Assembly: GCA_022822405.1 (NCBI GenBank)
Contig: JAJEBT010000149.1
Span: forward strand, 1-64,000
Direction of reading: 5' to 3'
Source: Alphaproteobacteria bacterium
GTDB taxonomy: Bacteria; Pseudomonadota; Alphaproteobacteria; MPNO01; UBA830
DNA length: 64,000 nt
Shown: positions 1 through 64,000 of the stretch, one piece after another
Position numbering within the stretch: position 1 is the first letter of the stretch
Layout of the letters: every line of letters starts with the position of its first letter
Notes under the pieces: model-generated
Databases searched by the model: none
What the model saw: the letters and a program-made list of their open reading frames with translations, nothing else
Told to the model about the DNA's origin: nothing
Program-made: the position numbers and the translations under genes

Positions 1-1261
1 GCAGATCGTCTCGCACCGCCTGATGCTTCGCGCCGGCATGGTCCAGCAGGCCTCGGCGGGCATCTATTCCTGGCTGCCGCTCGGCTTCCGCGTGCTGAAG
101 AAGATCGAGCAGGTCGTCCGCGAGGAGCAGGATCGGGCAGGGGCCCAGGAAGTGCTGATGCCGACGGTGCAGTCGGCGGACCTCTGGCGCCGCTCCGGCC
201 GCTATGACGATTACGGCCCGGAAATGCTGCGCATCCGGGACCGGCACGACCGCGACATGCTCTACGGGCCGACCAACGAGGAGCAGATCACCGAGATCGT
301 TCGCGCGCACGCCCGGAGCTACAAGGATTTTCCCAAGCTGTTCTACCACATACAGTGGAAGTTCCGCGACGAAGTGCGCCCCCGTTTCGGCGTGATGCGG
401 GGCCGCGAGTTCCTGATGAAGGACGCCTACTCCTTCGATCTCGACGCCGCGGGTGCCCGGAGCGCCTACAACCGGATGTTTGTCTCCTACCTGCGCACCT
501 TCGCCCGCATGGGGTTGAAGACGATTCCCATGGCCGCCGATACCGGACCGATCGGCGGCGATCTCAGCCATGAATTCATCGTTCTCGCCGAGACCGGGGA
601 GAGCGATGTCTATTGTCACCGCGGGCTCCTCGAGTTCGACGTGCTCGACCAGGAGATCGACTACGGGTCCGATCTGCAGCCCCTGGTCGACCGCTGGACA
701 GGCCTGTACGCGGCGACGGACGACCTCCATGACGAGGCGGCAGGCCGCGAACTCGGAGAGGACCTGGTGACCGCGCGGGGCATTGAGGTCGGCCACATCT
801 TTTATTTCGGGACCAAGTATTCGCGGTCGATGAACGCTGCCGTCCGCGGCCCCGACGGCACCGAGATCTTTCCCGAAATGGGGTCCTACGGGATCGGCGT
901 CTCGCGTCTGGCCGGCGCGCTGATCGAGGCCTTCCACGATGATGCCGGGATCGTGTGGCCGGCTGCCGTGGCGCCGTTCGGGACAGGACTGATAAACCTC
1001 AGGGTCGGCGATGCCGCGTGCGATGCGGCCTGCCTGAAGCTCTATGGCGACCTCCGGGCGGCCGGGCTCGACCCCCTCTATGACGACCGCGAGGAACGCG
1101 CCGGCACCAAGTTTGCGGACATGGACCTTATCGGGCTGCCGTGGCAGGTCATCGTCGGCCCGAGAGGCCTCGCGCGCGGGACTGTCGAACTGAAGAATCG
1201 CGCCACCGGCGAGCGCCAGGAACTTTCCTCCGAATCTGCTTTGGCCCGACTGGCGCAATGA
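1..1261 (+). CDS. proS: Prolyl-tRNA synthetase, 5' end outside window
   Basis: Charges tRNA-Pro with proline in the cytoplasm. The reading frame is open from base 2, so about the first 20 residues are missing. Visible class II features are a TNEEQ segment, motif 2 around [17 protein letters not shown] and motif 3 around GSYGIGVSR. The segment after [12 protein letters not shown] runs straight to the catalytic end without the roughly 180-residue INS editing domain of the E. coli enzyme. This matches the short (about 440 aa) alphaproteobacterial form, so mischarged Ala-tRNA-Pro must be cleared by another factor (inference). The stop overlaps the start of the next gene by 4 bp (ATGA). Confidence 0.96.
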
Positions 1262-2508
1262 TTTTCGGCGCCTTCGAGAGGATGGTCGCGTTCCGTTATC
1301 TGCGAGCGCGCCGGGAACGGGGATTCATTTCTGTCATCGCCGGATTCTCGCTTGCCGGCATCGCGCTCGGCGTGGCCACCCTGATCATCGTCATGTCCGT
1401 CATGAACGGGTTCCGCGCCGAACTGATGCAGCGGATTCTCGGGCTGAACGGCCATCTTGCGGCATCCAGTTCGACCGGGAGGACATTGCCGGACTTCGAC
1501 ACGCTGGTCCGCGGGATCATGGCGCTCGATGGTGTGCGCCTGGTGATTCCGACGGTCGAGGGCCAGGTTCTGGCGACCGCGAACGGCGTTGCTGCGGGCG
1601 CCGTCGTCCGCGGTGTTCCGCCAGACGATCTCCGGGCCCGCGCCATCATTTCGGACAACATCCGTGCAGGGTCCCTTCGCGACTTCGAAGGCAGAAACGC
1701 GGTCATCGTCGGCACACGTTTCGCCAGCAAGTTCGGCGTCCGTCCCGGGGATCGCATCAGGCTGGTGTCTCCCCAGTCCAGCAGCACCGCTTTTGGCTCG
1801 GTGCCGCGTGTCGGGCGCTTTACGGTGGTCGCGCTGTTCGATGTCGGGATGTACGAATACGATTCGGCCTTTGTCTTCATGCCGCTTGCGGCGGCGCAGA
1901 GATATTTCCGCACCGGCACCGAGGTGACGAGTCTGGAGATCTTCCTCCACGATCCCGAGCGCGTCCAGACCGTCAGGCCGAAGCTTCCCCTGTCCGGCGG
2001 AAAACCGCTCAGGGTCGTCGACTGGCAGCGCGCCAATGACAGCTTCTTCAACGCCATCGAGGTCGAGCGCAACGTCATGTTCCTGATCCTGACCCTGATC
2101 ATACTCGTGGCCGCCTTCAACATCATTTCGAGCCTGATCATGCTGGTGAAGGACAAGGGTCGGGACATCGCCATCCTGCGCACCATGGGCGCGACGCGGG
2201 GCATGATCCTGCGCATCTTTCTACTCGCCGGCGCATCGGTCGGCATCCTTGGCACCGCGGCGGGCTTCGTGCTCGGCGTCGCCTTTGCGGACAATATCGA
2301 GATCATCCGACAGTGGCTGCAGTCGCTGACCGGGACTGAGCTGTTTGCTGCGGAAATCTATTTTCTGTCGCAATTGCCGTCGGTCCTGCTCGCCGAAGAT
2401 GTCGTTGGTGTGGTCGCGATGTCACTTTGCCTGTCGGTTCTCGCGACGCTCTATCCCGCCTGGCGGGCGGCGCGGCTCGATCCCGTCGAGGCATTGCGCT
2501 ATGAGTGA
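1258..2508 (+). CDS. lolC: Lipoprotein-releasing ABC transporter permease (LolC/LolE family)
   Basis: Inner-membrane permease that extracts mature lipoproteins and passes them to LolA. The 416-aa protein has the MacB/FtsX layout: one membrane helix at about residues 22-48, a large periplasmic domain, then three helices near 272-297, 316-341 and 380-400, and the C-terminal signature [14 protein letters not shown]. The start is the ATG overlapping the proS stop by 4 bp; the frame is open further upstream, but that stretch lies inside proS. Only one permease gene accompanies lolD, so the complex is probably a homodimer as in LolF-type systems (inference). The LolC versus LolE name cannot be settled by eye. 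Confidence 0.95.
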
Positions 2509-3181
2509 CGCCGTCCTCGAATTGCGGGACATCGTCCGGACCTTCCGCCAGGGCGAAGACAGGCTTGAGGTCCTGCGCGGGGCGTCGCTTCGTGTCGCTG
2601 CGGGCGAGATCGTTGCACTGACCGGGCCCTCGGGGGCCGGAAAGTCGACCTTCCTCCACATCGCCGGGCTTCTCGAGCGCCCGGATTCCGGAGAGGTCGT
2701 CGTCAGGGGCGGGGCATGCGGCAGCCTGTCGGATGACGAGCGCACCGCGCTGCGGCGACAGTCGATAGGCTTCGTCTATCAGTTCCATCATCTGTTGCCC
2801 GAATTTACGGCCCTTGAGAATCTCGTTCTGCCACAGATGATCGCCGGTGTTGGCAGGGCGGCGGCCGGTCGCCGGGCACAGGAAATGCTGGAGATGACGG
2901 GCATCGCCGAGAGGGCGCGCCACCGACCCGCGGAAATGTCCGGAGGACAGCAGCAGCGCGTCGCCATCGCCCGCGCCTTCGCCAATCGGCCGAAGATACT
3001 GATAGCGGACGAACCGACCGGCAATCTTGACCAGGAAACCGCCGAGCGAATGTTCGAACTCCTGCTCGATCTGGTTCGCGGGCAGGGAGTAGGCGCGCTG
3101 GTCGCAACCCACAATCCCGAGTTGGCTGCACGTATGGACCGGGAACTGACGGTGCGGAACGGCGCGCTGGAGGAGGCTTGA
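2501..3181 (+). CDS. lolD: Lipoprotein-releasing ABC transporter ATPase LolD
   Basis: ATPase that powers the LolC/E permease. The 226-aa protein carries Walker [10 protein letters not shown] at residues 42-50, the ABC signature MSGGQQQR near 146, and Walker B with ADEPTGNLD near 168. The ATG lies 8 bp inside the end of the permease gene, giving translational coupling. A longer in-frame reading upstream exists but overlaps the permease and is not needed. In related genomes lolD is followed directly by dnaE; here 1.2 kb of foreign-looking sequence intervenes. Confidence 0.96.
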
Positions 3182-3271
3182 ACGGCGGGCCGGACAGTTC
3201 CGGGAGGTCTGTCTCAGGCCTCTGAAACTTAACGGGATTATAGCGAATAGTCACATCCGGCTGAGCCCGAA

Positions 3272-3300
3272 TTGACAAGGTGGCGATCGGTGGCTACTTT
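3272..3300 (+). promoter_or_regulatory. Sigma70-type promoter of the phd/vapC pair, with direct repeat
   Basis: A perfect -35 box TTGACA (3272-3277), a 17-bp spacer and a -10 box TACTTT (3295-3300). The spacer holds a direct repeat GGTGGC-gatc-GGTGGC (3279-3284 and 3289-3294), with copies 10 bp apart, one helical turn. This is a plausible operator for antitoxin autorepression. The antitoxin ATG follows only 7 bases after the -10 box, which predicts a leaderless transcript. Confidence 0.7.
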
Positions 3301-3307
3301 GTCCAGC

Positions 3308-3601
3308 ATGAGATCGGTCGGCATCAAGGTTCTGAACAGCAAGCTGAGCGAATACGTCCGGCTTGCGGCGTCCGGCGAGACGATCCTGGTGACGGACCGT
3401 GACCGGGTAATGGCGGAGCTGGGCCCGCTCAGGGAGACAAGGAGCCCGGTCCTCGCCGACGCCTTCCTGGCCGATGCGGTGCGGTCCGGGGTGCTGACGC
3501 CGGCGCCGCTGGCTGCCTCGGGGCCGCCGCCCGCGCCCGCGCCCGTTGCGTCACTGGACGAGGTCCTGGCGGAGCTGGACGAGAGCCGGCGCGACCGGTG
3601 A
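3308..3601 (+). CDS. Antitoxin, Phd/YefM family
   Basis: A 97-aa protein whose N-terminus (VGIKVLNSKLSEYVRLAASG, then ETILVTDRDRVMAEL) is the DNA-binding half of Phd/YefM antitoxins. Members of this family bind their own promoter, while the disordered C-terminal half wraps the toxin. Here the C-terminal half is rich in Ala and Pro and ends in an acidic LDEVLAELDESRRDR helix that probably contacts the toxin. The start was chosen because ATG 3308 matches the usual family start; the upstream TTG lies in the -35 box. No Shine-Dalgarno sequence precedes it. The stop overlaps the toxin's GTG start by 4 bp. Confidence 0.88.
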   Translation: MRSVGIKVLNSKLSEYVRLAASGETILVTDRDRVMAELGPLRETRSPVLADAFLADAVRSGVLTPAPLAASGPPPAPAPVASLDEVLAELDESRRDR

Positions 3602-3990
3602 TCTATCTCGATTCGTCCGTCGCTCTCGCGCATCTCCTGGCGGAGGACCTCCGCCCTCCGGAGTCTCTCTGGAACGAGACCCTGGTGTCGAGCCGGCTGC
3701 TGGAATACGAGCTGTGGACGCCGATCCATTCGCGCGGCCTTGCCGGGTCCCACGGTGAGGCGGTTCGCTTGCTGATCGGGCGGGTCTCGATGTTGGAGCT
3801 TGCACCTTCCGTGCTAGCGCGGGCACTGGAACCCTTTCCGGGTTTTTCGCCGTTGCGGACGCTGGATGCGCTGCACCTGGCGTCCTGCGCGTACCTGGCG
3901 GATCACGCACAAGCGGTTTCACTTGCGAGCTACGATCGGCGGATGGCCGCCGTGGCCCGCGCCTTGGAAATCCCCCTCTTCGACCTGTAG
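3598..3990 (+). CDS. PIN-domain toxin ribonuclease, VapC-like
   Basis: A 130-aa PIN-domain protein, the expected size for VapC toxins, which cleave specific RNAs with Mg2+. Likely metal ligands are D5 (in IYLDSS), E38 (LLEYEL), D90 (RTLDALHLA) and D113 (SYDRR), the usual acidic quartet. It starts with GTG overlapping the antitoxin stop, so the two are translationally coupled. Its position between lolD and dnaE, next to a recombinase remnant, suggests acquisition by transfer. The RNA target cannot be predicted from sequence. Confidence 0.9.
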   Translation: MIYLDSSVALAHLLAEDLRPPESLWNETLVSSRLLEYELWTPIHSRGLAGSHGEAVRLLIGRVSMLELAPSVLARALEPFPGFSPLRTLDALHLASCAYLADHAQAVSLASYDRRMAAVARALEIPLFDL

Positions 3991-4170
3991 GAGGCTTGAA
4001 CGACGTGGCTTCGCGAAAGCCGAAATTTCATCATCATCCAGGCACCGCCTGTCCTGCCTTGCGCCTGCTTGGCTACGCAAGGGCCTGATTCCATGCAGGA
4101 AATCCTCTACCAGCATTGTTTGACAAGGCCCGTTCCGGTCCTCAAGCCCTTTCCCGGGGGGCGGGAAATC

Positions 4171-4404
4171 CTGGAGGACCGTGACGAGGCGGCGACGGCG
4201 ATCCGGGGATTGATCGAACGCATCGTCATGCGCCCGGGCGAGAAGTGGGGCGAAGTCCACGCGAGACTGCACGGCGACCTCGGGACCATCCCCGAATGGA
4301 CCGCGAAGGGGGACGGAAAGAACAGGGGCCGAACCTCGCCGCCCGGCTTGTCGGTCTCGGCTGAAACGGGGACCCGATTCGGCTTAGACTGTTGCCATGC
4401 TTGA
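4171..4404 (+). pseudogene. Probable remnant of a large serine recombinase C-terminus
   Basis: An open stretch ends at 4404 and reads DEAATAIRGLIERIVMRPGE, followed by a HGDLGTIPEW segment and a basic tail. This resembles the extreme C-terminus of large serine recombinases (resolvase/invertase superfamily), where a '(L/I)RGLI(D/E)xIVLTPG...LHGxLGxIL' pattern is usual. No catalytic N-terminal domain or DNA-binding body exists upstream; the 3' end of the toxin gene lies only 180 bp away. I read it as a decayed scar of a mobile element. The frame closes 8 bp inside dnaE. The assignment is by remembered family pattern, not a search. Confidence 0.55.
4361..4390 (+). promoter_or_regulatory. Possible dnaE promoter within the recombinase remnant
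   Basis: CTGAAA (4361-4366) and TAGACT (4385-4390) are separated by 18 bp, each matching four of six consensus bases. The dnaE ATG begins 7 bases after the -10-like box and has no Shine-Dalgarno sequence before it, so a leaderless dnaE transcript is possible. The match is weak. Confidence 0.3.
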
Positions 4405-7400
4405 TCCCGGCTTTGTCCATCTGAGGGTGCATTCTGCCTATTCGCTCCTTGAGGGCGCGATCCAGCTCAGAGAATTGCCGGAACTGTGTCGGCGCCACCT
4501 CATGCCCGCCGTTGCCGTCACCGACACCAACAATATGTTCGCCGCGATGGAATTTGCCATGGTGGCGTCCGCAGCCGGCATCCAGCCGATCATCGGATGT
4601 CAGCTGGACTTCGCCAGCGACGATGCGGAAAGCGGAGCGAACCGGCATGTTCCGGCGCATCGCCGTCGCCTTGACCGCCTCGTGCTCCTGGCACAGGACG
4701 AGACCGGCTATCGCAACCTGATGCAGCTGTCGTCGGACGCATTCCTTGCCAGCGAGGCCGGCGAGGTCCATACGACGTTCGAGCAGCTCGAGAGGCATGG
4801 CGATGGGCTGATCTGCCTTTCCGGGGGGCCCGACGGACCGCTCGGACGCCTGCTCGAAGGAGGCCAGCGCGAGGCCGCCGCGGTCATGGTGCGGCAGCTT
4901 GCCGGACTGTTTCCGGGACGCTTCTACGTCGAGCTGCAGCGTCACGGGCTCGAGATCGAGGGTCGCATCGAGCCTGGCCTCCTCGAACTCGCAGATGCCG
5001 AGAACCTGCCGTTGGTTGCCACCAACGACGTCTATTTTGCGGAGGCCGAACTGCATCAGGCGCATGACGCGCTGCTGTGCATCGACCAGGGTGTGCCGGT
5101 GAGCGAGCAGAATCGCCGCCGGCTCACCGCGAACCACTATTTCCGTTCTGCGGACGAGATGCGCGAACTGTTCTCCGACATCCCCGAGGCGGTCGACAAC
5201 ACGATCGTGATCGCGCTGCGCTGCGCCTACATGCCGCTGCGGCGCGACCCCATATTGCCGCCCTTTGCCGACCGCGACGGCGGTGGCGAAGTGGAGGCGT
5301 TGCGCACGCGGGCGCGGGCGGGGCTCGAAGCGCGGCTTGAGAAGCAGGTCTTCGACAGTGCCATGGATACCGCTGCGCGCGACGACAAGGCCCGTCCGTA
5401 CCGGGACCAGCTCGACTTCGAGCTCGGCGTCATCATCGACATGGGCTTTCCCGGCTATTTCCTGATCGTCGCCGACTTCATCCAGTGGGCCAAGGAGCAG
5501 GACATCCCGGTTGGGCCGGGACGCGGCTCTGGGGCCGGGTCTGTTGTCTCATGGGCGCTGGCGATCACGGATCTCGATCCACTCCGTTTCGGCCTGCTGT
5601 TCGAGCGCTTCCTCAATCCGGAGCGCGTATCGATGCCGGATTTCGACATCGATTTCTGCCAGGACGGGCGCGACAGGGTCATCGAGTACGTGCGCCGGAA
5701 GTACGGTGCTGACAGGGTTGCCAACATCATCACGTTCGGGACATTGCAGGCGCGCGCGGTCCTGCGCGATGTCGGACGGGTGCTCGGCATGCCATACCGC
5801 CAGGTCGACGAGATCTGCAAGATGGTGCCGTTCAATCCGGCACGGCCGCCGAAGCTCCAGGAAGCGATCGATGCCGAACCGGACCTTCAGGAAATGCGCC
5901 GTGACGACGAAAGCGTGGCCCAGTTGATCGACATCTCGCTCAAGCTCGAGGGCCTGTACCGCCATGCCTCGACCCATGCCGCCGGCGTGATCATCGGAGA
6001 CCGGCCGCTCACCGAACTGGTTCCGCTTTACCGCGATCCGCGCGAGGGCCAGCTGGCGACGCAGTTCTCCATGAAATACGCGGAGGCGGCCGGTCTCGTG
6101 AAGTTCGATTTCCTTGGCCTCAAGACCCTGACCGTCCTCCAGAAGGCCTGCGAACTGGTGGCCGACAGGGGGGAGGAAGTCGAACTCGACAGCCTGCCGC
6201 TCGACGATCCGGCGACCTACGAGTTGCTCGGGCGCGGAGACACGGTGGGCATATTCCAGCTCGAAAGCGGCGGCATGCGCGATGCGCTGCGCCAGATGAA
6301 GCCGGACAGTTTCGAGGACATCATCGCCCTGGTCTCGCTCTACCGGCCTGGCCCGATGGACAACATTCCCCGCTACATCGCCTGCAAGCATGGCGAGGAG
6401 GAACCCGACTATCTCCACCCCGATCTGCAGCCTGTCCTTGAAGAGACCTTCGGCGTCATCATCTACCAGGAACAGGTGATGGAAATCGCCAAGATCCTGT
6501 CCGGATATTCTCTCGGTGGCGCCGATCTCCTGCGCCGCGCGATGGGCAAGAAGATCAAGTCGGAAATGGAAGCCCAGCGGCAGGTCTTCGTCAACGGTGC
6601 GGTGGCCCGGGGCGTCGAGCGCGGCCGCGCGTCGACGATCTTCGATCTCGTCGACAAGTTCGCCGGCTACGGCTTCAACAAGTCGCACGCCGCCGCCTAC
6701 GCGCTCGTGGCCTACCAGACGGCGTGGCTGAAGGCGCACTATCCCGTCGAGTTTCTTGCCGCTTCGATGACGCTCGATTACGGCAATACCGACAAGCTCG
6801 GCGTCTTCCGCCAGGAGCTGGCGCGGCTCGGCATCGAATTGCTGCCGCCCGACATCAACAGGTCGCAGGCATTCTTTTCGGTGGAACCCGTGGCCAACGG
6901 CGGCGTCCGCCATGCGATGCGCTATGCGCTTGCGGCGATCAGGAACGTCGGCGCGAAGGCCATGGAGGAAATGGTCGAGGAGCGAGACCGGAACGGGCCG
7001 TACAGGAGCCTGACGGACTTCGCGTCGCGCCTCGGCGCAGACGGTGCCAACAAGCGCCAGCTTGAGAATCTCGCGCGTGCGGGCGCATTCGATTCCCTGG
7101 ACACGAACCGCGGGCGCCTGCACGAGGGGGCAGAGCATATCGTGCGTTTTGCCGCCAGCGCGGAAGCCGAACGCAGCAGTGGCCAGGCCAACCTGTTCGG
7201 TTCGTCCGACAGTTCCGCCGAATCCGAGGTCGGACTCTGGCTTCCGGACTGCCCGGACTGGCCAACCATGGAGCGGCTGGCGAATGAGTACGAGGCGGTC
7301 GGCTGCTATCTGTCGGCGCATCCGCTTGACCGCTACACGCACCGGCTCCGGCGCCTCGGTGTGACCCTGGCAAAGGATGTGGCCTCGCTGGCCGCCGGTG

Positions 7401-7882
7401 CCGAAACGCAGATGGCCGGCGTCGTGATCGGTTGCCAGGAACGCACCTCGAACAAGGGAGAGCGTTACGCCTTCGTCAAGTTTTCCGATCCGTCCGACAC
7501 CTGCGAGATGCTGGTGTCGGCCAAGCTGCTGCGGGAGTCTCGGGAACTCGTCAATGCTGGCCAGGAACTCCATGTGACTGTCGGACTCGGCAGGGAGGAA
7601 GGTGACGCAAGGCTCTATGCTCGTGAGATCCGGCCTCTGGGTGACCTGCTTGCCCGCGACAGGGGGGACGTCAAGCTCGTCGTCAACGACAAGTGTGCCG
7701 TCGACGGCATCAAGCGCATCCTGGAATCGGCGGAGCCAGGCAAGGATGCCCTGGCGCTGATCATCAGGACGACCGACTGCCAGGAAGTGGAACTCCAGCT
7801 ACAGGGCGGAATAGCACTTACCGACCGATTCAGGACCTCTGTCGAGAACCTGCCGGGCGTGGCGGAGGTTCTAGACCTGTAG
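4397..7882 (+). CDS. dnaE: DNA polymerase III alpha subunit
   Basis: Replicative polymerase catalytic subunit, 1161 aa, the standard length for DnaE1. An N-terminal PHP domain starts with HLRVHSAYSLLEGA. The catalytic palm carries GPGRGSGAGS and the Asp-containing PDFDIDF near residues 414-420. Then come the thumb/fingers with the conserved YGFNKSHAAAYA, a helix-hairpin-helix region, a QANLFG clamp-binding motif near 930, and a C-terminal OB-fold. The start ATG lacks a ribosome-binding sequence. It is expected just after lolD in this lineage; the intervening toxin-antitoxin pair and recombinase scar changed its upstream region. Confidence 0.98.
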   Translation: MLDPGFVHLRVHSAYSLLEGAIQLRELPELCRRHLMPAVAVTDTNNMFAAMEFAMVASAAGIQPIIGCQLDFASDDAESGANRHVPAHRRRLDRLVLLAQDETGYRNLMQLSSDAFLASEAGEVHTTFEQLERHGDGLICLSGGPDGPLGRLLEGGQREAAAVMVRQLAGLFPGRFYVELQRHGLEIEGRIEPGLLELADAENLPLVATNDVYFAEAELHQAHDALLCIDQGVPVSEQNRRRLTANHYFRSADEMRELFSDIPEAVDNTIVIALRCAYMPLRRDPILPPFADRDGGGEVEALRTRARAGLEARLEKQVFDSAMDTAARDDKARPYRDQLDFELGVIIDMGFPGYFLIVADFIQWAKEQDIPVGPGRGSGAGSVVSWALAITDLDPLRFGLLFERFLNPERVSMPDFDIDFCQDGRDRVIEYVRRKYGADRVANIITFGTLQARAVLRDVGRVLGMPYRQVDEICKMVPFNPARPPKLQEAIDAEPDLQEMRRDDESVAQLIDISLKLEGLYRHASTHAAGVIIGDRPLTELVPLYRDPREGQLATQFSMKYAEAAGLVKFDFLGLKTLTVLQKACELVADRGEEVELDSLPLDDPATYELLGRGDTVGIFQLESGGMRDALRQMKPDSFEDIIALVSLYRPGPMDNIPRYIACKHGEEEPDYLHPDLQPVLEETFGVIIYQEQVMEIAKILSGYSLGGADLLRRAMGKKIKSEMEAQRQVFVNGAVARGVERGRASTIFDLVDKFAGYGFNKSHAAAYALVAYQTAWLKAHYPVEFLAASMTLDYGNTDKLGVFRQELARLGIELLPPDINRSQAFFSVEPVANGGVRHAMRYALAAIRNVGAKAMEEMVEERDRNGPYRSLTDFASRLGADGANKRQLENLARAGAFDSLDTNRGRLHEGAEHIVRFAASAEAERSSGQANLFGSSDSSAESEVGLWLPDCPDWPTMERLANEYEAVGCYLSAHPLDRYTHRLRRLGVTLAKDVASLAAGAETQMAGVVIGCQERTSNKGERYAFVKFSDPSDTCEMLVSAKLLRESRELVNAGQELHVTVGLGREEGDARLYAREIRPLGDLLARDRGDVKLVVNDKCAVDGIKRILESAEPGKDALALIIRTTDCQEVELQLQGGIALTDRFRTSVENLPGVAEVLDL

Positions 7883-7960
7883 GAGCCCGGGATGCCATCG
7901 GTCGGGCCCTGCGGCGTTGCTCCACTCGCCGCGCCGTGCTAGGTACTCGGGCGGTGCGGA

Positions 7961-7990
7961 GGCGGGCCCGGTTGCAGAGGGCCCCCGCCC
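7961..7990 (+). terminator. GC-rich inverted repeat between dnaE and rpsB
   Basis: GGCGGGCCC (7961-7969) can pair with GGGCCC..GCC downstream (7979-7990) across a 9-base loop, with a small bulge. No T-tract follows, so it may be a pause, a processing site or part of the rpsB leader rather than a simple terminator. Confidence 0.35.
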
Positions 7991-8000
7991 GCTGTATCAA
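7972..8000 (+). promoter_or_regulatory. Weak candidate promoter for rpsB-tsf
   Basis: TTGCAG (7972-7977), 17 bp, TATCAA (7995-8000). The first box is a poor match and the second fair. It overlaps the inverted repeat and would give a leader of about 125 bases before rpsB. Confidence 0.25.
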
Positions 8001-8134
8001 CTGCTAATCCCACACGCGGGGCTGCGGGCCACAGTCGTCCGGCTGATGGTCCGTTCCGGTATCGGGAAGGCAGCGGCAACGAGCCGGTGCTCCCGGTGTT
8101 TCCCGCGGAGGTCCAACCGGAAAAGGAAACCGAC

Positions 8135-9142
8135 ATGGCGATGCCAGAATTCACCATGCGCCAGCTTCTCGAAGCCGGCGTGCATTTCGGACACCAGACA
8201 CGCCGCTGGAACCCGAAGATGGAGCCTTACATCTACGGGGTGCGCAACGGCGTCCATGTTATCGACCTGCGCCAGACCGTGCCGATGCTGCATGCAGCGC
8301 TCGAGTTCGTTCGCAGCGTGACCGCGCAGGGCGGGCGGGTGTTGTTTGTCGGAACCAAGCGGCAGGCCAGCGATCTCGTCAAGACGGCAGCCGTCCGCTG
8401 CGGCCAGTATTATGTCAATCACCGCTGGCTCGGCGGCATGCTGACCAACTGGAAGACGATCACGGCCTCCATCAAGAGACTCTCGGAACTGGACGAGCGG
8501 CTCGAATCCGCCGAGGCAATCGAGGGCCTTACCAAGAAGGAGCGCCTGAACCTGACCCGTGAACGCGACAAGCTCGAACGCTCGCTTGGCGGGATCAAGA
8601 ACATGGGCGGGCTCCCCAACGTCATTTTCGTGATCGATACGAACAAGGAAGCGATCGCGATGGCTGAAGGTCTCAAGCTCGACATTCCGCTGATTGCTGT
8701 GATCGACAGCAACTCCAACCCGGACGGAATCGCCTACCCGATACCCGGTAACGACGACGCGATCCGGTCGATCGCGCTCTATTGCGACCTCGTGGCAACG
8801 GCCGTGCTCGACGGCCTCCAGCAGGAGGCAATCGGTGCCGGCGGCGATATCGGCGAAGCCGAGGAGACCCTCCCCGAACCGGCTCTCGAGGCACCCGATG
8901 GGCCATCGGGCGAACAGGCGGATGCTGACGATGCAGCAGGTGCCGATGCAGGCGATGGCGACGCAGCAAGCGTCGATTCGGATGATGCGGCGGGTGTGGA
9001 CGCAGGCAGTGCGGCGTTGGCCGAAGCCGTAGAAGCGTCCGATGACGAGGCCGGCGGCGCTCCGGATTCACCGCCCGATGATAGCGGCGGCGATGACGAT
9101 GCAGCGGAAACCGATGACGATGCGGCCGAAACCGGACAGTGA
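8135..9142 (+). CDS. rpsB: 30S ribosomal protein S2 with long acidic C-terminal tail
   Basis: S2 binds the 30S head-body junction together with S1. The core ([20 protein letters not shown] to about residue 232) is typical, with the [14 protein letters not shown] segment. About 100 residues follow that consist mainly of Asp, Glu, Ala, Gly and Ser, giving 335 aa against 241 in E. coli. The tail contains internal repeats (DDAAG[A/V]DAG twice, DDDAAET twice). The start was placed at the ATG beginning MAMPEF because family homology begins there and AAAGGAAA lies just upstream. First gene of the rpsB-tsf-pyrH-frr group. Confidence 0.96.
9092..9133 (+). repeat. Two tandem 21-bp repeats inside rpsB tail
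   Basis: Two adjacent imperfect 21-bp copies (9092-9112, 9113-9133), each encoding DDDAAET, lie near the 3' end of rpsB. They suggest that the acidic tail grew by local duplication. Confidence 0.8.
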
Positions 9143-9192
9143 GGCCGGGAAGGGGAGCACGAATGTTTCGCAAGTTAGGGGACAGGTAAGAG

Positions 9193-10122
9193 ATGGCTGA
9201 CGTAACGGCAGCGATGGTCAAGCAGCTGCGCGACAAGTCCGGTGCCGGAATGATGGATTGCAAGCGTGCTCTGACAGAGGCCGGTGGCGAGATCGAGGCG
9301 GCCATAGACTGGCTTCGCAAGAAGGGCTTGGCGACGGCGGCCAAGAAGGCCGGACGTGTTGCTGCCGAGGGGCTGGTCGCCGCTGCTACGGACGGCGGCA
9401 AGGGTATCATCATAGAGCTGAATTCCGAGACCGATTTCGTGGCGCGCAACACGGAATTTCAGGATTTGGTGGGCGCGGTCGCGCAGGTGGCCCTCGGCAC
9501 CGATGGCGACGTGGACTCGGTCGCCGCGGCGACGACGTCCGACGGCAGAACGGTTTCCGACAGGATCACGGACCTCATAGGGGAGATCGGTGAGAACCTC
9601 GTTCTGCGACGCACTGATGCGGTGTCCGTTGGCCGCGGAACCGTGTCGAGCTACATCCACAATGCCGCCGCGCCAGGCCTTGGCCGGATCGGTGTTCTTG
9701 TGGGTCTCGAATCGGAAGCGGATAGCGACGCACTCAGCGAATTCGGTCGCAAGCTAGCAATGCATATCGCGGCCGCCAATCCGTCGTGGCTGTCCCGGGA
9801 TGACGTCGATGCGGCCAGCATCGAGCGCGAGCGCGAAATACTGCGCGAACAGGCGAGGTCGGAAGGCAAGCCCGAGCAGATCGTCGACAAGATGGTCGAG
9901 GGGCGCATGAGAAAGTATTTCGAGGAGGTCTGCCTGCTCGATCAGACCTATGTCATCGATGGGGAGTCGCGGGTGTCGGCCGCCGTGGAGGCCGCCGCCA
10001 CCGAACTCGCCTCGCCCGTCACCGTGGCGGGCTTCGTCCGCTACCAGCTCGGAGAAGGAGTCGAGAGGGCGGAGACTGACTTTGCAGCCGAGGTGGCGGC
10101 TGCCGGGGGCGGTCGAGGCTGA
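9193..10122 (+). CDS. tsf: Elongation factor Ts
   Basis: Guanine-nucleotide exchange factor for EF-Tu. The 309-aa protein begins with a UBA-like domain containing the family signature [16 protein letters not shown], followed by the [10 protein letters not shown] motif of the core exchange domain. The length fits bacterial EF-Ts, with two core subdomains and a dimerisation region. It lies 50 bp after rpsB, the conserved pairing across bacteria. Confidence 0.98.
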
Positions 10123-10130
10123 TCGATGCG

Positions 10131-10883
10131 ATGACCGAGCGGAGCCAGCCGCGGTTCGAGCGCGTTCTTCTCAAGCTTTCGGGCGAAGCCCTGATAGGCA
10201 CCGAGGCGTTCGGAATAGATACCGAAGCCGTCGATCGAATCGCCCGGGAAATCCGCACGGTGACCGATCTCGGCACACAGGTCTGCGTCGTCATCGGCGG
10301 CGGAAACATCTTTCGTGGTGTTTCCGGCGCGGCGTCAGGACTGGAACGTGGAACGGCGGACTACATGGGCATGCTGGCCACGGTGGTGAACGCCTTGGCG
10401 CTCCAGGGCGCGCTGGAGCGGGCCAATGTGTCGACCCGGGTGCAGTCGGCGATTCCGATGCACACGATCTGCGAACCCTATATCCGCCGGCGAGCAGCCC
10501 GCCACATGGAGAAGGGCCGCGTCGTGATCTTTGCGGCCGGTACGGGAAATCCCTATTTCACCACCGACACCGCTGCCGCGCTGCGGGCGACGGAAATGAA
10601 CTGTGACGGGATCTTCAAGGGGACGCAGGTAGACGGCGTCTATTCCGCGGATCCTCACAAGGTTGCAGATGCCGAGCGCTACGACCGGCTGAGCTATCTG
10701 GAGGTTCTGTCGAAGGACCTTCGCGTCATGGACGCGTCCGCGATTTCCCTTGCCCGCGAGAACCGAATTCCCATCGTGGTGTTTTCGATACATAATCCGG
10801 ACGCGTTTGCCGACGTCATCAAGGGCGCTGGTACGTACACGATAATCAACGAAGAGCCGCAAGAAGGGCAATCCAATGTCTGA
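10131..10883 (+). CDS. pyrH: Uridylate kinase
   Basis: Phosphorylates UMP to UDP for RNA and sugar-nucleotide synthesis. The 250-aa protein is an amino-acid-kinase-fold enzyme with N-terminal [10 protein letters not shown], the glycine-rich [10 protein letters not shown] and [16 protein letters not shown]. The start is the ATG at 10131, since the one 5 bp earlier hits a stop at once. It overlaps frr by 8 bp, the usual tsf-pyrH-frr arrangement. Confidence 0.98.
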
Positions 10884-11433
10884 TCCGGATATCGACGATC
10901 TCAAGAGGCGCATGAACGGCGCGATCGAGGTTCTGAAATCCGAATTCGGCGGCCTCCGGACCGGGCGGGCGTCGCCGGCCCTTCTTGAGCCGATTGCAGT
11001 GGATGCCTACGGGTCGAAAATGCCGATGAATCAGGTCGGCACCATCAGCGCCCCCGATGCGCGCCTGCTTTCCGTTCAGGTCTGGGACAAATCCCTCGTC
11101 TCGTCTGTCGAGAAGGCCATTCGGGAATCGGATCTGGGTCTCAACCCGCAGACCGAAGGGACGGTCATTAGGGTGCCGATTCCGCAGCTTTCGGAAGAAC
11201 GGCGTGTTGAGATGACCAAGATTGCCGGGAACTATGCGGAACAGGCCAGGGTCGCCGTGCGCAATGTCCGGCGCGACGGCATAGAATCTCTCAAGAAGGC
11301 GGAGAAGAGCGGCGAGATGTCGCAGGACGAACAGCACGCGTGGGCCGAGGAGATCCAGGAACTGACTGATTCCATGATCGAACAGATCGATGCCGCGCTC
11401 AAGACGAGGGAAGCGGAAATCATGCAGGTCTGA
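10876..11433 (+). CDS. frr: Ribosome recycling factor
   Basis: Splits post-termination ribosomes together with EF-G. The 185-aa length is canonical. [14 protein letters not shown] in the first helix, [12 protein letters not shown], and the C-terminal helical bundle ending in REAEIMQV are recognisable. An AAGGGCAA sequence before the start acts as ribosome-binding site within the end of pyrH. Confidence 0.98.
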
Positions 11434-11763
11434 GCGCTGGGCCGCCGGTTTGCGTCGCCCGCCCGTGGGGGCCTGCTGGCAATCCGGCGGCGGTGTGGAC
11501 CCGCCACGAAAGACCGTTTTTCGCACTGCTACGCGACATGGGTATCGAAATCATCATGGCAAATCATGAACATGGCGTTTGACGGCGGATGCGGGGTGGC
11601 GGCGCGCTGTTGCCCTTCGGGGAAACCGGCGGCAGCAGTGGCAGGCGTAGCAGGCGGCGCCTGCTGTCTTCGGTGGGCGGTATGGCACACCGTATTGACC
11701 CGGCCTGCGCTGCGCCGGATGGCTCAGGCAGCGGCGCGGCGCGGCTGGCGGAGGGGCTGAGAC
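11434..11763 (+). other. Intergenic region between frr and uppS
   Basis: 330 bp without a convincing gene; short frames here are rich in Ala, Arg and Gly and lack family features. A GGCGG/CCGCC stem (11489-11505) is followed 11 bases later by TTTTT, which could be a weak terminator after frr. No good promoter for uppS was found. Confidence 0.5.
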
Positions 11764-12501
11764 GTGACGGTGCTGGCTCAAGCCGACGGCGATGCGCCGT
11801 ATGTTCCCGAGCATGTGGCCATCATCATGGACGGAAACGGCCGCTGGGCGCTGTCGCGGGGCTTGCCGCGGGCTTCCGGGCACCCGGAAGGCGCCGAAGC
11901 GGTGCGGCGCACCATAGAGGCATCGCTTGAGTTCGGCATCCGCCATTTGACCCTCTACGGCTTCTCCATGGAGAACTGGAACCGGCCTCGTACCGAGGTG
12001 CAGGCGCTGATGGCGTTCCTGAGGGAAAACCTCGCCGAGGAAACCGCCAAGCTCGATCGCCACGGCGTCCGCCTCGTGTTCATCGGCGACCGCAGCCGGC
12101 TGGATCATGACATTGCTGCGTGTCTCGACGATGCTGAACGTCGCACAAGTAGCAACACGAGACTCGATGTCATCGTCGCGCTCAGCTATGGCGGCCGGCA
12201 GGAAATCACGTCGGCCGTGAGGCGGCTTGCCGGTAAGGCGGCCTGCGGACAGATCGAGGCCGCGGAAATCGACGAGCGGACGGTCAGCGAGCACCTGTTC
12301 ACTTCGGACGTGCCGGATCCCGATCTTGTCATCCGCACCGGCGGAGAGCGGCGCATCAGCAATTTCCTGTTGTGGCAGGTCGCCTATTCGGAGTTCGTCT
12401 TCACCGATGTCCTGTGGCCGGATTTCTCGCGCGAACATCTTGCGGAATGCCTCGACGAGTTCGGGCGCAGAAACAGGCGCTATGGCGCACTCTCGGCCTG
12501 A
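11764..12501 (+). CDS. uppS: Isoprenyl transferase (undecaprenyl diphosphate synthase)
   Basis: Extends farnesyl diphosphate to the C55 lipid carrier used for peptidoglycan and O-antigen precursors. The 245-aa protein has the cis-prenyltransferase motif HVAIIMDGNGRWA (catalytic Asp 23), YGFSMENWNRP, and the C-terminal RTGGERRISNFLLWQ. The GTG start follows a GGAGGGG ribosome-binding sequence. It is the first of a run of overlapping envelope genes (uppS-cdsA-dxr-rseP-bamA-skp-lpx). Confidence 0.97.
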   Translation: MTVLAQADGDAPYVPEHVAIIMDGNGRWALSRGLPRASGHPEGAEAVRRTIEASLEFGIRHLTLYGFSMENWNRPRTEVQALMAFLRENLAEETAKLDRHGVRLVFIGDRSRLDHDIAACLDDAERRTSSNTRLDVIVALSYGGRQEITSAVRRLAGKAACGQIEAAEIDERTVSEHLFTSDVPDPDLVIRTGGERRISNFLLWQVAYSEFVFTDVLWPDFSREHLAECLDEFGRRNRRYGALSA

Positions 12502-13297
12502 AGGAGGGCGCGGCAATCTCGCACTGCGCCTGGGTTCCGCCTGCGTGCTGGCACCTCCGGTCATTTTCGCGGTCTATGCCGGTTTTCCGTGGTACGAGGG
12601 TGTCGTCGCCATCGTCGTGGCGTTGATGGTCTGGGAATGGACGCGGGTCTGCGGCGCACGCGCGGCGATGGTGTCCGGGCTGATTCTTGCTGCCGCCGTC
12701 CTCGGGAGCTGTCTGGCGATTTCCGCGGCTATGCCGCAGGTTGCGGCGGCGACGGCCGCCGCGGCCGCAGTGATCCTCGCCGGTGTCCAGCTCCGCCGCG
12801 GCATCAGCGAGGCCGTCATCTTCAGCTGTGGCGGACTGGCAATCATTTCCTGCGCCGCTGCCTTGCTGTGGCTGCGGACCGGAGCCGAAGCCGGCCGCGA
12901 GCTTGTTTTCGGCCTCCTCTGCGCTGTATGGTGCACCGATACCGGCGCCTTTTTTGTCGGCAGGGCGGTAGGTGGCCCCCGGCTGGCTCCCCGGGTCAGC
13001 CCCGCAAAGACGTGGGCAGGCCTTTGCGGGGGCATCGTCGGCGCGGCGGCATGCGGCTGGATCTGGTCGCGTCTCGCCGGTTTCGGCAGCCATGGCTGGG
13101 CGATGGCATGTGGCGCGATGATCGCACTGCTCGCGCAAGCGGGGGATCTAGCGGTGTCCGCAGTGAAGCGGCGGTACGGCGTGAAGGATTCGAGTGGCCT
13201 CATTCCGGGGCATGGAGGCGTGCTCGACCGCGTTGACGGAATGCTCCTGACTGCGCCAGCGGTGGTCCTGGCGGTGGTAATCCTGGACGGGGCGTGA
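12482..13297 (+). CDS. cdsA: Phosphatidate cytidylyltransferase
   Basis: Makes CDP-diacylglycerol from phosphatidate and CTP in the inner membrane. The 271-aa protein is a multi-span membrane protein and ends with the family signature: SAVKRRYGVKD, then SSGLIPGHGGVLDRVD, including the two Asp residues that bind metal. The start ATG lies 20 bp inside uppS; a much longer reading in the same frame lies wholly within uppS and was rejected. Confidence 0.96.
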   Translation: MAHSRPEGGRGNLALRLGSACVLAPPVIFAVYAGFPWYEGVVAIVVALMVWEWTRVCGARAAMVSGLILAAAVLGSCLAISAAMPQVAAATAAAAAVILAGVQLRRGISEAVIFSCGGLAIISCAAALLWLRTGAEAGRELVFGLLCAVWCTDTGAFFVGRAVGGPRLAPRVSPAKTWAGLCGGIVGAAACGWIWSRLAGFGSHGWAMACGAMIALLAQAGDLAVSAVKRRYGVKDSSGLIPGHGGVLDRVDGMLLTAPAVVLAVVILDGA

Positions 13298-13300
13298 CGG

Positions 13301-14503
13301 ATGGGAACAGCGGACGCAACGCACGGCAGGCGCAAGACGATCTCGATCCTGGGATCGACCGGATCGGTCGGTTGCAGCACGATTGATCTGGTACGGCGGA
13401 ACCCCGGATCCTATCGAGTCGAGGCGCTCACAGCGCACCGCAATGTCGCTCTGCTGGCCGAACAGGCGCGGTCTCTTGATGCCGCCTGCGCAGTGATCGC
13501 CGATGCCGGGCTGTATGACGATCTGCGGCGCGCTCTTGCAGGAACGGACACGGAAGTTGGCGCCGGGCCCGAGGCTGTCGCGGAAGCGGCGTCGCGGCCG
13601 GCCGACTGGATCATGGCGGCGATTGTCGGTGCCGCTGGCCTCGTGCCGACCCTTGAGGGGATCCGTCAAGGCTCAACGGTCGCGCTTGCCAACAAGGAAA
13701 GCCTGGTCTGCGCCGGAGAAGTCATGCTCGCGGCGGTCGCCGAAAGCGGCGCCGTGCTGCTGCCGGTCGATTCCGAGCACAATGCGATATTTCAGGTCTT
13801 CGATTCCGAACACCGGCAGGGAATCGAGAAGATAACGCTGACGGCTTCGGGCGGCCCCTTCCTCAGCATGTCTGCAGAGGAGATGAGGGACGTCACGCCG
13901 GAGGCAGCCGTCGCCCATCCGAACTGGGACATGGGAGCCAAGATTTCGGTCGATTCCGCGACTATGATGAACAAGGGGCTGGAACTCATCGAGGCGCACT
14001 ACCTGTTTGCGATGCCGGAAGACAGGATTGATATCCTCGTGCATCCCCAGTCGATCATCCACAGCATGGTATCCTATATCGATGGGTCGGTCCTGGCGCA
14101 GCTGGGGACGCCTGACATGCGTACGCCGATTGCCTATGCGCTCGGTTGGCCGGAGCGGATCGCCGCGCCGAGCGAGCGGCTGAACCTGGGCGAGATAGCG
14201 ACGCTCACCTTCGAGGCCCCGGACCCGATGCGGTTTCCGGCGCTTCGACTGGCGCGTGAGGCGCTGACAGCCGGCCAGTCCTGCTCGACCGTCCTCAATG
14301 CTGCCAACGAAACGGCCGTAGAGGGTTTTCTTGCGGGCCGACTTGGGTTTCTGGATATCGCCAGAATCGTCGAGGAGACGCTGTCAGGAATCCCGCGGTC
14401 GCCGGTTCGGTCGATTGATGACGTCATAGCGGTCGATTCGGAGGCGCGCGCGTACGCCGCCAGCGTTGTGCCGGCCTCGCGGACCTTGGTCACGTCCGAC
14501 TAG
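13301..14503 (+). CDS. dxr: 1-deoxy-D-xylulose 5-phosphate reductoisomerase
   Basis: Second step of the MEP isoprenoid pathway, NADPH-dependent. The 400-aa protein has the nucleotide-binding ILGSTGSVG at its N-terminus, LANKESLVCAG, PVDSEHNAIFQ and the metal/substrate segment GAKISVDSATMMNKGLELIEAH. It lies 3 bp after cdsA. IspG of the same pathway is encoded about 28 kb away at 42601. Confidence 0.98.
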   Translation: MGTADATHGRRKTISILGSTGSVGCSTIDLVRRNPGSYRVEALTAHRNVALLAEQARSLDAACAVIADAGLYDDLRRALAGTDTEVGAGPEAVAEAASRPADWIMAAIVGAAGLVPTLEGIRQGSTVALANKESLVCAGEVMLAAVAESGAVLLPVDSEHNAIFQVFDSEHRQGIEKITLTASGGPFLSMSAEEMRDVTPEAAVAHPNWDMGAKISVDSATMMNKGLELIEAHYLFAMPEDRIDILVHPQSIIHSMVSYIDGSVLAQLGTPDMRTPIAYALGWPERIAAPSERLNLGEIATLTFEAPDPMRFPALRLAREALTAGQSCSTVLNAANETAVEGFLAGRLGFLDIARIVEETLSGIPRSPVRSIDDVIAVDSEARAYAASVVPASRTLVTSD

Positions 14504-14524
14504 CGGCGCAACGGGAAGCGTGCA

Positions 14525-15673
14525 ATGGAAATCCTTGGTGCCGTCTGGAACTACCTGATTCCCTTTCTCGTGATCTTCACAGTGGTCGTATTCGTGCATG
14601 AGATGGGCCACTACCTGATCGCGCGGCGCTGCGGCGTGCGCGTCGAGGTCTTCTCGATCGGGATCGGCACCGAGATATTCGCCCGCACCGACCGTCACGG
14701 CACCCGCTGGAGGATCGGCGCGGTACCCGTGGGCGGTTATGTCAAGATGCGTGGCGAGATGCAGCCGCTACCCGATGCATCCGGCCCGGCACGGCAGGCA
14801 ATCGCCGGCACGGAGGAGAAGGACGACGATTCGTTCGAGACCAAGACGGTGATGCAGCGCGCCCTCATCGTCGCCGGTGGGCCCCTGGCGAATTTCGTGC
14901 TGGCCATCGTTCTGCTGGCGGGCATGTTCGCCACCCTGGGGCAGCCATATACGCCAGCAGATGTAGGGGAGGTGCTGCCGGACAGCGCCGCCGAAAGGGC
15001 GGGCTTCCAGCCCGGAGACCTGATCACAGGGATCGACGGAACCCGCATCGAGCGCTTCGAGGAGGTGGTGCAGGTCGTTCAGCTCCATCCTGCGACGGCG
15101 CTGGAGTTTCGCTTGATCCGCGACGGCCGGCAGATAACGCTCACGGCGGTCCCCGACATCGTCGATCGCCGGGATCGTTTCGGGAACCCGATGAGGATTG
15201 GCAGGCTTGGTATCTCGCGCGGTGGGGGCGACACGAAGCTGGTCCGTCACGACCCGTTCACCGCGGTATGGCGCGCGACCGGCCATACATTTTCCCTCGT
15301 CGGCAGTATTTTCTCCAGTATTGGCCAGATCATCGACGGTCGGCGGACGACGGAGGAACTTGGCGGCCCGATCCGCATTGCCAAGATATCTGGCGATGTA
15401 TGGCAGACCGGTTTTCTCGGCGTGTTGACGTTTGTTGTCCTGCTGTCTATCAATCTCGGGCTGGTAAATTTGTTGCCGATTCCGATGCTTGATGGAGGGC
15501 ATCTGGTGTTCTATGCGGTCGAAGCCCTGCGCGGCAGGCCTCTTGGCGCCAAGGCGCAGGAATTCGGTCTCCGGTTGGGGCTGGGCATGGTCCTCGCGCT
15601 GATGGTCTTTGCCACCTGGAATGATCTTGTCCAGCTGCGGGTCATCGATTTCCTTGTTGGTCTGGCTACATGA
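14525..15673 (+). CDS. rseP: Site-2 membrane metalloprotease RseP
   Basis: Intramembrane zinc protease that cleaves anti-sigma factors and remnant signal peptides. The 382-aa protein has the catalytic HEMGH (H25, E26, H29) in its first membrane helix, one PDZ domain at about residues 120-200, and the second active-site motif NLLPIPMLDGGH near 315-327 in a late helix. E. coli RseP has two PDZ domains; only one is evident here, as in many alphaproteobacteria. The stop overlaps bamA by 4 bp. Confidence 0.96.
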   Translation: MEILGAVWNYLIPFLVIFTVVVFVHEMGHYLIARRCGVRVEVFSIGIGTEIFARTDRHGTRWRIGAVPVGGYVKMRGEMQPLPDASGPARQAIAGTEEKDDDSFETKTVMQRALIVAGGPLANFVLAIVLLAGMFATLGQPYTPADVGEVLPDSAAERAGFQPGDLITGIDGTRIERFEEVVQVVQLHPATALEFRLIRDGRQITLTAVPDIVDRRDRFGNPMRIGRLGISRGGGDTKLVRHDPFTAVWRATGHTFSLVGSIFSSIGQIIDGRRTTEELGGPIRIAKISGDVWQTGFLGVLTFVVLLSINLGLVNLLPIPMLDGGHLVFYAVEALRGRPLGAKAQEFGLRLGLGMVLALMVFATWNDLVQLRVIDFLVGLAT

Positions 15674-17979
15674 ATATCATCTCGGGGCTTGTGAATACGG
15701 GTTTGCACGTTCGACAACAGGCGGTCCCGGCGCGATTGGTCGTGCTCGCGCTCGCAACCGCGCTGCTGCTGACCGTGGCGGGCCAAGCGAGTGCCAGCCA
15801 GATCCGCGTCGAGGGTAACCAGCGCATCGAGGCCGAAACGGTGCGCCAGTACATAAGGTTGAAGCCTGATCGTGAAGCGACGGACGAGGAACTCGACAGG
15901 GCGCTCAAGGCGCTTTTTGACAGTGGGCTGTTTGCCGATGTTGAGGTGCGGCGTGATGGCCTGGATATTGTCGTCCGGGTGGTCGAAAATCCGATAATCA
16001 ACCGCATAGCCTTTGAAGGGAACAAACGGATTTCCGACGAAGATCTGCGCGGTGAGATCGAGTTGCGTCCCCGTATCGTGTTTACACGCCCCCGCGTCCA
16101 GCGCGACGTTCAGCGCATCGTTGATATCTATCGGCGAAGCGGCCGTTACACAGCCTCGGTGGAACCGAAGGTCATCCAGCTGCCGCAAAACCGTCTCGAT
16201 CTTATCTTTGAGATCGCTGAAGGAAGCCTGACGGAGATTCGCAGCATCACGTTCACGGGCAACCGTGCATTCGACGACGGCGATCTTCGCGAAGTCATTC
16301 AGACCAAGGAAAGCGCGTGGTACCGCATCTTCAGTTCGGGGGACACATATGACCCCGACCGCTTGGCCTTTGACCGCGAACTCCTGCGTCGTCATTACCT
16401 GTCGGAGGGCTACGCCGACTTTCGCGTGATTACTGCGGCGGGCGAACTCACCCCCGAGAAGGACGCCTTCTTCATCACATTTTCGGTCAGCGAGGGAAGC
16501 CGCTACAAGTTTGGCAAGATCGACATCGAATCGGCTCTCAAAGAGATCGACATCGAGGCACTCCGGGCTGAACTGACGGCCGCATCGGGTGATTGGTACG
16601 ATGCCGAAGAGGTCGAGAATACCATCGGCAAGCTTACCGACGCGCTCGGCAATCAGGGGTATGCGCTCGCTGAGGTTCAGCCGCGGATACGGCGGGATCG
16701 CGGCAACCTCGCCATAGATGTCAGCTTTGTCATAAGCGAAAGCGCGCGAGTGGTTGTCGAGCGGATCGATATTTCCGGGAACATACGGACCGAGGACAGC
16801 GTCATCAGGCGCGAGATGCTGCTCGTCGAAGGAGACATATTCAATACTTACAGGCTCCGCCGCAGCCGTCAGAGAATCACCAATCTCGGCTTCTTCGACA
16901 AGATCGACGTCACCCGGGAACCCGGCAGTGCCGATGACCGCACGATCATCAAGGTCGCGGTCCGCGAAAAGGCTACCGGCGAACTCTCGGTCGGTCTTGG
17001 TTACTCCACGGAAGGCGGTGCGCTGACCGATCTCAGTATTCGCGAAAGAAATCTCCTTGGCCAGGGACAGGACCTGCAGCTCAACCTCAAGCTGGGCGTG
17101 CAACAAACCGAGATCGTCCTTGGCTTCACCGAGCCGTACTTCCTCGAGAAGGATCTCTCGGCCGGGTTTGACATCTTTCGCACCACCGACGACCTCCAGG
17201 CTCAGAGTTCTTATGACAGCGAGAGGATCGGGTTCGGATTGCGCGCGGGCTACAGGATTACCGAACCGCTGTCGCAAAGATGGACATATACCCTTGAGCA
17301 GACGGAGATCCACAATGTCGGCGCGAATGCGTCGAGGGCGGTCAGGGAAGAACAGGGAAAAACGTTAACATCATCGATCGGGCAGACCCTGCTCTACGAC
17401 ACGCGTGACAACCGTTTCGACCCGAACGAGGGGTATTCCGTGCAGTTGCGCAATGTCTTTGCCGGCCTCGGCGGTGACCGGACCAACCTGCGCAATGAAG
17501 TAGAAGGAGACTACTTCCACCCCCTTACGGAAGATCTGACCCTGATCGCCATAGTTGGTGCTGGATATATCTTCGATTTTGGCGAGCCGACGCGCCTGTC
17601 GGAACGGTATTTCCTCGGCGGATCGAGCCTGCGCGGTTTCCGGTCGCGCGGCACCGGGCCGCGCGATCAGGCAACCACCGACGCCTTGGGAGGCAACTGG
17701 TTCTACCGTGCCTCGCTCCGCCTGAGCTTCCCGCTTGGCCTCCCCGATGAACTCGGCCTCAAGGGCAGCGTGTTTTCCGATGCAGGGACGCTCAGCGGGA
17801 TAGACTTGGCGTCTGCCACACCGATCCGGGACGAGAGTTCGTTGCGGGCCACGATCGGAGCCGGCCTGTCTTGGGTCTCGCCGGTTGGACCGATGACGTT
17901 CAGTTGGGCGTGGCCGATAGCCAAGGAGAACTTTGACAAGACCGAAGTCTTTCGCCTCGGCATAGGCACCAGGTTCTGA
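15670..17979 (+). CDS. bamA: Outer-membrane protein assembly factor BamA
   Basis: Central Omp85 component that inserts beta-barrel proteins into the outer membrane. The 769-aa protein begins with a basic N-terminus and a hydrophobic signal peptide with probable cleavage after ASA near residue 43. Five POTRA repeats follow (the first with IRVEGNQRIEAETVRQY), then a 16-strand barrel. The lid-loop motif LRGFRSRGTGPRD and the terminal phenylalanine (GIGTRF) are present. It sits in the standard order after rseP and before the periplasmic chaperone gene. Confidence 0.98.
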   Translation: MNIISGLVNTGLHVRQQAVPARLVVLALATALLLTVAGQASASQIRVEGNQRIEAETVRQYIRLKPDREATDEELDRALKALFDSGLFADVEVRRDGLDIVVRVVENPIINRIAFEGNKRISDEDLRGEIELRPRIVFTRPRVQRDVQRIVDIYRRSGRYTASVEPKVIQLPQNRLDLIFEIAEGSLTEIRSITFTGNRAFDDGDLREVIQTKESAWYRIFSSGDTYDPDRLAFDRELLRRHYLSEGYADFRVITAAGELTPEKDAFFITFSVSEGSRYKFGKIDIESALKEIDIEALRAELTAASGDWYDAEEVENTIGKLTDALGNQGYALAEVQPRIRRDRGNLAIDVSFVISESARVVVERIDISGNIRTEDSVIRREMLLVEGDIFNTYRLRRSRQRITNLGFFDKIDVTREPGSADDRTIIKVAVREKATGELSVGLGYSTEGGALTDLSIRERNLLGQGQDLQLNLKLGVQQTEIVLGFTEPYFLEKDLSAGFDIFRTTDDLQAQSSYDSERIGFGLRAGYRITEPLSQRWTYTLEQTEIHNVGANASRAVREEQGKTLTSSIGQTLLYDTRDNRFDPNEGYSVQLRNVFAGLGGDRTNLRNEVEGDYFHPLTEDLTLIAIVGAGYIFDFGEPTRLSERYFLGGSSLRGFRSRGTGPRDQATTDALGGNWFYRASLRLSFPLGLPDELGLKGSVFSDAGTLSGIDLASATPIRDESSLRATIGAGLSWVSPVGPMTFSWAWPIAKENFDKTEVFRLGIGTRF

Positions 17980-18581
17980 TGTTGCCGGAACGCGTTCGCT
18001 CTCTCGGAATCCTGGCCATCGTCACTTTGGTAGCGGCGCCGGCAGTCTGGTCGGCACCCCGCGCCCAGACCGGGGACGGTGTCCGCATCGGGATAATCGA
18101 TGTCCAGCGGGTCTTCACCGATGCCAAGGCCGCCAAGAGCGTCCGCGGGGAAATGGACAACATTCGCAGGCAGTTCCAGGAAGATGTTCGCGCGCAGGAG
18201 CGAAAACTGCGTGACTCGGCGCGACAGCTCATGGAGCAAAAGGTGCTCCTTTCCGAGCAGGAATTTTCCAGGAGGAGGCGGGCGCTCGAAGATGAGGGCA
18301 GAAGGGCGCAGACGGCGGTTCGCGAACGCAAGCAGAAACTCGACCGGGCTTTCAGCAGAACCAGGAACGTCATCATGAAGGATCTGGTTGCGGTTACCAG
18401 AGACCTCCGGAAGTCACGCGACATAGATATAGTCCTTGAGAAGCGTGACGTGTTCTTGGCCGTGTCGACCCTCGACCTGACACCGGAAATTATCAAGCTC
18501 CTCGATAAGAGACTGCCCAAGGTCGCGTTGCAGCTGGATGATTCCGGAAGCGACAAGGGCAAGGAAAAGGGAAAGCGGTAA
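17979..18581 (+). CDS. skp: Periplasmic chaperone Skp/OmpH
   Basis: Holds unfolded outer-membrane proteins on their way to BamA. The 200-aa protein has a signal peptide (hydrophobic [18 protein letters not shown]), the family start [18 protein letters not shown], and a long charged coiled-coil that forms the tentacles. The C-terminus is highly basic ([11 protein letters not shown]). The start codon shares one base with the bamA stop (TGATG). Confidence 0.94.
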
Positions 18582-18583
18582 TC

Positions 18584-19615
18584 GTGCCGGACGCCCGGTT
18601 TTTTCCGCCCGCGGGTCCGTTTTCCCTCCTTCAACTGGCGGAAATCGCGGGTGCTGAACTGCGCGCCGGTGGCGATCACGAGCGCATGATGACCAACGTG
18701 GCGCCGCTCGACAGCGCAACGGCGGACGATGTGAGCTTCCTCGACAACAGGCTCTATGTCGATCAGTTTCGTGTCACAGCAGCCGGCTGCGTCATCGTCG
18801 CCTCCAAGTTTGCTGGACAGGCTGCGGACGGAACCAGCCTTCTGATTTCCGAACATCCGTATCTGTCCTACGCGCGGGTGGCGACGGCATTCCACCCGCA
18901 CTCCGACAGCATGTATGTGCCGACCGGAGGGGAGGCGAACGTTCATGAGCGCGCCGTCGTCGGTGCTGGCACGGAGATCGCCAATGGCGCCGTGATCGGA
19001 CCGGGCGCGCATATCGGCACGAACTGCGTGATCGGCGCCAACGCCTATATTGGCCATGCCGTACGGATCGGCAATGATTGCCGCATCGCGCCTCTGGCAT
19101 CTGTGCGCTGCGCCGTGCTTGGCGACCGGGTGGTTCTTCATGCCGGGGCGCGCCTGGGCGAGCCGGGATTCGGATTTGCCGTCACGCCGGAGGGAATGGT
19201 GACGATTCCCCAACTCGGGCGAGTAATTATCGGCGATGACGTCGAAATCGGTGCCAACAGCACGGTCGACCGCGGCGCCGGGCCCGACACGGTGATTGGG
19301 GAGGGGACCCGGATTGATAATCTGGTCCAGATCGGGCACAACACGCAGGTCGGGCGGCGGTGCGTCATTGCGGGCATGGTCGGCATAGCGGGCAGCACGA
19401 CGATCGGCGACGGCGTGATGTTGGGCGGGCAGAGTGGAGTTGCGGGACACCTCACAGTGGGTCAAGGCGCCCGGGTCGCGGCACAGGCCGGGATCATTCG
19501 CAGCGTGCCACCGGGTTCCACCGTGATGGGCCTGCCGGCGGTTCCGATCAAGCAGTTTTTCCGGCAGGCGGTGGCGTTGTCAAAGTTGTCGCAGAAGAGG
19601 GAAGATCGCGAATGA
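18584..19615 (+). CDS. lpxD: UDP-3-O-acylglucosamine N-acyltransferase
   Basis: Third step of lipid A synthesis; adds the N-linked hydroxyacyl chain. The 343-aa protein has an N-terminal uridine-binding domain followed by a left-handed beta-helix of hexapeptide repeats (for example [17 protein letters not shown]) and a C-terminal helix. It starts with GTG 2 bp after skp. Its stop overlaps fabZ by 4 bp, keeping the lpxD-fabZ-lpxA order. Confidence 0.97.
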
Positions 19616-20085
19616 ACGGATCTGAAATTGGAGTCGACACTGGGAACGTCGAGATGGATATACAGCGGATCATGGAGATGATTCCGCACCGCTATCCGTT
19701 TCTCATGATTGATCGCGTGGTGGACATCATTGCCGATGTTAGCGCCACCTGCATAAAGAACGTGTCGATCAACGAAAGTTTCTTTGCCGGCCATTTCCCG
19801 AAGGAAGCGGTCATGCCGGGAGTTCTGATCATCGAGGCCATGGCCCAAACGGCGGCGGTGTTCGTCGTCCACACGCTGGGTCCCGAGGCCGAGGGCAAGG
19901 TGGTCTATTTCATGTCGATAGAGAGCGCGCGTTTTCGACGTCCGGTCAGGCCTGGCGATCAACTCGTGATAAAGGCCGTCAAGCAGCAAAGCCGAAAGAA
20001 TGTCTGGAAATTCAGTGGCAAGGCCACCGTTGGCGGGGAACTGGTTGCCGAGGCCAACTATGCCGCAATGATCATGGACAGCTGA
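19612..20085 (+). CDS. fabZ: 3-hydroxyacyl-ACP dehydratase FabZ
   Basis: Dehydrates 3-hydroxyacyl-ACP in fatty acid elongation, competing with LpxA and LpxD for the same substrates. The 157-aa hot-dog-fold protein carries [13 protein letters not shown] with the catalytic His, and [18 protein letters not shown] with the catalytic Glu. The ATG at 19612 overlaps the lpxD stop and is preceded by a purine-rich stretch; the longer upstream reading lies inside lpxD. Confidence 0.98.
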
Positions 20086-20897
20086 TGGCGAATATCCACG
20101 CGACGGCGATCGTCGATCCCGCGGCTGGCTTGGGCTCCGGCGTCTCGATTGGTCCGTACTGCGTTGTCGGCCCCGACGTCGTTCTGGGCGACGGCTGCAC
20201 ACTTCTCTCCCATGTGGTTGTCGACGGGCGGACTGAAATAGGTCCGAATACGCGAATCTATCCCTTCGCCTCGATCGGGCATCCGCCGCAGGACATGAAA
20301 TACCGGGGCGAGGCTTCGCGCCTGGAAATCGGCGCCAACAACATCATTCGCGAGCATGTGACCATCAACCCGGGAACAGAGGGTGGCGGTATGCTGACGC
20401 GGGTTGGAAACAACTGCCTCCTGATGGTCGGTGTGCATGTAGCCCACGACTGCATCATCGGTAATCACGTGATCATGGCCAACAACGCCACTCTGGCCGG
20501 CCACGTCGTTGTTGACGACCACGCGATACTGGGCGGTCTTGCCGCCGTGCAGCAGTTCTGTCGAATCGGCAAGCACGCCATGGTCGGCGGTATGTCGGGT
20601 GTCAAGAGCAGCGTCATTCCTTACGGTTCGGTCCGGGGCAGGGAGGCTCACCTGAGTGGATTGAACCTGATCGGTCTGAAACGGAGGGGCTTCTCCAAGG
20701 ATGACGTATCGGCGCTGCGCCGGGCCTACCGGTTGATGTTCGCCAAGGAAGGCACGATGGCCGAACGCCTCGATGATGTAGTCGAGAGCTTCAGGGAACG
20801 ACAGGCGGTGATGGAGATTGTCGATTTCATCCGATCGGATTCGGGAAACGCCATATGCCAGCCCGAAGAGGCAGCAGCTGAAGAGACCACGGTGTAG
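20085..20897 (+). CDS. lpxA: UDP-N-acetylglucosamine O-acyltransferase
   Basis: First step of lipid A synthesis. The 270-aa trimeric left-handed beta-helix enzyme has hexapeptide repeats from the N-terminus, the conserved GHPPQDMKYRGE segment, the catalytic His region VHVAHDCIIGN, and a C-terminal helical domain containing LNLIGLKRRGF. The start shares one base with the fabZ stop. Confidence 0.98.
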   Translation: MANIHATAIVDPAAGLGSGVSIGPYCVVGPDVVLGDGCTLLSHVVVDGRTEIGPNTRIYPFASIGHPPQDMKYRGEASRLEIGANNIIREHVTINPGTEGGGMLTRVGNNCLLMVGVHVAHDCIIGNHVIMANNATLAGHVVVDDHAILGGLAAVQQFCRIGKHAMVGGMSGVKSSVIPYGSVRGREAHLSGLNLIGLKRRGFSKDDVSALRRAYRLMFAKEGTMAERLDDVVESFRERQAVMEIVDFIRSDSGNAICQPEEAAAEETTV

Positions 20898-21212
20898 CCG
20901 GCTCGACCTGCCCCCCGCGTTCGTTGCGGACGGGCTCTTTCCGAACAGTTGCGCGCTGCCGCCTGCGGTTGACTCGTTTCGAGCTGGTTGAGGACTGCTG
21001 CAGGCCGTTTCCGGTGCGGACCTCTCCGGGCGGCCTGAGACGGGTTTCGCGTCGATGGCAGGACTGCGCCCCGAATCATGCGTTACGCGCCAGTTGCGCC
21101 TCCGGAGATTTGCAACCTGATGCGGCGTGGCATAGGTATTGTTGGTCAGTGAGGAGAGGGTCGCCGGTTTCCCTGTGCGGCCTGTCGACGGGCGGACGCC
21201 CCGGAAAGGGAC
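20898..21212 (+). other. Intergenic region between lpxA and lpxI
   Basis: 315 bp without a supported gene. lpxA, lpxI and lpxB are usually tightly packed in this lineage, so this gap is somewhat unusual and may hold a promoter for lpxI-lpxB. The only -35-like box found (TTGCAA, about 21110) lacks a good -10 partner. Confidence 0.4.
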
Positions 21213-22055
21213 ATGGCTTCGAAACTGGGCATTGTCGCGGGTGCCGGCGGACTGCCGGGCCACCTTGTCGAAGCCTGCCGCCGCAGCGGGCGCGACTTTC
21301 ACGTCTTCGCGTTCGAAGGCAGCGCGGATGCGGAAGCGCTGGCCAGCGCGCCGACGGAACGGATTCGCTTCGGGGCGCTCGGCAAGGCGATCGATGCGGC
21401 GCGGCGCCTCGGTATCGTGGAAGTGGTTCTTGCCGGCCGGATTCCCCGCCCGCCCCTGAGACAGCTCTTGCTCGATCCCGTGGCGGCCCGGTTCCTCGCC
21501 CGTGTCGGCACCCGCGTATTGGGTGACGACCACCTTCTCGCCGCTGTGATCGGGGAACTCGAGGAAAAGGAGGGCTTCCGCCTCGTCGGGGCGGACGAGA
21601 TTCTCGTCGAACTATTGGCGGTTTCCGGAAACCACGGCACCTCGGGGCCCGACGAGGACAGCATGGCCGATATCGAGCGGGGGTTTCGCGTGGTCCGCGC
21701 CCTTGGTGCGCTGGACGTGGGTCAGGCGGTAGTCGTCCAGAATGGAACGGTGCTAGGGCTCGAGGCGATGGAAGGCACTGATGCGCTGATCGAGCGCTGC
21801 GCTGCGTTTGTCGAGCGTGGTGTGCCGGGCGGCGTGCTGGTGAAGTGTTCCAAGCCTGGCCAGGAGCGTCGGGCCGATCTGCCGGCGATCGGTGTCTCGA
21901 CGGTCGAAGCGGCCGTGAGCGCTGGTCTGCGCGGTATTGCCCTTGAGGCCGGCGGCGCGCTGATCATCGAACGGGACGCCGTCGTCGCTGCTGCCAACAA
22001 GGGCGGTATATTCGTCTTCGGAACCGAAGCCCCGGAAGTCGATGGAGACCGATGA
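21213..22055 (+). CDS. lpxI: UDP-2,3-diacylglucosamine pyrophosphatase LpxI
   Basis: Hydrolyses UDP-diacylglucosamine to lipid X, the role filled by LpxH in E. coli. The 280-aa protein is a DUF1009-type member: N-terminal LGIVAGAGGLPGHLVEA, the central DDHLLAAVIGELEEKEGF, and the C-terminal GISTVEAAxxAGLRGIALEA-like segment. LpxI is the usual alphaproteobacterial form. It overlaps lpxB by 14 bp, so the two consecutive steps are co-translated. Confidence 0.95.
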   Translation: MASKLGIVAGAGGLPGHLVEACRRSGRDFHVFAFEGSADAEALASAPTERIRFGALGKAIDAARRLGIVEVVLAGRIPRPPLRQLLLDPVAARFLARVGTRVLGDDHLLAAVIGELEEKEGFRLVGADEILVELLAVSGNHGTSGPDEDSMADIERGFRVVRALGALDVGQAVVVQNGTVLGLEAMEGTDALIERCAAFVERGVPGGVLVKCSKPGQERRADLPAIGVSTVEAAVSAGLRGIALEAGGALIIERDAVVAAANKGGIFVFGTEAPEVDGDR

Positions 22056-23271
22056 CCCGACACCGCTGGTCTGGCTGATAGCGGGAGAGCCTTCCGGCGA
22101 CCTCCTCGGCGCCCGGCTGATGGCAGCGCTGCGCGAACAGACCGGTGGCCGGATCAGGCTGGCCGGCATAGGCGGCGAGCAGATGACGGCCGAGGGGCTG
22201 AACAGCCGTTTCCCGATATCGGATATTGCGGTCATGGGAATGGCCGAGGTCCTGCCGCGGATTCGCCTGATTCGGCGACGCATCGAAGAAACCGCCACGC
22301 AGATTCTCGGTGACAGGCCGGATGTCGTGGTTTCCATAGATTCGCCAGGCTTCTGCTACAGGGTCTGGAAAAAGCTGGCGGGCCGCGGCATTCCGCTCAT
22401 TCACTACGTTGCTCCCACGGTCTGGATATGGAAGCCGGAAAGAGCCCGAAAATTCGCGCAGTTGCTCGACCATTTGATGGTGATACTTCCATTCGAGCCG
22501 CCCTATTTTGAAAAGGAGGGGCTGGCCTGCACCTTTGTCGGCCACCCGGTGGTCGAGGAACCGGAAGCCCGGGGGGACGGCGGTGCCTTCCGAAGAGCCC
22601 ATGGAATTTCACGGGAAACAAGGGTCATATGCGTGCTGCCCGGTAGCCGGCGTTCGGAGGTTGTCCGGCTCTTGCCCGCATTTCGGGATGCAGCCGAGCG
22701 GGTGAGCCGCCAAAGCCCCGGGACTGTCTACTGCTTTCCCACGCTCCCGTATCTTGGCGAGGCCCTGCGGTCCGGAACGGCGCGTTGGCCAAGTCGCGCG
22801 ATTATCGTGACGTCGGCTGCCGAAAGACGCGATGCGATGGCTGCAAGCGATGCCGCGATGGCGGCTTCCGGCACCGTGTCGCTCGAACTGGCAAGGACTG
22901 GAGTTCCCCATGTCGTCGCCTACCGGGTGAACGGCATCACGGCGGCGCTGTTCCGGATCATGCAGAAAGGGCGGTTGCGCTACGCGAATCTTGTCAACAT
23001 ACTGCTTGACAGGGAAGCGATTCCGGAATTCCTGCAGCAAAAGTGCCGCGGGGAGCGGATAGCGGCGGCCGTGACCGCGCTTCTCGAGACCGGCGCGGCT
23101 GCATCTGCCCAGAAGGAGGCGGCGTCGCAGGCGCTGGCGATGCTGCGCGTCGGCAGCCGTGCACCGAGTTCGGCCGCGGCCGCCATCGTCCTCGCCCATG
23201 TGCACGGGCGGGGGTCCCGGGGCGCGAGCGTGGCGCGGACAGGCAAAAACATTGACGGAGAGACAGCATGA
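22042..23271 (+). CDS. lpxB: Lipid-A-disaccharide synthase
   Basis: Joins lipid X and UDP-diacylglucosamine into the lipid A disaccharide. The 409-aa GT-B-fold glycosyltransferase (family GT19) has N-terminal LIAGEPSGDLLGARLM, the VSIDSPGFCYR segment, VAPTVWIWKPERA, and the C-terminal donor-site region ASGTVSLELARTGVPHVVAYR. Its stop overlaps the following glyoxalase gene by 4 bp. Confidence 0.98.
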   Translation: METDDPTPLVWLIAGEPSGDLLGARLMAALREQTGGRIRLAGIGGEQMTAEGLNSRFPISDIAVMGMAEVLPRIRLIRRRIEETATQILGDRPDVVVSIDSPGFCYRVWKKLAGRGIPLIHYVAPTVWIWKPERARKFAQLLDHLMVILPFEPPYFEKEGLACTFVGHPVVEEPEARGDGGAFRRAHGISRETRVICVLPGSRRSEVVRLLPAFRDAAERVSRQSPGTVYCFPTLPYLGEALRSGTARWPSRAIIVTSAAERRDAMAASDAAMAASGTVSLELARTGVPHVVAYRVNGITAALFRIMQKGRLRYANLVNILLDREAIPEFLQQKCRGERIAAAVTALLETGAAASAQKEAASQALAMLRVGSRAPSSAAAAIVLAHVHGRGSRGASVARTGKNIDGETA

Positions 23272-23675
23272 CTGCCGATACAAGCGGGTTCCGTTTTCTG
23301 CACACGATGATCCGCGTCAGGAATCTTGAAAAATCCATCGACTTCTATTCACGGCACCTCGGGATGAAGGTCCTGCGACAGAAGGATTTTCCCGGCGGCA
23401 AGTTCACCAATACCTTCATGGGCTACGGGGACGAGGATCTCCATACGGTACTGGAACTTACCCACAACTGGGAGCAGGAAGAGCCGTACACCCATGGTTC
23501 CGGATTCGGACACCTTGCCGTCTCGGTTCCCGATATCGATGCTGCCTGCGCGCGGATGGAGGCCGAAGGGGTGAACATACCGAGGCCGCCCGGACCCATG
23601 AAGCACGGTACGACCGTGATCGCGTTTATCGAGGATCCGGACGGTTACAAGATAGAACTGATCGAAAGGAAATAA
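23268..23675 (+). CDS. gloA: Lactoylglutathione lyase (glyoxalase I)
   Basis: Converts the methylglyoxal-glutathione hemithioacetal to S-lactoylglutathione. The 135-aa length and sequence are canonical for the Ni-dependent bacterial enzyme: HTMIRVRNLEKSIDFY at the start, LELTHNWEQ, GFGHLAVSVPD and DPDGYKIELIE. Likely metal ligands are H12, E63, H82 and E130. It is translationally coupled to lpxB, an odd partner for a detoxification gene, and ends 32 bp before the convergent gltA stop. Confidence 0.96.
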   Translation: MTADTSGFRFLHTMIRVRNLEKSIDFYSRHLGMKVLRQKDFPGGKFTNTFMGYGDEDLHTVLELTHNWEQEEPYTHGSGFGHLAVSVPDIDAACARMEAEGVNIPRPPGPMKHGTTVIAFIEDPDGYKIELIERK

Positions 23676-23707
23676 GTTGGTGGCGACGGCGCCGATGGCT
23701 GAGGGGG

Positions 23708-25024
23708 TCAGCGGGCCTCTATGGGTACGAACTTTCGTTTTTCGGGTCCGAGATAGAGTTGGCGCGGACGTCCGATCTTCTGGTCGGGGTCCTCGATCAT
23801 CTCGTTCCAGTGCGCAACCCATCCCACCGTTCTGGCCACTGCGAAAAGGGCGGTGAACATTGCTTCCGGAATGCCGATCGCCCGGAAGATGATGCCCGAA
23901 TAGAAATCGACATTGGGGTAGAGCTTGCGCTCGACAAAATAGTCGTCTTCCAGCGCAATACGTTCGAGTTCGATCGCCAGTTCGAGAAGTGGCTCGTCCC
24001 TGATCCCGAGCGCATCGAGAACCTGGTGACATGTATCGCGCATGATCTTCGCGCGGGGGTCAAAATTCTTGTAGACGCGGTGCCCGAAGCCCATCAGGCG
24101 GAACGGATCATGGCGATCCTTCGCCTTGGCGATGTACTCGGGGATACGGTTCACACTGCCGATCTCGTGAAGCATGTTGAGGACGGCTTCATTGGCCCCT
24201 CCGTGGGCCGGACCCCAGAGGCTCGCGATGCCCGCTGCGATGCAGGCAAAAGGATTTGCTCCCGACGAACCCGCCAGTCTCACTGTTGACGTCGACGCGT
24301 TCTGCTCGTGGTCCGCATGCAAGGTCAGGATTCGGTCCATGGCCCGGGCAATGACCGGATCCACCCCATAGGATTCGCACGGAGTAGCGAACATCATGTG
24401 GAGCAGGTCTTCCGCATATGTCAGGTCGTTCCTCGGATACATGAACGGTTGGCCGAGCGCGTACTTGAACGCCCATGCCGCGATCGTCGGCATCTTGGCG
24501 ACCAGCCGATAAGAGGCGATCATGCGCTGCTGGGGGTCCGAGATGTCGGTCGAGTCGTGATAGAACGCGGAGAGGGCGCCGACCACGCCGCACATGATCG
24601 CCATGGGATGGGCATCACGGCGGAAGCCGTTGTAGAAGTTGTGCAACTGCTCATGCACCATCGTATGGTAGGTGATGTCGTGGACGAACCTGTCCTTTTC
24701 GCCAGCGTCCGGCAATTCCCCTTTCAGCAGCAGATACGCGATCTCGCTGAAATCGCAATGCTGGGCGAGATCCTCGATGGGATAGCCGCGATAGAGAAGG
24801 ATTCCGGCGTCACCGTCGATATAGGTGATTTTTGAATCGCAGCTTCCGGTCGCCATGAAGCCGGGATCGAAGGTAAAGCAGTCAAGCTCCGAATAGAGCG
24901 CACGTATATCGATCACCCTCGGACCGGCGGTTCCGCTGAGCAGGGGCATTTCCAGCTTCCTGCCCGTCGAATTGTCGGTGAGCGTGACCGTATCGTTGCC
25001 GACTGCTGCCTTGCCCTTGTTCAT
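23708..25024 (-). CDS. gltA: Citrate synthase
   Basis: Condenses acetyl-CoA with oxaloacetate in the citric acid cycle. The 438-aa protein is a type II (hexameric, NADH-sensitive type) citrate synthase with N-terminal [20 protein letters not shown], the catalytic [13 protein letters not shown], and [13 protein letters not shown] near the C-terminus. An AGGGAGAAGGG ribosome-binding sequence precedes the ATG, and a promoter lies about 100 bp upstream. It follows gltX on the same strand. Confidence 0.98.
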
Positions 25025-25120
25025 GGCGGCCCTTCTCCCTGTTCCGTTCCCTGAATCTTATCATCGGCAGGCGAAGCCTCACCAAAGACCGTCCATCGGT
25101 TCTCGATCCCGAAAGGCTGG

Positions 25121-25149
25121 AAAATACACGCTTTGCGGTGCCAGATCAA
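25121..25149 (-). promoter_or_regulatory. Candidate gltA promoter
   Basis: On the minus strand TTGATC (25149-25144) and TATTTT (25126-25121) are separated by 17 bp, each matching four of six consensus bases. It would give a leader of roughly 90 bases before gltA. Confidence 0.45.
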
Positions 25150-25211
25150 AGACGCGCTCGTTGCGGGGAGCCGTTGCGGGGAAACATCTGGCGGCGGGCA
25201 GACCCCCGCCG

Positions 25212-26645
25212 TCAGGAGGGGGATGCCGGCACAGTAGCGATTGGTCCGGTGGCGTCGGCGATGCGGCCCAGCGTCTCCTCGCGGCCGAGGATGGCAGCAA
25301 CCTCGAAGATTCCAGGCGACACGTTGCTGCCAGTCAACGCTGCGCGCAACGGCTGGGCGATTGCACCGAGCTTCAGCTGCTTGTGGGCCGCAAACGTCCT
25401 TACGGCATCTTCGAGCCCCTGTTCGTTCCATTCCGCGACGTCGCCAAGCGCAGCGCAGAGTTCGGCAAGATGCCCGAGCGCGGGTCCGGCAAGCAGTTTC
25501 ACCGCCTTCGTGTTCGGTGCAAGCGGCCTTGGGCGGGCGTAGAAAAGCAGGGAATCGGCAAGATCGCCCAAGGTCTTGGCGCGTGTTTTGGCGGCCGGAA
25601 TCCCTGCGCGGATGCGTTGCCTGACATGTTCTGGGAGCTGAGCTCCAATCTCGCGTTCGATCGCCGGAATTACCCGGTCGGCGAGAGCGCCGTCATCGCT
25701 TGCCGACAGGTACAGCCCGTTCAGATGGGAAAGCCTGTCGAGATCGAAACGAGCGGCGCCCCTGTTCACGTCGGAGATGTCGAACCAATCGATCGCCTGG
25801 TCAAGAGTGAAGACCTCGTCGTCACCATGACTCCAGCCAAGCCGGCAGAGATAGTTCAACAGTGCCTCGGGCAGGATACCCATCTCGCGGTAGGCCTCGA
25901 CGCCCAGCGCGCCATGGCGCTTGGAGAGCTTGGCGCCGTCCGCGCCGTGGATCAGCGGAATATGCGCATATGCCGGTAGGTTCCATCCGAGCGCGTGAAA
26001 CAATTGGGTCTGGCGGGCGGCGTTGTTGAGGTGGTCGTCGCCGCGAATGACATGCGTTACCCCCATATCGTGATCGTCAACCACCACCGATAGGGTATAG
26101 GTCGGCGTCCCGTCGGCGCGCAGCATGATCAGGTCGTCGAGCACCGAATTGTCGGTTGCGACGGAGCCCTGCACCATGTCCTCTACCACCGTCACGCCCT
26201 CTGTCGGGGCGCGGAACCGGATGACGGGATTAATCCCGTCCGGGGCTTCGGAAGCCGGACGGTCGCGCCATGTGCCGTCATAGCGGACGGGTCTGCCCTC
26301 GGCCTTTGCCCTTTCGCGCATCTCCGAGAGTTCTTCCGGAGTGCAGTAGCAGTAATAGGCGTGTCCGGCGTCGAGCAGCGCCCTTGCCACCTCCGCGTGA
26401 CGTTCTCTCCTGTCATATTGGAAGACGGGCTCGCCGTCCCAGTGAAGCCCGAGCCACGAAAGGCCGTCCAGAATCGCGTCTATCGCCTCGGGTGTCGAAC
26501 GCTTGCGGTCGGTGTCTTCGATGCGGAGCAGGAATGTTCCCCCGCCATGGCGAGCATACAACCAGTTGAACAGTGCGGTCCTGACTCCACCGATGTGGAG
26601 AAACCCTGTCGGTGAGGGCGCGAAACGGGTGACTACCTTCGTCAT
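25212..26645 (-). CDS. gltX: Glutamyl-tRNA synthetase
   Basis: Charges tRNA-Glu. The 477-aa class I synthetase starts with [19 protein letters not shown] (the HIGH-type motif as HIGG), followed by [12 protein letters not shown]. The KMSKS-type loop is [12 protein letters not shown]. It lies 49 bp downstream of lexA on the same strand. In many alphaproteobacteria comEC sits between lexA and gltX, but there is no room for it here. Such genomes often encode a second GltX, so tRNA-Gln mischarging followed by amidation is possible (inference). Confidence 0.97.
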
Positions 26646-26694
26646 GGGTGGCCTTCAGAAAACGCTGCAGGGAGAGACGGGCCGTCCAGCCCGT

Positions 26695-27396
26695 TCAGTA
26701 CTTCCGGACCAGTCCGATCAGCCGGCCCTGGATACGGATCTGGTCGGGACCGAATATCCGTGTTTCGTGGTTGGCGTTCGCCGGTTCTAGTGCGATCGAC
26801 GCCCCCCGGCGGCGGAATCGCTTGAGAGTCGCTTCCTGCCCCTCTACCAGCGCAACAACGATGTCACCGTTCTCAGCCGTGTCGGTCCGTCTGATCAGGG
26901 CCACGTCACCGTCGAATATGCCCGCTTCGATCATCGAATCGCCTTCGATCTCAAGGGCATAGTGCTCACCCCGCCCGACAAGGCCGGGTGGGGCGTCAAA
27001 AGTGCGTGAATGGTCCCTGAGCGCCTCGATCGGCGTGCCCGCAGCGATCTTGCCATAGAACGGCAACTCAACCGTGCCCGTGCCGGCGGCCGCTTCGGAA
27101 TCGGCCGGCTGCTCGCCGCGCACGAACGATCCGCTGATCACTCGCGGTCTGAAGTTGCCGGTGATCTGGCCGGTTCCCGCATGTGGCGGTCTGCGCAGGA
27201 TTTCGAGAGCCCTTGCCTTGTGCGGCATGCGCCGGAGGAAACCGCGTTCCTCGAGAGAGCCAATCAGACGGTAGATTCCGGATTTGGATCTGAGGCCCAG
27301 CGCTTCCTTCATTTCCTCGTAGGACGGCGACACGCCGGTAGCGTTGATCTGCCGGTCTATGAAGATCAGCAATTCGCTTTGCTTTTTCGTCAACAT
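26695..27396 (-). CDS. lexA: SOS repressor LexA
   Basis: Represses DNA-damage genes until RecA triggers self-cleavage. The 233-aa protein has an N-terminal winged helix (residues 1-65, [16 protein letters not shown]), a linker, and an S24 peptidase domain. The cleavage site is A119-G120 (IAAGTP) and the catalytic pair is S154 (EGDSM) and K192. A GTTC-N7-GTTC-like site overlaps its promoter, fitting autorepression. moeA lies upstream on the same strand, separated by 131 bp holding that promoter. Confidence 0.97.
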
Positions 27397-27452
27397 TTGC
27401 CGCTTCCCGACTGGTTTCAGCGAACGGTCCGCGAAAACAAACCACAGACATA

Positions 27453-27481
27453 TGTTTATGGTTTGTTCTCTTTTGAGTCAA
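27453..27481 (-). promoter_or_regulatory. lexA promoter
   Basis: On the minus strand TTGACT (27481-27476, five of six matches), a 17-bp spacer, and TAAACA (27458-27453) as a weaker -10 box. The LexA operator covers the end of the spacer and the -10. Confidence 0.6.
27454..27468 (+). promoter_or_regulatory. LexA-binding site (SOS box), alphaproteobacterial type
   Basis: Reads GTTT-N7-GTTC on the plus strand, one base from the GTTC-N7-GTTC consensus known for alphaproteobacterial LexA. It overlaps the lexA promoter, as expected for autoregulation. Confidence 0.65.
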
Positions 27482-27527
27482 GAATCACTCCCGCACGCCT
27501 GTCCGGGTGGCACGGTGCCGGAGCCGC

Positions 27528-28754
27528 CTAGGTGCAAACTATGCTGTCGCCGAGCCGGATTATCTCGACCAAGTCTCCGGGTGACGCGGGCGGTGCAAAG
27601 GGGGGGCGGACGATGAGCGCATCGGCATGGGCCATGGTGGCGAACATCGAGCTGTCCTGTTTCGAAAAGGGCTTGACGACGAATTCGCCTTCGTCGGATC
27701 GCTCGAGCGTGCCCCGCAGGTAATCCTCGCGTTCGTCGTTTGCCGGAAGCGCGCGGTCGAGGCGGGCGCTTCCGGTTCGGGGGAGGATATCGACCATGCC
27801 CATCATCTTCCGTATGGCGGGTGCGAGAAATATGACCGCGCACACGAGGGATGAGACCGGGTTCCCCGGCAGCCCGATCATGTAACTGTCCCTGAAGGTT
27901 CCGAACATCAGCGGCTTGCCGGGGCGCATGGCGATGCGCCAGAAATCGACTGCAAGCCCGATGTCGCCAAGCACGCTCTGCACCAGGTCATGATCTCCGA
28001 CCGACGCGCCGCCGGTGGTCAGGAGGATGTCGCTGCCGCGCGCGCTGTCGGCCAGGGTGCGCAGTTCGCCGGCTTCGTCAGCGGCGATGCCGATATCCAT
28101 CGCTTCCGCGCCTTGGGCGGTGATGAAGGCGCAGAGCGCGAGGGCATTCGAGCTCACGATCTGGTTGGGGCCGACCGGATCGCCCGGCATGACGATCTCG
28201 TCGCCGGTTGCAAGCACGGAAATCCGCGGTCTCCGGCGGACCATCAGCCACGGGATGTTCATCGCGGCCGCAAGGCCGACGTCGCGTGCCGTCAGCACGT
28301 GGCCGGCTTTGAGAAGAACGTCTCCCGCGCTGAAATCGAGGCCCGCCGGGCGCACATAGCGCCCCGGCGGGGCCTCGCCGGCGACGACACGCACCGATCG
28401 TCCGGTCGCTTGGGTGTTCTCCTGAATGACGATAGCGTCGGCGCCGTCGGGCAGCGGCGCACCGGTGAATATCCGCACCGCCTGTCCAGCCTCCAGGCGG
28501 CCGTCGAAGGCATGTCCGGCCGGGGCGTACCCCACGACGTCCAGATCGGCCGGGAGGTCGGTCACGTCGGCGGCGCGGACGGCATACCCGTCCATTGCCG
28601 AGACCGGCATCGGCGGCTGGTTTCGCCGTGCAACCAGATTCTCCGCCAGCACACGGCCGAGTCCGTCGGCCACGGGGATCTGTTCCGCGGCGACCAGCGG
28701 CATGGCCTCGATGATGCGGCGCTGGGCATCGGCCACCGGAAGGAGATCGGGCAT
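27528..28754 (-). CDS. moeA: Molybdopterin molybdenumtransferase MoeA
   Basis: Inserts molybdate into adenylylated molybdopterin. The 408-aa protein has the MoeA N-terminal region with PVSAMDGYA, a central MoCF-binding domain (VLATGDEI, LLTTGGASVGDHD, MRPGKPLMFG, GLPGNPVS), and a C-terminal barrel. The ATG at 28754 was chosen because family similarity begins at MPDLLPVADAQRRI; the longer reading runs into moaC. It lies 1 bp after moaC. Its product is needed by molybdoenzymes such as the one encoded at 57717. Confidence 0.96.
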   Translation of the reverse strand: MPDLLPVADAQRRIIEAMPLVAAEQIPVADGLGRVLAENLVARRNQPPMPVSAMDGYAVRAADVTDLPADLDVVGYAPAGHAFDGRLEAGQAVRIFTGAPLPDGADAIVIQENTQATGRSVRVVAGEAPPGRYVRPAGLDFSAGDVLLKAGHVLTARDVGLAAAMNIPWLMVRRRPRISVLATGDEIVMPGDPVGPNQIVSSNALALCAFITAQGAEAMDIGIAADEAGELRTLADSARGSDILLTTGGASVGDHDLVQSVLGDIGLAVDFWRIAMRPGKPLMFGTFRDSYMIGLPGNPVSSLVCAVIFLAPAIRKMMGMVDILPRTGSARLDRALPANDEREDYLRGTLERSDEGEFVVKPFSKQDSSMFATMAHADALIVRPPFAPPASPGDLVEIIRLGDSIVCT

Positions 28755-28755
28755 G

Positions 28756-29262
28756 TCAGGCAGCGCTTTCTGGATTCGGCCTCTCGTCCGACGCCGTAAA
28801 TTCTCCCGAACGCCCGCCGGCTTTGTGGACAAGGCGGATATCGGTGAGGCGCATGGTCCGGTCGACCGCCTTGCACATGTCATAGACGGTAAGGGCTGCG
28901 ACCGAAACGGCGGTCATGGCCTCCATCTCGACGCCGGTGCGGGCCTTCAGGCGGCAGGTCGCCTCGATGTCGACAGCGTTGCGCCCGTGATCGCAGCTCA
29001 GCTTGAGATCCACCTGGTCGAGTGCAAGCGAGTGGCAGAGGGGAATGAGTTCGGCAGTCCGCTTGGCGGCCATGATGCCGGCGAGTCTCGCCACCGACAG
29101 GACATCACCCTTTTTCATCGTGCCGCCGGCAACCAGTTCGAGGGTCTGTGGTTGCATGAGCACGCTGCCGCGCGCCGTGGCGGTGCGCTCAGTGATTTCC
29201 TTTCCCGAAATGTCCACCATGCGCGCGCTGCCGTCGGCGCCGATATGGGTGAGAGAGGACAT
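28756..29262 (-). CDS. moaC: Cyclic pyranopterin monophosphate synthase MoaC
   Basis: Second half of the first step of molybdenum cofactor synthesis, acting after MoaA. The 168-aa protein has MVDISGKEITERTATA, the active-site LIPLCHSLALDQV and GVEMEAMTAVSVAALTVYDMCKA with the catalytic Lys. The start shares one base with the trpC stop. The trpC-moaC-moeA linkage is common in alphaproteobacteria. Confidence 0.97.
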   Translation of the reverse strand: MSSLTHIGADGSARMVDISGKEITERTATARGSVLMQPQTLELVAGGTMKKGDVLSVARLAGIMAAKRTAELIPLCHSLALDQVDLKLSCDHGRNAVDIEATCRLKARTGVEMEAMTAVSVAALTVYDMCKAVDRTMRLTDIRLVHKAGGRSGEFTASDERPNPESAA

Positions 29263-30080
29263 CAGGTTCTCGCGCTCTCAAGGACGTTGTCGGCGGCAAG
29301 CAGCCTGGTCGCGGCCTCGACGTCATCCTGGCGCATCAGCGCCTCTCCGATCAGGAAGGCGCGGGCACCGGCAGCGCGCATGGCCAGGAGATCGTCCGGT
29401 CCGGAAAGCCCGCTTTCGCTGACGACGAGGCGGCCCGCGGCAAACGCCCGGGGAGCGAGACGGCGTGTGGTCGCCGTGTCCGTCTTCAGGCTCTTGAGGT
29501 CGCGATTGTTGATGCCGAGAAGGGGCGATCCGAGCTTCATCGCGCGGTCGAGCTCGGCGTCGTCATGAACCTCCACCAGCACGTCCATGTCCCAGTCGAA
29601 GGCCGCCGCCTCGAGTTCAGCTGCAAGAACGTCGTCGATGGCGGCAAGAATCAGCAAGATGCAGTCGGCGCCGAGCATTCTGGATTCGGCGACCTGGTAG
29701 GGGTCGATGATGAAGTCCTTGCGCAGCACCGGCAGGGAGGCGGCTTCGCGGGCCTCCACGAGATGTCGATCCGCGCCCTGAAACCAGGGCATGTCGGTGA
29801 GCACGGACATGCAGGTGGCGCCGCCTCGCTCGTAGGCGCGGGCAAGGCGGGCCGGGTTGAAGTCCTCGCGAATGAGCCCCTTGCTGGGCGACGCTTTCTT
29901 GACCTCGGCGATGAGTCCGTAGCGGCCGTCGTCGGATTTCCTCTGCAGCGCCTCGGTGAATCCCCGCGTCGGGGAGGCGCGCCGAGCTGCCGCCTCCACC
30001 TCGGCGGGCGGCATCGCGGTGCGGCGGGTAGTGACATGTTCCGCCTTGTCGGCGCATATGCGGCTCAGGGCGTCACTCAT
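29262..30080 (-). CDS. trpC: Indole-3-glycerol phosphate synthase
   Basis: Closes the indole ring in tryptophan synthesis. The 272-aa TIM barrel has the phosphate- and substrate-binding motifs IAEVKKASPSKG, LRKDFIIDPYQV, LLGINNRDLKS and VSESGLSGPDDL. Unlike E. coli TrpC it is not fused to TrpF. It overlaps trpD by 8 bp and moaC by 1 bp. Confidence 0.98.
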   Translation of the reverse strand: MSDALSRICADKAEHVTTRRTAMPPAEVEAAARRASPTRGFTEALQRKSDDGRYGLIAEVKKASPSKGLIREDFNPARLARAYERGGATCMSVLTDMPWFQGADRHLVEAREAASLPVLRKDFIIDPYQVAESRMLGADCILLILAAIDDVLAAELEAAAFDWDMDVLVEVHDDAELDRAMKLGSPLLGINNRDLKSLKTDTATTRRLAPRAFAAGRLVVSESGLSGPDDLLAMRAAGARAFLIGEALMRQDDVEAATRLLAADNVLESART

Positions 30081-31122
30081 CGGTATCCTCGTCCTCGGGC
30101 GGTTCCGGAAGCGGCTCGTTGGAGATTTCGATCATGCGGTCGAGCGCGCGGCGCGCGTGACCGCCGTCGAGCGACCGGGCGGCCATCTCGACGCCACCCT
30201 TGAGGTCTTCTGCCTGGTCCGCAACGATGAGCGCGGCTGCGGAGGTGAAGAGGACAGTATCGCGAAAGGCGCTTGGCCGGCCGCTGAGGAGGCCGTGCAT
30301 CGCGTCGGCGTTGAATTCGGCGTCGCCGCCCTGGAGATCATCGAGCCGGCATACGGGAAGGCCCGCATCGCTGGGGTTCACCTCGAACGTCGTGATGTTG
30401 CCGCCCCTCAGCTCGGCGACGCTAGCGGGGCCGTTGGTCGACAGTTCGTCCAGGCCGTCAGATCCGTGCACGACCCATGCCCGCCGGGCGCCGAGTTCAC
30501 CGAGAACATGGGCGACAGGTTCCACCCATTCGGGTGCGAAGACGCCGACAAGCAGCCTGTCCACCATCGCCGGGTTCGAGAGCGGACCGAGCATGTTGAA
30601 CACGGTACGAAAGGCGAGTTCGACCCGCGGGCCGGCGACGTGCCGGGTCGCGTTGTGATGGCGCGGGGCCATCATGAAGCCGATCCCGGCCTCGGCGATC
30701 GATTTCTCGATCAGCCGCGTGTCCGCATCGATATTGACTCCGAGAGCCCCGAGCACATCGGCTGCGCCGGCGCGCGAGGATAGGGCGCGATTGCCGTGTT
30801 TTGCGATGGGAACGCCGCAGCCGGCCACCGTGAGTGCAGACGCGGTCGAGATATTCAGGGTGCCGCTGCCGTCGCCGCCGGTTCCGACGATGTCGATGGC
30901 ATCAGGGGGCGCAGAGATGCGCAGCGCCTTGGCCCGCATCACGCGTGCAGCGGCGGCGATCTCCGTGACGGTTTCGCCGCGTATTCGCAGGCTCATCAGG
31001 AACGCGCCGATCTGCGCCGGTGTCGCGTTCCCCGACATGATCACATCGAACGCCGTTTCGGCCTGCTCATCGTTCAGCGCGTTGCCGTCGGCCACCAGCG
31101 CCAGGATACTCTTGAAATCCAT
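30073..31122 (-). CDS. trpD: Anthranilate phosphoribosyltransferase
   Basis: Transfers phosphoribosyl to anthranilate, the second committed step to tryptophan. The 349-aa protein has the PRPP loop DIVGTGGDGSGTLNISTA, KHGNRALSSRAGAADVL, and a C-terminal acidic tail. The ATG at 31122 follows AAAGGAA and begins the family's usual MDFKSIL-like start; an upstream GTG/ATG reading lacks similarity. The glutamine amidotransferase gene trpG, often next door, is absent from this window. Confidence 0.97.
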   Translation of the reverse strand: MDFKSILALVADGNALNDEQAETAFDVIMSGNATPAQIGAFLMSLRIRGETVTEIAAAARVMRAKALRISAPPDAIDIVGTGGDGSGTLNISTASALTVAGCGVPIAKHGNRALSSRAGAADVLGALGVNIDADTRLIEKSIAEAGIGFMMAPRHHNATRHVAGPRVELAFRTVFNMLGPLSNPAMVDRLLVGVFAPEWVEPVAHVLGELGARRAWVVHGSDGLDELSTNGPASVAELRGGNITTFEVNPSDAGLPVCRLDDLQGGDAEFNADAMHGLLSGRPSAFRDTVLFTSAAALIVADQAEDLKGGVEMAARSLDGGHARRALDRMIEISNEPLPEPPEDEDTDE

Positions 31123-31510
31123 CGGGTTCCTTTTCCGTAAGTGCCTTCGATTGTTTCGGGACTCGGGACTTCGCCATGGCATGCGCTCGCAGCCGGTCGA
31201 AAAGGCCTCGTTGTCGGTTGTCGGGACCAGCGGCGATCCGCGCTCGGCCGCCTAGCGCCGGGGATCCTGCACAGGCCGGAAACACCCCGCTCGTGCGAAT
31301 ATACACGGGAAGCCGTTCAATGCGAAGGATGGATGACAGGTATTGCGCTGCCCCTCGGGAGCACTGGCGGCGATGTGGTCGGCCCTGCCGGGGACTGCCT
31401 GCACAACTCCAGCGAACCGCCCTGTCCGTTCCGTCGATCTTGCGTTCAGGCGGTCGGAGCGGTAGGTTGGCATCGAGGCGGTATCAGAGGCTGAAGAGCG
31501 GAGAGTTCAC
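31123..31510. other. Divergent intergenic region, trpD / coxG-like
   Basis: 388 bp between divergent genes. A minus-strand promoter candidate lies at 31298-31326. There is no tryptophan-codon-rich leader peptide before trpD, so classical trp attenuation is not supported. Short frames on either strand have no recognisable features. Confidence 0.5.
31298..31326 (-). promoter_or_regulatory. Candidate promoter of trpD-trpC-moaC-moeA
   Basis: On the minus strand TTCGCA (31326-31321), a 17-bp spacer, then TATATT (31303-31298, five of six matches). It would give a leader of roughly 165-170 bases before trpD. Confidence 0.45.
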
Positions 31511-32098
31511 ATGGAAATGACCGGAGAATACCGGATTGCCGCGCCGCGCGAGAAGGTCTGGCAGGCGCTCAATGATCCCGAGATACTCGCCAAGTGCATT
31601 CCCGGATGCCAGGAACTCAACAAGGACTCGGATACCGAGATGTCGGCCGTGGTCAAGTCCAAGGTTGGTCCGGTTTCGGCGACGTTCACCGGCAAGGTGA
31701 CGCTGAGCGATATCGTTCCACCGACCAGCTACAGGATCTCGGGCGACGGACAGGGTGGAGTCGCGGGATTCGCGAAGGGCGGCGCGGAAGTCACCCTGAC
31801 CGAGGATGGATCGGAGACCGTGCTCACCTACACGGCCACCGCGCAGGTTGGCGGCAAGCTCGCGCAGATCGGATCCCGTCTGATCGATTCGACGGCGAAG
31901 AAACTTGCCGGCGAGTTTTTCGGCAAGTTCGCCGAGGAGGTGGCCGGAGGCGAGCCGGAGCCGGCATCCGCCGAGGCACCGCCCGAAACACCTGAGGAAA
32001 CAGAGGCAACGCAAGAGAAGGCCGGCCTCAGCCCGAAGATCTGGGTAGGCGGGCTGATAGCTGTTGTCGTAGTCGTGCTGCTGCTGCTCACCCTCTAG
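31511..32098 (+). CDS. CoxG-like SRPBCC protein with C-terminal membrane anchor
   Basis: A 195-aa protein. Residues 1-145 form a CoxG/START-type (SRPBCC) domain beginning EYRIAAPREKVWQALNDPE and containing the LAKCIPGCQEL segment typical of carbon monoxide dehydrogenase subunit G. A Pro/Glu-rich linker follows, and a single hydrophobic helix (about residues 176-195) ends the protein. In CO dehydrogenase clusters CoxG is linked to membrane attachment of the enzyme. Here no cox genes are adjacent, so its partner is unknown. A GGAGAG ribosome-binding sequence precedes the ATG. Confidence 0.88.
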   Translation: MEMTGEYRIAAPREKVWQALNDPEILAKCIPGCQELNKDSDTEMSAVVKSKVGPVSATFTGKVTLSDIVPPTSYRISGDGQGGVAGFAKGGAEVTLTEDGSETVLTYTATAQVGGKLAQIGSRLIDSTAKKLAGEFFGKFAEEVAGGEPEPASAEAPPETPEETEATQEKAGLSPKIWVGGLIAVVVVVLLLLTL

Positions 32099-32310
32099 CA
32101 GCGGGGTGCGCCCCGGCAGCGATGGCCTCGCGGCGGGTTGCCGGCTGACGTATTGCACCCGCAGACAGATGTGTGGCACGATACCCGTGCGGGTACCGGC
32201 GCACGGCTGGAGCCTCGCGGAAGAACCCGGATTTCCGGCGTCGCGGCCCGAACGGTTGCACGCCTGTCGCGGCGGCGCCGATGCGGCGCCGTTCTGTTGC
32301 GGAAGCCATC

Positions 32311-33162
32311 ATGACCCTGCCGTTCACCAAGATGCACGGGCTTGGCAACGATTTCGTGGTGGTCGATGCGCGGCCCGGCCGACCGGGTGCGGGCGTCGAC
32401 ATCACTGAAGCGCGCGCCGCCGCCATTGCCGACCGCCACACGGGAGTGGGTTGCGATCAACTCATCCGGCTGGAGGCGGACGTGGAGGATGCGGCGCCGC
32501 GCGCCGACGCCTTCATGCGGATCCACAATGCGGATGGCGGAATTGTCGAGGCCTGCGGCAACGCCACGCGCTGCGTGGGCGCCGTCCTTCTGGAGGAGAC
32601 CGGGCAACCCGAAGTCCGCATCCGCACAGCATCCGGGCTTCTGACAGTGCATGGTGCCGGTGCTGGGCTGGTTACGGTCAATATGGGTGCGCCGGGTTTT
32701 CACTGGCGACAGATTCCCCTGGCCGCGGAAACGGAGACCCTGCATCTTCCGCTGGAACTCGGAACCCTCCGGGATCCTGCTGCCGCCAGTATGGGCAATC
32801 CCCATGTGACCTTCTTCGTTGCGGACCCCGAAGCGGTGCGGCTGGCTGAACTGGGGCCGATCCTCGAGCATCACGAGATGTTCCCCGAGCGCGTGAACGT
32901 GGGTGTGGCTGCGGTCGCCCCGGGCGATCGCATGCGCCTCCGGGTATGGGAGCGCGGGGCGGGCATGACCCTGGCTTGCGGCACGGCGGCGTGCGCAGCG
33001 GTTGCCAATGCGCATCGCCGAGGCCTTTGCGGACGCACCGTCGCCGTCGAGATGGACGGCGGCGAACTCGGCATCGCGTGGCGGGAAGACGGCGACGTCG
33101 AAATGACCGGCCCGGCCGCGGTGAGTTTCACCGGCGTCTACGATACGGGAACCTGGTCATGA
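32311..33162 (+). CDS. dapF: Diaminopimelate epimerase
   Basis: Converts LL- to meso-diaminopimelate for peptidoglycan and lysine. The 283-aa protein has FTKMHGLGNDFVVVD at the start and the two catalytic cysteines in VEACGNATRC and TLACGTAACA. The ATG at 32311 matches the family start; a longer in-frame reading to 32173 has no similarity. It overlaps mtaB by 4 bp, starting the dapF-mtaB-ftsY operon conserved in alphaproteobacteria. Confidence 0.97.
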   Translation: MTLPFTKMHGLGNDFVVVDARPGRPGAGVDITEARAAAIADRHTGVGCDQLIRLEADVEDAAPRADAFMRIHNADGGIVEACGNATRCVGAVLLEETGQPEVRIRTASGLLTVHGAGAGLVTVNMGAPGFHWRQIPLAAETETLHLPLELGTLRDPAAASMGNPHVTFFVADPEAVRLAELGPILEHHEMFPERVNVGVAAVAPGDRMRLRVWERGAGMTLACGTAACAAVANAHRRGLCGRTVAVEMDGGELGIAWREDGDVEMTGPAAVSFTGVYDTGTWS

Positions 33163-34409
33163 CGGGCACCCGGATCCTGACCTTCGGTTGCCGCCTGAAC
33201 GCCTTCGAGTCCGAGGTGATGCGGGAGCATGCGGCTGCTGCCGGCCTCCCCGAAACGGTCATCGTCAACAGCTGTGCGGTCACCGCCGAAGCGGAGCGTC
33301 AGGTGCGCCAGGCCATCCGCCGCGCCCGCCGCGAACAGCCCGGGGCGCGGATCGTGGTCACGGGTTGTGCGGCCCAGATCGATCCCGAAAGGTATGTGGC
33401 GATGGAGGAGGTCGACCGGGTCGTCGGCAACGTCGAGAAGCTGCGCCGCGAAACCTGGGCCGATGCCGAAGGTCAGCCGTCCGTCTCGGTGAACGACATC
33501 ATGACCGTACGAGAGACCGCGTCGCATCTCGTTTCCGGCTTCGAAGGCTGCGCGCGCGCCTTCGTCGAAATCCAGCAGGGGTGCGATCATCGCTGCACCT
33601 ACTGCGTCATCCCGTTCGGGCGCGGCAACAACCGGTCGGTCCCGATCGGCGTCATCGTCAGCCGCGTCCGCCAGCTAGTGGGGAAGGGATTCCGCGAGAT
33701 CGTGCTGACCGGAGTCGACATCACCGGCTATGGCGCCGATCTGCCCGGGCAGCCGGTGCTCGGCACCATGGTCCGCAGATTGCTCGCGCTTGTCCCGGAT
33801 CTGCCGCGGCTGCGGTTGAGTTCCCTAGATCCCGCGGAGATCGATGATGATCTCTGTTCGTTGATTTCGGATGAGCCACGTCTGATGCCGCATTTTCATC
33901 TGAGCGTGCAGTCGGGCGATGATCTCGTGCTCAAGCGCATGAAGCGGCGCCACAGCCGCGCTGAGGTGGAAGACCTGGTGGCGCGAATTCGCACGTTGCG
34001 TCCGGACGCGGCATTCGGCGCCGACATCATCGCCGGGTTTCCCACCGAGGATGACGGTGCTTTTGCAAATTCCCTCGCTCTCGTCGAGGACTGCAATCTC
34101 GCTTGGCTTCATGTCTTTCCCTATTCCGCCCGCCCAGGAACACCGGCGGCGTCCATGCCGCAGACGCCTGTACCGGTGCGGCGGGCGAGGGCTGCGGCGC
34201 TCCGCGCCGCCGGCAGGGTGCAGGCCGAGCGTTTCCTGGACGCGCGTATCGGCGAGACCGTCGACGTGCTTGTCGAGCGGGATGGCGAAGGGCGTTCTCC
34301 GCATTTTGCCGTCGTGCATCTCGATGAGAAGGCGTCTCCGGGCACACTGGTTTCCGCGCATGTCGTTGCCCGGCAAGACGACAGGCTGCTGGCGCGCAAG
34401 GCGGCATGA
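33159..34409 (+). CDS. mtaB: tRNA t6A37 methylthiotransferase MtaB
   Basis: Radical-SAM enzyme that adds a methylthio group to t6A37 of ANN-decoding tRNAs. The 416-aa protein has an N-terminal MTTase domain with cluster cysteines C11 (TFGCRLN), C39 and C70, then a radical-SAM CxxxCxxC in GCDHRCTYC (C142, C146, C149), and a C-terminal TRAM-like region. The start with [14 protein letters not shown] distinguishes MtaB from MiaB and RimO. It overlaps both neighbours by 4 bp. Confidence 0.94.
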
Positions 34410-35347
34410 GCGGGGAGCCCGACGAAAGGCGGGGATGGCTCGCGCGTCTCCGTGCTGGCCTCCAGCGCTCGTCGTCGCGCTTGTCCGACGGCATCGGGGC
34501 CATCTTCTCGGGGCGCAGGCTGGACGCTGCCACGCTCGAGGAGCTCGAGGAGCTCATGATCATGTCGGATCTCGGTGTCGATGTCGCGGAGCGCGTATCG
34601 CGCACGCTCTCGAGTCGGCGGCTGGGCACGGATGTCTCGGCAGACGAGATTCGCGAGGCGCTGGCCTCCGAGATCGCGGAAATACTCGAACCGGTTGCCA
34701 TGCCGCTGGCAATCGACCCGTCGCGCAGGCCGCATGTGATTCTTGTCGTCGGTGTCAACGGGTCGGGGAAAACGACCACGATCGGCAAGCTTGCCCGGCT
34801 GTTTCGTGCGGAAGGAAGGTCGGTCATGCTGGCGGCTGGCGACACCTTTCGTGCCGCCGCCATAGACCAGCTTCGCATCTGGGGTGAACGGAGCGGCGTC
34901 CCTGTGATCGCCCGCGATCCGGGCTCGGACGCTGCCAGTCTCGCTTTCGAGGCGATAGATGCCGCGCGCGCCCAGGATGCGGACATTCTGATCATCGATA
35001 CGGCCGGGCGCCTTCAGAATCGCGACGATCTGATGCAGCAGTTGCAGAAGGTGATCCGGGTAATCGCCAAGCAGGACGAAACGGCGCCGCATGACTGCCT
35101 GCTCGTACTCGATGCGACCACCGGGCAGAACGCCCTCTCACAGGTTGAGACCTTCCGCAACCTGTGCGCCGTCAGCGGCCTCGTGATCACCAAGCTTGAC
35201 GGGTCTGCGCGCGGCGGCGTTCTGGTCGCATTGGCCGAGCGGTTCGGCCTGCCGGTGCATGCCGTTGGGGTGGGCGAAGGCGAGGACGATCTCAGGCCGT
35301 TCGAAGCACGGGAATTTGCGCGCGGCCTGGTCGGGATGGACGGCTAA
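34406..35347 (+). CDS. ftsY: Signal recognition particle receptor FtsY
   Basis: GTPase that docks SRP-ribosome complexes at the membrane. The 313-aa protein has a very short basic/Trp-containing N-terminus in place of the long acidic A domain of E. coli, then the N domain and the G domain. G motifs are GVNGSGKT (116-123), [16 protein letters not shown] and [10 protein letters not shown]. It is the last gene of the dapF operon. Confidence 0.97.
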
Positions 35348-35565
35348 GCGGCGGTCTTGGGACCAACAACACCAGAACCGTGTCAGCCAAGTGTCGTGGC
35401 GGCGGATAATGGCACCCGGCAGCCTGTCGTCGCTTCTTGTGGGACTCGCAGAGCAAGGTCGACGCGTCGACGGCAGGCGCCCGGCGGAACGGCGGCAGAC
35501 CCCGGCCCCACGAGCCTGATCACGCCGGACTTCGCTCGGTGGTCGCGGATCGGCCGCCGTTTGGA

Positions 35566-35603
35566 GCCGGCCCGGGAATTGAGCCCGCTCCGGAAGGGCC
35601 GGC
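35566..35603. terminator. Inverted repeat between convergent ftsY and livM
   Basis: GCCGGCCC (35566-35573) and GGGCCGGC (35596-35603) are perfect 8-bp complementary arms separated by 22 bases that can form further short stems. It sits between two convergent genes but lacks a T-tract on either side, so it is a possible bidirectional terminator or mRNA-stabilising hairpin. Confidence 0.4.
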
Positions 35604-35631
35604 ACGCTTGACCGGTGCCTGAAGAGACAGG

Positions 35632-36945
35632 CTATCGCTCGGGAATGAGGCCCCGCGGCGAGAACCTGAGCACCAGGAGCAGGATGACGCCCATGGTCAG
35701 AAGGCGCATATAGGCCGCCGAGTTCAGGAGGTGGGCGCGAAGGCCACTGTCCTCCGGCATTCCGGCGGTCACCGCGTGCATGAGCCACAGCCCGAGGGGC
35801 TCCACTTCCACCCACAGGAACCAGATCAGCATGCCGCCGAGCACGGCGCCGAAATTGTTTCCCGAACCGCCGATGATGACCATGACCCACACCAGGAAGG
35901 TGAAGCGTAGCGGCTGGTAGGACCCCGGGGTCAGTTGCCCGTCGAGCGTTGTCATCATCGCTCCGGCAATTCCGCATACCGCCGAACCGAGGACAAAGGT
36001 CTGGAGATGCCGGGCGGTCACATTCTTGCCCATGGCCTCCGCAGCGGCCTCGTTGTCGCGAATTGCGCGCATCATGCGACCCCAGGGGGAATTGAGCGCT
36101 CTCTGCGAGAGCCAGAGGACGGCGGCAAGGACGGCAGCGAACAGGATGGCGTAAGACAGCTTGACGTAGGCGGACGAGAGATCGACGGGATCGAGCCCGA
36201 AGCGGGTTGCCCAAGCGACGAAGTCCGGCGATCGCTGAAGCTCCACCTCGTAGGCGACCGGGCGCGGAAGGCCGACAACGTTTTTCACGCCACGTGACAG
36301 CCAGTCCTCGTTCTTGAGCACGAAAATGATGATCTCCGCTATGCCGAATGTAGCGATTGCGAGATAATCGGTGCGGAGTCCGAGCGCGGTCTTGCCGACA
36401 AGCCAGGCCGCGCCCGCTGCGAGAAGCCCGCCGACCGGCCATGCGAGGAGAATTGGCAGGCCGAGGCCTCCCAGGTAACCCGTTGCAGCGGGATTGACCG
36501 CCTCGATCGCGGCCACCGCGGGATCGAATACGAGACGGTAGGCGAAGAGGCCTGCGAGCAGCGTTGCCGCAAGCGCGAGCCAGCGCTTTCGCCCGGCTGC
36601 CATACGTTTCCACAGAAAGATCGCGGCGCCGATCGATCCGGCTCCGACGGCGAGCGCGGCGAGGACGCGCGCGCCGCCCGCCGCCCAAGCGGCGGATACC
36701 GGTGGCATCGACACCAGCACCGCCGCCAGCCCGCCAAGGGCGACAAAACCCATCGTGCCGAAGTTGAACAACCCGGCATAGCCCCACTGGACGTTCAGGC
36801 CCAGGCTCATGATGGCCGAGATCAGGCAGAGGTTGAGGATTGTCAGCGCCACCGTCCAGCTCTGGATCAAGCCAACGCCCACCATCAGGAGAAAGAAGAC
36901 CGTATAGAGGGCGAGAATCCGTGTGCGTGAATTTGCCGCGTTCAT
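35632..36945 (-). CDS. livM: Branched-chain amino acid ABC transporter permease LivM
   Basis: Second inner-membrane permease of a HAAT-type transporter. The 437-aa protein has the family segments LNLCLISAIMSLGLNVQWGY, FNFGTMGFVALGG, GLRTDYLAIATFGIAEII and MMRAIRDNEAAAEAMGKNV. Between FMALGG-type helices and GLRTDYLAIAT there is a long stretch (about residues 60-150) containing additional hydrophobic helices. The ATG at 36945 overlaps livH by 4 bp; the frame stays open upstream through livH but encodes no similarity. Last gene of the livK-G-F-H-M operon. Confidence 0.94.
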   Translation of the reverse strand: MNAANSRTRILALYTVFFLLMVGVGLIQSWTVALTILNLCLISAIMSLGLNVQWGYAGLFNFGTMGFVALGGLAAVLVSMPPVSAAWAAGGARVLAALAVGAGSIGAAIFLWKRMAAGRKRWLALAATLLAGLFAYRLVFDPAVAAIEAVNPAATGYLGGLGLPILLAWPVGGLLAAGAAWLVGKTALGLRTDYLAIATFGIAEIIIFVLKNEDWLSRGVKNVVGLPRPVAYEVELQRSPDFVAWATRFGLDPVDLSSAYVKLSYAILFAAVLAAVLWLSQRALNSPWGRMMRAIRDNEAAAEAMGKNVTARHLQTFVLGSAVCGIAGAMMTTLDGQLTPGSYQPLRFTFLVWVMVIIGGSGNNFGAVLGGMLIWFLWVEVEPLGLWLMHAVTAGMPEDSGLRAHLLNSAAYMRLLTMGVILLLVLRFSPRGLIPER

Positions 36946-37955
36946 GTCGTGCGCCCCCTGAGGATGCCTGTCGGCATGAACAGCAGGACGAGGATGAGAA
37001 TCCCGAAGGAGACCGCGAGCTTGTAATCCGTCGACAGCAACTGCACGAGCCCTTCGGGATCGAGGCTGTCCGGAAGGATGTAGGTGAGAACCTTCTTGAA
37101 CGCGTAGGTGATCAGTATTTCGGAATAGGCAACCACGAAGCCGCCGACGATGGCGCCGACGGGATTGCCGAGCCCCCCGACGATGGCTGCGGCAAACATC
37201 GGAAGCAGGAGCTGGAAGTAGGTGAACGGCACGAAACCCTTGTCGAGCCCGTACAACGTGCCCGCTATGGTGGCGAGGGCCGCCGTGAGAATCCAAGTGA
37301 CGGCGACGACCCGTTCGGAGCTGATGCCGCAGAGGAGGGCGAGATCCTCGTTGTCGGACATCGCCCGCATCGACTTTCCGGTGCGGGTGTGCTGGAGAAA
37401 CCAGAACATCGCGGCGACGACGATGACCGCGGTGACGATGGCGATGGTCTGGGCGACATTGATCGACAGCCCCTCGGACAGGCCTGTCGCCTGCTTGAAC
37501 TCGCGCGCCCTGACGATGAAGCGGGCGCCGTCGGCAAAGTGCTGATGATCCGGTCCGATGATCAGGCGGATGATGCCGTTGAGGACGAACATCACCCCGA
37601 CGGACACGATCGTGAAGATGACGGGGTCGCTCCGCCTGCGCCGATAATACCGGTAGACGACGCGGTCCGTGACATGCAGGAGAATGACGGTGGCGGCAAT
37701 CGCTGCGGGCAGGGCGAGAACGGCAGTCGGCAGGGGGCCCAGACTTACGCCGAGTCCCTGCAGCCACCAGGTCAGCAGCACCGTCACCATGGTGCCGAAA
37801 GCCATGGTGTCGCCGTGAGCGAAGTTGGAGAAACGCAGGATGCCGTAAACGAGGGTTATGCCGAGCGCGCCAAGCGCAAGCTGACTGCCGTAGGCGGTAG
37901 CCGGGAAGAGCACGAAATTGCAGAGAACGAGAACCGCATTGAGGACGTCCATCAT
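36942..37955 (-). CDS. livH: Branched-chain amino acid ABC transporter permease LivH
   Basis: First permease of the HAAT transporter, 337 aa. It shows the LivH pattern YGSQLALGALGITLVYGILR, FSNFAHGDTMAFG and, near the centre, MRAMSDNEDLALLCGISSER, the EAA-like loop contacting the ATPase. The late helices carry GGLGNPVGAIVGGFVVAYSE. Its start shares one base with the livF stop. Confidence 0.95.
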   Translation of the reverse strand: MMDVLNAVLVLCNFVLFPATAYGSQLALGALGITLVYGILRFSNFAHGDTMAFGTMVTVLLTWWLQGLGVSLGPLPTAVLALPAAIAATVILLHVTDRVVYRYYRRRRSDPVIFTIVSVGVMFVLNGIIRLIIGPDHQHFADGARFIVRAREFKQATGLSEGLSINVAQTIAIVTAVIVVAAMFWFLQHTRTGKSMRAMSDNEDLALLCGISSERVVAVTWILTAALATIAGTLYGLDKGFVPFTYFQLLLPMFAAAIVGGLGNPVGAIVGGFVVAYSEILITYAFKKVLTYILPDSLDPEGLVQLLSTDYKLAVSFGILILVLLFMPTGILRGRTT

Positions 37956-38659
37956 CAGTCTCCGAGAAAAGACCGTCGGACCTCGGGGTCGAGCAGCAGT
38001 TCGGTGCCGCCATCGGTGTGCAGGTTCCGTCCATGCACGAGGACATAGCCCGTGTCAGCGATTGCCAGCGCCTGGCGCGCGTTCTGTTCGACCATGAGGA
38101 TGGATACGCCGGTGCGCACGATCTCCATGATCTTGAACATGATCTCGTCCTTGACCGCGGGCGAGACTCCTGCCGTCGGCTCGTCCAGCATCAGGACCTT
38201 CGGCAGGGTCATCAGTGCCCGCCCGATCGCCACCTGCTGGCGCTGCCCGCCTGACAGTTCGCCGGCCGGTTGGCGTCGTTTTTCCCGCAGGACCGGAAAC
38301 AGCTCGTAGACCTCTTCCAGGGTTTTCCGGATGTCGTCGCGGCGGACGAAGGCTCCCATCTCGAGGTTTTCCTCGACCGTCATGGTCGTGAAGACGTTGT
38401 TCGTCTGCGGCACGAAGGCCATGCCCCTGGTTACCCGTTCCTGCGGCGGCAGCCCGGTGATATCCTCGCCGTCGATTTGCACGGACCCGTGTTTCAGCGT
38501 GAGCATGCCGAAGATCGCCTTCATGGCCGTCGACTTGCCGGCGCCGTTCGGTCCCACAATGACGGATATCTCGCCGGCCTCGGCAGCAATCGTGCAGTCA
38601 TTGAGGATATCGGCTCCGCCGTAACCGCCGGTCATGTTCTCGCCGACAAGAAGGCTCAC
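37955..38659 (-). CDS. livF: Branched-chain amino acid ABC transporter ATPase LivF
   Basis: One of two ATPases energising LivHM. The 234-aa protein has Walker A VGPNGAGKST, the Q-loop FVPQTNNVFTTMTVEENLEM typical of LivF, signature LSGGQRQQVAIGRALM, and Walker B LMLDEPTAGVSP. It overlaps livG by 4 bp. Confidence 0.95.
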   Translation of the reverse strand: MSLLVGENMTGGYGGADILNDCTIAAEAGEISVIVGPNGAGKSTAMKAIFGMLTLKHGSVQIDGEDITGLPPQERVTRGMAFVPQTNNVFTTMTVEENLEMGAFVRRDDIRKTLEEVYELFPVLREKRRQPAGELSGGQRQQVAIGRALMTLPKVLMLDEPTAGVSPAVKDEIMFKIMEIVRTGVSILMVEQNARQALAIADTGYVLVHGRNLHTDGGTELLLDPEVRRSFLGD

Positions 38660-39432
38660 GGCATCACCTGTCCGGAGAATCCGCTTCCGAGGTACTTCAT
38701 CACCACGTCCGGGTTTTCCAGCACCTCCCTGGCCGTGCCCTCGGCCAGAACTTTTCCCTCAGCCATCACGATCACGGGATCGCAGAGGCGGGATATGAAA
38801 TCCATGTTGTGCTCGATCATGCAGAAGGTATAGCCGTGATCTCGGTTCAGGCTGAGGATCGAATCGCCGATGGTTTTCAGCAGGGTCGGGTTGACGCCGG
38901 CTCCGACCTCGTCGAGGAAGACGATGCGCGCTTCGACCATCATCGTGCGGCCGAGCTCGAGGAGCTTCTTCTGCCCGCCGGAGAGATTGCCCGCCGGCTC
39001 GTCAGCGAGGTGGTCGATTGTGAGGAATTCCATGACGTCTCGGGCGCGCTCGGCGATGGCGCGTTCCTCGCGCGCGACCAGCGCGGGGCGGAACCAGGCC
39101 TTGGGAAGGCTCTCGCCGGACTGTCCCCCCGGTACCATCATCAGGTTTTCGCGGACCGTCATGGTCGCGAATTCATGCGCAATCTGGAAGGTGCGGAGAA
39201 GCCCCCTGCCGAAGAGCGTATGGGGCGCCAGGCCGGTTATGTCCTCGCCGGCGAGATAGACCCGTCCGGCGGTCGGCCGGCACATGCCGGCGATGACGTT
39301 GAACAGCGTCGTCTTGCCCGCGCCGTTCGGGCCGATGAGGCCGGTGACCGAGCCGGCGGCAATCTCGAGTGACACGCCGTCGACGGCGCGGACGCCGCCG
39401 AAACGCATGTGAATGTCCTCGACCCTGAGCAT
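38656..39432 (-). CDS. livG: Branched-chain amino acid ABC transporter ATPase LivG
   Basis: Second ATPase of the transporter. The 258-aa protein starts LRVEDIHMRFGGVRAVDGVS, with Walker A GPNGAGKTT, signature LSGGQKKLLELGRTMM, Walker B VFLDEVGAGVNP, and a C-terminal extension ENPDVVMKYLG characteristic of LivG. It lies 72 bp downstream of the binding-protein gene. The Walker B context has EVGAG where most relatives have EPxAG. Confidence 0.94.
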   Translation of the reverse strand: MLRVEDIHMRFGGVRAVDGVSLEIAAGSVTGLIGPNGAGKTTLFNVIAGMCRPTAGRVYLAGEDITGLAPHTLFGRGLLRTFQIAHEFATMTVRENLMMVPGGQSGESLPKAWFRPALVAREERAIAERARDVMEFLTIDHLADEPAGNLSGGQKKLLELGRTMMVEARIVFLDEVGAGVNPTLLKTIGDSILSLNRDHGYTFCMIEHNMDFISRLCDPVIVMAEGKVLAEGTAREVLENPDVVMKYLGSGFSGQVMP

Positions 39433-39504
39433 CGGAAAGGGCAGGCGGCGCGGACAGGTCTCTCCGCGCCGCCGCCTCCGCGCTGTCCGGGTGAAACCCG
39501 GAGC

Positions 39505-40692
39505 CTAGTGGTAGCGAGCCGTCTCAATCTTGCCGTTGCGGATCTCGATCTCGCGGTAGTTGCCCTTGGATTCGCCGGGGCCGATCAGCTCGACCGCCGA
39601 TCCGCCGACATAATCGACATCGCCGCCGGCAGCGAGGATCTTGAGCGCCTTCGCGAGCTCTCCGGGGAGGATCTTCTCGCCCGGTGCGTTGGCAACTTCC
39701 ATCACCTTCTTGCTGTAGACACGCGGGTCGGATGACTTGGCGGCCTGCATGGCGAGCATGATGAGCGCCGCCGCATCATAGGACTCGGGGATGAACGGTC
39801 CGGTCTTGAAGCCGTTCTTCTTGGCGAGTTCCGCGATTATGGTCGTCCCCTTGCTGTCGGTGCCCGGATGCTGGCCGAACGAGCCGTTGAGATCCGCGCC
39901 GATGGCGGCGATGAGCGAGTCGCCGACCATGCCGTCGGGAAGCACGAACTTGTCGAAGGCGTCCTTGTCGAGCGCGGCGCGGATGATACCGAGCCCTCCC
40001 TTGTCGATATAGCCGACCACCGCGAGGGCGTCGCCGCCGGCGGATGCCAGCGCGGCCACTTCTGAGGAATAGTCGGCCTTGCCGTCTTCATGGGCAGCGA
40101 CGATCGTGATCTTGCCGCCGGCCTTCTCGAAGGCCGCCTTGAAGCTGTCGGCGAGGCCCTTGCCGTAGTCGTTGTTGGTGTAGGTCACGGCGACTTTGCC
40201 GATGCCGCGGTCCCTGATGACCTTGGCCATGACCGTGCCCTGGCGAGCGTCGGACGGTGCGGTTCGGAAGAACAGCCCGTCATCCTCGGCCGTGGACAGT
40301 CCGGGGCTGGTTGCCGAGGGCGAAATCATCACCATCCCGTTCGGGCGGGCAACGTTCTGCAACACGGCGCCCGTGATGCCCGAGCAGTCGCCGCCGACGA
40401 TGCCCTTCACCTTGTCCGAGGTCACCAAGCGTTCGGCCGCAGCGGTCGCGGCGGCATTGTCGACGCATGTCGAATCGGCCTTGACGGCCACGACCGTGGA
40501 TCCGCCGAGGAGAAGCTTCGATTCAGAAACCTCCTTCATCGCCAATTCCGCGGCGGCACCCATCGGCGGGGTAAGGGATTCGATGGGACCCGTAAATCCG
40601 AACAGGATTCCGAGTTTTATGGTCTCGCCGCTGGCCGCTCCCGCAGCCATTGTCATTGCCGCTATGGCAGCAAAGAACGTCTTGCGCATCAT
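39505..40692 (-). CDS. livK: Branched-chain amino acid-type periplasmic binding protein
   Basis: Substrate-binding component of the Liv transporter, 395 aa, exported by a signal peptide (KTFFAAIAAMTMAAGAASGE). The mature part is a type I periplasmic binding fold, starting IKLGILFGFTGPIES. Family members bind Leu/Ile/Val but also amides, urea or aromatic acids, so the ligand is not certain. The start at 40692 follows AGGAGA on the minus strand; the ATG at 40689 is an equal alternative. First gene of the operon, with a candidate promoter 100-125 bp upstream. Confidence 0.92.
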   Translation of the reverse strand: MMRKTFFAAIAAMTMAAGAASGETIKLGILFGFTGPIESLTPPMGAAAELAMKEVSESKLLLGGSTVVAVKADSTCVDNAAATAAAERLVTSDKVKGIVGGDCSGITGAVLQNVARPNGMVMISPSATSPGLSTAEDDGLFFRTAPSDARQGTVMAKVIRDRGIGKVAVTYTNNDYGKGLADSFKAAFEKAGGKITIVAAHEDGKADYSSEVAALASAGGDALAVVGYIDKGGLGIIRAALDKDAFDKFVLPDGMVGDSLIAAIGADLNGSFGQHPGTDSKGTTIIAELAKKNGFKTGPFIPESYDAAALIMLAMQAAKSSDPRVYSKKVMEVANAPGEKILPGELAKALKILAAGGDVDYVGGSAVELIGPGESKGNYREIEIRNGKIETARYH

Positions 40693-40789
40693 TGGATGTC
40701 TCCTGTTTTCCTCTGTGGTCGTTGTCGTGCGCGATGCGCCCGAAAGACCATGGCGCCTGTTCCGTAGATGGCCTTGCCGGGGCGCGAAT

Positions 40790-40818
40790 TCAATACGCGC
40801 TCTCGACTCTCCTGGCAA
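40790..40818 (-). promoter_or_regulatory. Candidate promoter of the liv operon
   Basis: On the minus strand TTGCCA (40818-40813, five of six matches), a 17-bp spacer, and TATTGA (40795-40790) as a weak -10 box. It would give a leader of about 90 bases before livK. Confidence 0.4.
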
Positions 40819-40956
40819 TGTCGGCGGATCCATGCCTGGCGCTCCGCCGGGGCCGCAGCGCCCTGGAGGCGATGGGGCGGGCAGCCGTCGGCGACGACAG
40901 TTGCCGCCTTTGCGCCCACGCGCGAAAGCGGCCCCTCGGCATCCGGCCGTTGCCGT

Positions 40957-41781
40957 CTAGGAGGCGCGCCGGCTTTCCTGGATGACGTTCGGGTCGGCAT
41001 AGGCCTGTTTCCAGTATCTGATCGCCTCCATGCAGTCAGGGTCGAAGTCGGAGCGAGGTTCGGGATCGTGGTCCCAGTGGCCGTACCGGTCAGTGCCGCG
41101 CACGAGGCTTGCCGTGCGGCGGCCGAGCACACACCTGGTACGGGTCGGAAGAAAGGTGAACGACATGCCGAGGCGCCGGTCGTTCGAGGTGTTGGGCGGC
41201 GAGCTGTGGAGCATGCGTTCGTGGTGCATCGAGAATTGCCCGGCGCGGAGCGGCATGAAGACTGCCGTGCTGTCGTCGAGCCCTTCGATGGACTGGCCGC
41301 GTGCGAGCAGGTTTTTCGGGTCGTAGGTCTCGACATGCTGCTGGTCTTCCCACTTATGGCTTCCGGGAAGTACGCGCATGCAACCGTTCTCGGGTGTGGC
41401 GTCGGTGAACGCCAGCCAGAGCGTGATCACATCATGCGGATCGAGGCCGTAATAGGCAGAGTCCTGATGCCAGGAAACAAATTTCCTGTCGCGGGCGTCC
41501 TTGAACCAGAAGGTCGAGAGATAGAGGAGTATGTCCGGTCCGATCAGATCCTCGACGGCATCAAGCAGTCTGGGATGGCGGGCGATTTCCCAGAGCCACC
41601 TGAACCCGAGATGCACCTTGATTCGCAGGTGCGCCGAGATCGGCCCGTCGATGGTCGCCTCATACGCCTCCAGCCGCGTGCGGCATTCGGCCGCCTCTTC
41701 CGCCGTCAGGCAATCGAAGGGAAAGACGTAGCCCTCGTTCCAGAACTGGTCGACCTGGTTACTTGTGAGAGTGCGGGGCAT
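40957..41781 (-). CDS. Phytanoyl-CoA dioxygenase family protein
   Basis: Predicted Fe(II)/2-oxoglutarate-dependent oxygenase, 274 aa. The iron triad appears as H105 and D107 (SWHQDSAYYG) and H192 (ERMLHSSPPN), with R203 a candidate 2-oxoglutarate-binding Arg. DVITLWLAFTDATPENGCMR and VLPGSHKW are characteristic of the PhyH family. The substrate is unknown; members hydroxylate lipids, ectoine, and natural products. The ATG at 41781 was chosen because similarity starts at MPRTLTSNQV; the frame is open far upstream on the antisense of ispG, which is not coding. It lies 264 bp upstream of livK, same strand. Confidence 0.9.
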   Translation of the reverse strand: MPRTLTSNQVDQFWNEGYVFPFDCLTAEEAAECRTRLEAYEATIDGPISAHLRIKVHLGFRWLWEIARHPRLLDAVEDLIGPDILLYLSTFWFKDARDRKFVSWHQDSAYYGLDPHDVITLWLAFTDATPENGCMRVLPGSHKWEDQQHVETYDPKNLLARGQSIEGLDDSTAVFMPLRAGQFSMHHERMLHSSPPNTSNDRRLGMSFTFLPTRTRCVLGRRTASLVRGTDRYGHWDHDPEPRSDFDPDCMEAIRYWKQAYADPNVIQESRRAS

Positions 41782-41910
41782 GGCCTCGCTCCCTAGCCGT
41801 TCTTTGGCGCAACGGTAGCACAGGATACGTGGGAACGGCAGGGCGGAGACAGGAGGCGCCGGTCGCGCGATCTCACCGACAGCAGTTTGCCGGACCGGGA
41901 AATGGCTGTT

Positions 41911-42597
41911 ATGTCTGCACCGCAGCAATGCAGCTGGTGGAAAAGCCTGGTCAGCGACGTGAAGCTCATTTGTCTTGACATGGAGGGTGTTCTCACCCCC
42001 GAGATCTGGATCGAGCTGGCCGAGCGCAGCGGCGTCGACGAGCTCCGGCGAACCACCCGCGATGAGCCCGACTATGACGCACTCATGAAATACCGCATCG
42101 ACGTGCTCGATCGCCACGGCCTCGGCATGCCCGCGCTCAAGCCGGTCATCGATTCGCTCGATCCGCTCCCGGGCGCTCTCGAATTCCTCGACGAGCTGCG
42201 CAGCCGCCACCAGGTTGTCATCCTGTCGGACACGTTCCGGGAATTCGTGGGGCCCTTGATGGCGAAGCTCGGGCGCCCGACGCTCTTCTGCCATCAACTC
42301 CTGATCGGCGAGAACGGACGGATCAGCGGATACAGGCAGCGCATGCCCGATCACAAACGCGCTGCGGTCATGGCGTTCCAGGGCCTCAGATTCACGGTCT
42401 ATGCCGCCGGCGATTCCTACAATGATACCCGGATGCTCGCTGCGGCGGATGCCGGTTTCCTGTTTCGTCCGCCGCCCGGCCTGATCGAAGAGTTTCCGGA
42501 ATTTCCCGTCCTGAGCGAGTATTCGGACATGTTGGAGGCCTTTGCGGCGCCGGCGCCGCGGGAAGAACCGAGACAACGCAGACTCGGGGGGATGTAA
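41911..42597 (+). CDS. thrH: ThrH-type phosphoserine phosphatase / homoserine kinase-like protein
   Basis: HAD-superfamily protein closely following the Pseudomonas ThrH pattern: KLICLDMEGVLTPEIWIELAE (nucleophile Asp in LDMEG), TTRDEPDYDALMKYR, VVILSDTFREFVGPLM, and AAGDSYNDTRML. ThrH removes phosphate from phosphoserine and can pass it to homoserine. Start is uncertain: ATG 41911 gives 228 aa, while GTG 41959 would begin exactly where known ThrH proteins begin; neither has a strong ribosome-binding site. It precedes ispG by 3 bp. Confidence 0.9.
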   Translation: MSAPQQCSWWKSLVSDVKLICLDMEGVLTPEIWIELAERSGVDELRRTTRDEPDYDALMKYRIDVLDRHGLGMPALKPVIDSLDPLPGALEFLDELRSRHQVVILSDTFREFVGPLMAKLGRPTLFCHQLLIGENGRISGYRQRMPDHKRAAVMAFQGLRFTVYAAGDSYNDTRMLAAADAGFLFRPPPGLIEEFPEFPVLSEYSDMLEAFAAPAPREEPRQRRLGGM

Positions 42598-42600
42598 GCG

Positions 42601-43863
42601 ATGACTGATGTTCGCACGGAGAAGACGGCGGACCACGAACCGTCGCGCCGCCGAAGCGTTGGCGTCCGGGTCGGAAACGTGGTCATCGGGGGAGGAGCGC
42701 CGATCGTGGTCCAGTCGATGACGGACACCGATACCGCCGACGTCGAAGCCACGGTGCGTCAGGTTTCCGAACTCGCCCGCGCCGGCTCCGAGATCGTGCG
42801 CATCACCGTGGACCGCGACGAGGCTGCAAGAGCGGTTCCGAGAATTCGCGACCGTCTGGACCAGATGGACGTCAACGTGCCGTTGGTCGGCGACTTCCAC
42901 TATATCGGGCACAAGCTCCTTTCCGAGAATCCGGCCTGCGCCGAGGCGCTCGCGAAATACCGGATCAATCCCGGCAATGTCGGATTCCGGGAAAAGCGCG
43001 ACCAGCAGTTCTCCGCCATGATCGAGATTGCCAACCGCAATGCCAAGCCGGTGCGTATCGGCGTCAACTGGGGTTCCCTCGACCAGGAGCTGCTGACCAC
43101 GCTGATGGACGAGAACGCGTTCGCCGGACACCCGAAGGACGCCTCCGCCGTCACGCGGGAGGCGATGGTCATGTCCGGCCTTCTCTCGGCCGCGCGCGCC
43201 GAGGAGCTCGGCATGCCGAGGGACCGCATCATCATTTCGGCCAAGGTTTCGGCAATCCAGCAGCTGATCGCGGTCTACCGGGATCTCGCCGCCCGCTGCG
43301 ACTACGCGCTCCATCTCGGTCTGACGGAAGCGGGAATGGGAACCAAGGGGATCGTCGCCTCGGCCGCTGGCATGGGCATCCTGCTCCAGGACGGCATCGG
43401 CGATACCGTGCGCGTGTCGCTCACGCCAGAACCTGGCGGCGACCGGACTCGCGAGGTCGTCGTCGCCCAGGAACTGCTGCAGACCATGGGCCTCAGGCCG
43501 TTCCTGCCGCTGGTGGCCTCCTGTCCGGGATGCGGCCGCACGACATCGAGCTTCTTCCGGGAGCTCGCGCAGCAAATACAGGATCATGTTCGCGGCAGCA
43601 TGCCCGAGTGGAGGCGGAAATATCCCGGCGTCGAGAACCTGAACGTTGCGGTGATGGGATGCATCGTCAACGGTCCCGGCGAATCTCGGCACGCCGATAT
43701 CGGGATCAGCCTGCCCGGCACGGGCGAAAGCCCCGCGGCGCCGGTCTTCATCGACGGCGAGAAGAAGATGACACTGCGCGGCGCCGGAATCGCGGACGAA
43801 TTCCTGGAAATAGTCGAGACCTATATCGAAGGCCGTTACGGCGCGAATCCGGGCGGTGGCTGA
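42601..43863 (+). CDS. ispG: 4-hydroxy-3-methylbut-2-enyl diphosphate synthase (flavodoxin)
   Basis: Penultimate MEP-pathway enzyme, converting MEcPP to HMBPP with a [4Fe-4S] cluster. The 420-aa protein is the two-domain bacterial form: a TIM barrel ([36 protein letters not shown]) and a C-terminal domain with cluster cysteines C308 and C311 (SCPGCGRTT) and C354 ([11 protein letters not shown]). It lies 3 bp upstream of an Fe-S scaffold gene, hinting at coupled cluster supply. Confidence 0.97.
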
Positions 43864-43866
43864 TAC

Positions 43867-44679
43867 ATGTTCATAGAAACCCACCGCCTCGATGATTCTA
43901 GGCTGATGCGCTTCGTTCCGGGCGAGCCGGTCCTGTCGCCCGGAACTCCGGAGGTGGATGAGGAAAGCGCGGCGTCATCGTCGCCGCTGGCGCGGCGCTT
44001 GTTGTCCATCGACGGGATCGAGGGGGTAACGCTGAGCCTCGACGAAATCACCGTGCGGCGATCGGACGGATTCGAGTGGTACATACTCAAGCCGCCGGTT
44101 CTCGGCGCGATAATGACCCATTACGGCTCAGGTGAGCCGGTCTTGGCGGATCCGGAAATTATCGAGACGCTGGCCTTCCTCGACGCCCGAATCCGGCCCG
44201 CGGCGGAAGCCTATGGCGGCGGCGTGCGCTTTTGCGGCCTCGAATCGGGGGTGCTCACGCTGGAGCTGACAGGAGGCGGAGGCGCCCGCAAGGACATGAT
44301 CGCCAACATCATCCGCCATCACCTGCCGCATGTGCGGGATGTCGCCTGGCACGGCGAGACGCCACCTGCCGCGCTTCCCGACGAACTGCTCGAAGCCGGA
44401 GCCGGGGCCCTCGAGGGGCCGGAGGCCGGCGCGGTTCTGGAGTTCCTCGAAGAGCGCGTCAACCCGGCGGTCGCCGCCCATGGCGGCCACATCTCCCTGC
44501 TCGGAGTGGTCGACCACATCGCCTATGTCCGCATGGAAGGCGGGTGCCAGGGCTGCTCGGCCTCAGCGCTTACGTTGCAGCAGGGGATCCGCGATGCTGT
44601 CATCGCGGAAATCGTCTCCATCCAAGACGTTGTCGACGTCACCGATCACGCCGAAGGCCTGAACCCCTTCTACAACTGA
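43867..44679 (+). CDS. Nfu-type iron-sulfur scaffold with duplicated NifU domain
   Basis: A 270-aa protein. Residues 1-88 match the Nfu N-terminal domain (RLMRFVPGEPVL, GFEWYILKPPVLGAIM). Residues 99-158 resemble a NifU C-terminal domain, but TGGGGARK stands where the cluster-binding CxxC should be. Residues 188-260 are a second NifU domain with intact C227-Q-G-C230, the cysteines that hold a bridging [4Fe-4S] between two subunits. Typical Nfu proteins of about 185-190 aa have only one such domain. It directly follows ispG, whose product needs a [4Fe-4S] cluster. The start is the first ATG after the ispG stop. Confidence 0.9.
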   Translation: MFIETHRLDDSRLMRFVPGEPVLSPGTPEVDEESAASSSPLARRLLSIDGIEGVTLSLDEITVRRSDGFEWYILKPPVLGAIMTHYGSGEPVLADPEIIETLAFLDARIRPAAEAYGGGVRFCGLESGVLTLELTGGGGARKDMIANIIRHHLPHVRDVAWHGETPPAALPDELLEAGAGALEGPEAGAVLEFLEERVNPAVAAHGGHISLLGVVDHIAYVRMEGGCQGCSASALTLQQGIRDAVIAEIVSIQDVVDVTDHAEGLNPFYN

Positions 44680-44692
44680 TCCGGCGCGGCGC

Positions 44693-45514
44693 CTACGCAG
44701 CCCGTGCCGCGCGCTCCTCGGCGGCTTCGAAATCGAACGGTTCGGGCTCGATGTCGCCGGCATAGATGGCGTCCATGCGCTCCTGGGAAAGCGGATAGGA
44801 GAACTGCCCGTTGCGCATCGGGATGCGCAGCCGAAGCAGGCGGACGACCAGCTCAGTCAGCCGTTCCCACTCGTCCTCGGCCAGCCCCTCGTCGTCGAGC
44901 CCGACGATGCCCTGAAGCATGTGTCCGAACTCGTCTTCGTAGACCAGTTCGCAGGCCTTCGAGATCAGGTCGTTGGCAGCGGCGAAGGACCCGCCCTTGC
45001 CGCCGACGCGCATGCCCTCGCGGAAGAGCGTGCAGTAGCCGCCTTCGGAAAACTTCGACGCCCGGAGCCCCATGGCGCCGTGATCGGCGAGGATGCGGTA
45101 GCGCATTTCGGTGAGCGTCCGGTCTTCTTCCCAGCCGTCGCTGGCCTGCGGGTCGAGCGCCGGTGCGCCCTCGGGCCGGATGGCGTCATAGGCGTCCGCG
45201 AAGGCGCAGAAATGGCTGAACTCTTCGTAAAGCTCCTCCATCAGGTGGCGGACATGGTGACGGTCGACGCCGCGGTCGAGCCTGGGCAGCGCCTCGCCAA
45301 TCTCCTTCAGCGGACCGTCGATGACGCCCATGTTGTCGAGCTCGCCGACCCCCGATCCCTTGAGTTCCTTGAAGCACTGGAGCTGCAGCCAACGGAGATC
45401 GGTCTCGACCGTCCGGCCTTCCCAGTCCCAGTAGGTCCGAACGACCTCGGCCTCCCCGGCAAAGAGCGGCGCAGCAGCGGCGATCAGACTGTGTAGTCCC
45501 GTGCTTCCGGACAT
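44693..45514 (-). CDS. Uncharacterised protein with two ExxH motifs, possibly ferritin-like
   Basis: A 273-aa, probably all-helical protein that I do not recognise by name. It carries two ExxH motifs, E98-F-S-H101 (in LMEELYEEFSHF) and E195-F-G-H198 (in LVYEDEFGHMLQ), roughly 100 residues apart. That spacing, within helices and with other Glu residues upstream of each, is what carboxylate-bridged di-iron (ferritin-like) proteins show. No signal peptide or membrane segment is seen. The ATG follows GGGAG at suitable spacing; a longer upstream reading lacks one. It converges on the nfu gene with a 13-bp gap. The functional idea is inference only. Confidence 0.75.
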   Translation of the reverse strand: MSGSTGLHSLIAAAAPLFAGEAEVVRTYWDWEGRTVETDLRWLQLQCFKELKGSGVGELDNMGVIDGPLKEIGEALPRLDRGVDRHHVRHLMEELYEEFSHFCAFADAYDAIRPEGAPALDPQASDGWEEDRTLTEMRYRILADHGAMGLRASKFSEGGYCTLFREGMRVGGKGGSFAAANDLISKACELVYEDEFGHMLQGIVGLDDEGLAEDEWERLTELVVRLLRLRIPMRNGQFSYPLSQERMDAIYAGDIEPEPFDFEAAEERAARAA

Positions 45515-45710
45515 CAACTGTTCTCCCGACAGTGGTGCGATCGGCGGACATCTCCTCCGGGACAGAACCGGCAGACGTCTTTCCTTTGATGTTCCAATCA
45601 CCTATTGATGTCAAGGGCATGTCTGCGGACGGTGCCCGCAATGCGGCGCATGCCGCTCCGCAGGTGCGGTTGACGCGGCACCGGGCCGTTGCCGTGGAAC
45701 GGAGGAAGAC

Positions 45711-46466
45711 GTGAGCATCTGGGGCAAGATCATCGGCGGGACGCTGGGCTTCGCCTTCGGCGGGCCGCTCGGTGCGCTGATTGGCGCTGTCGCCGGTCAC
45801 ATGGTCGACAGGTCGAAGCGCGGCGGTGGCGATGACGCTACGCTGCTCGGGCGTGGCGGCATGGATCTCCAGGTGGCGTTCACGGTTGCGTTCATCGCGC
45901 TGGCGGCGAAGCTTGCGAAGGCCGACGGGCAGGTCACCCGTGATGAGATAGCCACCCTCAAGCGCATCTTCAACATACCCGAGCATGCCGCAGGCGAAGT
46001 CGGTGCGATCTTCAACGAGGCGAAGAGGGACGCGGGTGGTTTCGAGCCCTATGCGGAGCAGATCGCCGCGCTGCTCGGCCACGACCGGTCAGTGCTCGAG
46101 GGCCTCGTCGGCGCCTTGCTGATGATCGCGCATGCAGACGGGGTCTATCACCCGGCCGAGCGCGCCTATATCGGCGAGGTCGCGCACATCTTCGGTTTCG
46201 GCCCGGCCGACGTGCGGCGCATCGAACGGACCTTCGTCGTCGACGGTGCCTCGGCAGACAGCAATCCTTACGAGATCCTCGGCATTGATGCCGGTGCGGA
46301 CGATCGGGAGGTCAGGACGGCCTATCGCCGGCTGTTGCAGGAGAACCACCCCGACAAGCTTATGGCACAGGGGCTGCCCGAGGAGTTCGTCGAGGTTGCC
46401 AACCGGAAAATGGCCGAGATCAATGCTGCCTATGACCGGATCAAGAAGGAACGCAACCTGAGCTGA
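45711..46466 (+). CDS. DjlA-like membrane co-chaperone (TerB + J domain)
   Basis: A 251-aa protein. Residues 7-30 are a glycine-zipper-like membrane segment (GGTLGFAFGGPLGALIGAVAG). Residues about 50-165 form a TerB-like helical domain with two acidic DG motifs (AKADGQVTRDE, AHADGVYHPAE). The C-terminus is a J domain (NPYEILGIDAGA) with HPD in ENHPDKL, which stimulates DnaK. The architecture matches DjlA. It starts with GTG after GGAGGAAG, divergent from the ExxH protein gene with about 200 bp between them. Confidence 0.92.
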   Translation: MSIWGKIIGGTLGFAFGGPLGALIGAVAGHMVDRSKRGGGDDATLLGRGGMDLQVAFTVAFIALAAKLAKADGQVTRDEIATLKRIFNIPEHAAGEVGAIFNEAKRDAGGFEPYAEQIAALLGHDRSVLEGLVGALLMIAHADGVYHPAERAYIGEVAHIFGFGPADVRRIERTFVVDGASADSNPYEILGIDAGADDREVRTAYRRLLQENHPDKLMAQGLPEEFVEVANRKMAEINAAYDRIKKERNLS

Positions 46467-46501
46467 CAAGGGTCCGCCGCCGGCGGATGCGGGGAGAGGG
46501 C

Positions 46502-46846
46502 ATGTCCGAAACCAGCGCGGCCAGGATGGTCTATGTCACCGTCGGCAGTCCGGAGGAGGCCCGGGCCATCGGCAGGGTTCTCGTTGACGAGCGTCTTGCC
46601 GCCTGCGTGAACATCTTCGAGTCCATGACGTCGCTCTATCGCTGGGAAGGCGACTTGTGCGAGGACCGGGAGACGGTACTGATCGCCAAGACCCGCGCGG
46701 AGCTCGTCGATGCGCTGACGGAACGGGTGGTTGCGCTCCACAGCTACGACTGCCCCTGCGTGGCCGCACTGCCCGTTGTTGGCGGCAATGCGCGCTTTCT
46801 GGCCTGGATCGCGGACGAAACGGCGGACGACAGCGCCGTCTCCTGA
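46502..46846 (+). CDS. cutA: Divalent-cation tolerance protein CutA
   Basis: A 114-aa trimeric CutA1-family protein: MVYVTVGSPEEARAIGRVLV, then LAACVNIFESMTSLYRWEG and LPVVGGNARFLAWI. Linked to copper and other metal tolerance in E. coli, though its biochemical role remains debated. The ATG at 46502 follows GGGGAGAGGG; a start 15 bp earlier is less likely. Its TGA lies in the left arm of a hairpin shared with the convergent metY stop. Confidence 0.93.
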   Translation: MSETSAARMVYVTVGSPEEARAIGRVLVDERLAACVNIFESMTSLYRWEGDLCEDRETVLIAKTRAELVDALTERVVALHSYDCPCVAALPVVGGNARFLAWIADETADDSAVS

Positions 46847-46865
46847 CGGCGTCCGCCTTCAGGAG
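46840..46865. terminator. Palindrome spanning both stops of cutA and metY
   Basis: CTCCTGA (46840-46846) and TCAGGAG (46859-46865) are perfect 7-bp arms with a further GGCG/CGCC pairing inside. The left arm contains the cutA stop TGA and the right arm, on the other strand, the metY stop TGA. It probably ends or protects transcripts in both directions, although no T-tract is present. Confidence 0.6.
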
Positions 46866-48169
46866 GCCGCCCGGAGCGCCTGGTCGAGATCGCGGATGAT
46901 GTCCTCGACGGTCTCCAGCCCGACAGATATCCGCACCACGTCGGGGCCGGCGCCGGCCGCGATCTGTTGCGCTTCCGTGAGCTGGCGATGGGTCGTCGAC
47001 GCCGGATGGAGAACCAGGCTTCGCGTATCGCCCACATTGGCGAGATGCGAAAGGAGCTGACAGTTTTCGACCAGCCGCGTGCCGGCCTCGTAGCCTCCCT
47101 TGAGTCCGAAGGTGAAGACCGACCCGCATCCCTTCGGCATGTACTTCTCCTTCCATTCGTAGGACGGGCTCGACGGGAGTGCGGCGAAGGACACCCACGC
47201 TACGGCCGGGTGAGCATCCAGAAAGGCGGCGACCTCGGACGCGTTGGCGACATGCCGTTCCATGCGCAGCGGCAAGGTCTCGATACCAGTGATCGTCATG
47301 AATGCGTTGGTCGGCGACAGCGTCGGGCCGAAATCGCGTAGCGCCACCGCCCGTGCACGCATCGTGAAGCCGAAATCCCCGAAGGTCTCGTAGAAGGTGA
47401 GGCCGTGGTAGGCCTCGTCGGGGGTGGTAAGTGCCGGAAACTTGTCGTTCCTGGCCCAGTCGAACCGGCCCGATTCGACGATGACGCCGCCCATCGAATT
47501 GCCGTGCCCGTTGAGATACTTGGTGGTCGAGTGGATGACGATGTCGGCGCCGTGGTCGACGGGATTGAAGAGGCACGGCGTGGCAATGGTGTTGTCGACG
47601 ATCAGCGGGATGCCGGCTTCGTCGGCTATTCCGGCGATGGTCTCGATGTCGCCGATGATGCTTGACGGGTTGGACACGGATTCGATGAAGATCGCCTTCG
47701 AGTTCGCCTTCAGCGCGTCGCGGAACGTCGCGGGTTCGAGGGGATCGGCGAAGCTGCAGTCCCATCCAAGTTTCCTGAAGGTGACGCCGAACTGGGTGAT
47801 CGAGCCGCCATAGAGATAGCGTGAGGCAACGAAATGGTCGCCCGGTTCCATGAAGGTGAAGAAGGCCAGGAACTGCGCCGCGTGGCCGGATCCGGCCGCG
47901 CATGCAGCGCGGGCATTCTCGAGGCTTGCGATGCGCTCCTCGAGCACGGCGACGGTGGGGTTCGTCAGCCGCGAATAGATGAAGCCGAAGGTCTGCAGGT
48001 TGAACAGCGAGGCGGCGTGGTCGACGTCGTCGAAGACATAGGAGGTGGAGTGATGAATCGGCGTGTTGCGCGCTCCGGTAAGCGCGTCGGGCGCGGCGCC
48101 GGCGTGGATGGCACGGGTCTCGAAACCCCAGGCCGGGCGGCCGGGATCTGTTTCCGGCTGTTTGCTCAT
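46859..48169 (-). CDS. metY: O-acetylhomoserine aminocarboxypropyltransferase (sulfhydrylase)
   Basis: PLP enzyme that makes homocysteine (or methionine) from O-acetylhomoserine and sulfide. The 436-aa length and motifs fit MetY rather than MetB/MetC: WGFETRAIHAGAAPD, YSRLTNPTVAVLEERIASLE, VDNTIATPCLFNPVDHGAD, and the PLP Lys in HSTTKYLNGHG. No SAM-II riboswitch precedes it; the gene begins only 25 bp after the CoA-binding protein gene on the same strand, so it is probably transcribed with it. Confidence 0.95.
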   Translation of the reverse strand: MSKQPETDPGRPAWGFETRAIHAGAAPDALTGARNTPIHHSTSYVFDDVDHAASLFNLQTFGFIYSRLTNPTVAVLEERIASLENARAACAAGSGHAAQFLAFFTFMEPGDHFVASRYLYGGSITQFGVTFRKLGWDCSFADPLEPATFRDALKANSKAIFIESVSNPSSIIGDIETIAGIADEAGIPLIVDNTIATPCLFNPVDHGADIVIHSTTKYLNGHGNSMGGVIVESGRFDWARNDKFPALTTPDEAYHGLTFYETFGDFGFTMRARAVALRDFGPTLSPTNAFMTITGIETLPLRMERHVANASEVAAFLDAHPAVAWVSFAALPSSPSYEWKEKYMPKGCGSVFTFGLKGGYEAGTRLVENCQLLSHLANVGDTRSLVLHPASTTHRQLTEAQQIAAGAGPDVVRISVGLETVEDIIRDLDQALRAAS

Positions 48170-48194
48170 GGATCCGTTCCCTGCCGGTGTCGGC

Positions 48195-48740
48195 TCAGCG
48201 GCGCGGGGCCAGTCTCGGCCGCTTCGCCGAGATCACGCCGGTATTGATGCCGGACCACGACAGCTCATGGTGGAGTCGGGCAAACTCGATCTTGGGGCAG
48301 CGATCCATGATGACCGTGAGCCCGGCCGCCTCCGCACGCGCCGCCGCCTCATGGTTGATGACGCCGAGCTGCATCCACACCGTCCGTATTCCCCGTTCGT
48401 CCCTGAGCGAGATCGCCTCGTCGACGATCGGCCCCACGGCATCCGGATGGCGGAAGATATCGACCATGTCGAACCTCTCCGGGATTTCGCCAAGGGCCGC
48501 GTAGCAGGTCATGCCATGGATCTCGTCGCCGGCGGAGCCGGGATTGACCGGGATGACGCGATAGCCCTTCTGCTGGAGATATTTCATCGCGAAATTGCTC
48601 GGCCGCACCCATCTTGCCGAGACGCCGACCATGGCAATCGTCGAGGTACCCGCGAGCACCGCCCGGATCGCGGCATCGGCGTAGGCGAGCGCCGTCACCG
48701 GATCGGATCCAGGCGCCGTTTGCCGGCCGCGCGGGGCCAT
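48195..48740 (-). CDS. CoA-binding domain protein (YccU family)
   Basis: A 181-aa Rossmann-fold protein resembling the CoA-binding half of succinyl-CoA synthetase alpha: TIAMVGVSARWVRPSNFAMK, YRVIPVNPGSAGDEIHG, and VWMQLGVINHEAAARAEAAG. The phosphohistidine and catalytic regions of the synthetase are absent, so it likely only binds CoA or a similar nucleotide. It lies between an enoyl-CoA hydratase-like gene (4 bp upstream) and metY. The precise role is unknown; linkage to metY recurs in alphaproteobacteria. Confidence 0.88.
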   Translation of the reverse strand: MAPRGRQTAPGSDPVTALAYADAAIRAVLAGTSTIAMVGVSARWVRPSNFAMKYLQQKGYRVIPVNPGSAGDEIHGMTCYAALGEIPERFDMVDIFRHPDAVGPIVDEAISLRDERGIRTVWMQLGVINHEAAARAEAAGLTVIMDRCPKIEFARLHHELSWSGINTGVISAKRPRLAPRR

Positions 48741-48744
48741 GCCT

Positions 48745-49539
48745 TCATTCGCCGGTCCATCGGGGTGCGCGTTTTTCGAGGAACGCGTCTATACCCTCTT
48801 CGGCATCGCGCGCGAGCATGTTCTCGACCATGGCCTCTCCGGCGTATCGGTAGGCATCCTCGACCGGGAGTTCGAGCTGGCGGTAGAACGCCTTCTTGCC
48901 GATGCGTAGCGTAAGCGGCGACTTGGAGGCGATCGTTTCGCACCATGCGGCTACCTCCTGATCGAGATTCTCGTCGGCGACGGCCCGGTTGACGAGGCCG
49001 GCAGTGGCAGCGTCCTCGGCATCGATCATCTCGCCGAGAAGCAGCATTTCCATCATCTTCTTGCGGGGCAGGTTGCGGCTTGCCGCGACCATCGGCGTCG
49101 AGCAGAAGAGGCCGATATTCACGCCGGGGGTAGCAAAGCGGGCGGAGCGGCCGGCAATGGCGAGGTCGCATGTCGCCACGAGCTGGCATCCAGCCGCCGT
49201 CGCCGTGGCGTGAACCCTGGCGATCACCGGTTGCGGCAGGTTCATGATGGACAGCATGAGCTTCGAGCATTGCGCAAAGAGCTTCTCGTGGCTTCGCCGG
49301 CCGGAGAGGCCACGAATCTCGCGGAGGTCGTGGCCGGCGCAGAAGGCGGGTCCGTTGGCCGCGATGACGACGACGCGTATTGTCCCGTCGGCGGCAATGG
49401 CGTCGAGCTCTGCCTGCAAGCTGGCCATGAGGTCCGTCGACAGCGCGTTGCGCGCCTCCGGGCGATTGAGCGTCAGCGTCGCCACGCCGGCGCTGTCGCT
49501 GCGCGCGAGAATCCCTTCCACTGGAGGATGGCCGTCCAT
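48745..49539 (-). CDS. Enoyl-CoA hydratase/isomerase family protein, ECHDC3-like
   Basis: A 264-aa crotonase-fold protein: LNRPEARNALSTDLMASLQA, FCAGHDLREIRG (oxyanion hole), AGCQLVATCDLAIAG, and FATPGVNIGLFCSTP. The two glutamates that activate water in true hydratases fall at Q (in AGCQL) and G (in TPGVNIG), so hydratase activity is doubtful. The pattern resembles the mitochondrial ECHDC3 group, whose reaction is poorly defined. The start ATG at 49539 was chosen from where similarity begins; the frame extends upstream over the rplM antisense without similarity. Confidence 0.88.
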   Translation of the reverse strand: MDGHPPVEGILARSDSAGVATLTLNRPEARNALSTDLMASLQAELDAIAADGTIRVVVIAANGPAFCAGHDLREIRGLSGRRSHEKLFAQCSKLMLSIMNLPQPVIARVHATATAAGCQLVATCDLAIAGRSARFATPGVNIGLFCSTPMVAASRNLPRKKMMEMLLLGEMIDAEDAATAGLVNRAVADENLDQEVAAWCETIASKSPLTLRIGKKAFYRQLELPVEDAYRYAGEAMVENMLARDAEEGIDAFLEKRAPRWTGE

Positions 49540-49667
49540 TTCGCAATCCCATAAACATTGGCTGCTGAAAAAATCAGTATAGCATCGGCCGCTGCGGTGC
49601 GGGCGGGAAATTTGTTGTCCGCGAGAGCTTGACAGGGAGTCAGATTCTGTCATGGTGCGGCACCTTC

Positions 49668-49691
49668 TCGCCGCGTTGGCGACGTTTTTTT
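49668..49691 (+). terminator. Hairpin plus T7 tract in the rplM leader
   Basis: TCGCC (49668-49672), loop GCGTT, GGCGA (49678-49682), then CG and seven T residues (49685-49691), 16 bases before the rplM start. No plus-strand gene lies upstream, so this resembles an attenuator in the ribosomal-protein leader. The stem is short. Confidence 0.4.
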
Positions 49692-49707
49692 GCCTTGGAC
49701 AGCTGTA

Positions 49708-50172
49708 ATGAAGACCTATTCCGCAAAAGCGGCGGATATCGAATCGAAATGGTATCTTATCGATGCCGAGGATGTGGTGCTCGGCCGGCTCGCATCGCTG
49801 TGTGCGAGAATCCTCCGCGGCAAGCACAAGCCCATCTTCACGCCGCATGTGGATTGCGGCGACGGCGTGGTCGTCGTGAACGCGGAACGGGTCGCGCTTA
49901 CCGGCAACAAGCTGACGGACAAGGTCTACTACCGGCACACCGGTTATCCCGGCGGCATCAGGAGCGTCACGCCGGAGAAGCTGATCGCGGACGGGAAGGC
50001 GGAGCGAATCGTGATGAAGGCGGTCGAAAGGATGCTTCCCAAGACCAAGCTCGGCCGCAGGCAGATCACCAAGCTTCGCGTCTATTCCGGCCCCGACCAT
50101 CCGCATCAGGCCCAGAACCCGGAACGGCTGGACCTTGCGTCGATGAACCGCAAGAACATGAGGACAGGCTGA
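49708..50172 (+). CDS. rplM: 50S ribosomal protein L13
   Basis: Early-assembly 23S rRNA-binding protein. The 154-aa sequence has [16 protein letters not shown], the family core [10 protein letters not shown], and the C-terminal [20 protein letters not shown]. The ATG at 49708 gives [15 protein letters not shown], the common alphaproteobacterial start. It forms the universal rplM-rpsI pair, 1 bp apart. Confidence 0.98.
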
Positions 50173-50173
50173 G

Positions 50174-50722
50174 ATGGCCGAACAGGAGACACAGGAACAG
50201 CAATCCGCCGAAACGGCCCTCGGAGAGGCGATAGCCGCGGCCGGGATCGCGGCCGGAGCGGATGACGCCGCGTCCGGGGACGGCGATGCCGGCGATGCCT
50301 TGGGCGCCGCGCCGGCGGAACCGCAGATCGACAGTCTCGGCCGCGCCTATGCTACCGGAAAGCGCAAGAACGCGGTCGCCCGCGTGTGGCTGAAGCGCGG
50401 CACGGGCGGCGTCGTGGTCAACGGCAAACCGGCTCCGGAGTATTTTGCCCGGCCGGTGCTCCAGATGATCATTAACCAGCCCTTCCAGGCGGCAAATCGC
50501 GGCAACGAGTTCGACATCTGGTGCACCGTCAAGGGCGGCGGGCTTTCGGGCCAGGCCGGCGCGGTCCGCCACGGGATATCGAAGGCACTCGCGCTGTTCG
50601 AGCCGGAACTCCGCTCGACCCTCAAAAAAGGCAGTTTCCTTACGCGGGATTCGCGCATCGTCGAGCGCAAGAAATACGGCAAGCGCAAGGCAAGGCGCAG
50701 CTTCCAGTTCTCCAAGCGCTAG
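50174..50722 (+). CDS. rpsI: 30S ribosomal protein S9 with acidic N-terminal extension
   Basis: Its C-terminal tail reaches the P-site tRNA. Residues 54-182 form the S9 core ([41 protein letters not shown]), ending in the basic [12 protein letters not shown]. The first 53 residues are an extension rich in Ala, Gly, Asp and Glu, absent from E. coli S9; shorter extensions are known in related alphaproteobacteria. A rho-independent terminator follows. Confidence 0.97.
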
Positions 50723-50747
50723 GCAGGCGTCTCATCGCATCCAGACG

Positions 50748-50776
50748 AGAGGCGTCCGGCGCGGGCGCCTTTTTTC
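50748..50776 (+). terminator. Rho-independent terminator after rpsI
   Basis: AGGCG (50750-50754) pairs with CGCCT (50766-50770), with alternative inner GGCG/CGCC pairing, followed by a T-run to 50775. It lies 26 bp after the rpsI stop. Confidence 0.75.
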
Positions 50777-50824
50777 TTTGTGAGCGCCTGGCGCGCCCCT
50801 ATACTGGCATCGGGAAACAGAATC

Positions 50825-51883
50825 TTGGCAGAACAGAAATCTGACAGCATTCACATCGCCCTTCTCGGCGCGACCGGTTACACCGGCTCCGAATTGCTGC
50901 GCCTCCTGATTCCGCACCCCCGGGCAAAGATCGTGGCGGCGACCGCAGATCGACATGCGGGCAGGGACATCGCCGAGATTTTCCCCCAGTTCGCGGACCG
51001 GGGGATTCCGAAGCTGACACGCATAGAGGATCAGGACTGGTCCGCTATCGACGCCGTATTCTGCTGCCTGCCTCATGGCACTACCCAGGAGGTGATTGCC
51101 GCCCTGCCGCGCCATCTCAGGATCCTTGACCTGTCGGCGGACTTCAGGTTGCAGGATCCGGCGACCTATGCCGAATGGTATGGTCACGAGCACCTCGCCG
51201 TCGAACTCCAGGGCGAGGCGGTCTACGGGCTCACCGAGCGGGCGCGCGACGACATCAGGGAGGCCCGGCTTGTTGCCTGTCCGGGCTGTTATCCGACGTC
51301 GGCGATCCTACCCTTGGCGCCGCTGCTGGAGGCAGGCGTGATTGACGTCGACGATGGCATCATCATCGATTCCAAATCCGGCGTCAGCGGCGCCGGGCGC
51401 GCGGCGAAGGAGACGAGTCTGTTCGCCGAAGTTGCCGAGGGCATTCACGCTTATGGCGTCGCGCGGCACCGCCACGCCCCGGAGATCGAACAGGAGTTGT
51501 CGGCCGCGGCCGGACATCCGGTAAGCGTCAATTTCACGCCGCACCTGATCCCGATGAACCGCGGAATCCTGTCGACGATCTATGTCAGGTTGGCCGCGGG
51601 CGTCGGCTTCGGGGAGCTCTGCGACGCGCTGGTGCAGGCCTACGCGGAAGAACCGTTCGTGCGCGTCATGCCGGTCGGGGTCGCGCCGGCGAGCCGCCAT
51701 GTGCGGGGATCCAACTTCGCCCTGATCGGCGCGTTTGCCGACCGCCTGCCAGGCCGTGCGATCCTCGTCTCGGTGCTCGACAATCTGGTCAAGGGCGCTT
51801 CCGGACAGGCGCTGCAGAACATGAACCTGATGTTTGGCCTGCCTGAGACCATGGGTCTCGAACAGCAGCCCATGTACCCGTGA
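50825..51883 (+). CDS. argC: N-acetyl-gamma-glutamyl-phosphate reductase
   Basis: NADPH-dependent third step of arginine synthesis. The protein starts near IALLGATGYTGSELLRLL (nucleotide binding), with the catalytic Cys in VACPGCYPTSAILPL and GVSGAGRAAKETSLFAEV. The TTG at 50825 gives 352 aa, a usual length; a GTG at 50780 would place the start beside the rpsI terminator. No strong ribosome-binding site is seen at either. Confidence 0.93.
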   Translation: MAEQKSDSIHIALLGATGYTGSELLRLLIPHPRAKIVAATADRHAGRDIAEIFPQFADRGIPKLTRIEDQDWSAIDAVFCCLPHGTTQEVIAALPRHLRILDLSADFRLQDPATYAEWYGHEHLAVELQGEAVYGLTERARDDIREARLVACPGCYPTSAILPLAPLLEAGVIDVDDGIIIDSKSGVSGAGRAAKETSLFAEVAEGIHAYGVARHRHAPEIEQELSAAAGHPVSVNFTPHLIPMNRGILSTIYVRLAAGVGFGELCDALVQAYAEEPFVRVMPVGVAPASRHVRGSNFALIGAFADRLPGRAILVSVLDNLVKGASGQALQNMNLMFGLPETMGLEQQPMYP

Positions 51884-51957
51884 GCGTCGCGCCGCCGCCT
51901 CTTGGCGGCGGACATGCGGGAAGGCGGAGACCCGGCCCGCCAGATCGAGGAGATGTC

Positions 51958-52524
51958 ATGACCCAGTACCAGGGAAACGTGCTTCCCTATCTCGAGAAGT
52001 ACCCGAAGATCGCGGACGACGTCTTCATCGCTCCGGGAGCCTGCATCATTGGCGATGTCGAGATCGGCGCGGGTTCGTCGATATGGTTCAACACGGTTGT
52101 TCGCGGCGACGACTTTCCGATACGCATCGGCGAGCGCGTGAATGTCCAGGACGGAACCATCATCCATGTGCACACGCGCTATCAGGGCACCTTCATCGGC
52201 GACGACGTGACGATCGGGCACATGGCGCTGCTCCACGCCTGCAACATCGAGAGCGGTGCCTTCGTCGGCATGGGTTCCATAGCACTCGACGGCAGCACCA
52301 TCGAGTCCGGCGCGATGCTGGCCGCTGGTGCGATGCTGACGCCCGGAAAGACGGTGAAGAGCGGCGAGTTGTGGGCCGGGCGCCCGGCGCGGTACATGCG
52401 TGCGATCACCGAGGAGGAACTCGGCAATTTCGAGTGGTCATTTGACTCCTACGCCCAACGGGCGCAGGAATACCGTACGCAGTATGGAGAACTTGCCCGC
52501 GGCCGCCGTCAGGCGGCCGAATAG
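51958..52524 (+). CDS. Gamma-type carbonic anhydrase-like hexapeptide protein
   Basis: A 188-aa left-handed beta-helix protein of the gamma-carbonic anhydrase/YrdA family: VFIAPGACIIGDVEIGAGSS, VVRGDDFPIRIGERVNVQDG, HVHTR, and DVTIGHMALLHACNI, which supply the three His metal ligands across a trimer interface. Many family members lack measured carbonic anhydrase activity, so function is tentative. The ATG at 51958 follows GAGGAGATG. It may be co-transcribed with argC, 74 bp upstream. Confidence 0.92.
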   Translation: MTQYQGNVLPYLEKYPKIADDVFIAPGACIIGDVEIGAGSSIWFNTVVRGDDFPIRIGERVNVQDGTIIHVHTRYQGTFIGDDVTIGHMALLHACNIESGAFVGMGSIALDGSTIESGAMLAAGAMLTPGKTVKSGELWAGRPARYMRAITEEELGNFEWSFDSYAQRAQEYRTQYGELARGRRQAAE

Positions 52525-52580
52525 GGGCGGTCGCAATCGCGCCCGCTGGGGCGCCAGGAACCTTTGGGAGAACGCAGACG

Positions 52581-53198
52581 ATGAGCCGGGTACGCGAACT
52601 GGGTGATGGCGAAGTTGGCAACTTGGCAGAGTTCTTCGCGCCCGTGTTGGAGCGGCTGGGATTCGTGCCGAATTCGCAGCGCGTCATGGCTCACAAGCCG
52701 GAGCTGCTCGAAGCATTCGCGGCGCTGGCGAAGGCAGTCAACAACGAGACGGAACAATCGATTCCGGCATCTCTCAAATACATGATAGCCAATGCCTCGA
52801 GCCTTGCGGCAGGCTGCATGTACTGCATCGCCCACACCGGAAGTGGAACCAGCCGCACCGGGGTCGAGGACGAGAAGATCGCTGCTATCTGGGAGTTCGA
52901 GAGCAGCGAACTGTTTTCAGAGGCGGAAAAATCGGCCCTGCGTTTCGCTCAGGCGGCAGCTTCTGTGCCCAACATGGCAAGTGACGCTGATTTCGCGGAC
53001 CTTCGCCGACATTTCACTGACTATCAGATCGTCGAGATCGTCGGCGTGATCTCGCTGTTCGGCTTCCTCAACCGCTGGAACGACACCATGGCGACCACGC
53101 TTGAAGATGAACCGACGGAGTTTGCAGAGCGCACGATCAGAGCCAAGGGCTGGGACGGCGGAAAGCATGTCGACGATCCGCGTCAAGCGGCCGAGTAG
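52581..53198 (+). CDS. Carboxymuconolactone decarboxylase/AhpD-like protein
   Basis: A 205-aa helical protein of the AhpD-like (peroxidase-related) group. The redox motif appears as C-M-Y-C-I-A-H in AAGCMYCIAHTGSG, with the pair of cysteines and His used in AhpD-type proton relay. LGFVPNSQRVMAHKPELLEAF and the late DYQIVEIVGVISLFGFLNRW are typical of the family. It probably reduces peroxides or maintains thiols; the substrate is unknown. Confidence 0.9.
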   Translation: MSRVRELGDGEVGNLAEFFAPVLERLGFVPNSQRVMAHKPELLEAFAALAKAVNNETEQSIPASLKYMIANASSLAAGCMYCIAHTGSGTSRTGVEDEKIAAIWEFESSELFSEAEKSALRFAQAAASVPNMASDADFADLRRHFTDYQIVEIVGVISLFGFLNRWNDTMATTLEDEPTEFAERTIRAKGWDGGKHVDDPRQAAE

Positions 53199-53324
53199 GG
53201 AGTTTTTGTAGGGGGATCGTTTCCCCGCCGCGCCGAGATCCGGTGCAGCAGGGGCGGCAAGGCCGGCGGTCCCTGTCAGTAGTCCAGTCCGGTCTTGCCT
53301 GTCCGAAACAACACGGGAAATACG

Positions 53325-53543
53325 ATGCCGAAAGAAGATTTCATGGAGTTTTCCGGAATGGTCATGGAGCTGTTGCCCAATGCCATGTTCCGGGTGAAGC
53401 TAGATAACGACCACGAAGTGCTGGCCCACACTTCGGGCAAGATGCGCAAGAACCGCATTCGCGTTCTTGCCGGAGATCGCGTCAATGTCGAGATGACGCC
53501 CTACGATCTCACCAAGGGCCGGATCACGTTCCGTTTCAAATAG
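53325..53543 (+). CDS. infA: Translation initiation factor IF-1
   Basis: 72-aa OB-fold factor that blocks the A site during initiation. [20 protein letters not shown] and [19 protein letters not shown] are canonical. The ATG at 53325 was chosen by family length; a start 30 bp earlier has no similarity. It leads the infA-maf-rng-yacG group found in many alphaproteobacteria. Confidence 0.98.
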
Positions 53544-53547
53544 GGCA

Positions 53548-54180
53548 ATGGCCGAAGCCCCCGGGCCGCAGCGCCTGGTTCTGGCATCCTCGTCGCCGCG
53601 CCGCCATCAGCTTCTGGCCCAGGTCGGGATCGTTCCCGACGCCGTCATTCCTGCCGAAATAGACGAGACCCCCTGGGAACGGGAACTGCCTGGCCATCTT
53701 GCCCGCCGACTGGCCGATGCCAAGGCAGCAACTGTCGGGGCATCGGCAGGTAGTGCATTCGTGCTTGCCGCGGACACGGTCGTCGCGCTGGGGCGCCGGA
53801 TCCTGGGAAAGCCGGCCGGCGAAGTGGAGGCGCGGCATTTCCTGCGCATGCTTTCGGGACGCCGGCACCAGGTCTATGGCGGTGTTGCGGCGATCGCGCC
53901 AGACGGCCGCCGCGCCGCTCGTCTGGTGCGGACTGCGGTGAGCTTCAAGCGCCTCGACATGTCGGAGATCGAGAACTATGTCGCCGGTGGCGAATGGCAG
54001 GGCAAGGCCGGGGGCTATTCCATACAGGGCGCAGCGGGGGCATTCGTGCCGCGCGTCAACGGCTCATATCCGAACGTTGTCGGGCTTCCCCTCTACGAGA
54101 CGGTGTCCCTGCTGCGAGGACTCGGCTACCGGTCAACGGCCGCAGCGTCCGACATGGCCGTAAGACAGGCGGATCGCTGA
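53548..54180 (+). CDS. maf: Maf/YhdE family nucleotide pyrophosphatase
   Basis: Hydrolyses non-canonical or pyrimidine nucleoside triphosphates, limiting misincorporation. The 210-aa protein starts with the hallmark LVLASSSPRRHQLL, and has AADTVVALGRRILGKP with the catalytic Asp and QGKAGGYSIQGAAGAFV. It lies 4 bp after infA; its stop directly abuts the next start. Confidence 0.95.
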   Translation: MAEAPGPQRLVLASSSPRRHQLLAQVGIVPDAVIPAEIDETPWERELPGHLARRLADAKAATVGASAGSAFVLAADTVVALGRRILGKPAGEVEARHFLRMLSGRRHQVYGGVAAIAPDGRRAARLVRTAVSFKRLDMSEIENYVAGGEWQGKAGGYSIQGAAGAFVPRVNGSYPNVVGLPLYETVSLLRGLGYRSTAAASDMAVRQADR

Positions 54181-55623
54181 ATGGCAACCGAGCTCCTTGT
54201 CAGCGCGCTGCCGGGAGAGGTGCGCGCTGCCTTGGTCGAAGACGGCGCGGTGATCGAACTTGCTTTTGAGCGCATTGGCGAGGCGAGCATCGTCGGCAAC
54301 ATCTATCTCGGCCGCATCGAGCGGATGATGCCGGGCGCCGGGGCGGCGTTCGTGAACATCGGTCTCGCGCGCTCAGGCTTCCTTGTCCTGGGAGACCGGC
54401 GGCAGGGCTCCGCAACTCATGCGGACGACGCCGTGGGGACGCTGCATGAGGGGGCAGCCGTGGTCGTGACAGCGGTCAAGGACTCGGCGGGACGCAAGGG
54501 TCCAGAACTCTCGCTGCGCCTGTCGCTGCCAGGGCGCCATCTCGTCTACCTGCCGCAGGATGGCCGAATCGCGGTCTCGCGCCGAATCGCAGACGAAGAC
54601 GAGCGTCAGAGATTGCTCGGGCTGGGGACGGAGATCGCAGCGCAGGAAGAGGGTCTTGTGGTCCGCACGGCAGCTACGGGGGCTTCGCGCGCGGATCTGG
54701 AAGCGGATCTGCGGATACTTCGCGAAACCTGGGCCGCGGTCGAGAAGGCGCAGAGGACGGCTTCGGCGCCGGCGCTGCTTTACGCCGATCTTGATCCGGT
54801 GATTCGCATTCTCCGCGATCAGGCGCTCGACCGAATCGACCGTCTGGTTCTCGACGACCGGGCCGTCGCGGACCGGGCCCGACGGTACTGCGATGCGATG
54901 ATACCAGGATGGTCCGAACGGGTGAGTCTCCATTCTTCGGACGACGACATGTTCGAGGTTCTTGGCATAGAGGCGGAGATCGAGCGCGCCTGCGGCAGGC
55001 GCGTGCGAATGCCGTCCGGCGGTGACCTCGTCATCGACTCGATGGAAGCTTTGACTGCAATCGATGTGAATTCCGGCTCGTTCGAGGCCGGCTCCGATCC
55101 GGAACGGACTGCGTTCGAGATCAACCAGGAGGCCGCTGCGGAGGCGCTTCGCCAGATCCGGCTGCGTAATCTCTCCGGTCTGATCGTCATAGACTTCATC
55201 GGCATGGAAGATCCCGGTAACTGGCGCGCGGTTCTTGCCCTGCTGGAACAGGAGGCCTTGCGGGACCGGACACCCCTCCGCGTCCTGGGGCGGACGCGTG
55301 CCGGGTTGGTGGAACTTACCCGCCGCCGCCGCCGCCGTTCCCTGGCCCAGCTGATGACGGAGGCATGCGCTTCGTGCCGTGGCTCCGGGCGGGCGGTGTC
55401 GCCGGATGCCGCCTGTCTCGACATATTGCGGGCGCTGCAGCGTGAAGGGGCAGCTCTCCCGGCCGGACAGCTGACACTGCATGCGGCGCCCGAGGTTGCT
55501 GCCATGCTCGAGGGCCGGTACGCGAGCACGCTGCACGATCTTGAAGCGCGGATCGCATGTCGCGTCGATGTGCGCGCGGCCGCGGGCTTGGCAAACCAAC
55601 AGTACGAGATCGTGCCGGGATAA
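54181..55623 (+). CDS. rng: Ribonuclease E/G family endonuclease
   Basis: Endoribonuclease with an S1 RNA-binding domain (about residues 35-130, IVGNIYLGRIERMMPGAGAA), a catalytic DNase I-like region with Asp residues in ALTAIDVNSGSF (near 294) and LIVIDFIGME (near 337), and the zinc-link CASCRGSG near 398. At 480 aa it lacks the long C-terminal degradosome scaffold of RNase E, so it is RNase G-like and processes rRNA and mRNA ends. Confidence 0.93.
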   Translation: MATELLVSALPGEVRAALVEDGAVIELAFERIGEASIVGNIYLGRIERMMPGAGAAFVNIGLARSGFLVLGDRRQGSATHADDAVGTLHEGAAVVVTAVKDSAGRKGPELSLRLSLPGRHLVYLPQDGRIAVSRRIADEDERQRLLGLGTEIAAQEEGLVVRTAATGASRADLEADLRILRETWAAVEKAQRTASAPALLYADLDPVIRILRDQALDRIDRLVLDDRAVADRARRYCDAMIPGWSERVSLHSSDDDMFEVLGIEAEIERACGRRVRMPSGGDLVIDSMEALTAIDVNSGSFEAGSDPERTAFEINQEAAAEALRQIRLRNLSGLIVIDFIGMEDPGNWRAVLALLEQEALRDRTPLRVLGRTRAGLVELTRRRRRRSLAQLMTEACASCRGSGRAVSPDAACLDILRALQREGAALPAGQLTLHAAPEVAAMLEGRYASTLHDLEARIACRVDVRAAAGLANQQYEIVPG

Positions 55624-55634
55624 AGCGGGGTCGC

Positions 55635-55835
55635 ATGCCGAAAGCTACCTGTCCCGTCTGCAAGGCGCCGAGGTCACCGAAATATCGTCCGTTCTGCTCG
55701 AAACGCTGCGCGGATGTCGATCTCGGACGCTGGTTCAGCGGTGCCTACGCCATTCCCGCGGAAGAGGAGCCCGGCGAGGAGGATATCACCTCGATTCAGG
55801 AGGCCGGGGACGGGCCAGAAGGGAATACGGAATAG
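55635..55835 (+). CDS. yacG: DNA gyrase inhibitor / zinc protein YacG
   Basis: 66-aa zinc-binding protein with C6, C9, C21 and C25 (TCPVCK and FCSKRCAD), followed by DLGRWFSGAYAIP and an acidic tail. In E. coli YacG binds GyrB and blocks DNA binding. The ATG at 55635 was chosen by family start; it lies 11 bp after the RNase gene, the usual neighbour. Confidence 0.93.
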   Translation: MPKATCPVCKAPRSPKYRPFCSKRCADVDLGRWFSGAYAIPAEEEPGEEDITSIQEAGDGPEGNTE

Positions 55836-56199
55836 GGTCGGCCGGACCCGCCGCACGAAATGCGCCCGCCTGTCCGGCCGGAACTTGTGGCGGCGCAGCT
55901 TGGCGTCGTGCAATGGCTTCTTGATCTGAACGAGGATCTGATGCTGCGTCCTGCACGGGCCGCCATGGCTCCGTCGGCATCATCGGCATGCGAATGGAGC
56001 CGCGCGGGAGCGGCGGGTGCGGGCCAGCCCCGCGTGGAAGCCGCGCGATCAAGGACTGGCGGCCGGTTCGCGATTGACGTTCCCGATCACAGTGGCCGTA
56101 TCCCCAGTGCTTCGTCGTCGCGCCAATCGCGGGAGCGCTAAGGTATGTTCGCCGACGATTGTCGGCCTCTGCCCGACTTCTTTGGCCACCCGCCGCGTT
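55836..56199. other. Intergenic region downstream of yacG
   Basis: 364 bp between convergent yacG and the vapC-like gene. A 93-codon plus-strand frame exists (55860-56141) but is rich in Ala, Arg and Ser, lacks a ribosome-binding site and resembles nothing. No RNA gene or repeat was seen. Confidence 0.5.
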
Positions 56200-56607
56200 C
56201 TATGGCCCTGCCTTGCCCAACAACGCCGCGTCTTCAAGTTGGGCCGTTTGCCGGTCAAATGTATAGAGGACTTCGGCCCCGGACCGTCTTGCAGCGGCCA
56301 AAATCATCTGATCTGAAAAGCCGGCACCGCCCTGGCGGTAACGGAGCGCCGCACGGACGACATCGTCGGCTTCTTCGAAACGGAGTTCAGCGGTTGCGAC
56401 AAGCTCTTCGAAAACCGTTGCTATCTGGTCGCGGGAGAACCCGTAGGCGCGATCCAGAACCCATGCGAGTTCGACGGCAACCTCTCGGCACACGAAGCCG
56501 GGCCGTTCCGGCGTGAGGTCGGTCAGAAGCGCGCGGGCAGCTTCCGCCTGCTGTGGATCATCGTCGACCAGATATCGCACCAGAACATTCGTGTCGAGAG
56601 CGATCAC
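56200..56607 (-). CDS. vapC: PIN-domain toxin ribonuclease, VapC family
   Basis: A 135-aa PIN-domain RNase with the acidic quartet D5 (ALDTNVLVRYL), E46 (VAVELAWVL), D99 (GFSDQMIL) and D118 (YTFDRQ). The VIALDTNVLVRYLVDDDPQQ start and the AYGFS segment are typical of VapC toxins paired with AbrB-type antitoxins. It starts with GTG, overlapping the antitoxin stop by 4 bp. The longer in-frame upstream reading is the antisense of the antitoxin gene and was rejected. Confidence 0.93.
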   Translation of the reverse strand: MIALDTNVLVRYLVDDDPQQAEAARALLTDLTPERPGFVCREVAVELAWVLDRAYGFSRDQIATVFEELVATAELRFEEADDVVRAALRYRQGGAGFSDQMILAAARRSGAEVLYTFDRQTAQLEDAALLGKAGP

Positions 56608-56840
56608 TTTTGGTTTGCCCCGTCCGCGATCGCGCGCTCCATATCTGGAAGCGTCACCGGTGCCCCTTCGTGCTTGAACGCTCCGAATAGCCGCGAGAGG
56701 GGCCGAACAGGCATCAGCCGTACTTCGTTGTTGTCGAAAATGACATAGCGCAAACGGTCTCCCGGTACGATCCCGAGCGCCTCCCGGACGGGTTTGGGTA
56801 GTGTCGTCTGCCCCTTGGACGTGACAGAGGATTCGACCAT
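56604..56840 (-). CDS. vapB: AbrB/SpoVT-type antitoxin, VapB family
   Basis: A 78-aa swapped-hairpin DNA-binding antitoxin: VESSVTSKGQTTLPKPVREA, then LGIVPGDRLRYV. The C-terminal half (PLSRLFGAFKHEG) would neutralise VapC. The start ATG at 56840 matches relatives; an upstream TTG at 56864 is less likely. A strong promoter and an 8-bp inverted repeat lie immediately upstream, fitting autoregulation. Confidence 0.92.
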   Translation of the reverse strand: MVESSVTSKGQTTLPKPVREALGIVPGDRLRYVIFDNNEVRLMPVRPLSRLFGAFKHEGAPVTLPDMERAIADGANQK

Positions 56841-56862
56841 CGGAAAACCCCAAGTTCCTTTC

Positions 56863-56891
56863 AATATCTAAGATTGCCTTGCTTGTATCAA
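56863..56891 (-). promoter_or_regulatory. Promoter of vapBC
   Basis: On the minus strand TTGATA (56891-56886, five of six matches), a 17-bp spacer, then GATATT (56868-56863). The expected start of transcription leaves about 15 bases before the vapB ATG, including an AAGGAAC-like ribosome-binding sequence. Confidence 0.6.
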
Positions 56892-56901
56892 AAAAGCAAG
56901 G
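56877..56901. promoter_or_regulatory. Inverted repeat overlapping the vapBC -35 box (likely operator)
   Basis: CCTTGCTT (56877-56884) and AAGCAAGG (56894-56901) are perfect 8-bp arms with a 9-bp spacer. The -35 box lies within it, a common arrangement for VapB-VapC autorepression. Confidence 0.6.
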
Positions 56902-57466
56902 ATATTGGTGGCTAGCTAACGCTTATGGGCATCACCCGCCACAATGGCGCGGTGCGCGCCTGATGGTCCTGTCCGGCCGGCGATTGCGATGCGACAGACC
57001 GCCGGGGTCGCCGCATCGGGTGACGATCAGCTTGCGCTTCCTGCCGGGCCGGGCGTTCGCGCTCTACCAGGCCGTTCGCCAAACCACGTCCGCGCTGATT
57101 TCGTTGGAAGACGGGGCATGCCCAGGATCGCGGCTTGCGGGTGTGCAAGCTACGGCGCACGGGCGGGAATCCGCCGCCGCCAGGCTCCCGGCGGTTGGTG
57201 CAGCGAGCTACCCGTGCACAGTTCTATGGAGGCCGTTACCACCTGCACCCCGCTTGGGGTTCTGAAACCGGACCGAAACTGTTCAATTTTCGTTTGCCAC
57301 CCGTTTTGTGTCCCGGGCGGCAGCCCTCAGTGAGAAGAAAAGCCTTCCGATGATTGTGAAACCCTGGGGGCATACGCAGGTGCAGAGCCCCGAGCGCAAT
57401 GCGCATCTAGTGTTCGGATGCACAATTTAGAAATTTTTTTGGAATGATACCTCCAAGACGAAGCGC
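56902..57466. other. Gene-free stretch between vapBC and tRNA-Phe
   Basis: About 565 bp without a supported gene. It includes an A/T-rich patch (57424-57440) that stands out in this GC-rich window, and a short stem GCATC/GATGC near 57400-57420. I see no tRNA-end duplication that would mark an integrated element. Confidence 0.5.
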
Positions 57467-57495
57467 TTGCCATCGGACCCTCTCGGGTGTATACG
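57467..57495 (+). promoter_or_regulatory. Promoter of tRNA-Phe
   Basis: TTGCCA (57467-57472, five of six matches), a 17-bp spacer, and TATACG (57490-57495, four of six). It would start transcription about 64 bases before the mature tRNA. Confidence 0.55.
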
Positions 57496-57565
57496 GACCG
57501 TCTTCGATGCGACCTTGCGTATCGTCGGCGACGACGATTTTCCATGCGTCCCGGCGGTACAACCT

Positions 57566-57641
57566 GCCCAGGTAGCTCAGTTGGTAGAGCATCGCACTGA
57601 AAATGCGGGTGTCGGTGGTTCGAATCCGCCCCTGGGCACCA
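57566..57641 (+). tRNA. tRNA-Phe (GAA)
   Basis: 76 bases with acceptor arms GCCCAGG/CCTGGGC, D-stem GCTC/GAGC, anticodon loop CTGAAAA giving anticodon GAA, T-arm GGTGG-TTCGAAT-CCGCC, and an encoded CCA end. All stems pair, including the conserved TTCGAAT T-loop. Confidence 0.97.
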
Positions 57642-57716
57642 CCCTTTCCCTGCCATCGGCAACTGGCCCTTGCCGCATGCGGGCCTTCCGCGCCCGAGCA
57701 TTGCCCGTGCCGTCGG

Positions 57717-60098
57717 TTACCCCGCCTTCATCGAAATTGCCTTCCAGACGGTTTCGGGGGTCAGCGGCATGTCGAGATCCGTCACGCCCATCGGGGCGAG
57801 CGCATCAAGCGCGGCGCCGACCATCGCCGCAGGCGAGCCGATCGAGCCGGATTCGCCGCACCCCTTCGCGCCGAGCGGGTTGTGCGTGCAGGGGTGGGAC
57901 TCGTCGAGCCTGCCTTCGAAACTCACGAGGTCGTCGGCCCGCGGCATGCAGTAATCAAGAAAGGACCCCGAAAGGAGTTGTCCCGAGCGCGGATCGTAGC
58001 TGCAGTGTTCCGTCATCGCCTGGCCGATTCCCTGCGCGAGGCCGCCATGGACCTGTCCCTCGACAATGAGGGGGTTGATCACGGTTCCAATATCGTCGAC
58101 CGTGAGGTAGCTCATGATCTCCATGGTGCCAGTCTCGGCATCGATCTCGATCTCACAGAGGTGGCCGCCGTTGGAGTAGGCGAAGTTGGGCGGGTCGTAG
58201 AACGCGTTCTCGTTCAGGCCCGGTTCGACCCCTGCGGGGAGGGCATGGGCGACATTGGCGGCTGCGGCAACGCTCCGGAGCGGCAGCCGGCGGTCGGTGC
58301 CGGCGACTGTGTACATCCCGCCGTCGAAAACGAGGTCCTCGGAATCGGCCTCGAGCAGATCGGCGGCAATCAGCCGTCCCTTGGCGATTATCTTGTCGGC
58401 GGCGGCGGCGATCGCCGATCCGCCTACCGCTATGGATCGCGAGCCAAAGGTACCGGTTCCCATCTGCACGACGCCGGTATCGCCCTCGATGACTTCGACC
58501 ATGGAATAGGGTAGGCCCAGACGCTCGGCGACGATCTGGGCGTATGTAGTCTCGTGGCCCTGTCCGTGATTGTGCGTGCCAGCGAGAATCTGCACGCTGC
58601 CGTCTCCGGCGATGCGGATCTCGGCGCTTTCGAAGAAACCGACTCGAGCGCCGAGCATGCCTGCCAGGCGGGAAGGGGCGACGCCGGATGTCTCGACGAA
58701 CAAAGCCAAGCCGATGCCGCGGAGCCTGTTCCTGCACGCCGATTCCTCGCGGCGTTTGGCAAAACCCTGCCAGTCCCCGGCCTCAAGAAGCGCGTCCAGA
58801 ATTCCGGGGAAGTCGCCGCAGTCATAGGTCGGTCCGATCGGCGTTGCATAAGGCATGCTATCAGCTGGAATCAGGTTGCGCTGCCGGATTTCGACCCGGT
58901 CGATGCCAAGCAACCGGGCTGCCTCGTCGGCAAGGCGCTCGAGCACGTAGCAGGCTTCAGGGCGGCCAGCGCCGCGATAGGCGTCGATCGGCACTGTGTT
59001 GGTGAGCGCAGCCGTTACGTCGATGCGGATGGCTGGCGTGCCGTAGATGCCAGCCAGAAGTGCAGTGTAGATCGCACCCGGAATCGCGGCGCCGAATGTC
59101 GAGACGTAGGCGCCGACATTGGCGGTGGTGACGACGTGAAGACCCAGGAACCGGCCGTCGGCATCGATGCCGAGTGTCGCCCGCGTCAGGTGGTCCCGAG
59201 CCTGGGTATCGCTACAGAACGCCTCCGAGCGGCTGGAAATCCAGCGTATGGGAACGCCGAGGCGGCGTGCTGCCCAGACGAGGACCGTCTCTTCGGGATA
59301 ATGCTTGCCTTTGGTTCCGAAGCCGCCGCCGACGTCAGGCGCGATCACGCGAAGCTTGTGCGTTGGCAGCGACAACGCTTCGCATACCGAGCGGCGGATT
59401 AGATGCGGGGCTTGGGTGGCGTCGTGGAGAACCGTGGTATCCGATACCGGGTCGTGCGAGGCCAGACAGGCCCGTGCCTCGATCGCTCCGCAGGCGAGCC
59501 GGTTGTTGACGAGTTTGAGTTCAACCACATGGTCAGCGGCCGCGATCGCTGTTGCCGCCTTGTCCGCATCTCCCCGGCCCCAGGAGAACAGGCGGTTGCG
59601 AGCAATCTCCGGATGCAAGAGCGGCGCGCCGTCGGCGAGTGCGGTGCTTGCGTCGGTGACCGCGGGCAGGGGGTGGTACTCGACCACCACTTCCAATGCT
59701 GCGTCCCCGGCCTGGGCCTCCGTTTCGGCGACGATCAGTGCGACCGCCTCTCCGACATGGCGCACGCGGCCGCGCGCCAGCGGCCATCGCTCGGGGACGG
59801 CCATCCTGGAGCCGTCCGAATCCTCCATGATCCACATGCAGGGCATCGGCAAAATGCCGTCGGCTGCCATGTCCTCGCCGGTGAGGCAGGCAACGACACC
59901 CGGCATCCGTGCGGCTTCCGCCACATTCACGGAAACGATCTCGGCATGACTGTGTGGCGAGCGAACGAACGCGGCATGATGCTGGTTCGGGATTACGATG
60001 TCGGAAACAAATCGTCCCCGCCCCTGCAGGAACCGTTCGTCCTCCTTGCGGATGAGAGGCTGGCCGATTCCTTGCGAAACGGCTTCGGAATCGGTCAT
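57717..60098 (-). CDS. Molybdenum hydroxylase large subunit (xanthine dehydrogenase/CoxL family, form II-like)
   Basis: A 793-aa molybdopterin-binding subunit. Recognisable parts are IGQPLIRKEDERFLQGRGRF at the N-terminus, VGGGFGTKG, DAYRGAGRPEACY near residue 374, a GTHNHGQGHETTYAQ segment, and the catalytic Glu in GAKGCGESGSIGSPAA near 750. True CO dehydrogenases have a Cys-containing AYxCSFR loop; AYRGAGR here argues against CO oxidation and for a heterocycle or aldehyde substrate. The FAD and [2Fe-2S] subunits expected beside it are absent. The ATG at 60098 follows GAGGAC; a GTG 24 bp earlier is possible. Last gene of a minus-strand group. Confidence 0.92.
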   Translation of the reverse strand: MTDSEAVSQGIGQPLIRKEDERFLQGRGRFVSDIVIPNQHHAAFVRSPHSHAEIVSVNVAEAARMPGVVACLTGEDMAADGILPMPCMWIMEDSDGSRMAVPERWPLARGRVRHVGEAVALIVAETEAQAGDAALEVVVEYHPLPAVTDASTALADGAPLLHPEIARNRLFSWGRGDADKAATAIAAADHVVELKLVNNRLACGAIEARACLASHDPVSDTTVLHDATQAPHLIRRSVCEALSLPTHKLRVIAPDVGGGFGTKGKHYPEETVLVWAARRLGVPIRWISSRSEAFCSDTQARDHLTRATLGIDADGRFLGLHVVTTANVGAYVSTFGAAIPGAIYTALLAGIYGTPAIRIDVTAALTNTVPIDAYRGAGRPEACYVLERLADEAARLLGIDRVEIRQRNLIPADSMPYATPIGPTYDCGDFPGILDALLEAGDWQGFAKRREESACRNRLRGIGLALFVETSGVAPSRLAGMLGARVGFFESAEIRIAGDGSVQILAGTHNHGQGHETTYAQIVAERLGLPYSMVEVIEGDTGVVQMGTGTFGSRSIAVGGSAIAAAADKIIAKGRLIAADLLEADSEDLVFDGGMYTVAGTDRRLPLRSVAAAANVAHALPAGVEPGLNENAFYDPPNFAYSNGGHLCEIEIDAETGTMEIMSYLTVDDIGTVINPLIVEGQVHGGLAQGIGQAMTEHCSYDPRSGQLLSGSFLDYCMPRADDLVSFEGRLDESHPCTHNPLGAKGCGESGSIGSPAAMVGAALDALAPMGVTDLDMPLTPETVWKAISMKAG

Positions 60099-60192
60099 CG
60101 GCAGGTCCTCGTTGGGCAGCACGGCATGGCACGGCCAGTCTGTGGCGTCCCCCGGAGAGAATCCGGGCGGGTGGCGTCATCGGCAACCGGCT

Positions 60193-61380
60193 TCAACGGC
60201 GGGATTCGGCCGCAGTTGCCGAAAGCGCGAGGAGGGCCTCGTCGCTGCCCGGCGGTCCGATCAGGGAGATTCCGAGCGGCGCGCCGGCGGCTGCCAGTGG
60301 AAGGGAAATCTGGGGAAAGCCGGAGAGCCCGGCAGGACAGGTGAGACCCATCGTGCGCGCCCGGAACGCGTCCACCTCCGCCGGGCCGGCGTCGCGGCGC
60401 GGGCTGCAGGGTGCGGTCGGGATGACGAGCAGCGAGTCTCCGCTGCCCACCAGTTCGTCAAGTCGCGCACGGGCAGCGTCGCGTACCGGCTGGTGCTCCT
60501 CCCCGTGACCCTCGGTCAGCGTTGCGGCGAAGGCGAAACGTTCCTTCACGCCGGGGCCGAACGCGGGTTCGTGTTCGCTGATCCAGGCGCCATGAGCCTG
60601 CCAGATCTCGAGGGCCTGGAGGTGGCGGAAGGCGTCGAACCACCGGTCAAGCCCCTCCGCCGCGATGCGGACGGTTTCCATGCGCAGGCCGAGAGCCTCG
60701 ATGAGCGCCCGTGCCGCGGCTTCCGAGGCCTGGCGCTCGTCTCCGGGCAGGCGGGCGAAGGCGTCTTCCGCGACGAGTGCCGTTCGCGGAGAAACGGCGC
60801 GCGCGGCCCCGTCGAGCAGAACATCGCCGACGGTGCCGAATAGTACGGGGTCGCGCGCAAACCACCCCACGACGTCGAACGACGCGGCAAGCGCCACGAC
60901 GCCGTGATCTGGTACCCGGCCATGCGTGGGCCTGATGCCATAGAGCCCGGAAAAGCTCGCGGGACAGCGGACAGAACCGCCGCAATCCGTGCCGAGTGCG
61001 AAGTCGGCAAGGCCGCCGGCGACGGCGGCGGCCGATCCTGAAGACGATCCGCCGACGGAATGTTGCGGGGCGGCCGGGTTCACCGGCGCTCCGTAATGGA
61101 CGTTGTCGCCGGCGAGGCTGTAGCACATCTCATCGCACACGGTCTTGCCGACGAGCGAAGCTCCGGCATCGAGAAGGAGCTTCACCGCTGCGGCGTGGGC
61201 TGTTGCCGGCGGATGGGTCGCCAGCCAGACGGGCTGGCCGTTGCCGGTCTTGTAGCCGGCTACGTCGAATACGTCCTTTGCCGCGAAACTCTTCCCGGAA
61301 AGCGTGCCGCTGCCGGTCGCGGGTTCGCTCACCGCCGGGCCGGCGAGAAAGGCGCCGAAATCGTCAGTCATCGGCCGCAT
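60193..61380 (-). CDS. Amidase signature family hydrolase
   Basis: A 395-aa amidase. The Ser-cisSer-Lys triad sits in FAAKDVFDV (Lys), SVGGSSSGSAAAVAGG (cis-Ser) and DCGGSVRCPAS (nucleophile Ser). Substrates in the family range from simple amides to carbamoyl and aryl amides and cannot be told from sequence. It lies 94 bp upstream of the molybdenum hydroxylase gene on the same strand, suggesting steps of one catabolic route: ring oxidation and amide hydrolysis (inference). Confidence 0.93.
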   Translation of the reverse strand: MRPMTDDFGAFLAGPAVSEPATGSGTLSGKSFAAKDVFDVAGYKTGNGQPVWLATHPPATAHAAAVKLLLDAGASLVGKTVCDEMCYSLAGDNVHYGAPVNPAAPQHSVGGSSSGSAAAVAGGLADFALGTDCGGSVRCPASFSGLYGIRPTHGRVPDHGVVALAASFDVVGWFARDPVLFGTVGDVLLDGAARAVSPRTALVAEDAFARLPGDERQASEAAARALIEALGLRMETVRIAAEGLDRWFDAFRHLQALEIWQAHGAWISEHEPAFGPGVKERFAFAATLTEGHGEEHQPVRDAARARLDELVGSGDSLLVIPTAPCSPRRDAGPAEVDAFRARTMGLTCPAGLSGFPQISLPLAAAGAPLGISLIGPPGSDEALLALSATAAESRR

Positions 61381-61502
61381 GCTCCTGAAGGGCTGGACTT
61401 CCGCGTCCGGGCGCAGCGCCGAGGTCGGCTGCCTTCCGGTGTCGCGGAGCTCCGGATGCTGCTTCCATTGAGGGTTCCGGCTTCTGCTGCCCTTGGCGCG
61501 CC

Positions 61503-62495
61503 TTACAGACCGAGTTCCCGCCGCGAATTCCCCTCATACATTGCTTGGCGGTCGGCGTCCGTGCAGCGGAGGTTTTCAAGGACTCCGATGGTCGAGCGGA
61601 TGAGGCGCCCGCCGCCTTCCTCGTCATAGGGACAGTCGGTGGCGAAGAAGGAATGATCGGCGCCGAAGAAATCAAGGCCGGCCTGGCTCGCCGCCTGGGC
61701 GCCGAACATAGCCGTATCCCCGAAATAGTCCTTGAAATAGTCCACCAGAGGTTTCTTCAGCACCTCCCGGAAGGAGCGGCCCTCGCCCATGTCGGCGTTG
61801 CGGCTTTCCCAACTCGGCGTGAAGCGACCTTCTGCATGGGGAGCATAGGCGCCCCAGTGATGCGCGATGATCCTGAGGCCCGGGATCTCGTCGAACATTC
61901 CCGAACACACAATGCGCGCCATCGCTGCGCTCGTCTCGTAGGCCCATCCGAACCCCCAGAAGATCTCGTGGAACGAGCGGTCCTCGGTGAGGTAATCGGG
62001 ATGTGTTGCCGGGCGGGTCGGGTGAAGCCAGATCACCTTTCCGCGCTCCGTTATCTTGGCAAAGATATCCCTGAATTCCGGCTGGTCGAGCGCCCGGTTG
62101 TTGACGTTGGTGAAGAGCTGGAAGCCGACTGCGCCCAATTCGTCGATCGTGCGGTCGATCTCGGCAAGGGCGGCGTCGGTGTTGTTCATCGGCAGCGAGG
62201 CAATGAACCACGGCATGCGGTCGGCGCGCTCGCGGCAGATGCGCGCCATCCCGTCATTTGCGACGCGGGTGAGGGCGGGGCTGTCGTCGGGGCCGGCAAT
62301 GGCATCGATCGGCGGCTGGGACATCGAGATGATCTGCTGGTAGTCGTCGAATTCCTCGAGCATCCGCTCGCGCGCATCCATGTCGTAGATCGTCCGGATC
62401 GCCTTCCATCGCTTGACGGCGGCATCGGGCATCAGGCCTTCGACCTTCTCGAAGAACTCGGGCGGAAAGACATGGTTGAAGACATCGATTTTCAT
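61503..62495 (-). CDS. Amidohydrolase family protein (ACMSD-like)
   Basis: A 330-aa TIM-barrel metal hydrolase or decarboxylase of the amidohydrolase-2 group. Metal-binding positions appear in VIWLHPTRP, RIIAHHWGAYAP and FFATDCPYDEEGGG. The usual N-terminal HxH is replaced by DVFNHVFP, retaining only the second His. A related group includes ACMSD and resorcylate-type decarboxylases. It lies 122 bp upstream of the amidase gene. Confidence 0.9.
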   Translation of the reverse strand: MKIDVFNHVFPPEFFEKVEGLMPDAAVKRWKAIRTIYDMDARERMLEEFDDYQQIISMSQPPIDAIAGPDDSPALTRVANDGMARICRERADRMPWFIASLPMNNTDAALAEIDRTIDELGAVGFQLFTNVNNRALDQPEFRDIFAKITERGKVIWLHPTRPATHPDYLTEDRSFHEIFWGFGWAYETSAAMARIVCSGMFDEIPGLRIIAHHWGAYAPHAEGRFTPSWESRNADMGEGRSFREVLKKPLVDYFKDYFGDTAMFGAQAASQAGLDFFGADHSFFATDCPYDEEGGGRLIRSTIGVLENLRCTDADRQAMYEGNSRRELGL

Positions 62496-62597
62496 TTCAG
62501 TCGCTCCTTCGGCGGCGGCGCCCGGCTGGCGTCAAGTGAAGGCGATACCGCCGCGGCCGGGCGGCGGCGGCAGGAACCGGAAGGGGAAGTGCGGGGC

Positions 62598-63215
62598 CTA
62601 GTGCGGACCCCAGGCGCGCCCGGTAGCCGGGCGCGCCTCGATGGCGTCGTGCCAGCGGCGGACGTTGGCGAACTCGTCGAGTCCGATGCCGCCGATGCCA
62701 TGGATGTGGACGTCCGGGTAGCAGGTGATGTCGGCGATCGAGAACTCGCCGGCAAGATACTCGCTCTCTCCGAGCCGTCGGTCGAGCACGCCGAGAAGAT
62801 CGCGCAACGTCGCCTCGTAATGCTTCTTGGCAGGCGGAACATCTTCGCCGAACCTGAGGAAGAAAAGCCCGTACTGCTGGGCGAGGGTAGTGAAGGTCGC
62901 CGAGCCGAAGATGAACCACTGGTCGACCTGGATCCTGGCAACCGGATCGGCGGGATAGAGGTCCGACGCCGCCTTCTCGGCGAGGTATTTCAGGATAGCG
63001 CCCGATTCGCAGAGCGTGATGCGCTGGCCGCCCGGCCCGTCGGGATCGACGATCGCGGGAATCTTGTGCGCGGGGCTGATCTTCATGAACTCGGGATCGT
63101 GCTGTTCCCGCTTGGTGAGGTCGATCGGCCGGATCGCGTAATCAAGGCCGCTCTCCTCGACCATCTGGCGCGCCTTGTAGCCGTTGTCTGTCGTCCAGAA
63201 GTAGAGTTCCAGCAT
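62598..63215 (-). CDS. Glutathione S-transferase-like protein (Nu-class type)
   Basis: A 205-aa GST. The N-terminal thioredoxin fold begins LYFWTTDNGYKARQMVEES, with KIPAIVDPDG and the glutathione-binding TLCESGAILKYLAEK; the C-terminal helical domain has the GEFSIADITCYPDVHI motif. TTDNGYK resembles the Thr/Asn active site of Nu-class (YfcG/YghU) enzymes, which work as disulfide reductases. It is the first gene of the GST-amidohydrolase-amidase-molybdenum hydroxylase group, 102 bp upstream of the amidohydrolase. Confidence 0.92.
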   Translation of the reverse strand: MLELYFWTTDNGYKARQMVEESGLDYAIRPIDLTKREQHDPEFMKISPAHKIPAIVDPDGPGGQRITLCESGAILKYLAEKAASDLYPADPVARIQVDQWFIFGSATFTTLAQQYGLFFLRFGEDVPPAKKHYEATLRDLLGVLDRRLGESEYLAGEFSIADITCYPDVHIHGIGGIGLDEFANVRRWHDAIEARPATGRAWGPH

Positions 63216-63628
63216 TCATTCCTCCCTGTGCCGCCGCGGTGTTCCGCCAGCCTGCCTTTGCTCCGTCCGGCGGATTTTCCCAGAACGGGCCAATTGCGTA
63301 AAGGCGCGAACCCTGCACCGGCTCAACGTCTCACGGAAAACCGATTGGAACACGTCGCATGAGTTCCGGGGCGTCCGCCCGCAAGACATCGCGACGACAG
63401 CCGCGTCCGACTTCGGCAGCCGGGATCCGAACGGCCTGTTCTCGCCACCGCATGCAGCTTGCCGGCCGACAGGACGGACGTCAATCACGCGGCGGTTCCG
63501 GGCGGCCATTGTCGCAACAATGCGGGCGGAAAACGCCGTTCAGGACACGACCCCATGTTTGATGCGCCGACCTGTCCCTCTCCTTTCCGGAACTTTGGCG
63601 TCCTGCCTTGCGAAGGCCTTGCAGAGCC
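63216..63628. other. Intergenic region before the metal transporter gene
   Basis: 413 bp between two minus-strand genes. Short frames on either strand carry no recognisable features. A promoter for the GST gene may be present, but I did not find a convincing pair of boxes. Confidence 0.45.
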
Positions 63629-64000
63629 TTACGGAGTCAGCGCTTCCGCGAGCGTCATCGCGTTGTGCCGCATCAGGTCGAGGTAGCTCGGTGCGGGACC
63701 GTCCGGGCCGGACAGCGCGCCGGGATAGAGCGTGCCGCCAATAACGGCTTGCGTCTCGTCGGCTATGCGCTTCAGGAGACGCGGATCGCCGATGTTCTCG
63801 ATGAAGACGGCGCGAATGCCCTGTTTGCGGATCTGTCGGATCAGACGAGCGACATCCTTTGCGGACGCTTCCGACTCAGTGCTGAGCCCCTGCGGCGCGA
63901 CAAATTCAAACCCGTAGTCGCGACCGAAATACTGGAACGCGTCGTGGGAGGTGACAACGGTCCGGTTCTTCACAGGAAGCTTGGCAACGACCTCGCGGAT
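63629..64000 (-). CDS. Zinc/manganese ABC transporter substrate-binding protein, partial
   Basis: C-terminal 123 residues of a TroA/ZnuA-type metal-binding protein; the 5' end lies beyond the right edge. Visible motifs are VVTSHDAFQYFGRDYGFEFV with a metal-ligand His, GLSTESEASAKDVA, VFIENIGDPRLLKRIA, and IGGTLYPGALSGPDGPAPSY with LDLMRHN near the end. The latter resembles manganese/zinc binders of the MntC/PsaA type. It has no visible permease or ATPase partner inside the window; these may lie to the right. Confidence 0.9.
   Translation of the reverse strand: MREVVAKLPVKNRTVVTSHDAFQYFGRDYGFEFVAPQGLSTESEASAKDVARLIRQIRKQGIRAVFIENIGDPRLLKRIADETQAVIGGTLYPGALSGPDGPAPSYLDLMRHNAMTLAEALTP

Follow-up and report, generated by a model that had tools for sequence, protein, structure and literature searches.

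The gene at positions 44693..45514 on the minus strand of the window, i.e. the whole stretch of 64,000 nucleotides that was analyzed, encodes a protein of 273 amino acids (P0001) that is a member of an unnamed, undescribed bacterial family. Judging from strict residue conservation together with modeled structures, we consider it somewhat probable that P0001 is a heme-oxygenase-like helical-bundle protein acting as an O2-activating non-heme iron oxidase or oxygenase, with a variant metal site. The family probably coordinates one or two atoms of iron (or of iron/manganese), with which it would oxidize small molecules by means of oxygen. By defining motif as well as by Pfam it falls outside the heme-oxygenase-like di-metal oxidases (HDOs), yet it probably works like one.

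The gene itself, with an ATG start at 45514 and a TAG stop, is established, as is the family. A GGAG-like sequence 5' of the ATG forms a plausible ribosome-binding site; the sequence around the gene showed nothing resembling a promoter or a terminator. Profile searches of P0001 against Pfam, NCBIfam and PHROGs matched no family, in line with an earlier note on this DNA, which had recognized no named one. A Pfam search of 28 family members likewise gave no match, and no PDB sequences similar to the family were found. VMAP-M19, FA_desaturase_2 and DUF5105 were rejected as identities for P0001, their Pfam scores being weak and far below the cut-offs. Relatives were found at 28 loci in GTDB genomes. 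The family is carried by 22 out of the 27 genomes of its own order, or 10 out of 11 if the count is restricted to those of good quality. Among 289 sampled genomes of the class, just two outside this order, both of a single genus, carry the family, and among 299 genomes sampled across the phylum the family was present in the own genome only. A few betaproteobacterial MAGs also have it. Family-bearing genomes contain one to five copies (three in the own genome, G000), which fall into two deep clades, and a third variant occurs in G474/G565. Neither a scan of viral contigs nor a tblastn search of plasmids identified any relatives.

P0001 contains exactly two ExxH motifs, E98/H101 and E195/H198, situated 97 residues apart, just as the earlier note had placed them. 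By itself this pair is weak evidence, since shuffled sequences of the same composition gave two ExxH motifs with P = 0.19 and a pair spaced 70-140 residues apart with P = 0.074, i.e. a comparable pair in about 7% of cases. It is conservation that carries the case. This was assessed in an alignment of 59 non-identical homologues covering all three groups (the two clades and the third variant), in which 16 columns are fully invariant, namely E21, E23, K49, E50, R85, E98, H101, R138, E157, G158, D194, E195, H198, R230, M233 and R234. The four ExxH residues, whose conservation had been singled out beforehand as a check, are identical in 59 out of 59 sequences, and H101 and H198 are the only invariant histidines. 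Four arbitrary positions would all fall within the 16 invariant columns out of 273 with a chance of about 1e-5, a figure that ignores residue type. While the four residues named in the earlier note thus stood, it had overlooked E157, a likely ligand in the next helix, and the invariant acids E21, E23 and E50. As E98, H101, E157, E195 and H198 are invariant in all 59 homologues across three groups, the conservation supports the proposed oxidase.

In HDOs, the metal ligands are a Glu and a His from core helix 1, a Glu from helix 2, and a His, an Asp or Glu and a second His from helix 3 (PMC11363339, PMC13108848). In AetD, for example, helix 1 supplies D76 (Fe2) and H79 (Fe1), helix 2 supplies E140 (Fe2), and helix 3 supplies H172 (Fe1), E176 (bridging) and H179 (Fe2) (PMC11611611). 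The counterpart in P0001 reads E98xxH101, E157 and V191-x3-E195-x2-H198. Equivalent to the helix 1 ligands is the first ExxH, E98-F-S-H101 (45212..45223, minus strand), which lies in predicted helix 85-112 and is invariant in 59/59. The helix 2 Glu corresponds to E157 (45044..45046, minus strand), which belongs to an S/TEGG motif at the end of predicted helix 129-157 and is equally invariant, and the last (D/E)xxH of helix 3 to the second ExxH in D194-E195-F-G-H198 (44921..44935, minus strand), within predicted helix 178-201. Five of the six canonical ligand positions are therefore invariant. The sixth, the first His of helix 3, is occupied by V191 in P0001 (44942..44944, minus strand) and by either Ile (31 sequences) or Val (28) in the 59 homologues, with His in none. 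All Fe2-type ligand positions and the helix 1 His are thus retained, while the helix 3 His for Fe1 is missing in every member examined. When spacing is counted between successive carboxylates and then to the last His, it is 59/38/3 in P0001, 56/33/3 in the second clade and 57/34/3 in both 3DDE and the HDO at L122, compared to 64/36/3 in AetD (PMC11611611).

Having Val or Ile in place of the first helix 3 His in 59/59 sequences, P0001 is not a canonical HDO. Its Pfam status agrees, as PF14518, the HDO family, was matched neither by P0001 nor by the 28 members, and the P0001 locus was absent from a genome search for PF14518. Proteins of PF14518 are found elsewhere in the own genome (six, on C32, C148, C108, C106, C8 and C46), and genomes of the order have up to nine matches each. 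The family was also compared by hhalign with 40 PF14518 relatives encoded in the same genomes or in nearby ones, with TenA and R2 sets, and with unrelated neighbor families as controls. Scores against PF14518, TenA and R2 were all at noise level, the same as for the controls, and sequence homology to HDOs is therefore not claimed. In the best alignment between the second clade and HDOs, the motifs fall near the HDO motifs, at a non-significant score. The lack of a sequence link to PF14518, TenA or R2 weakens the oxidase proposal, as does the absence of one of the six canonical ligands from all members. The incomplete site would in turn suit a metal-free enzyme of the same fold, TenA- or PqqC-like, in which the invariant acids and His form a catalytic or substrate-binding network, and TenA structures are indeed among the best structural matches (see below). 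However, the remaining residues occupy exact HDO ligand positions at HDO spacing, every one of them invariant, and a Pfam match to PF03070 (TenA/THI-4) is absent at the P0001 locus, which makes a metal-free enzyme quite improbable.

AlphaFold2 models were made of P0001 and of a betaproteobacterial homologue (L030), with 28 homologues in the alignment. They reached a pLDDT of 88.6 and 89.9, respectively, but are not fully independent, since a single alignment is common to both. In the P0001 model the three ligand-bearing segments form successive long helices, and the helical context that the earlier note had ascribed to both ExxH motifs is thereby also predicted. Foldseek searches of the PDB placed heme-oxygenase-like proteins first for both models (TenA, UndA, CADD, AetD, PolF and PqqC), with UndA as the top match for L030 and among the top ones for P0001. 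The fold similarity is weak; the leading matches have probabilities of up to 1.00, but E-values of 0.005-0.1 and TM-scores of about 0.5, and this too weakens the proposal. The ranking, together with a ligand spacing near that of 3DDE, L122 and AetD, nevertheless supports it.

The ferritin-like assignment of the earlier note fared less well. It would make P0001 a divergent di-iron oxidase of the R2lox/AurF/R2 kind, with a four-helix 2-His/4-carboxylate site composed of E98xxH101, E157, E195xxH198 and one of E21, E23 or E50. The two ExxH motifs conserved in 59/59, together with E157 and a further invariant acid, do amount to such a ligand set, and the ExxH pair and the distance that separates the Glu of the third helix from the last ExxH both resemble those of R2lox, AurF/CmlI and R2. 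R2lox, R2, CmlI and PaaA/C were also present among the Foldseek matches, further down the list; heme-oxygenase-like proteins outranked them in both models, with higher TM-scores and lower rmsd. In ferritin-like oxidases such as R2 and R2lox, the helix-A carboxylate usually lies about 30-33 residues before the first ExxH. No conserved acid was found at this spacing in the 59 homologues, whose invariant upstream acids instead lie 48, 75 and 77 residues before E98, and no Pfam ferritin-clan match was obtained. We accordingly regard a ferritin-like oxidase as unlikely, although less so than a metal-free enzyme. The modeled structures favor, but do not prove, a heme-oxygenase-like fold over a ferritin-like one.

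Among characterized enzymes, the fatty-acid decarboxylase UndA (PDB 6P5Q/4WWJ) resembles P0001 in its helix 1 ExxH, helix 2 Glu and helix 3 (D/E)xxH, at near spacing. Its ligands are E101, H104, E159, H194, D198 and H201. It differs in having the first helix 3 His, where the P0001 family has Val or Ile in 59/59, and sequence similarity is not significant. The nitrile synthase AetD, an HDO, likewise shares (D/E)xxH in helix 1, Glu in helix 2 and ExxH in helix 3, but its Fe1 ligand H172 in helix 3 lacks an equivalent in P0001 (PMC11611611). Partial ligand loss on an HDO-type scaffold is also seen in the mononuclear enzyme FlcD, where the Fe1 ligands are intact and V and R stand in for the last two ligands of helix 3 (PMC11363339). 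P0001 is the opposite, with the helix 3 His of Fe1 gone and E195 and H198 retained. A precedent for an additional Fe1 ligand is provided by the 3-His/4-carboxylate HDOs SznF and RohS, where an auxiliary helix contributes an extra carboxylate (E189/E93; PMC11611611). Unlike P0001, these retain all three His, and the candidate acids of P0001 sit further upstream.

If the oxidase proposal holds, E98, H101, E157, E195 and H198 of soluble P0001 would coordinate one or two atoms of metal, iron being the most likely and Mn/Fe possible. In the manner of UndA and AetD, the reduced site would take up O2, and a peroxo-type species could then oxidize a small carboxylate or an aromatic or amino substrate. 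Because Val or Ile here takes the place of the helix 3 His to which Fe1 is bound in canonical HDOs, either Fe1 would take a substitute ligand or only the Fe2-type site would be metallated. Such a substitute may be the substrate or an invariant acid, i.e. E21 or E23 in E21-A-E23 (45446..45454, minus strand; predicted helix 5-30) or E50 in the invariant pair K49-E50 (45365..45370, minus strand; predicted helix 36-52). As a more specific and tentative suggestion, the family could represent undescribed O2-using metalloenzymes on a heme-oxygenase-like scaffold, having a full Fe2-type site plus the helix 1 ExxH, the motif E-H-E-[V/I]-E-H, and either a mononuclear Fe2-type center or a di-iron center with the 2-His/4-carboxylate set of ferritins.

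PF14518 proteins have been surveyed in 150 groups, of which about 85% had the standard motif and just one gave a strong prediction of the FlcD motif; the authors suggested that new chemistry would come from unusual motifs (PMC11363339). The P0001 family lies outside PF14518, and its motif was not reported in that survey. Should the reading as a variant oxidase be correct, a family that most genomes of a single alphaproteobacterial order carry would widen the range of non-heme metal sites known so far. It would also allow a direct test of what determines how many metals are bound and how the site reacts with O2, and supply candidate enzymes that oxidize aromatic compounds and organic acids.

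In the window, the P0001 gene is convergent with a gene for an Nfu-type Fe-S scaffold (Nfu_N and NifU domains; 43867..44679, plus strand) and divergent from one encoding TerB and DnaJ domains (45711..46466, plus strand), the latter followed by CutA1 (46487..46846, plus strand). Pfam thereby bore out the Fe-S scaffold and DnaK co-chaperone described by the earlier note, but not the functional hint it drew from an iron- and protein-quality-rich neighborhood; tblastn located Nfu and TerB-DnaJ genes near homologues at none of the 32 loci checked, and both were rejected as functional partners. The remaining alternative, in which P0001 stores iron or is an accessory of Fe-S assembly, together with the adjoining Nfu, draws on the tail-to-tail arrangement with that gene. 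It is very improbable given the same count for Nfu (0/32), the many genomes that have three to five paralogues beside different oxidoreductases, and a length and predicted fold unlike those of ferritins. Of the two functions suggested in the earlier note, an undescribed di-iron oxidase or an iron-storage protein, the oxidase fits the helical family with its invariant carboxylates and His, and storage is unlikely.

The window copy of the family gene is without an informative conserved partner. CutA1 adjoins the family gene at eight homologous loci, and MetY with a CoA-binding protein is found nearby at five out of 32 (tblastn). A gene of the PhyH (phytanoyl-CoA dioxygenase) family is situated a few kb from P0001, at 40957-41784 on the minus strand. 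Recurrent neighbors of the relatives include alpha and beta subunits of benzoate/anthranilate-dioxygenase-like Rieske enzymes, a VanA-type Rieske oxygenase, a succinate-dehydrogenase-like flavoprotein with a 2Fe-2S protein, and a molybdopterin-binding subunit of xanthine-dehydrogenase type. Others are Amidohydrolase 2 with a CmcJ/NvfI oxidoreductase, TauD, UbiD and 3-hydroxyisobutyrate-dehydrogenase-like enzymes. That oxidoreductases and enzymes of aromatic or organic-acid metabolism recur, in genomes that also have many canonical HDOs, supports the oxidase proposal, and these neighbors suggest that small aromatic or organic acids are oxidized, the substrates perhaps differing by subfamily.

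At L136, the family gene overlaps its neighbors in a run of amidase, PaaK-like CoA ligase, SAM methyltransferase, family gene and chorismate-binding enzyme, and the order is identical at L137; these compact runs (L136:3369-9087 and L137:3373-9078) are possibly an unknown biosynthetic cluster. Second-clade genes at L062, L064, L066, L067, L074 and L076 are divergent from the succinate-dehydrogenase-like flavoprotein and 2Fe-2S protein, a pair that may act in electron transfer to them, with a VanA-type Rieske protein and a molybdopterin-binding enzyme nearby. Lastly, a second-clade gene is adjoined at L072:5616-6599 by one for a 4Fe-4S protein that is reductive-dehalogenase-like (TIGR02486, E 8e-33, which is below the cut-off of that model).
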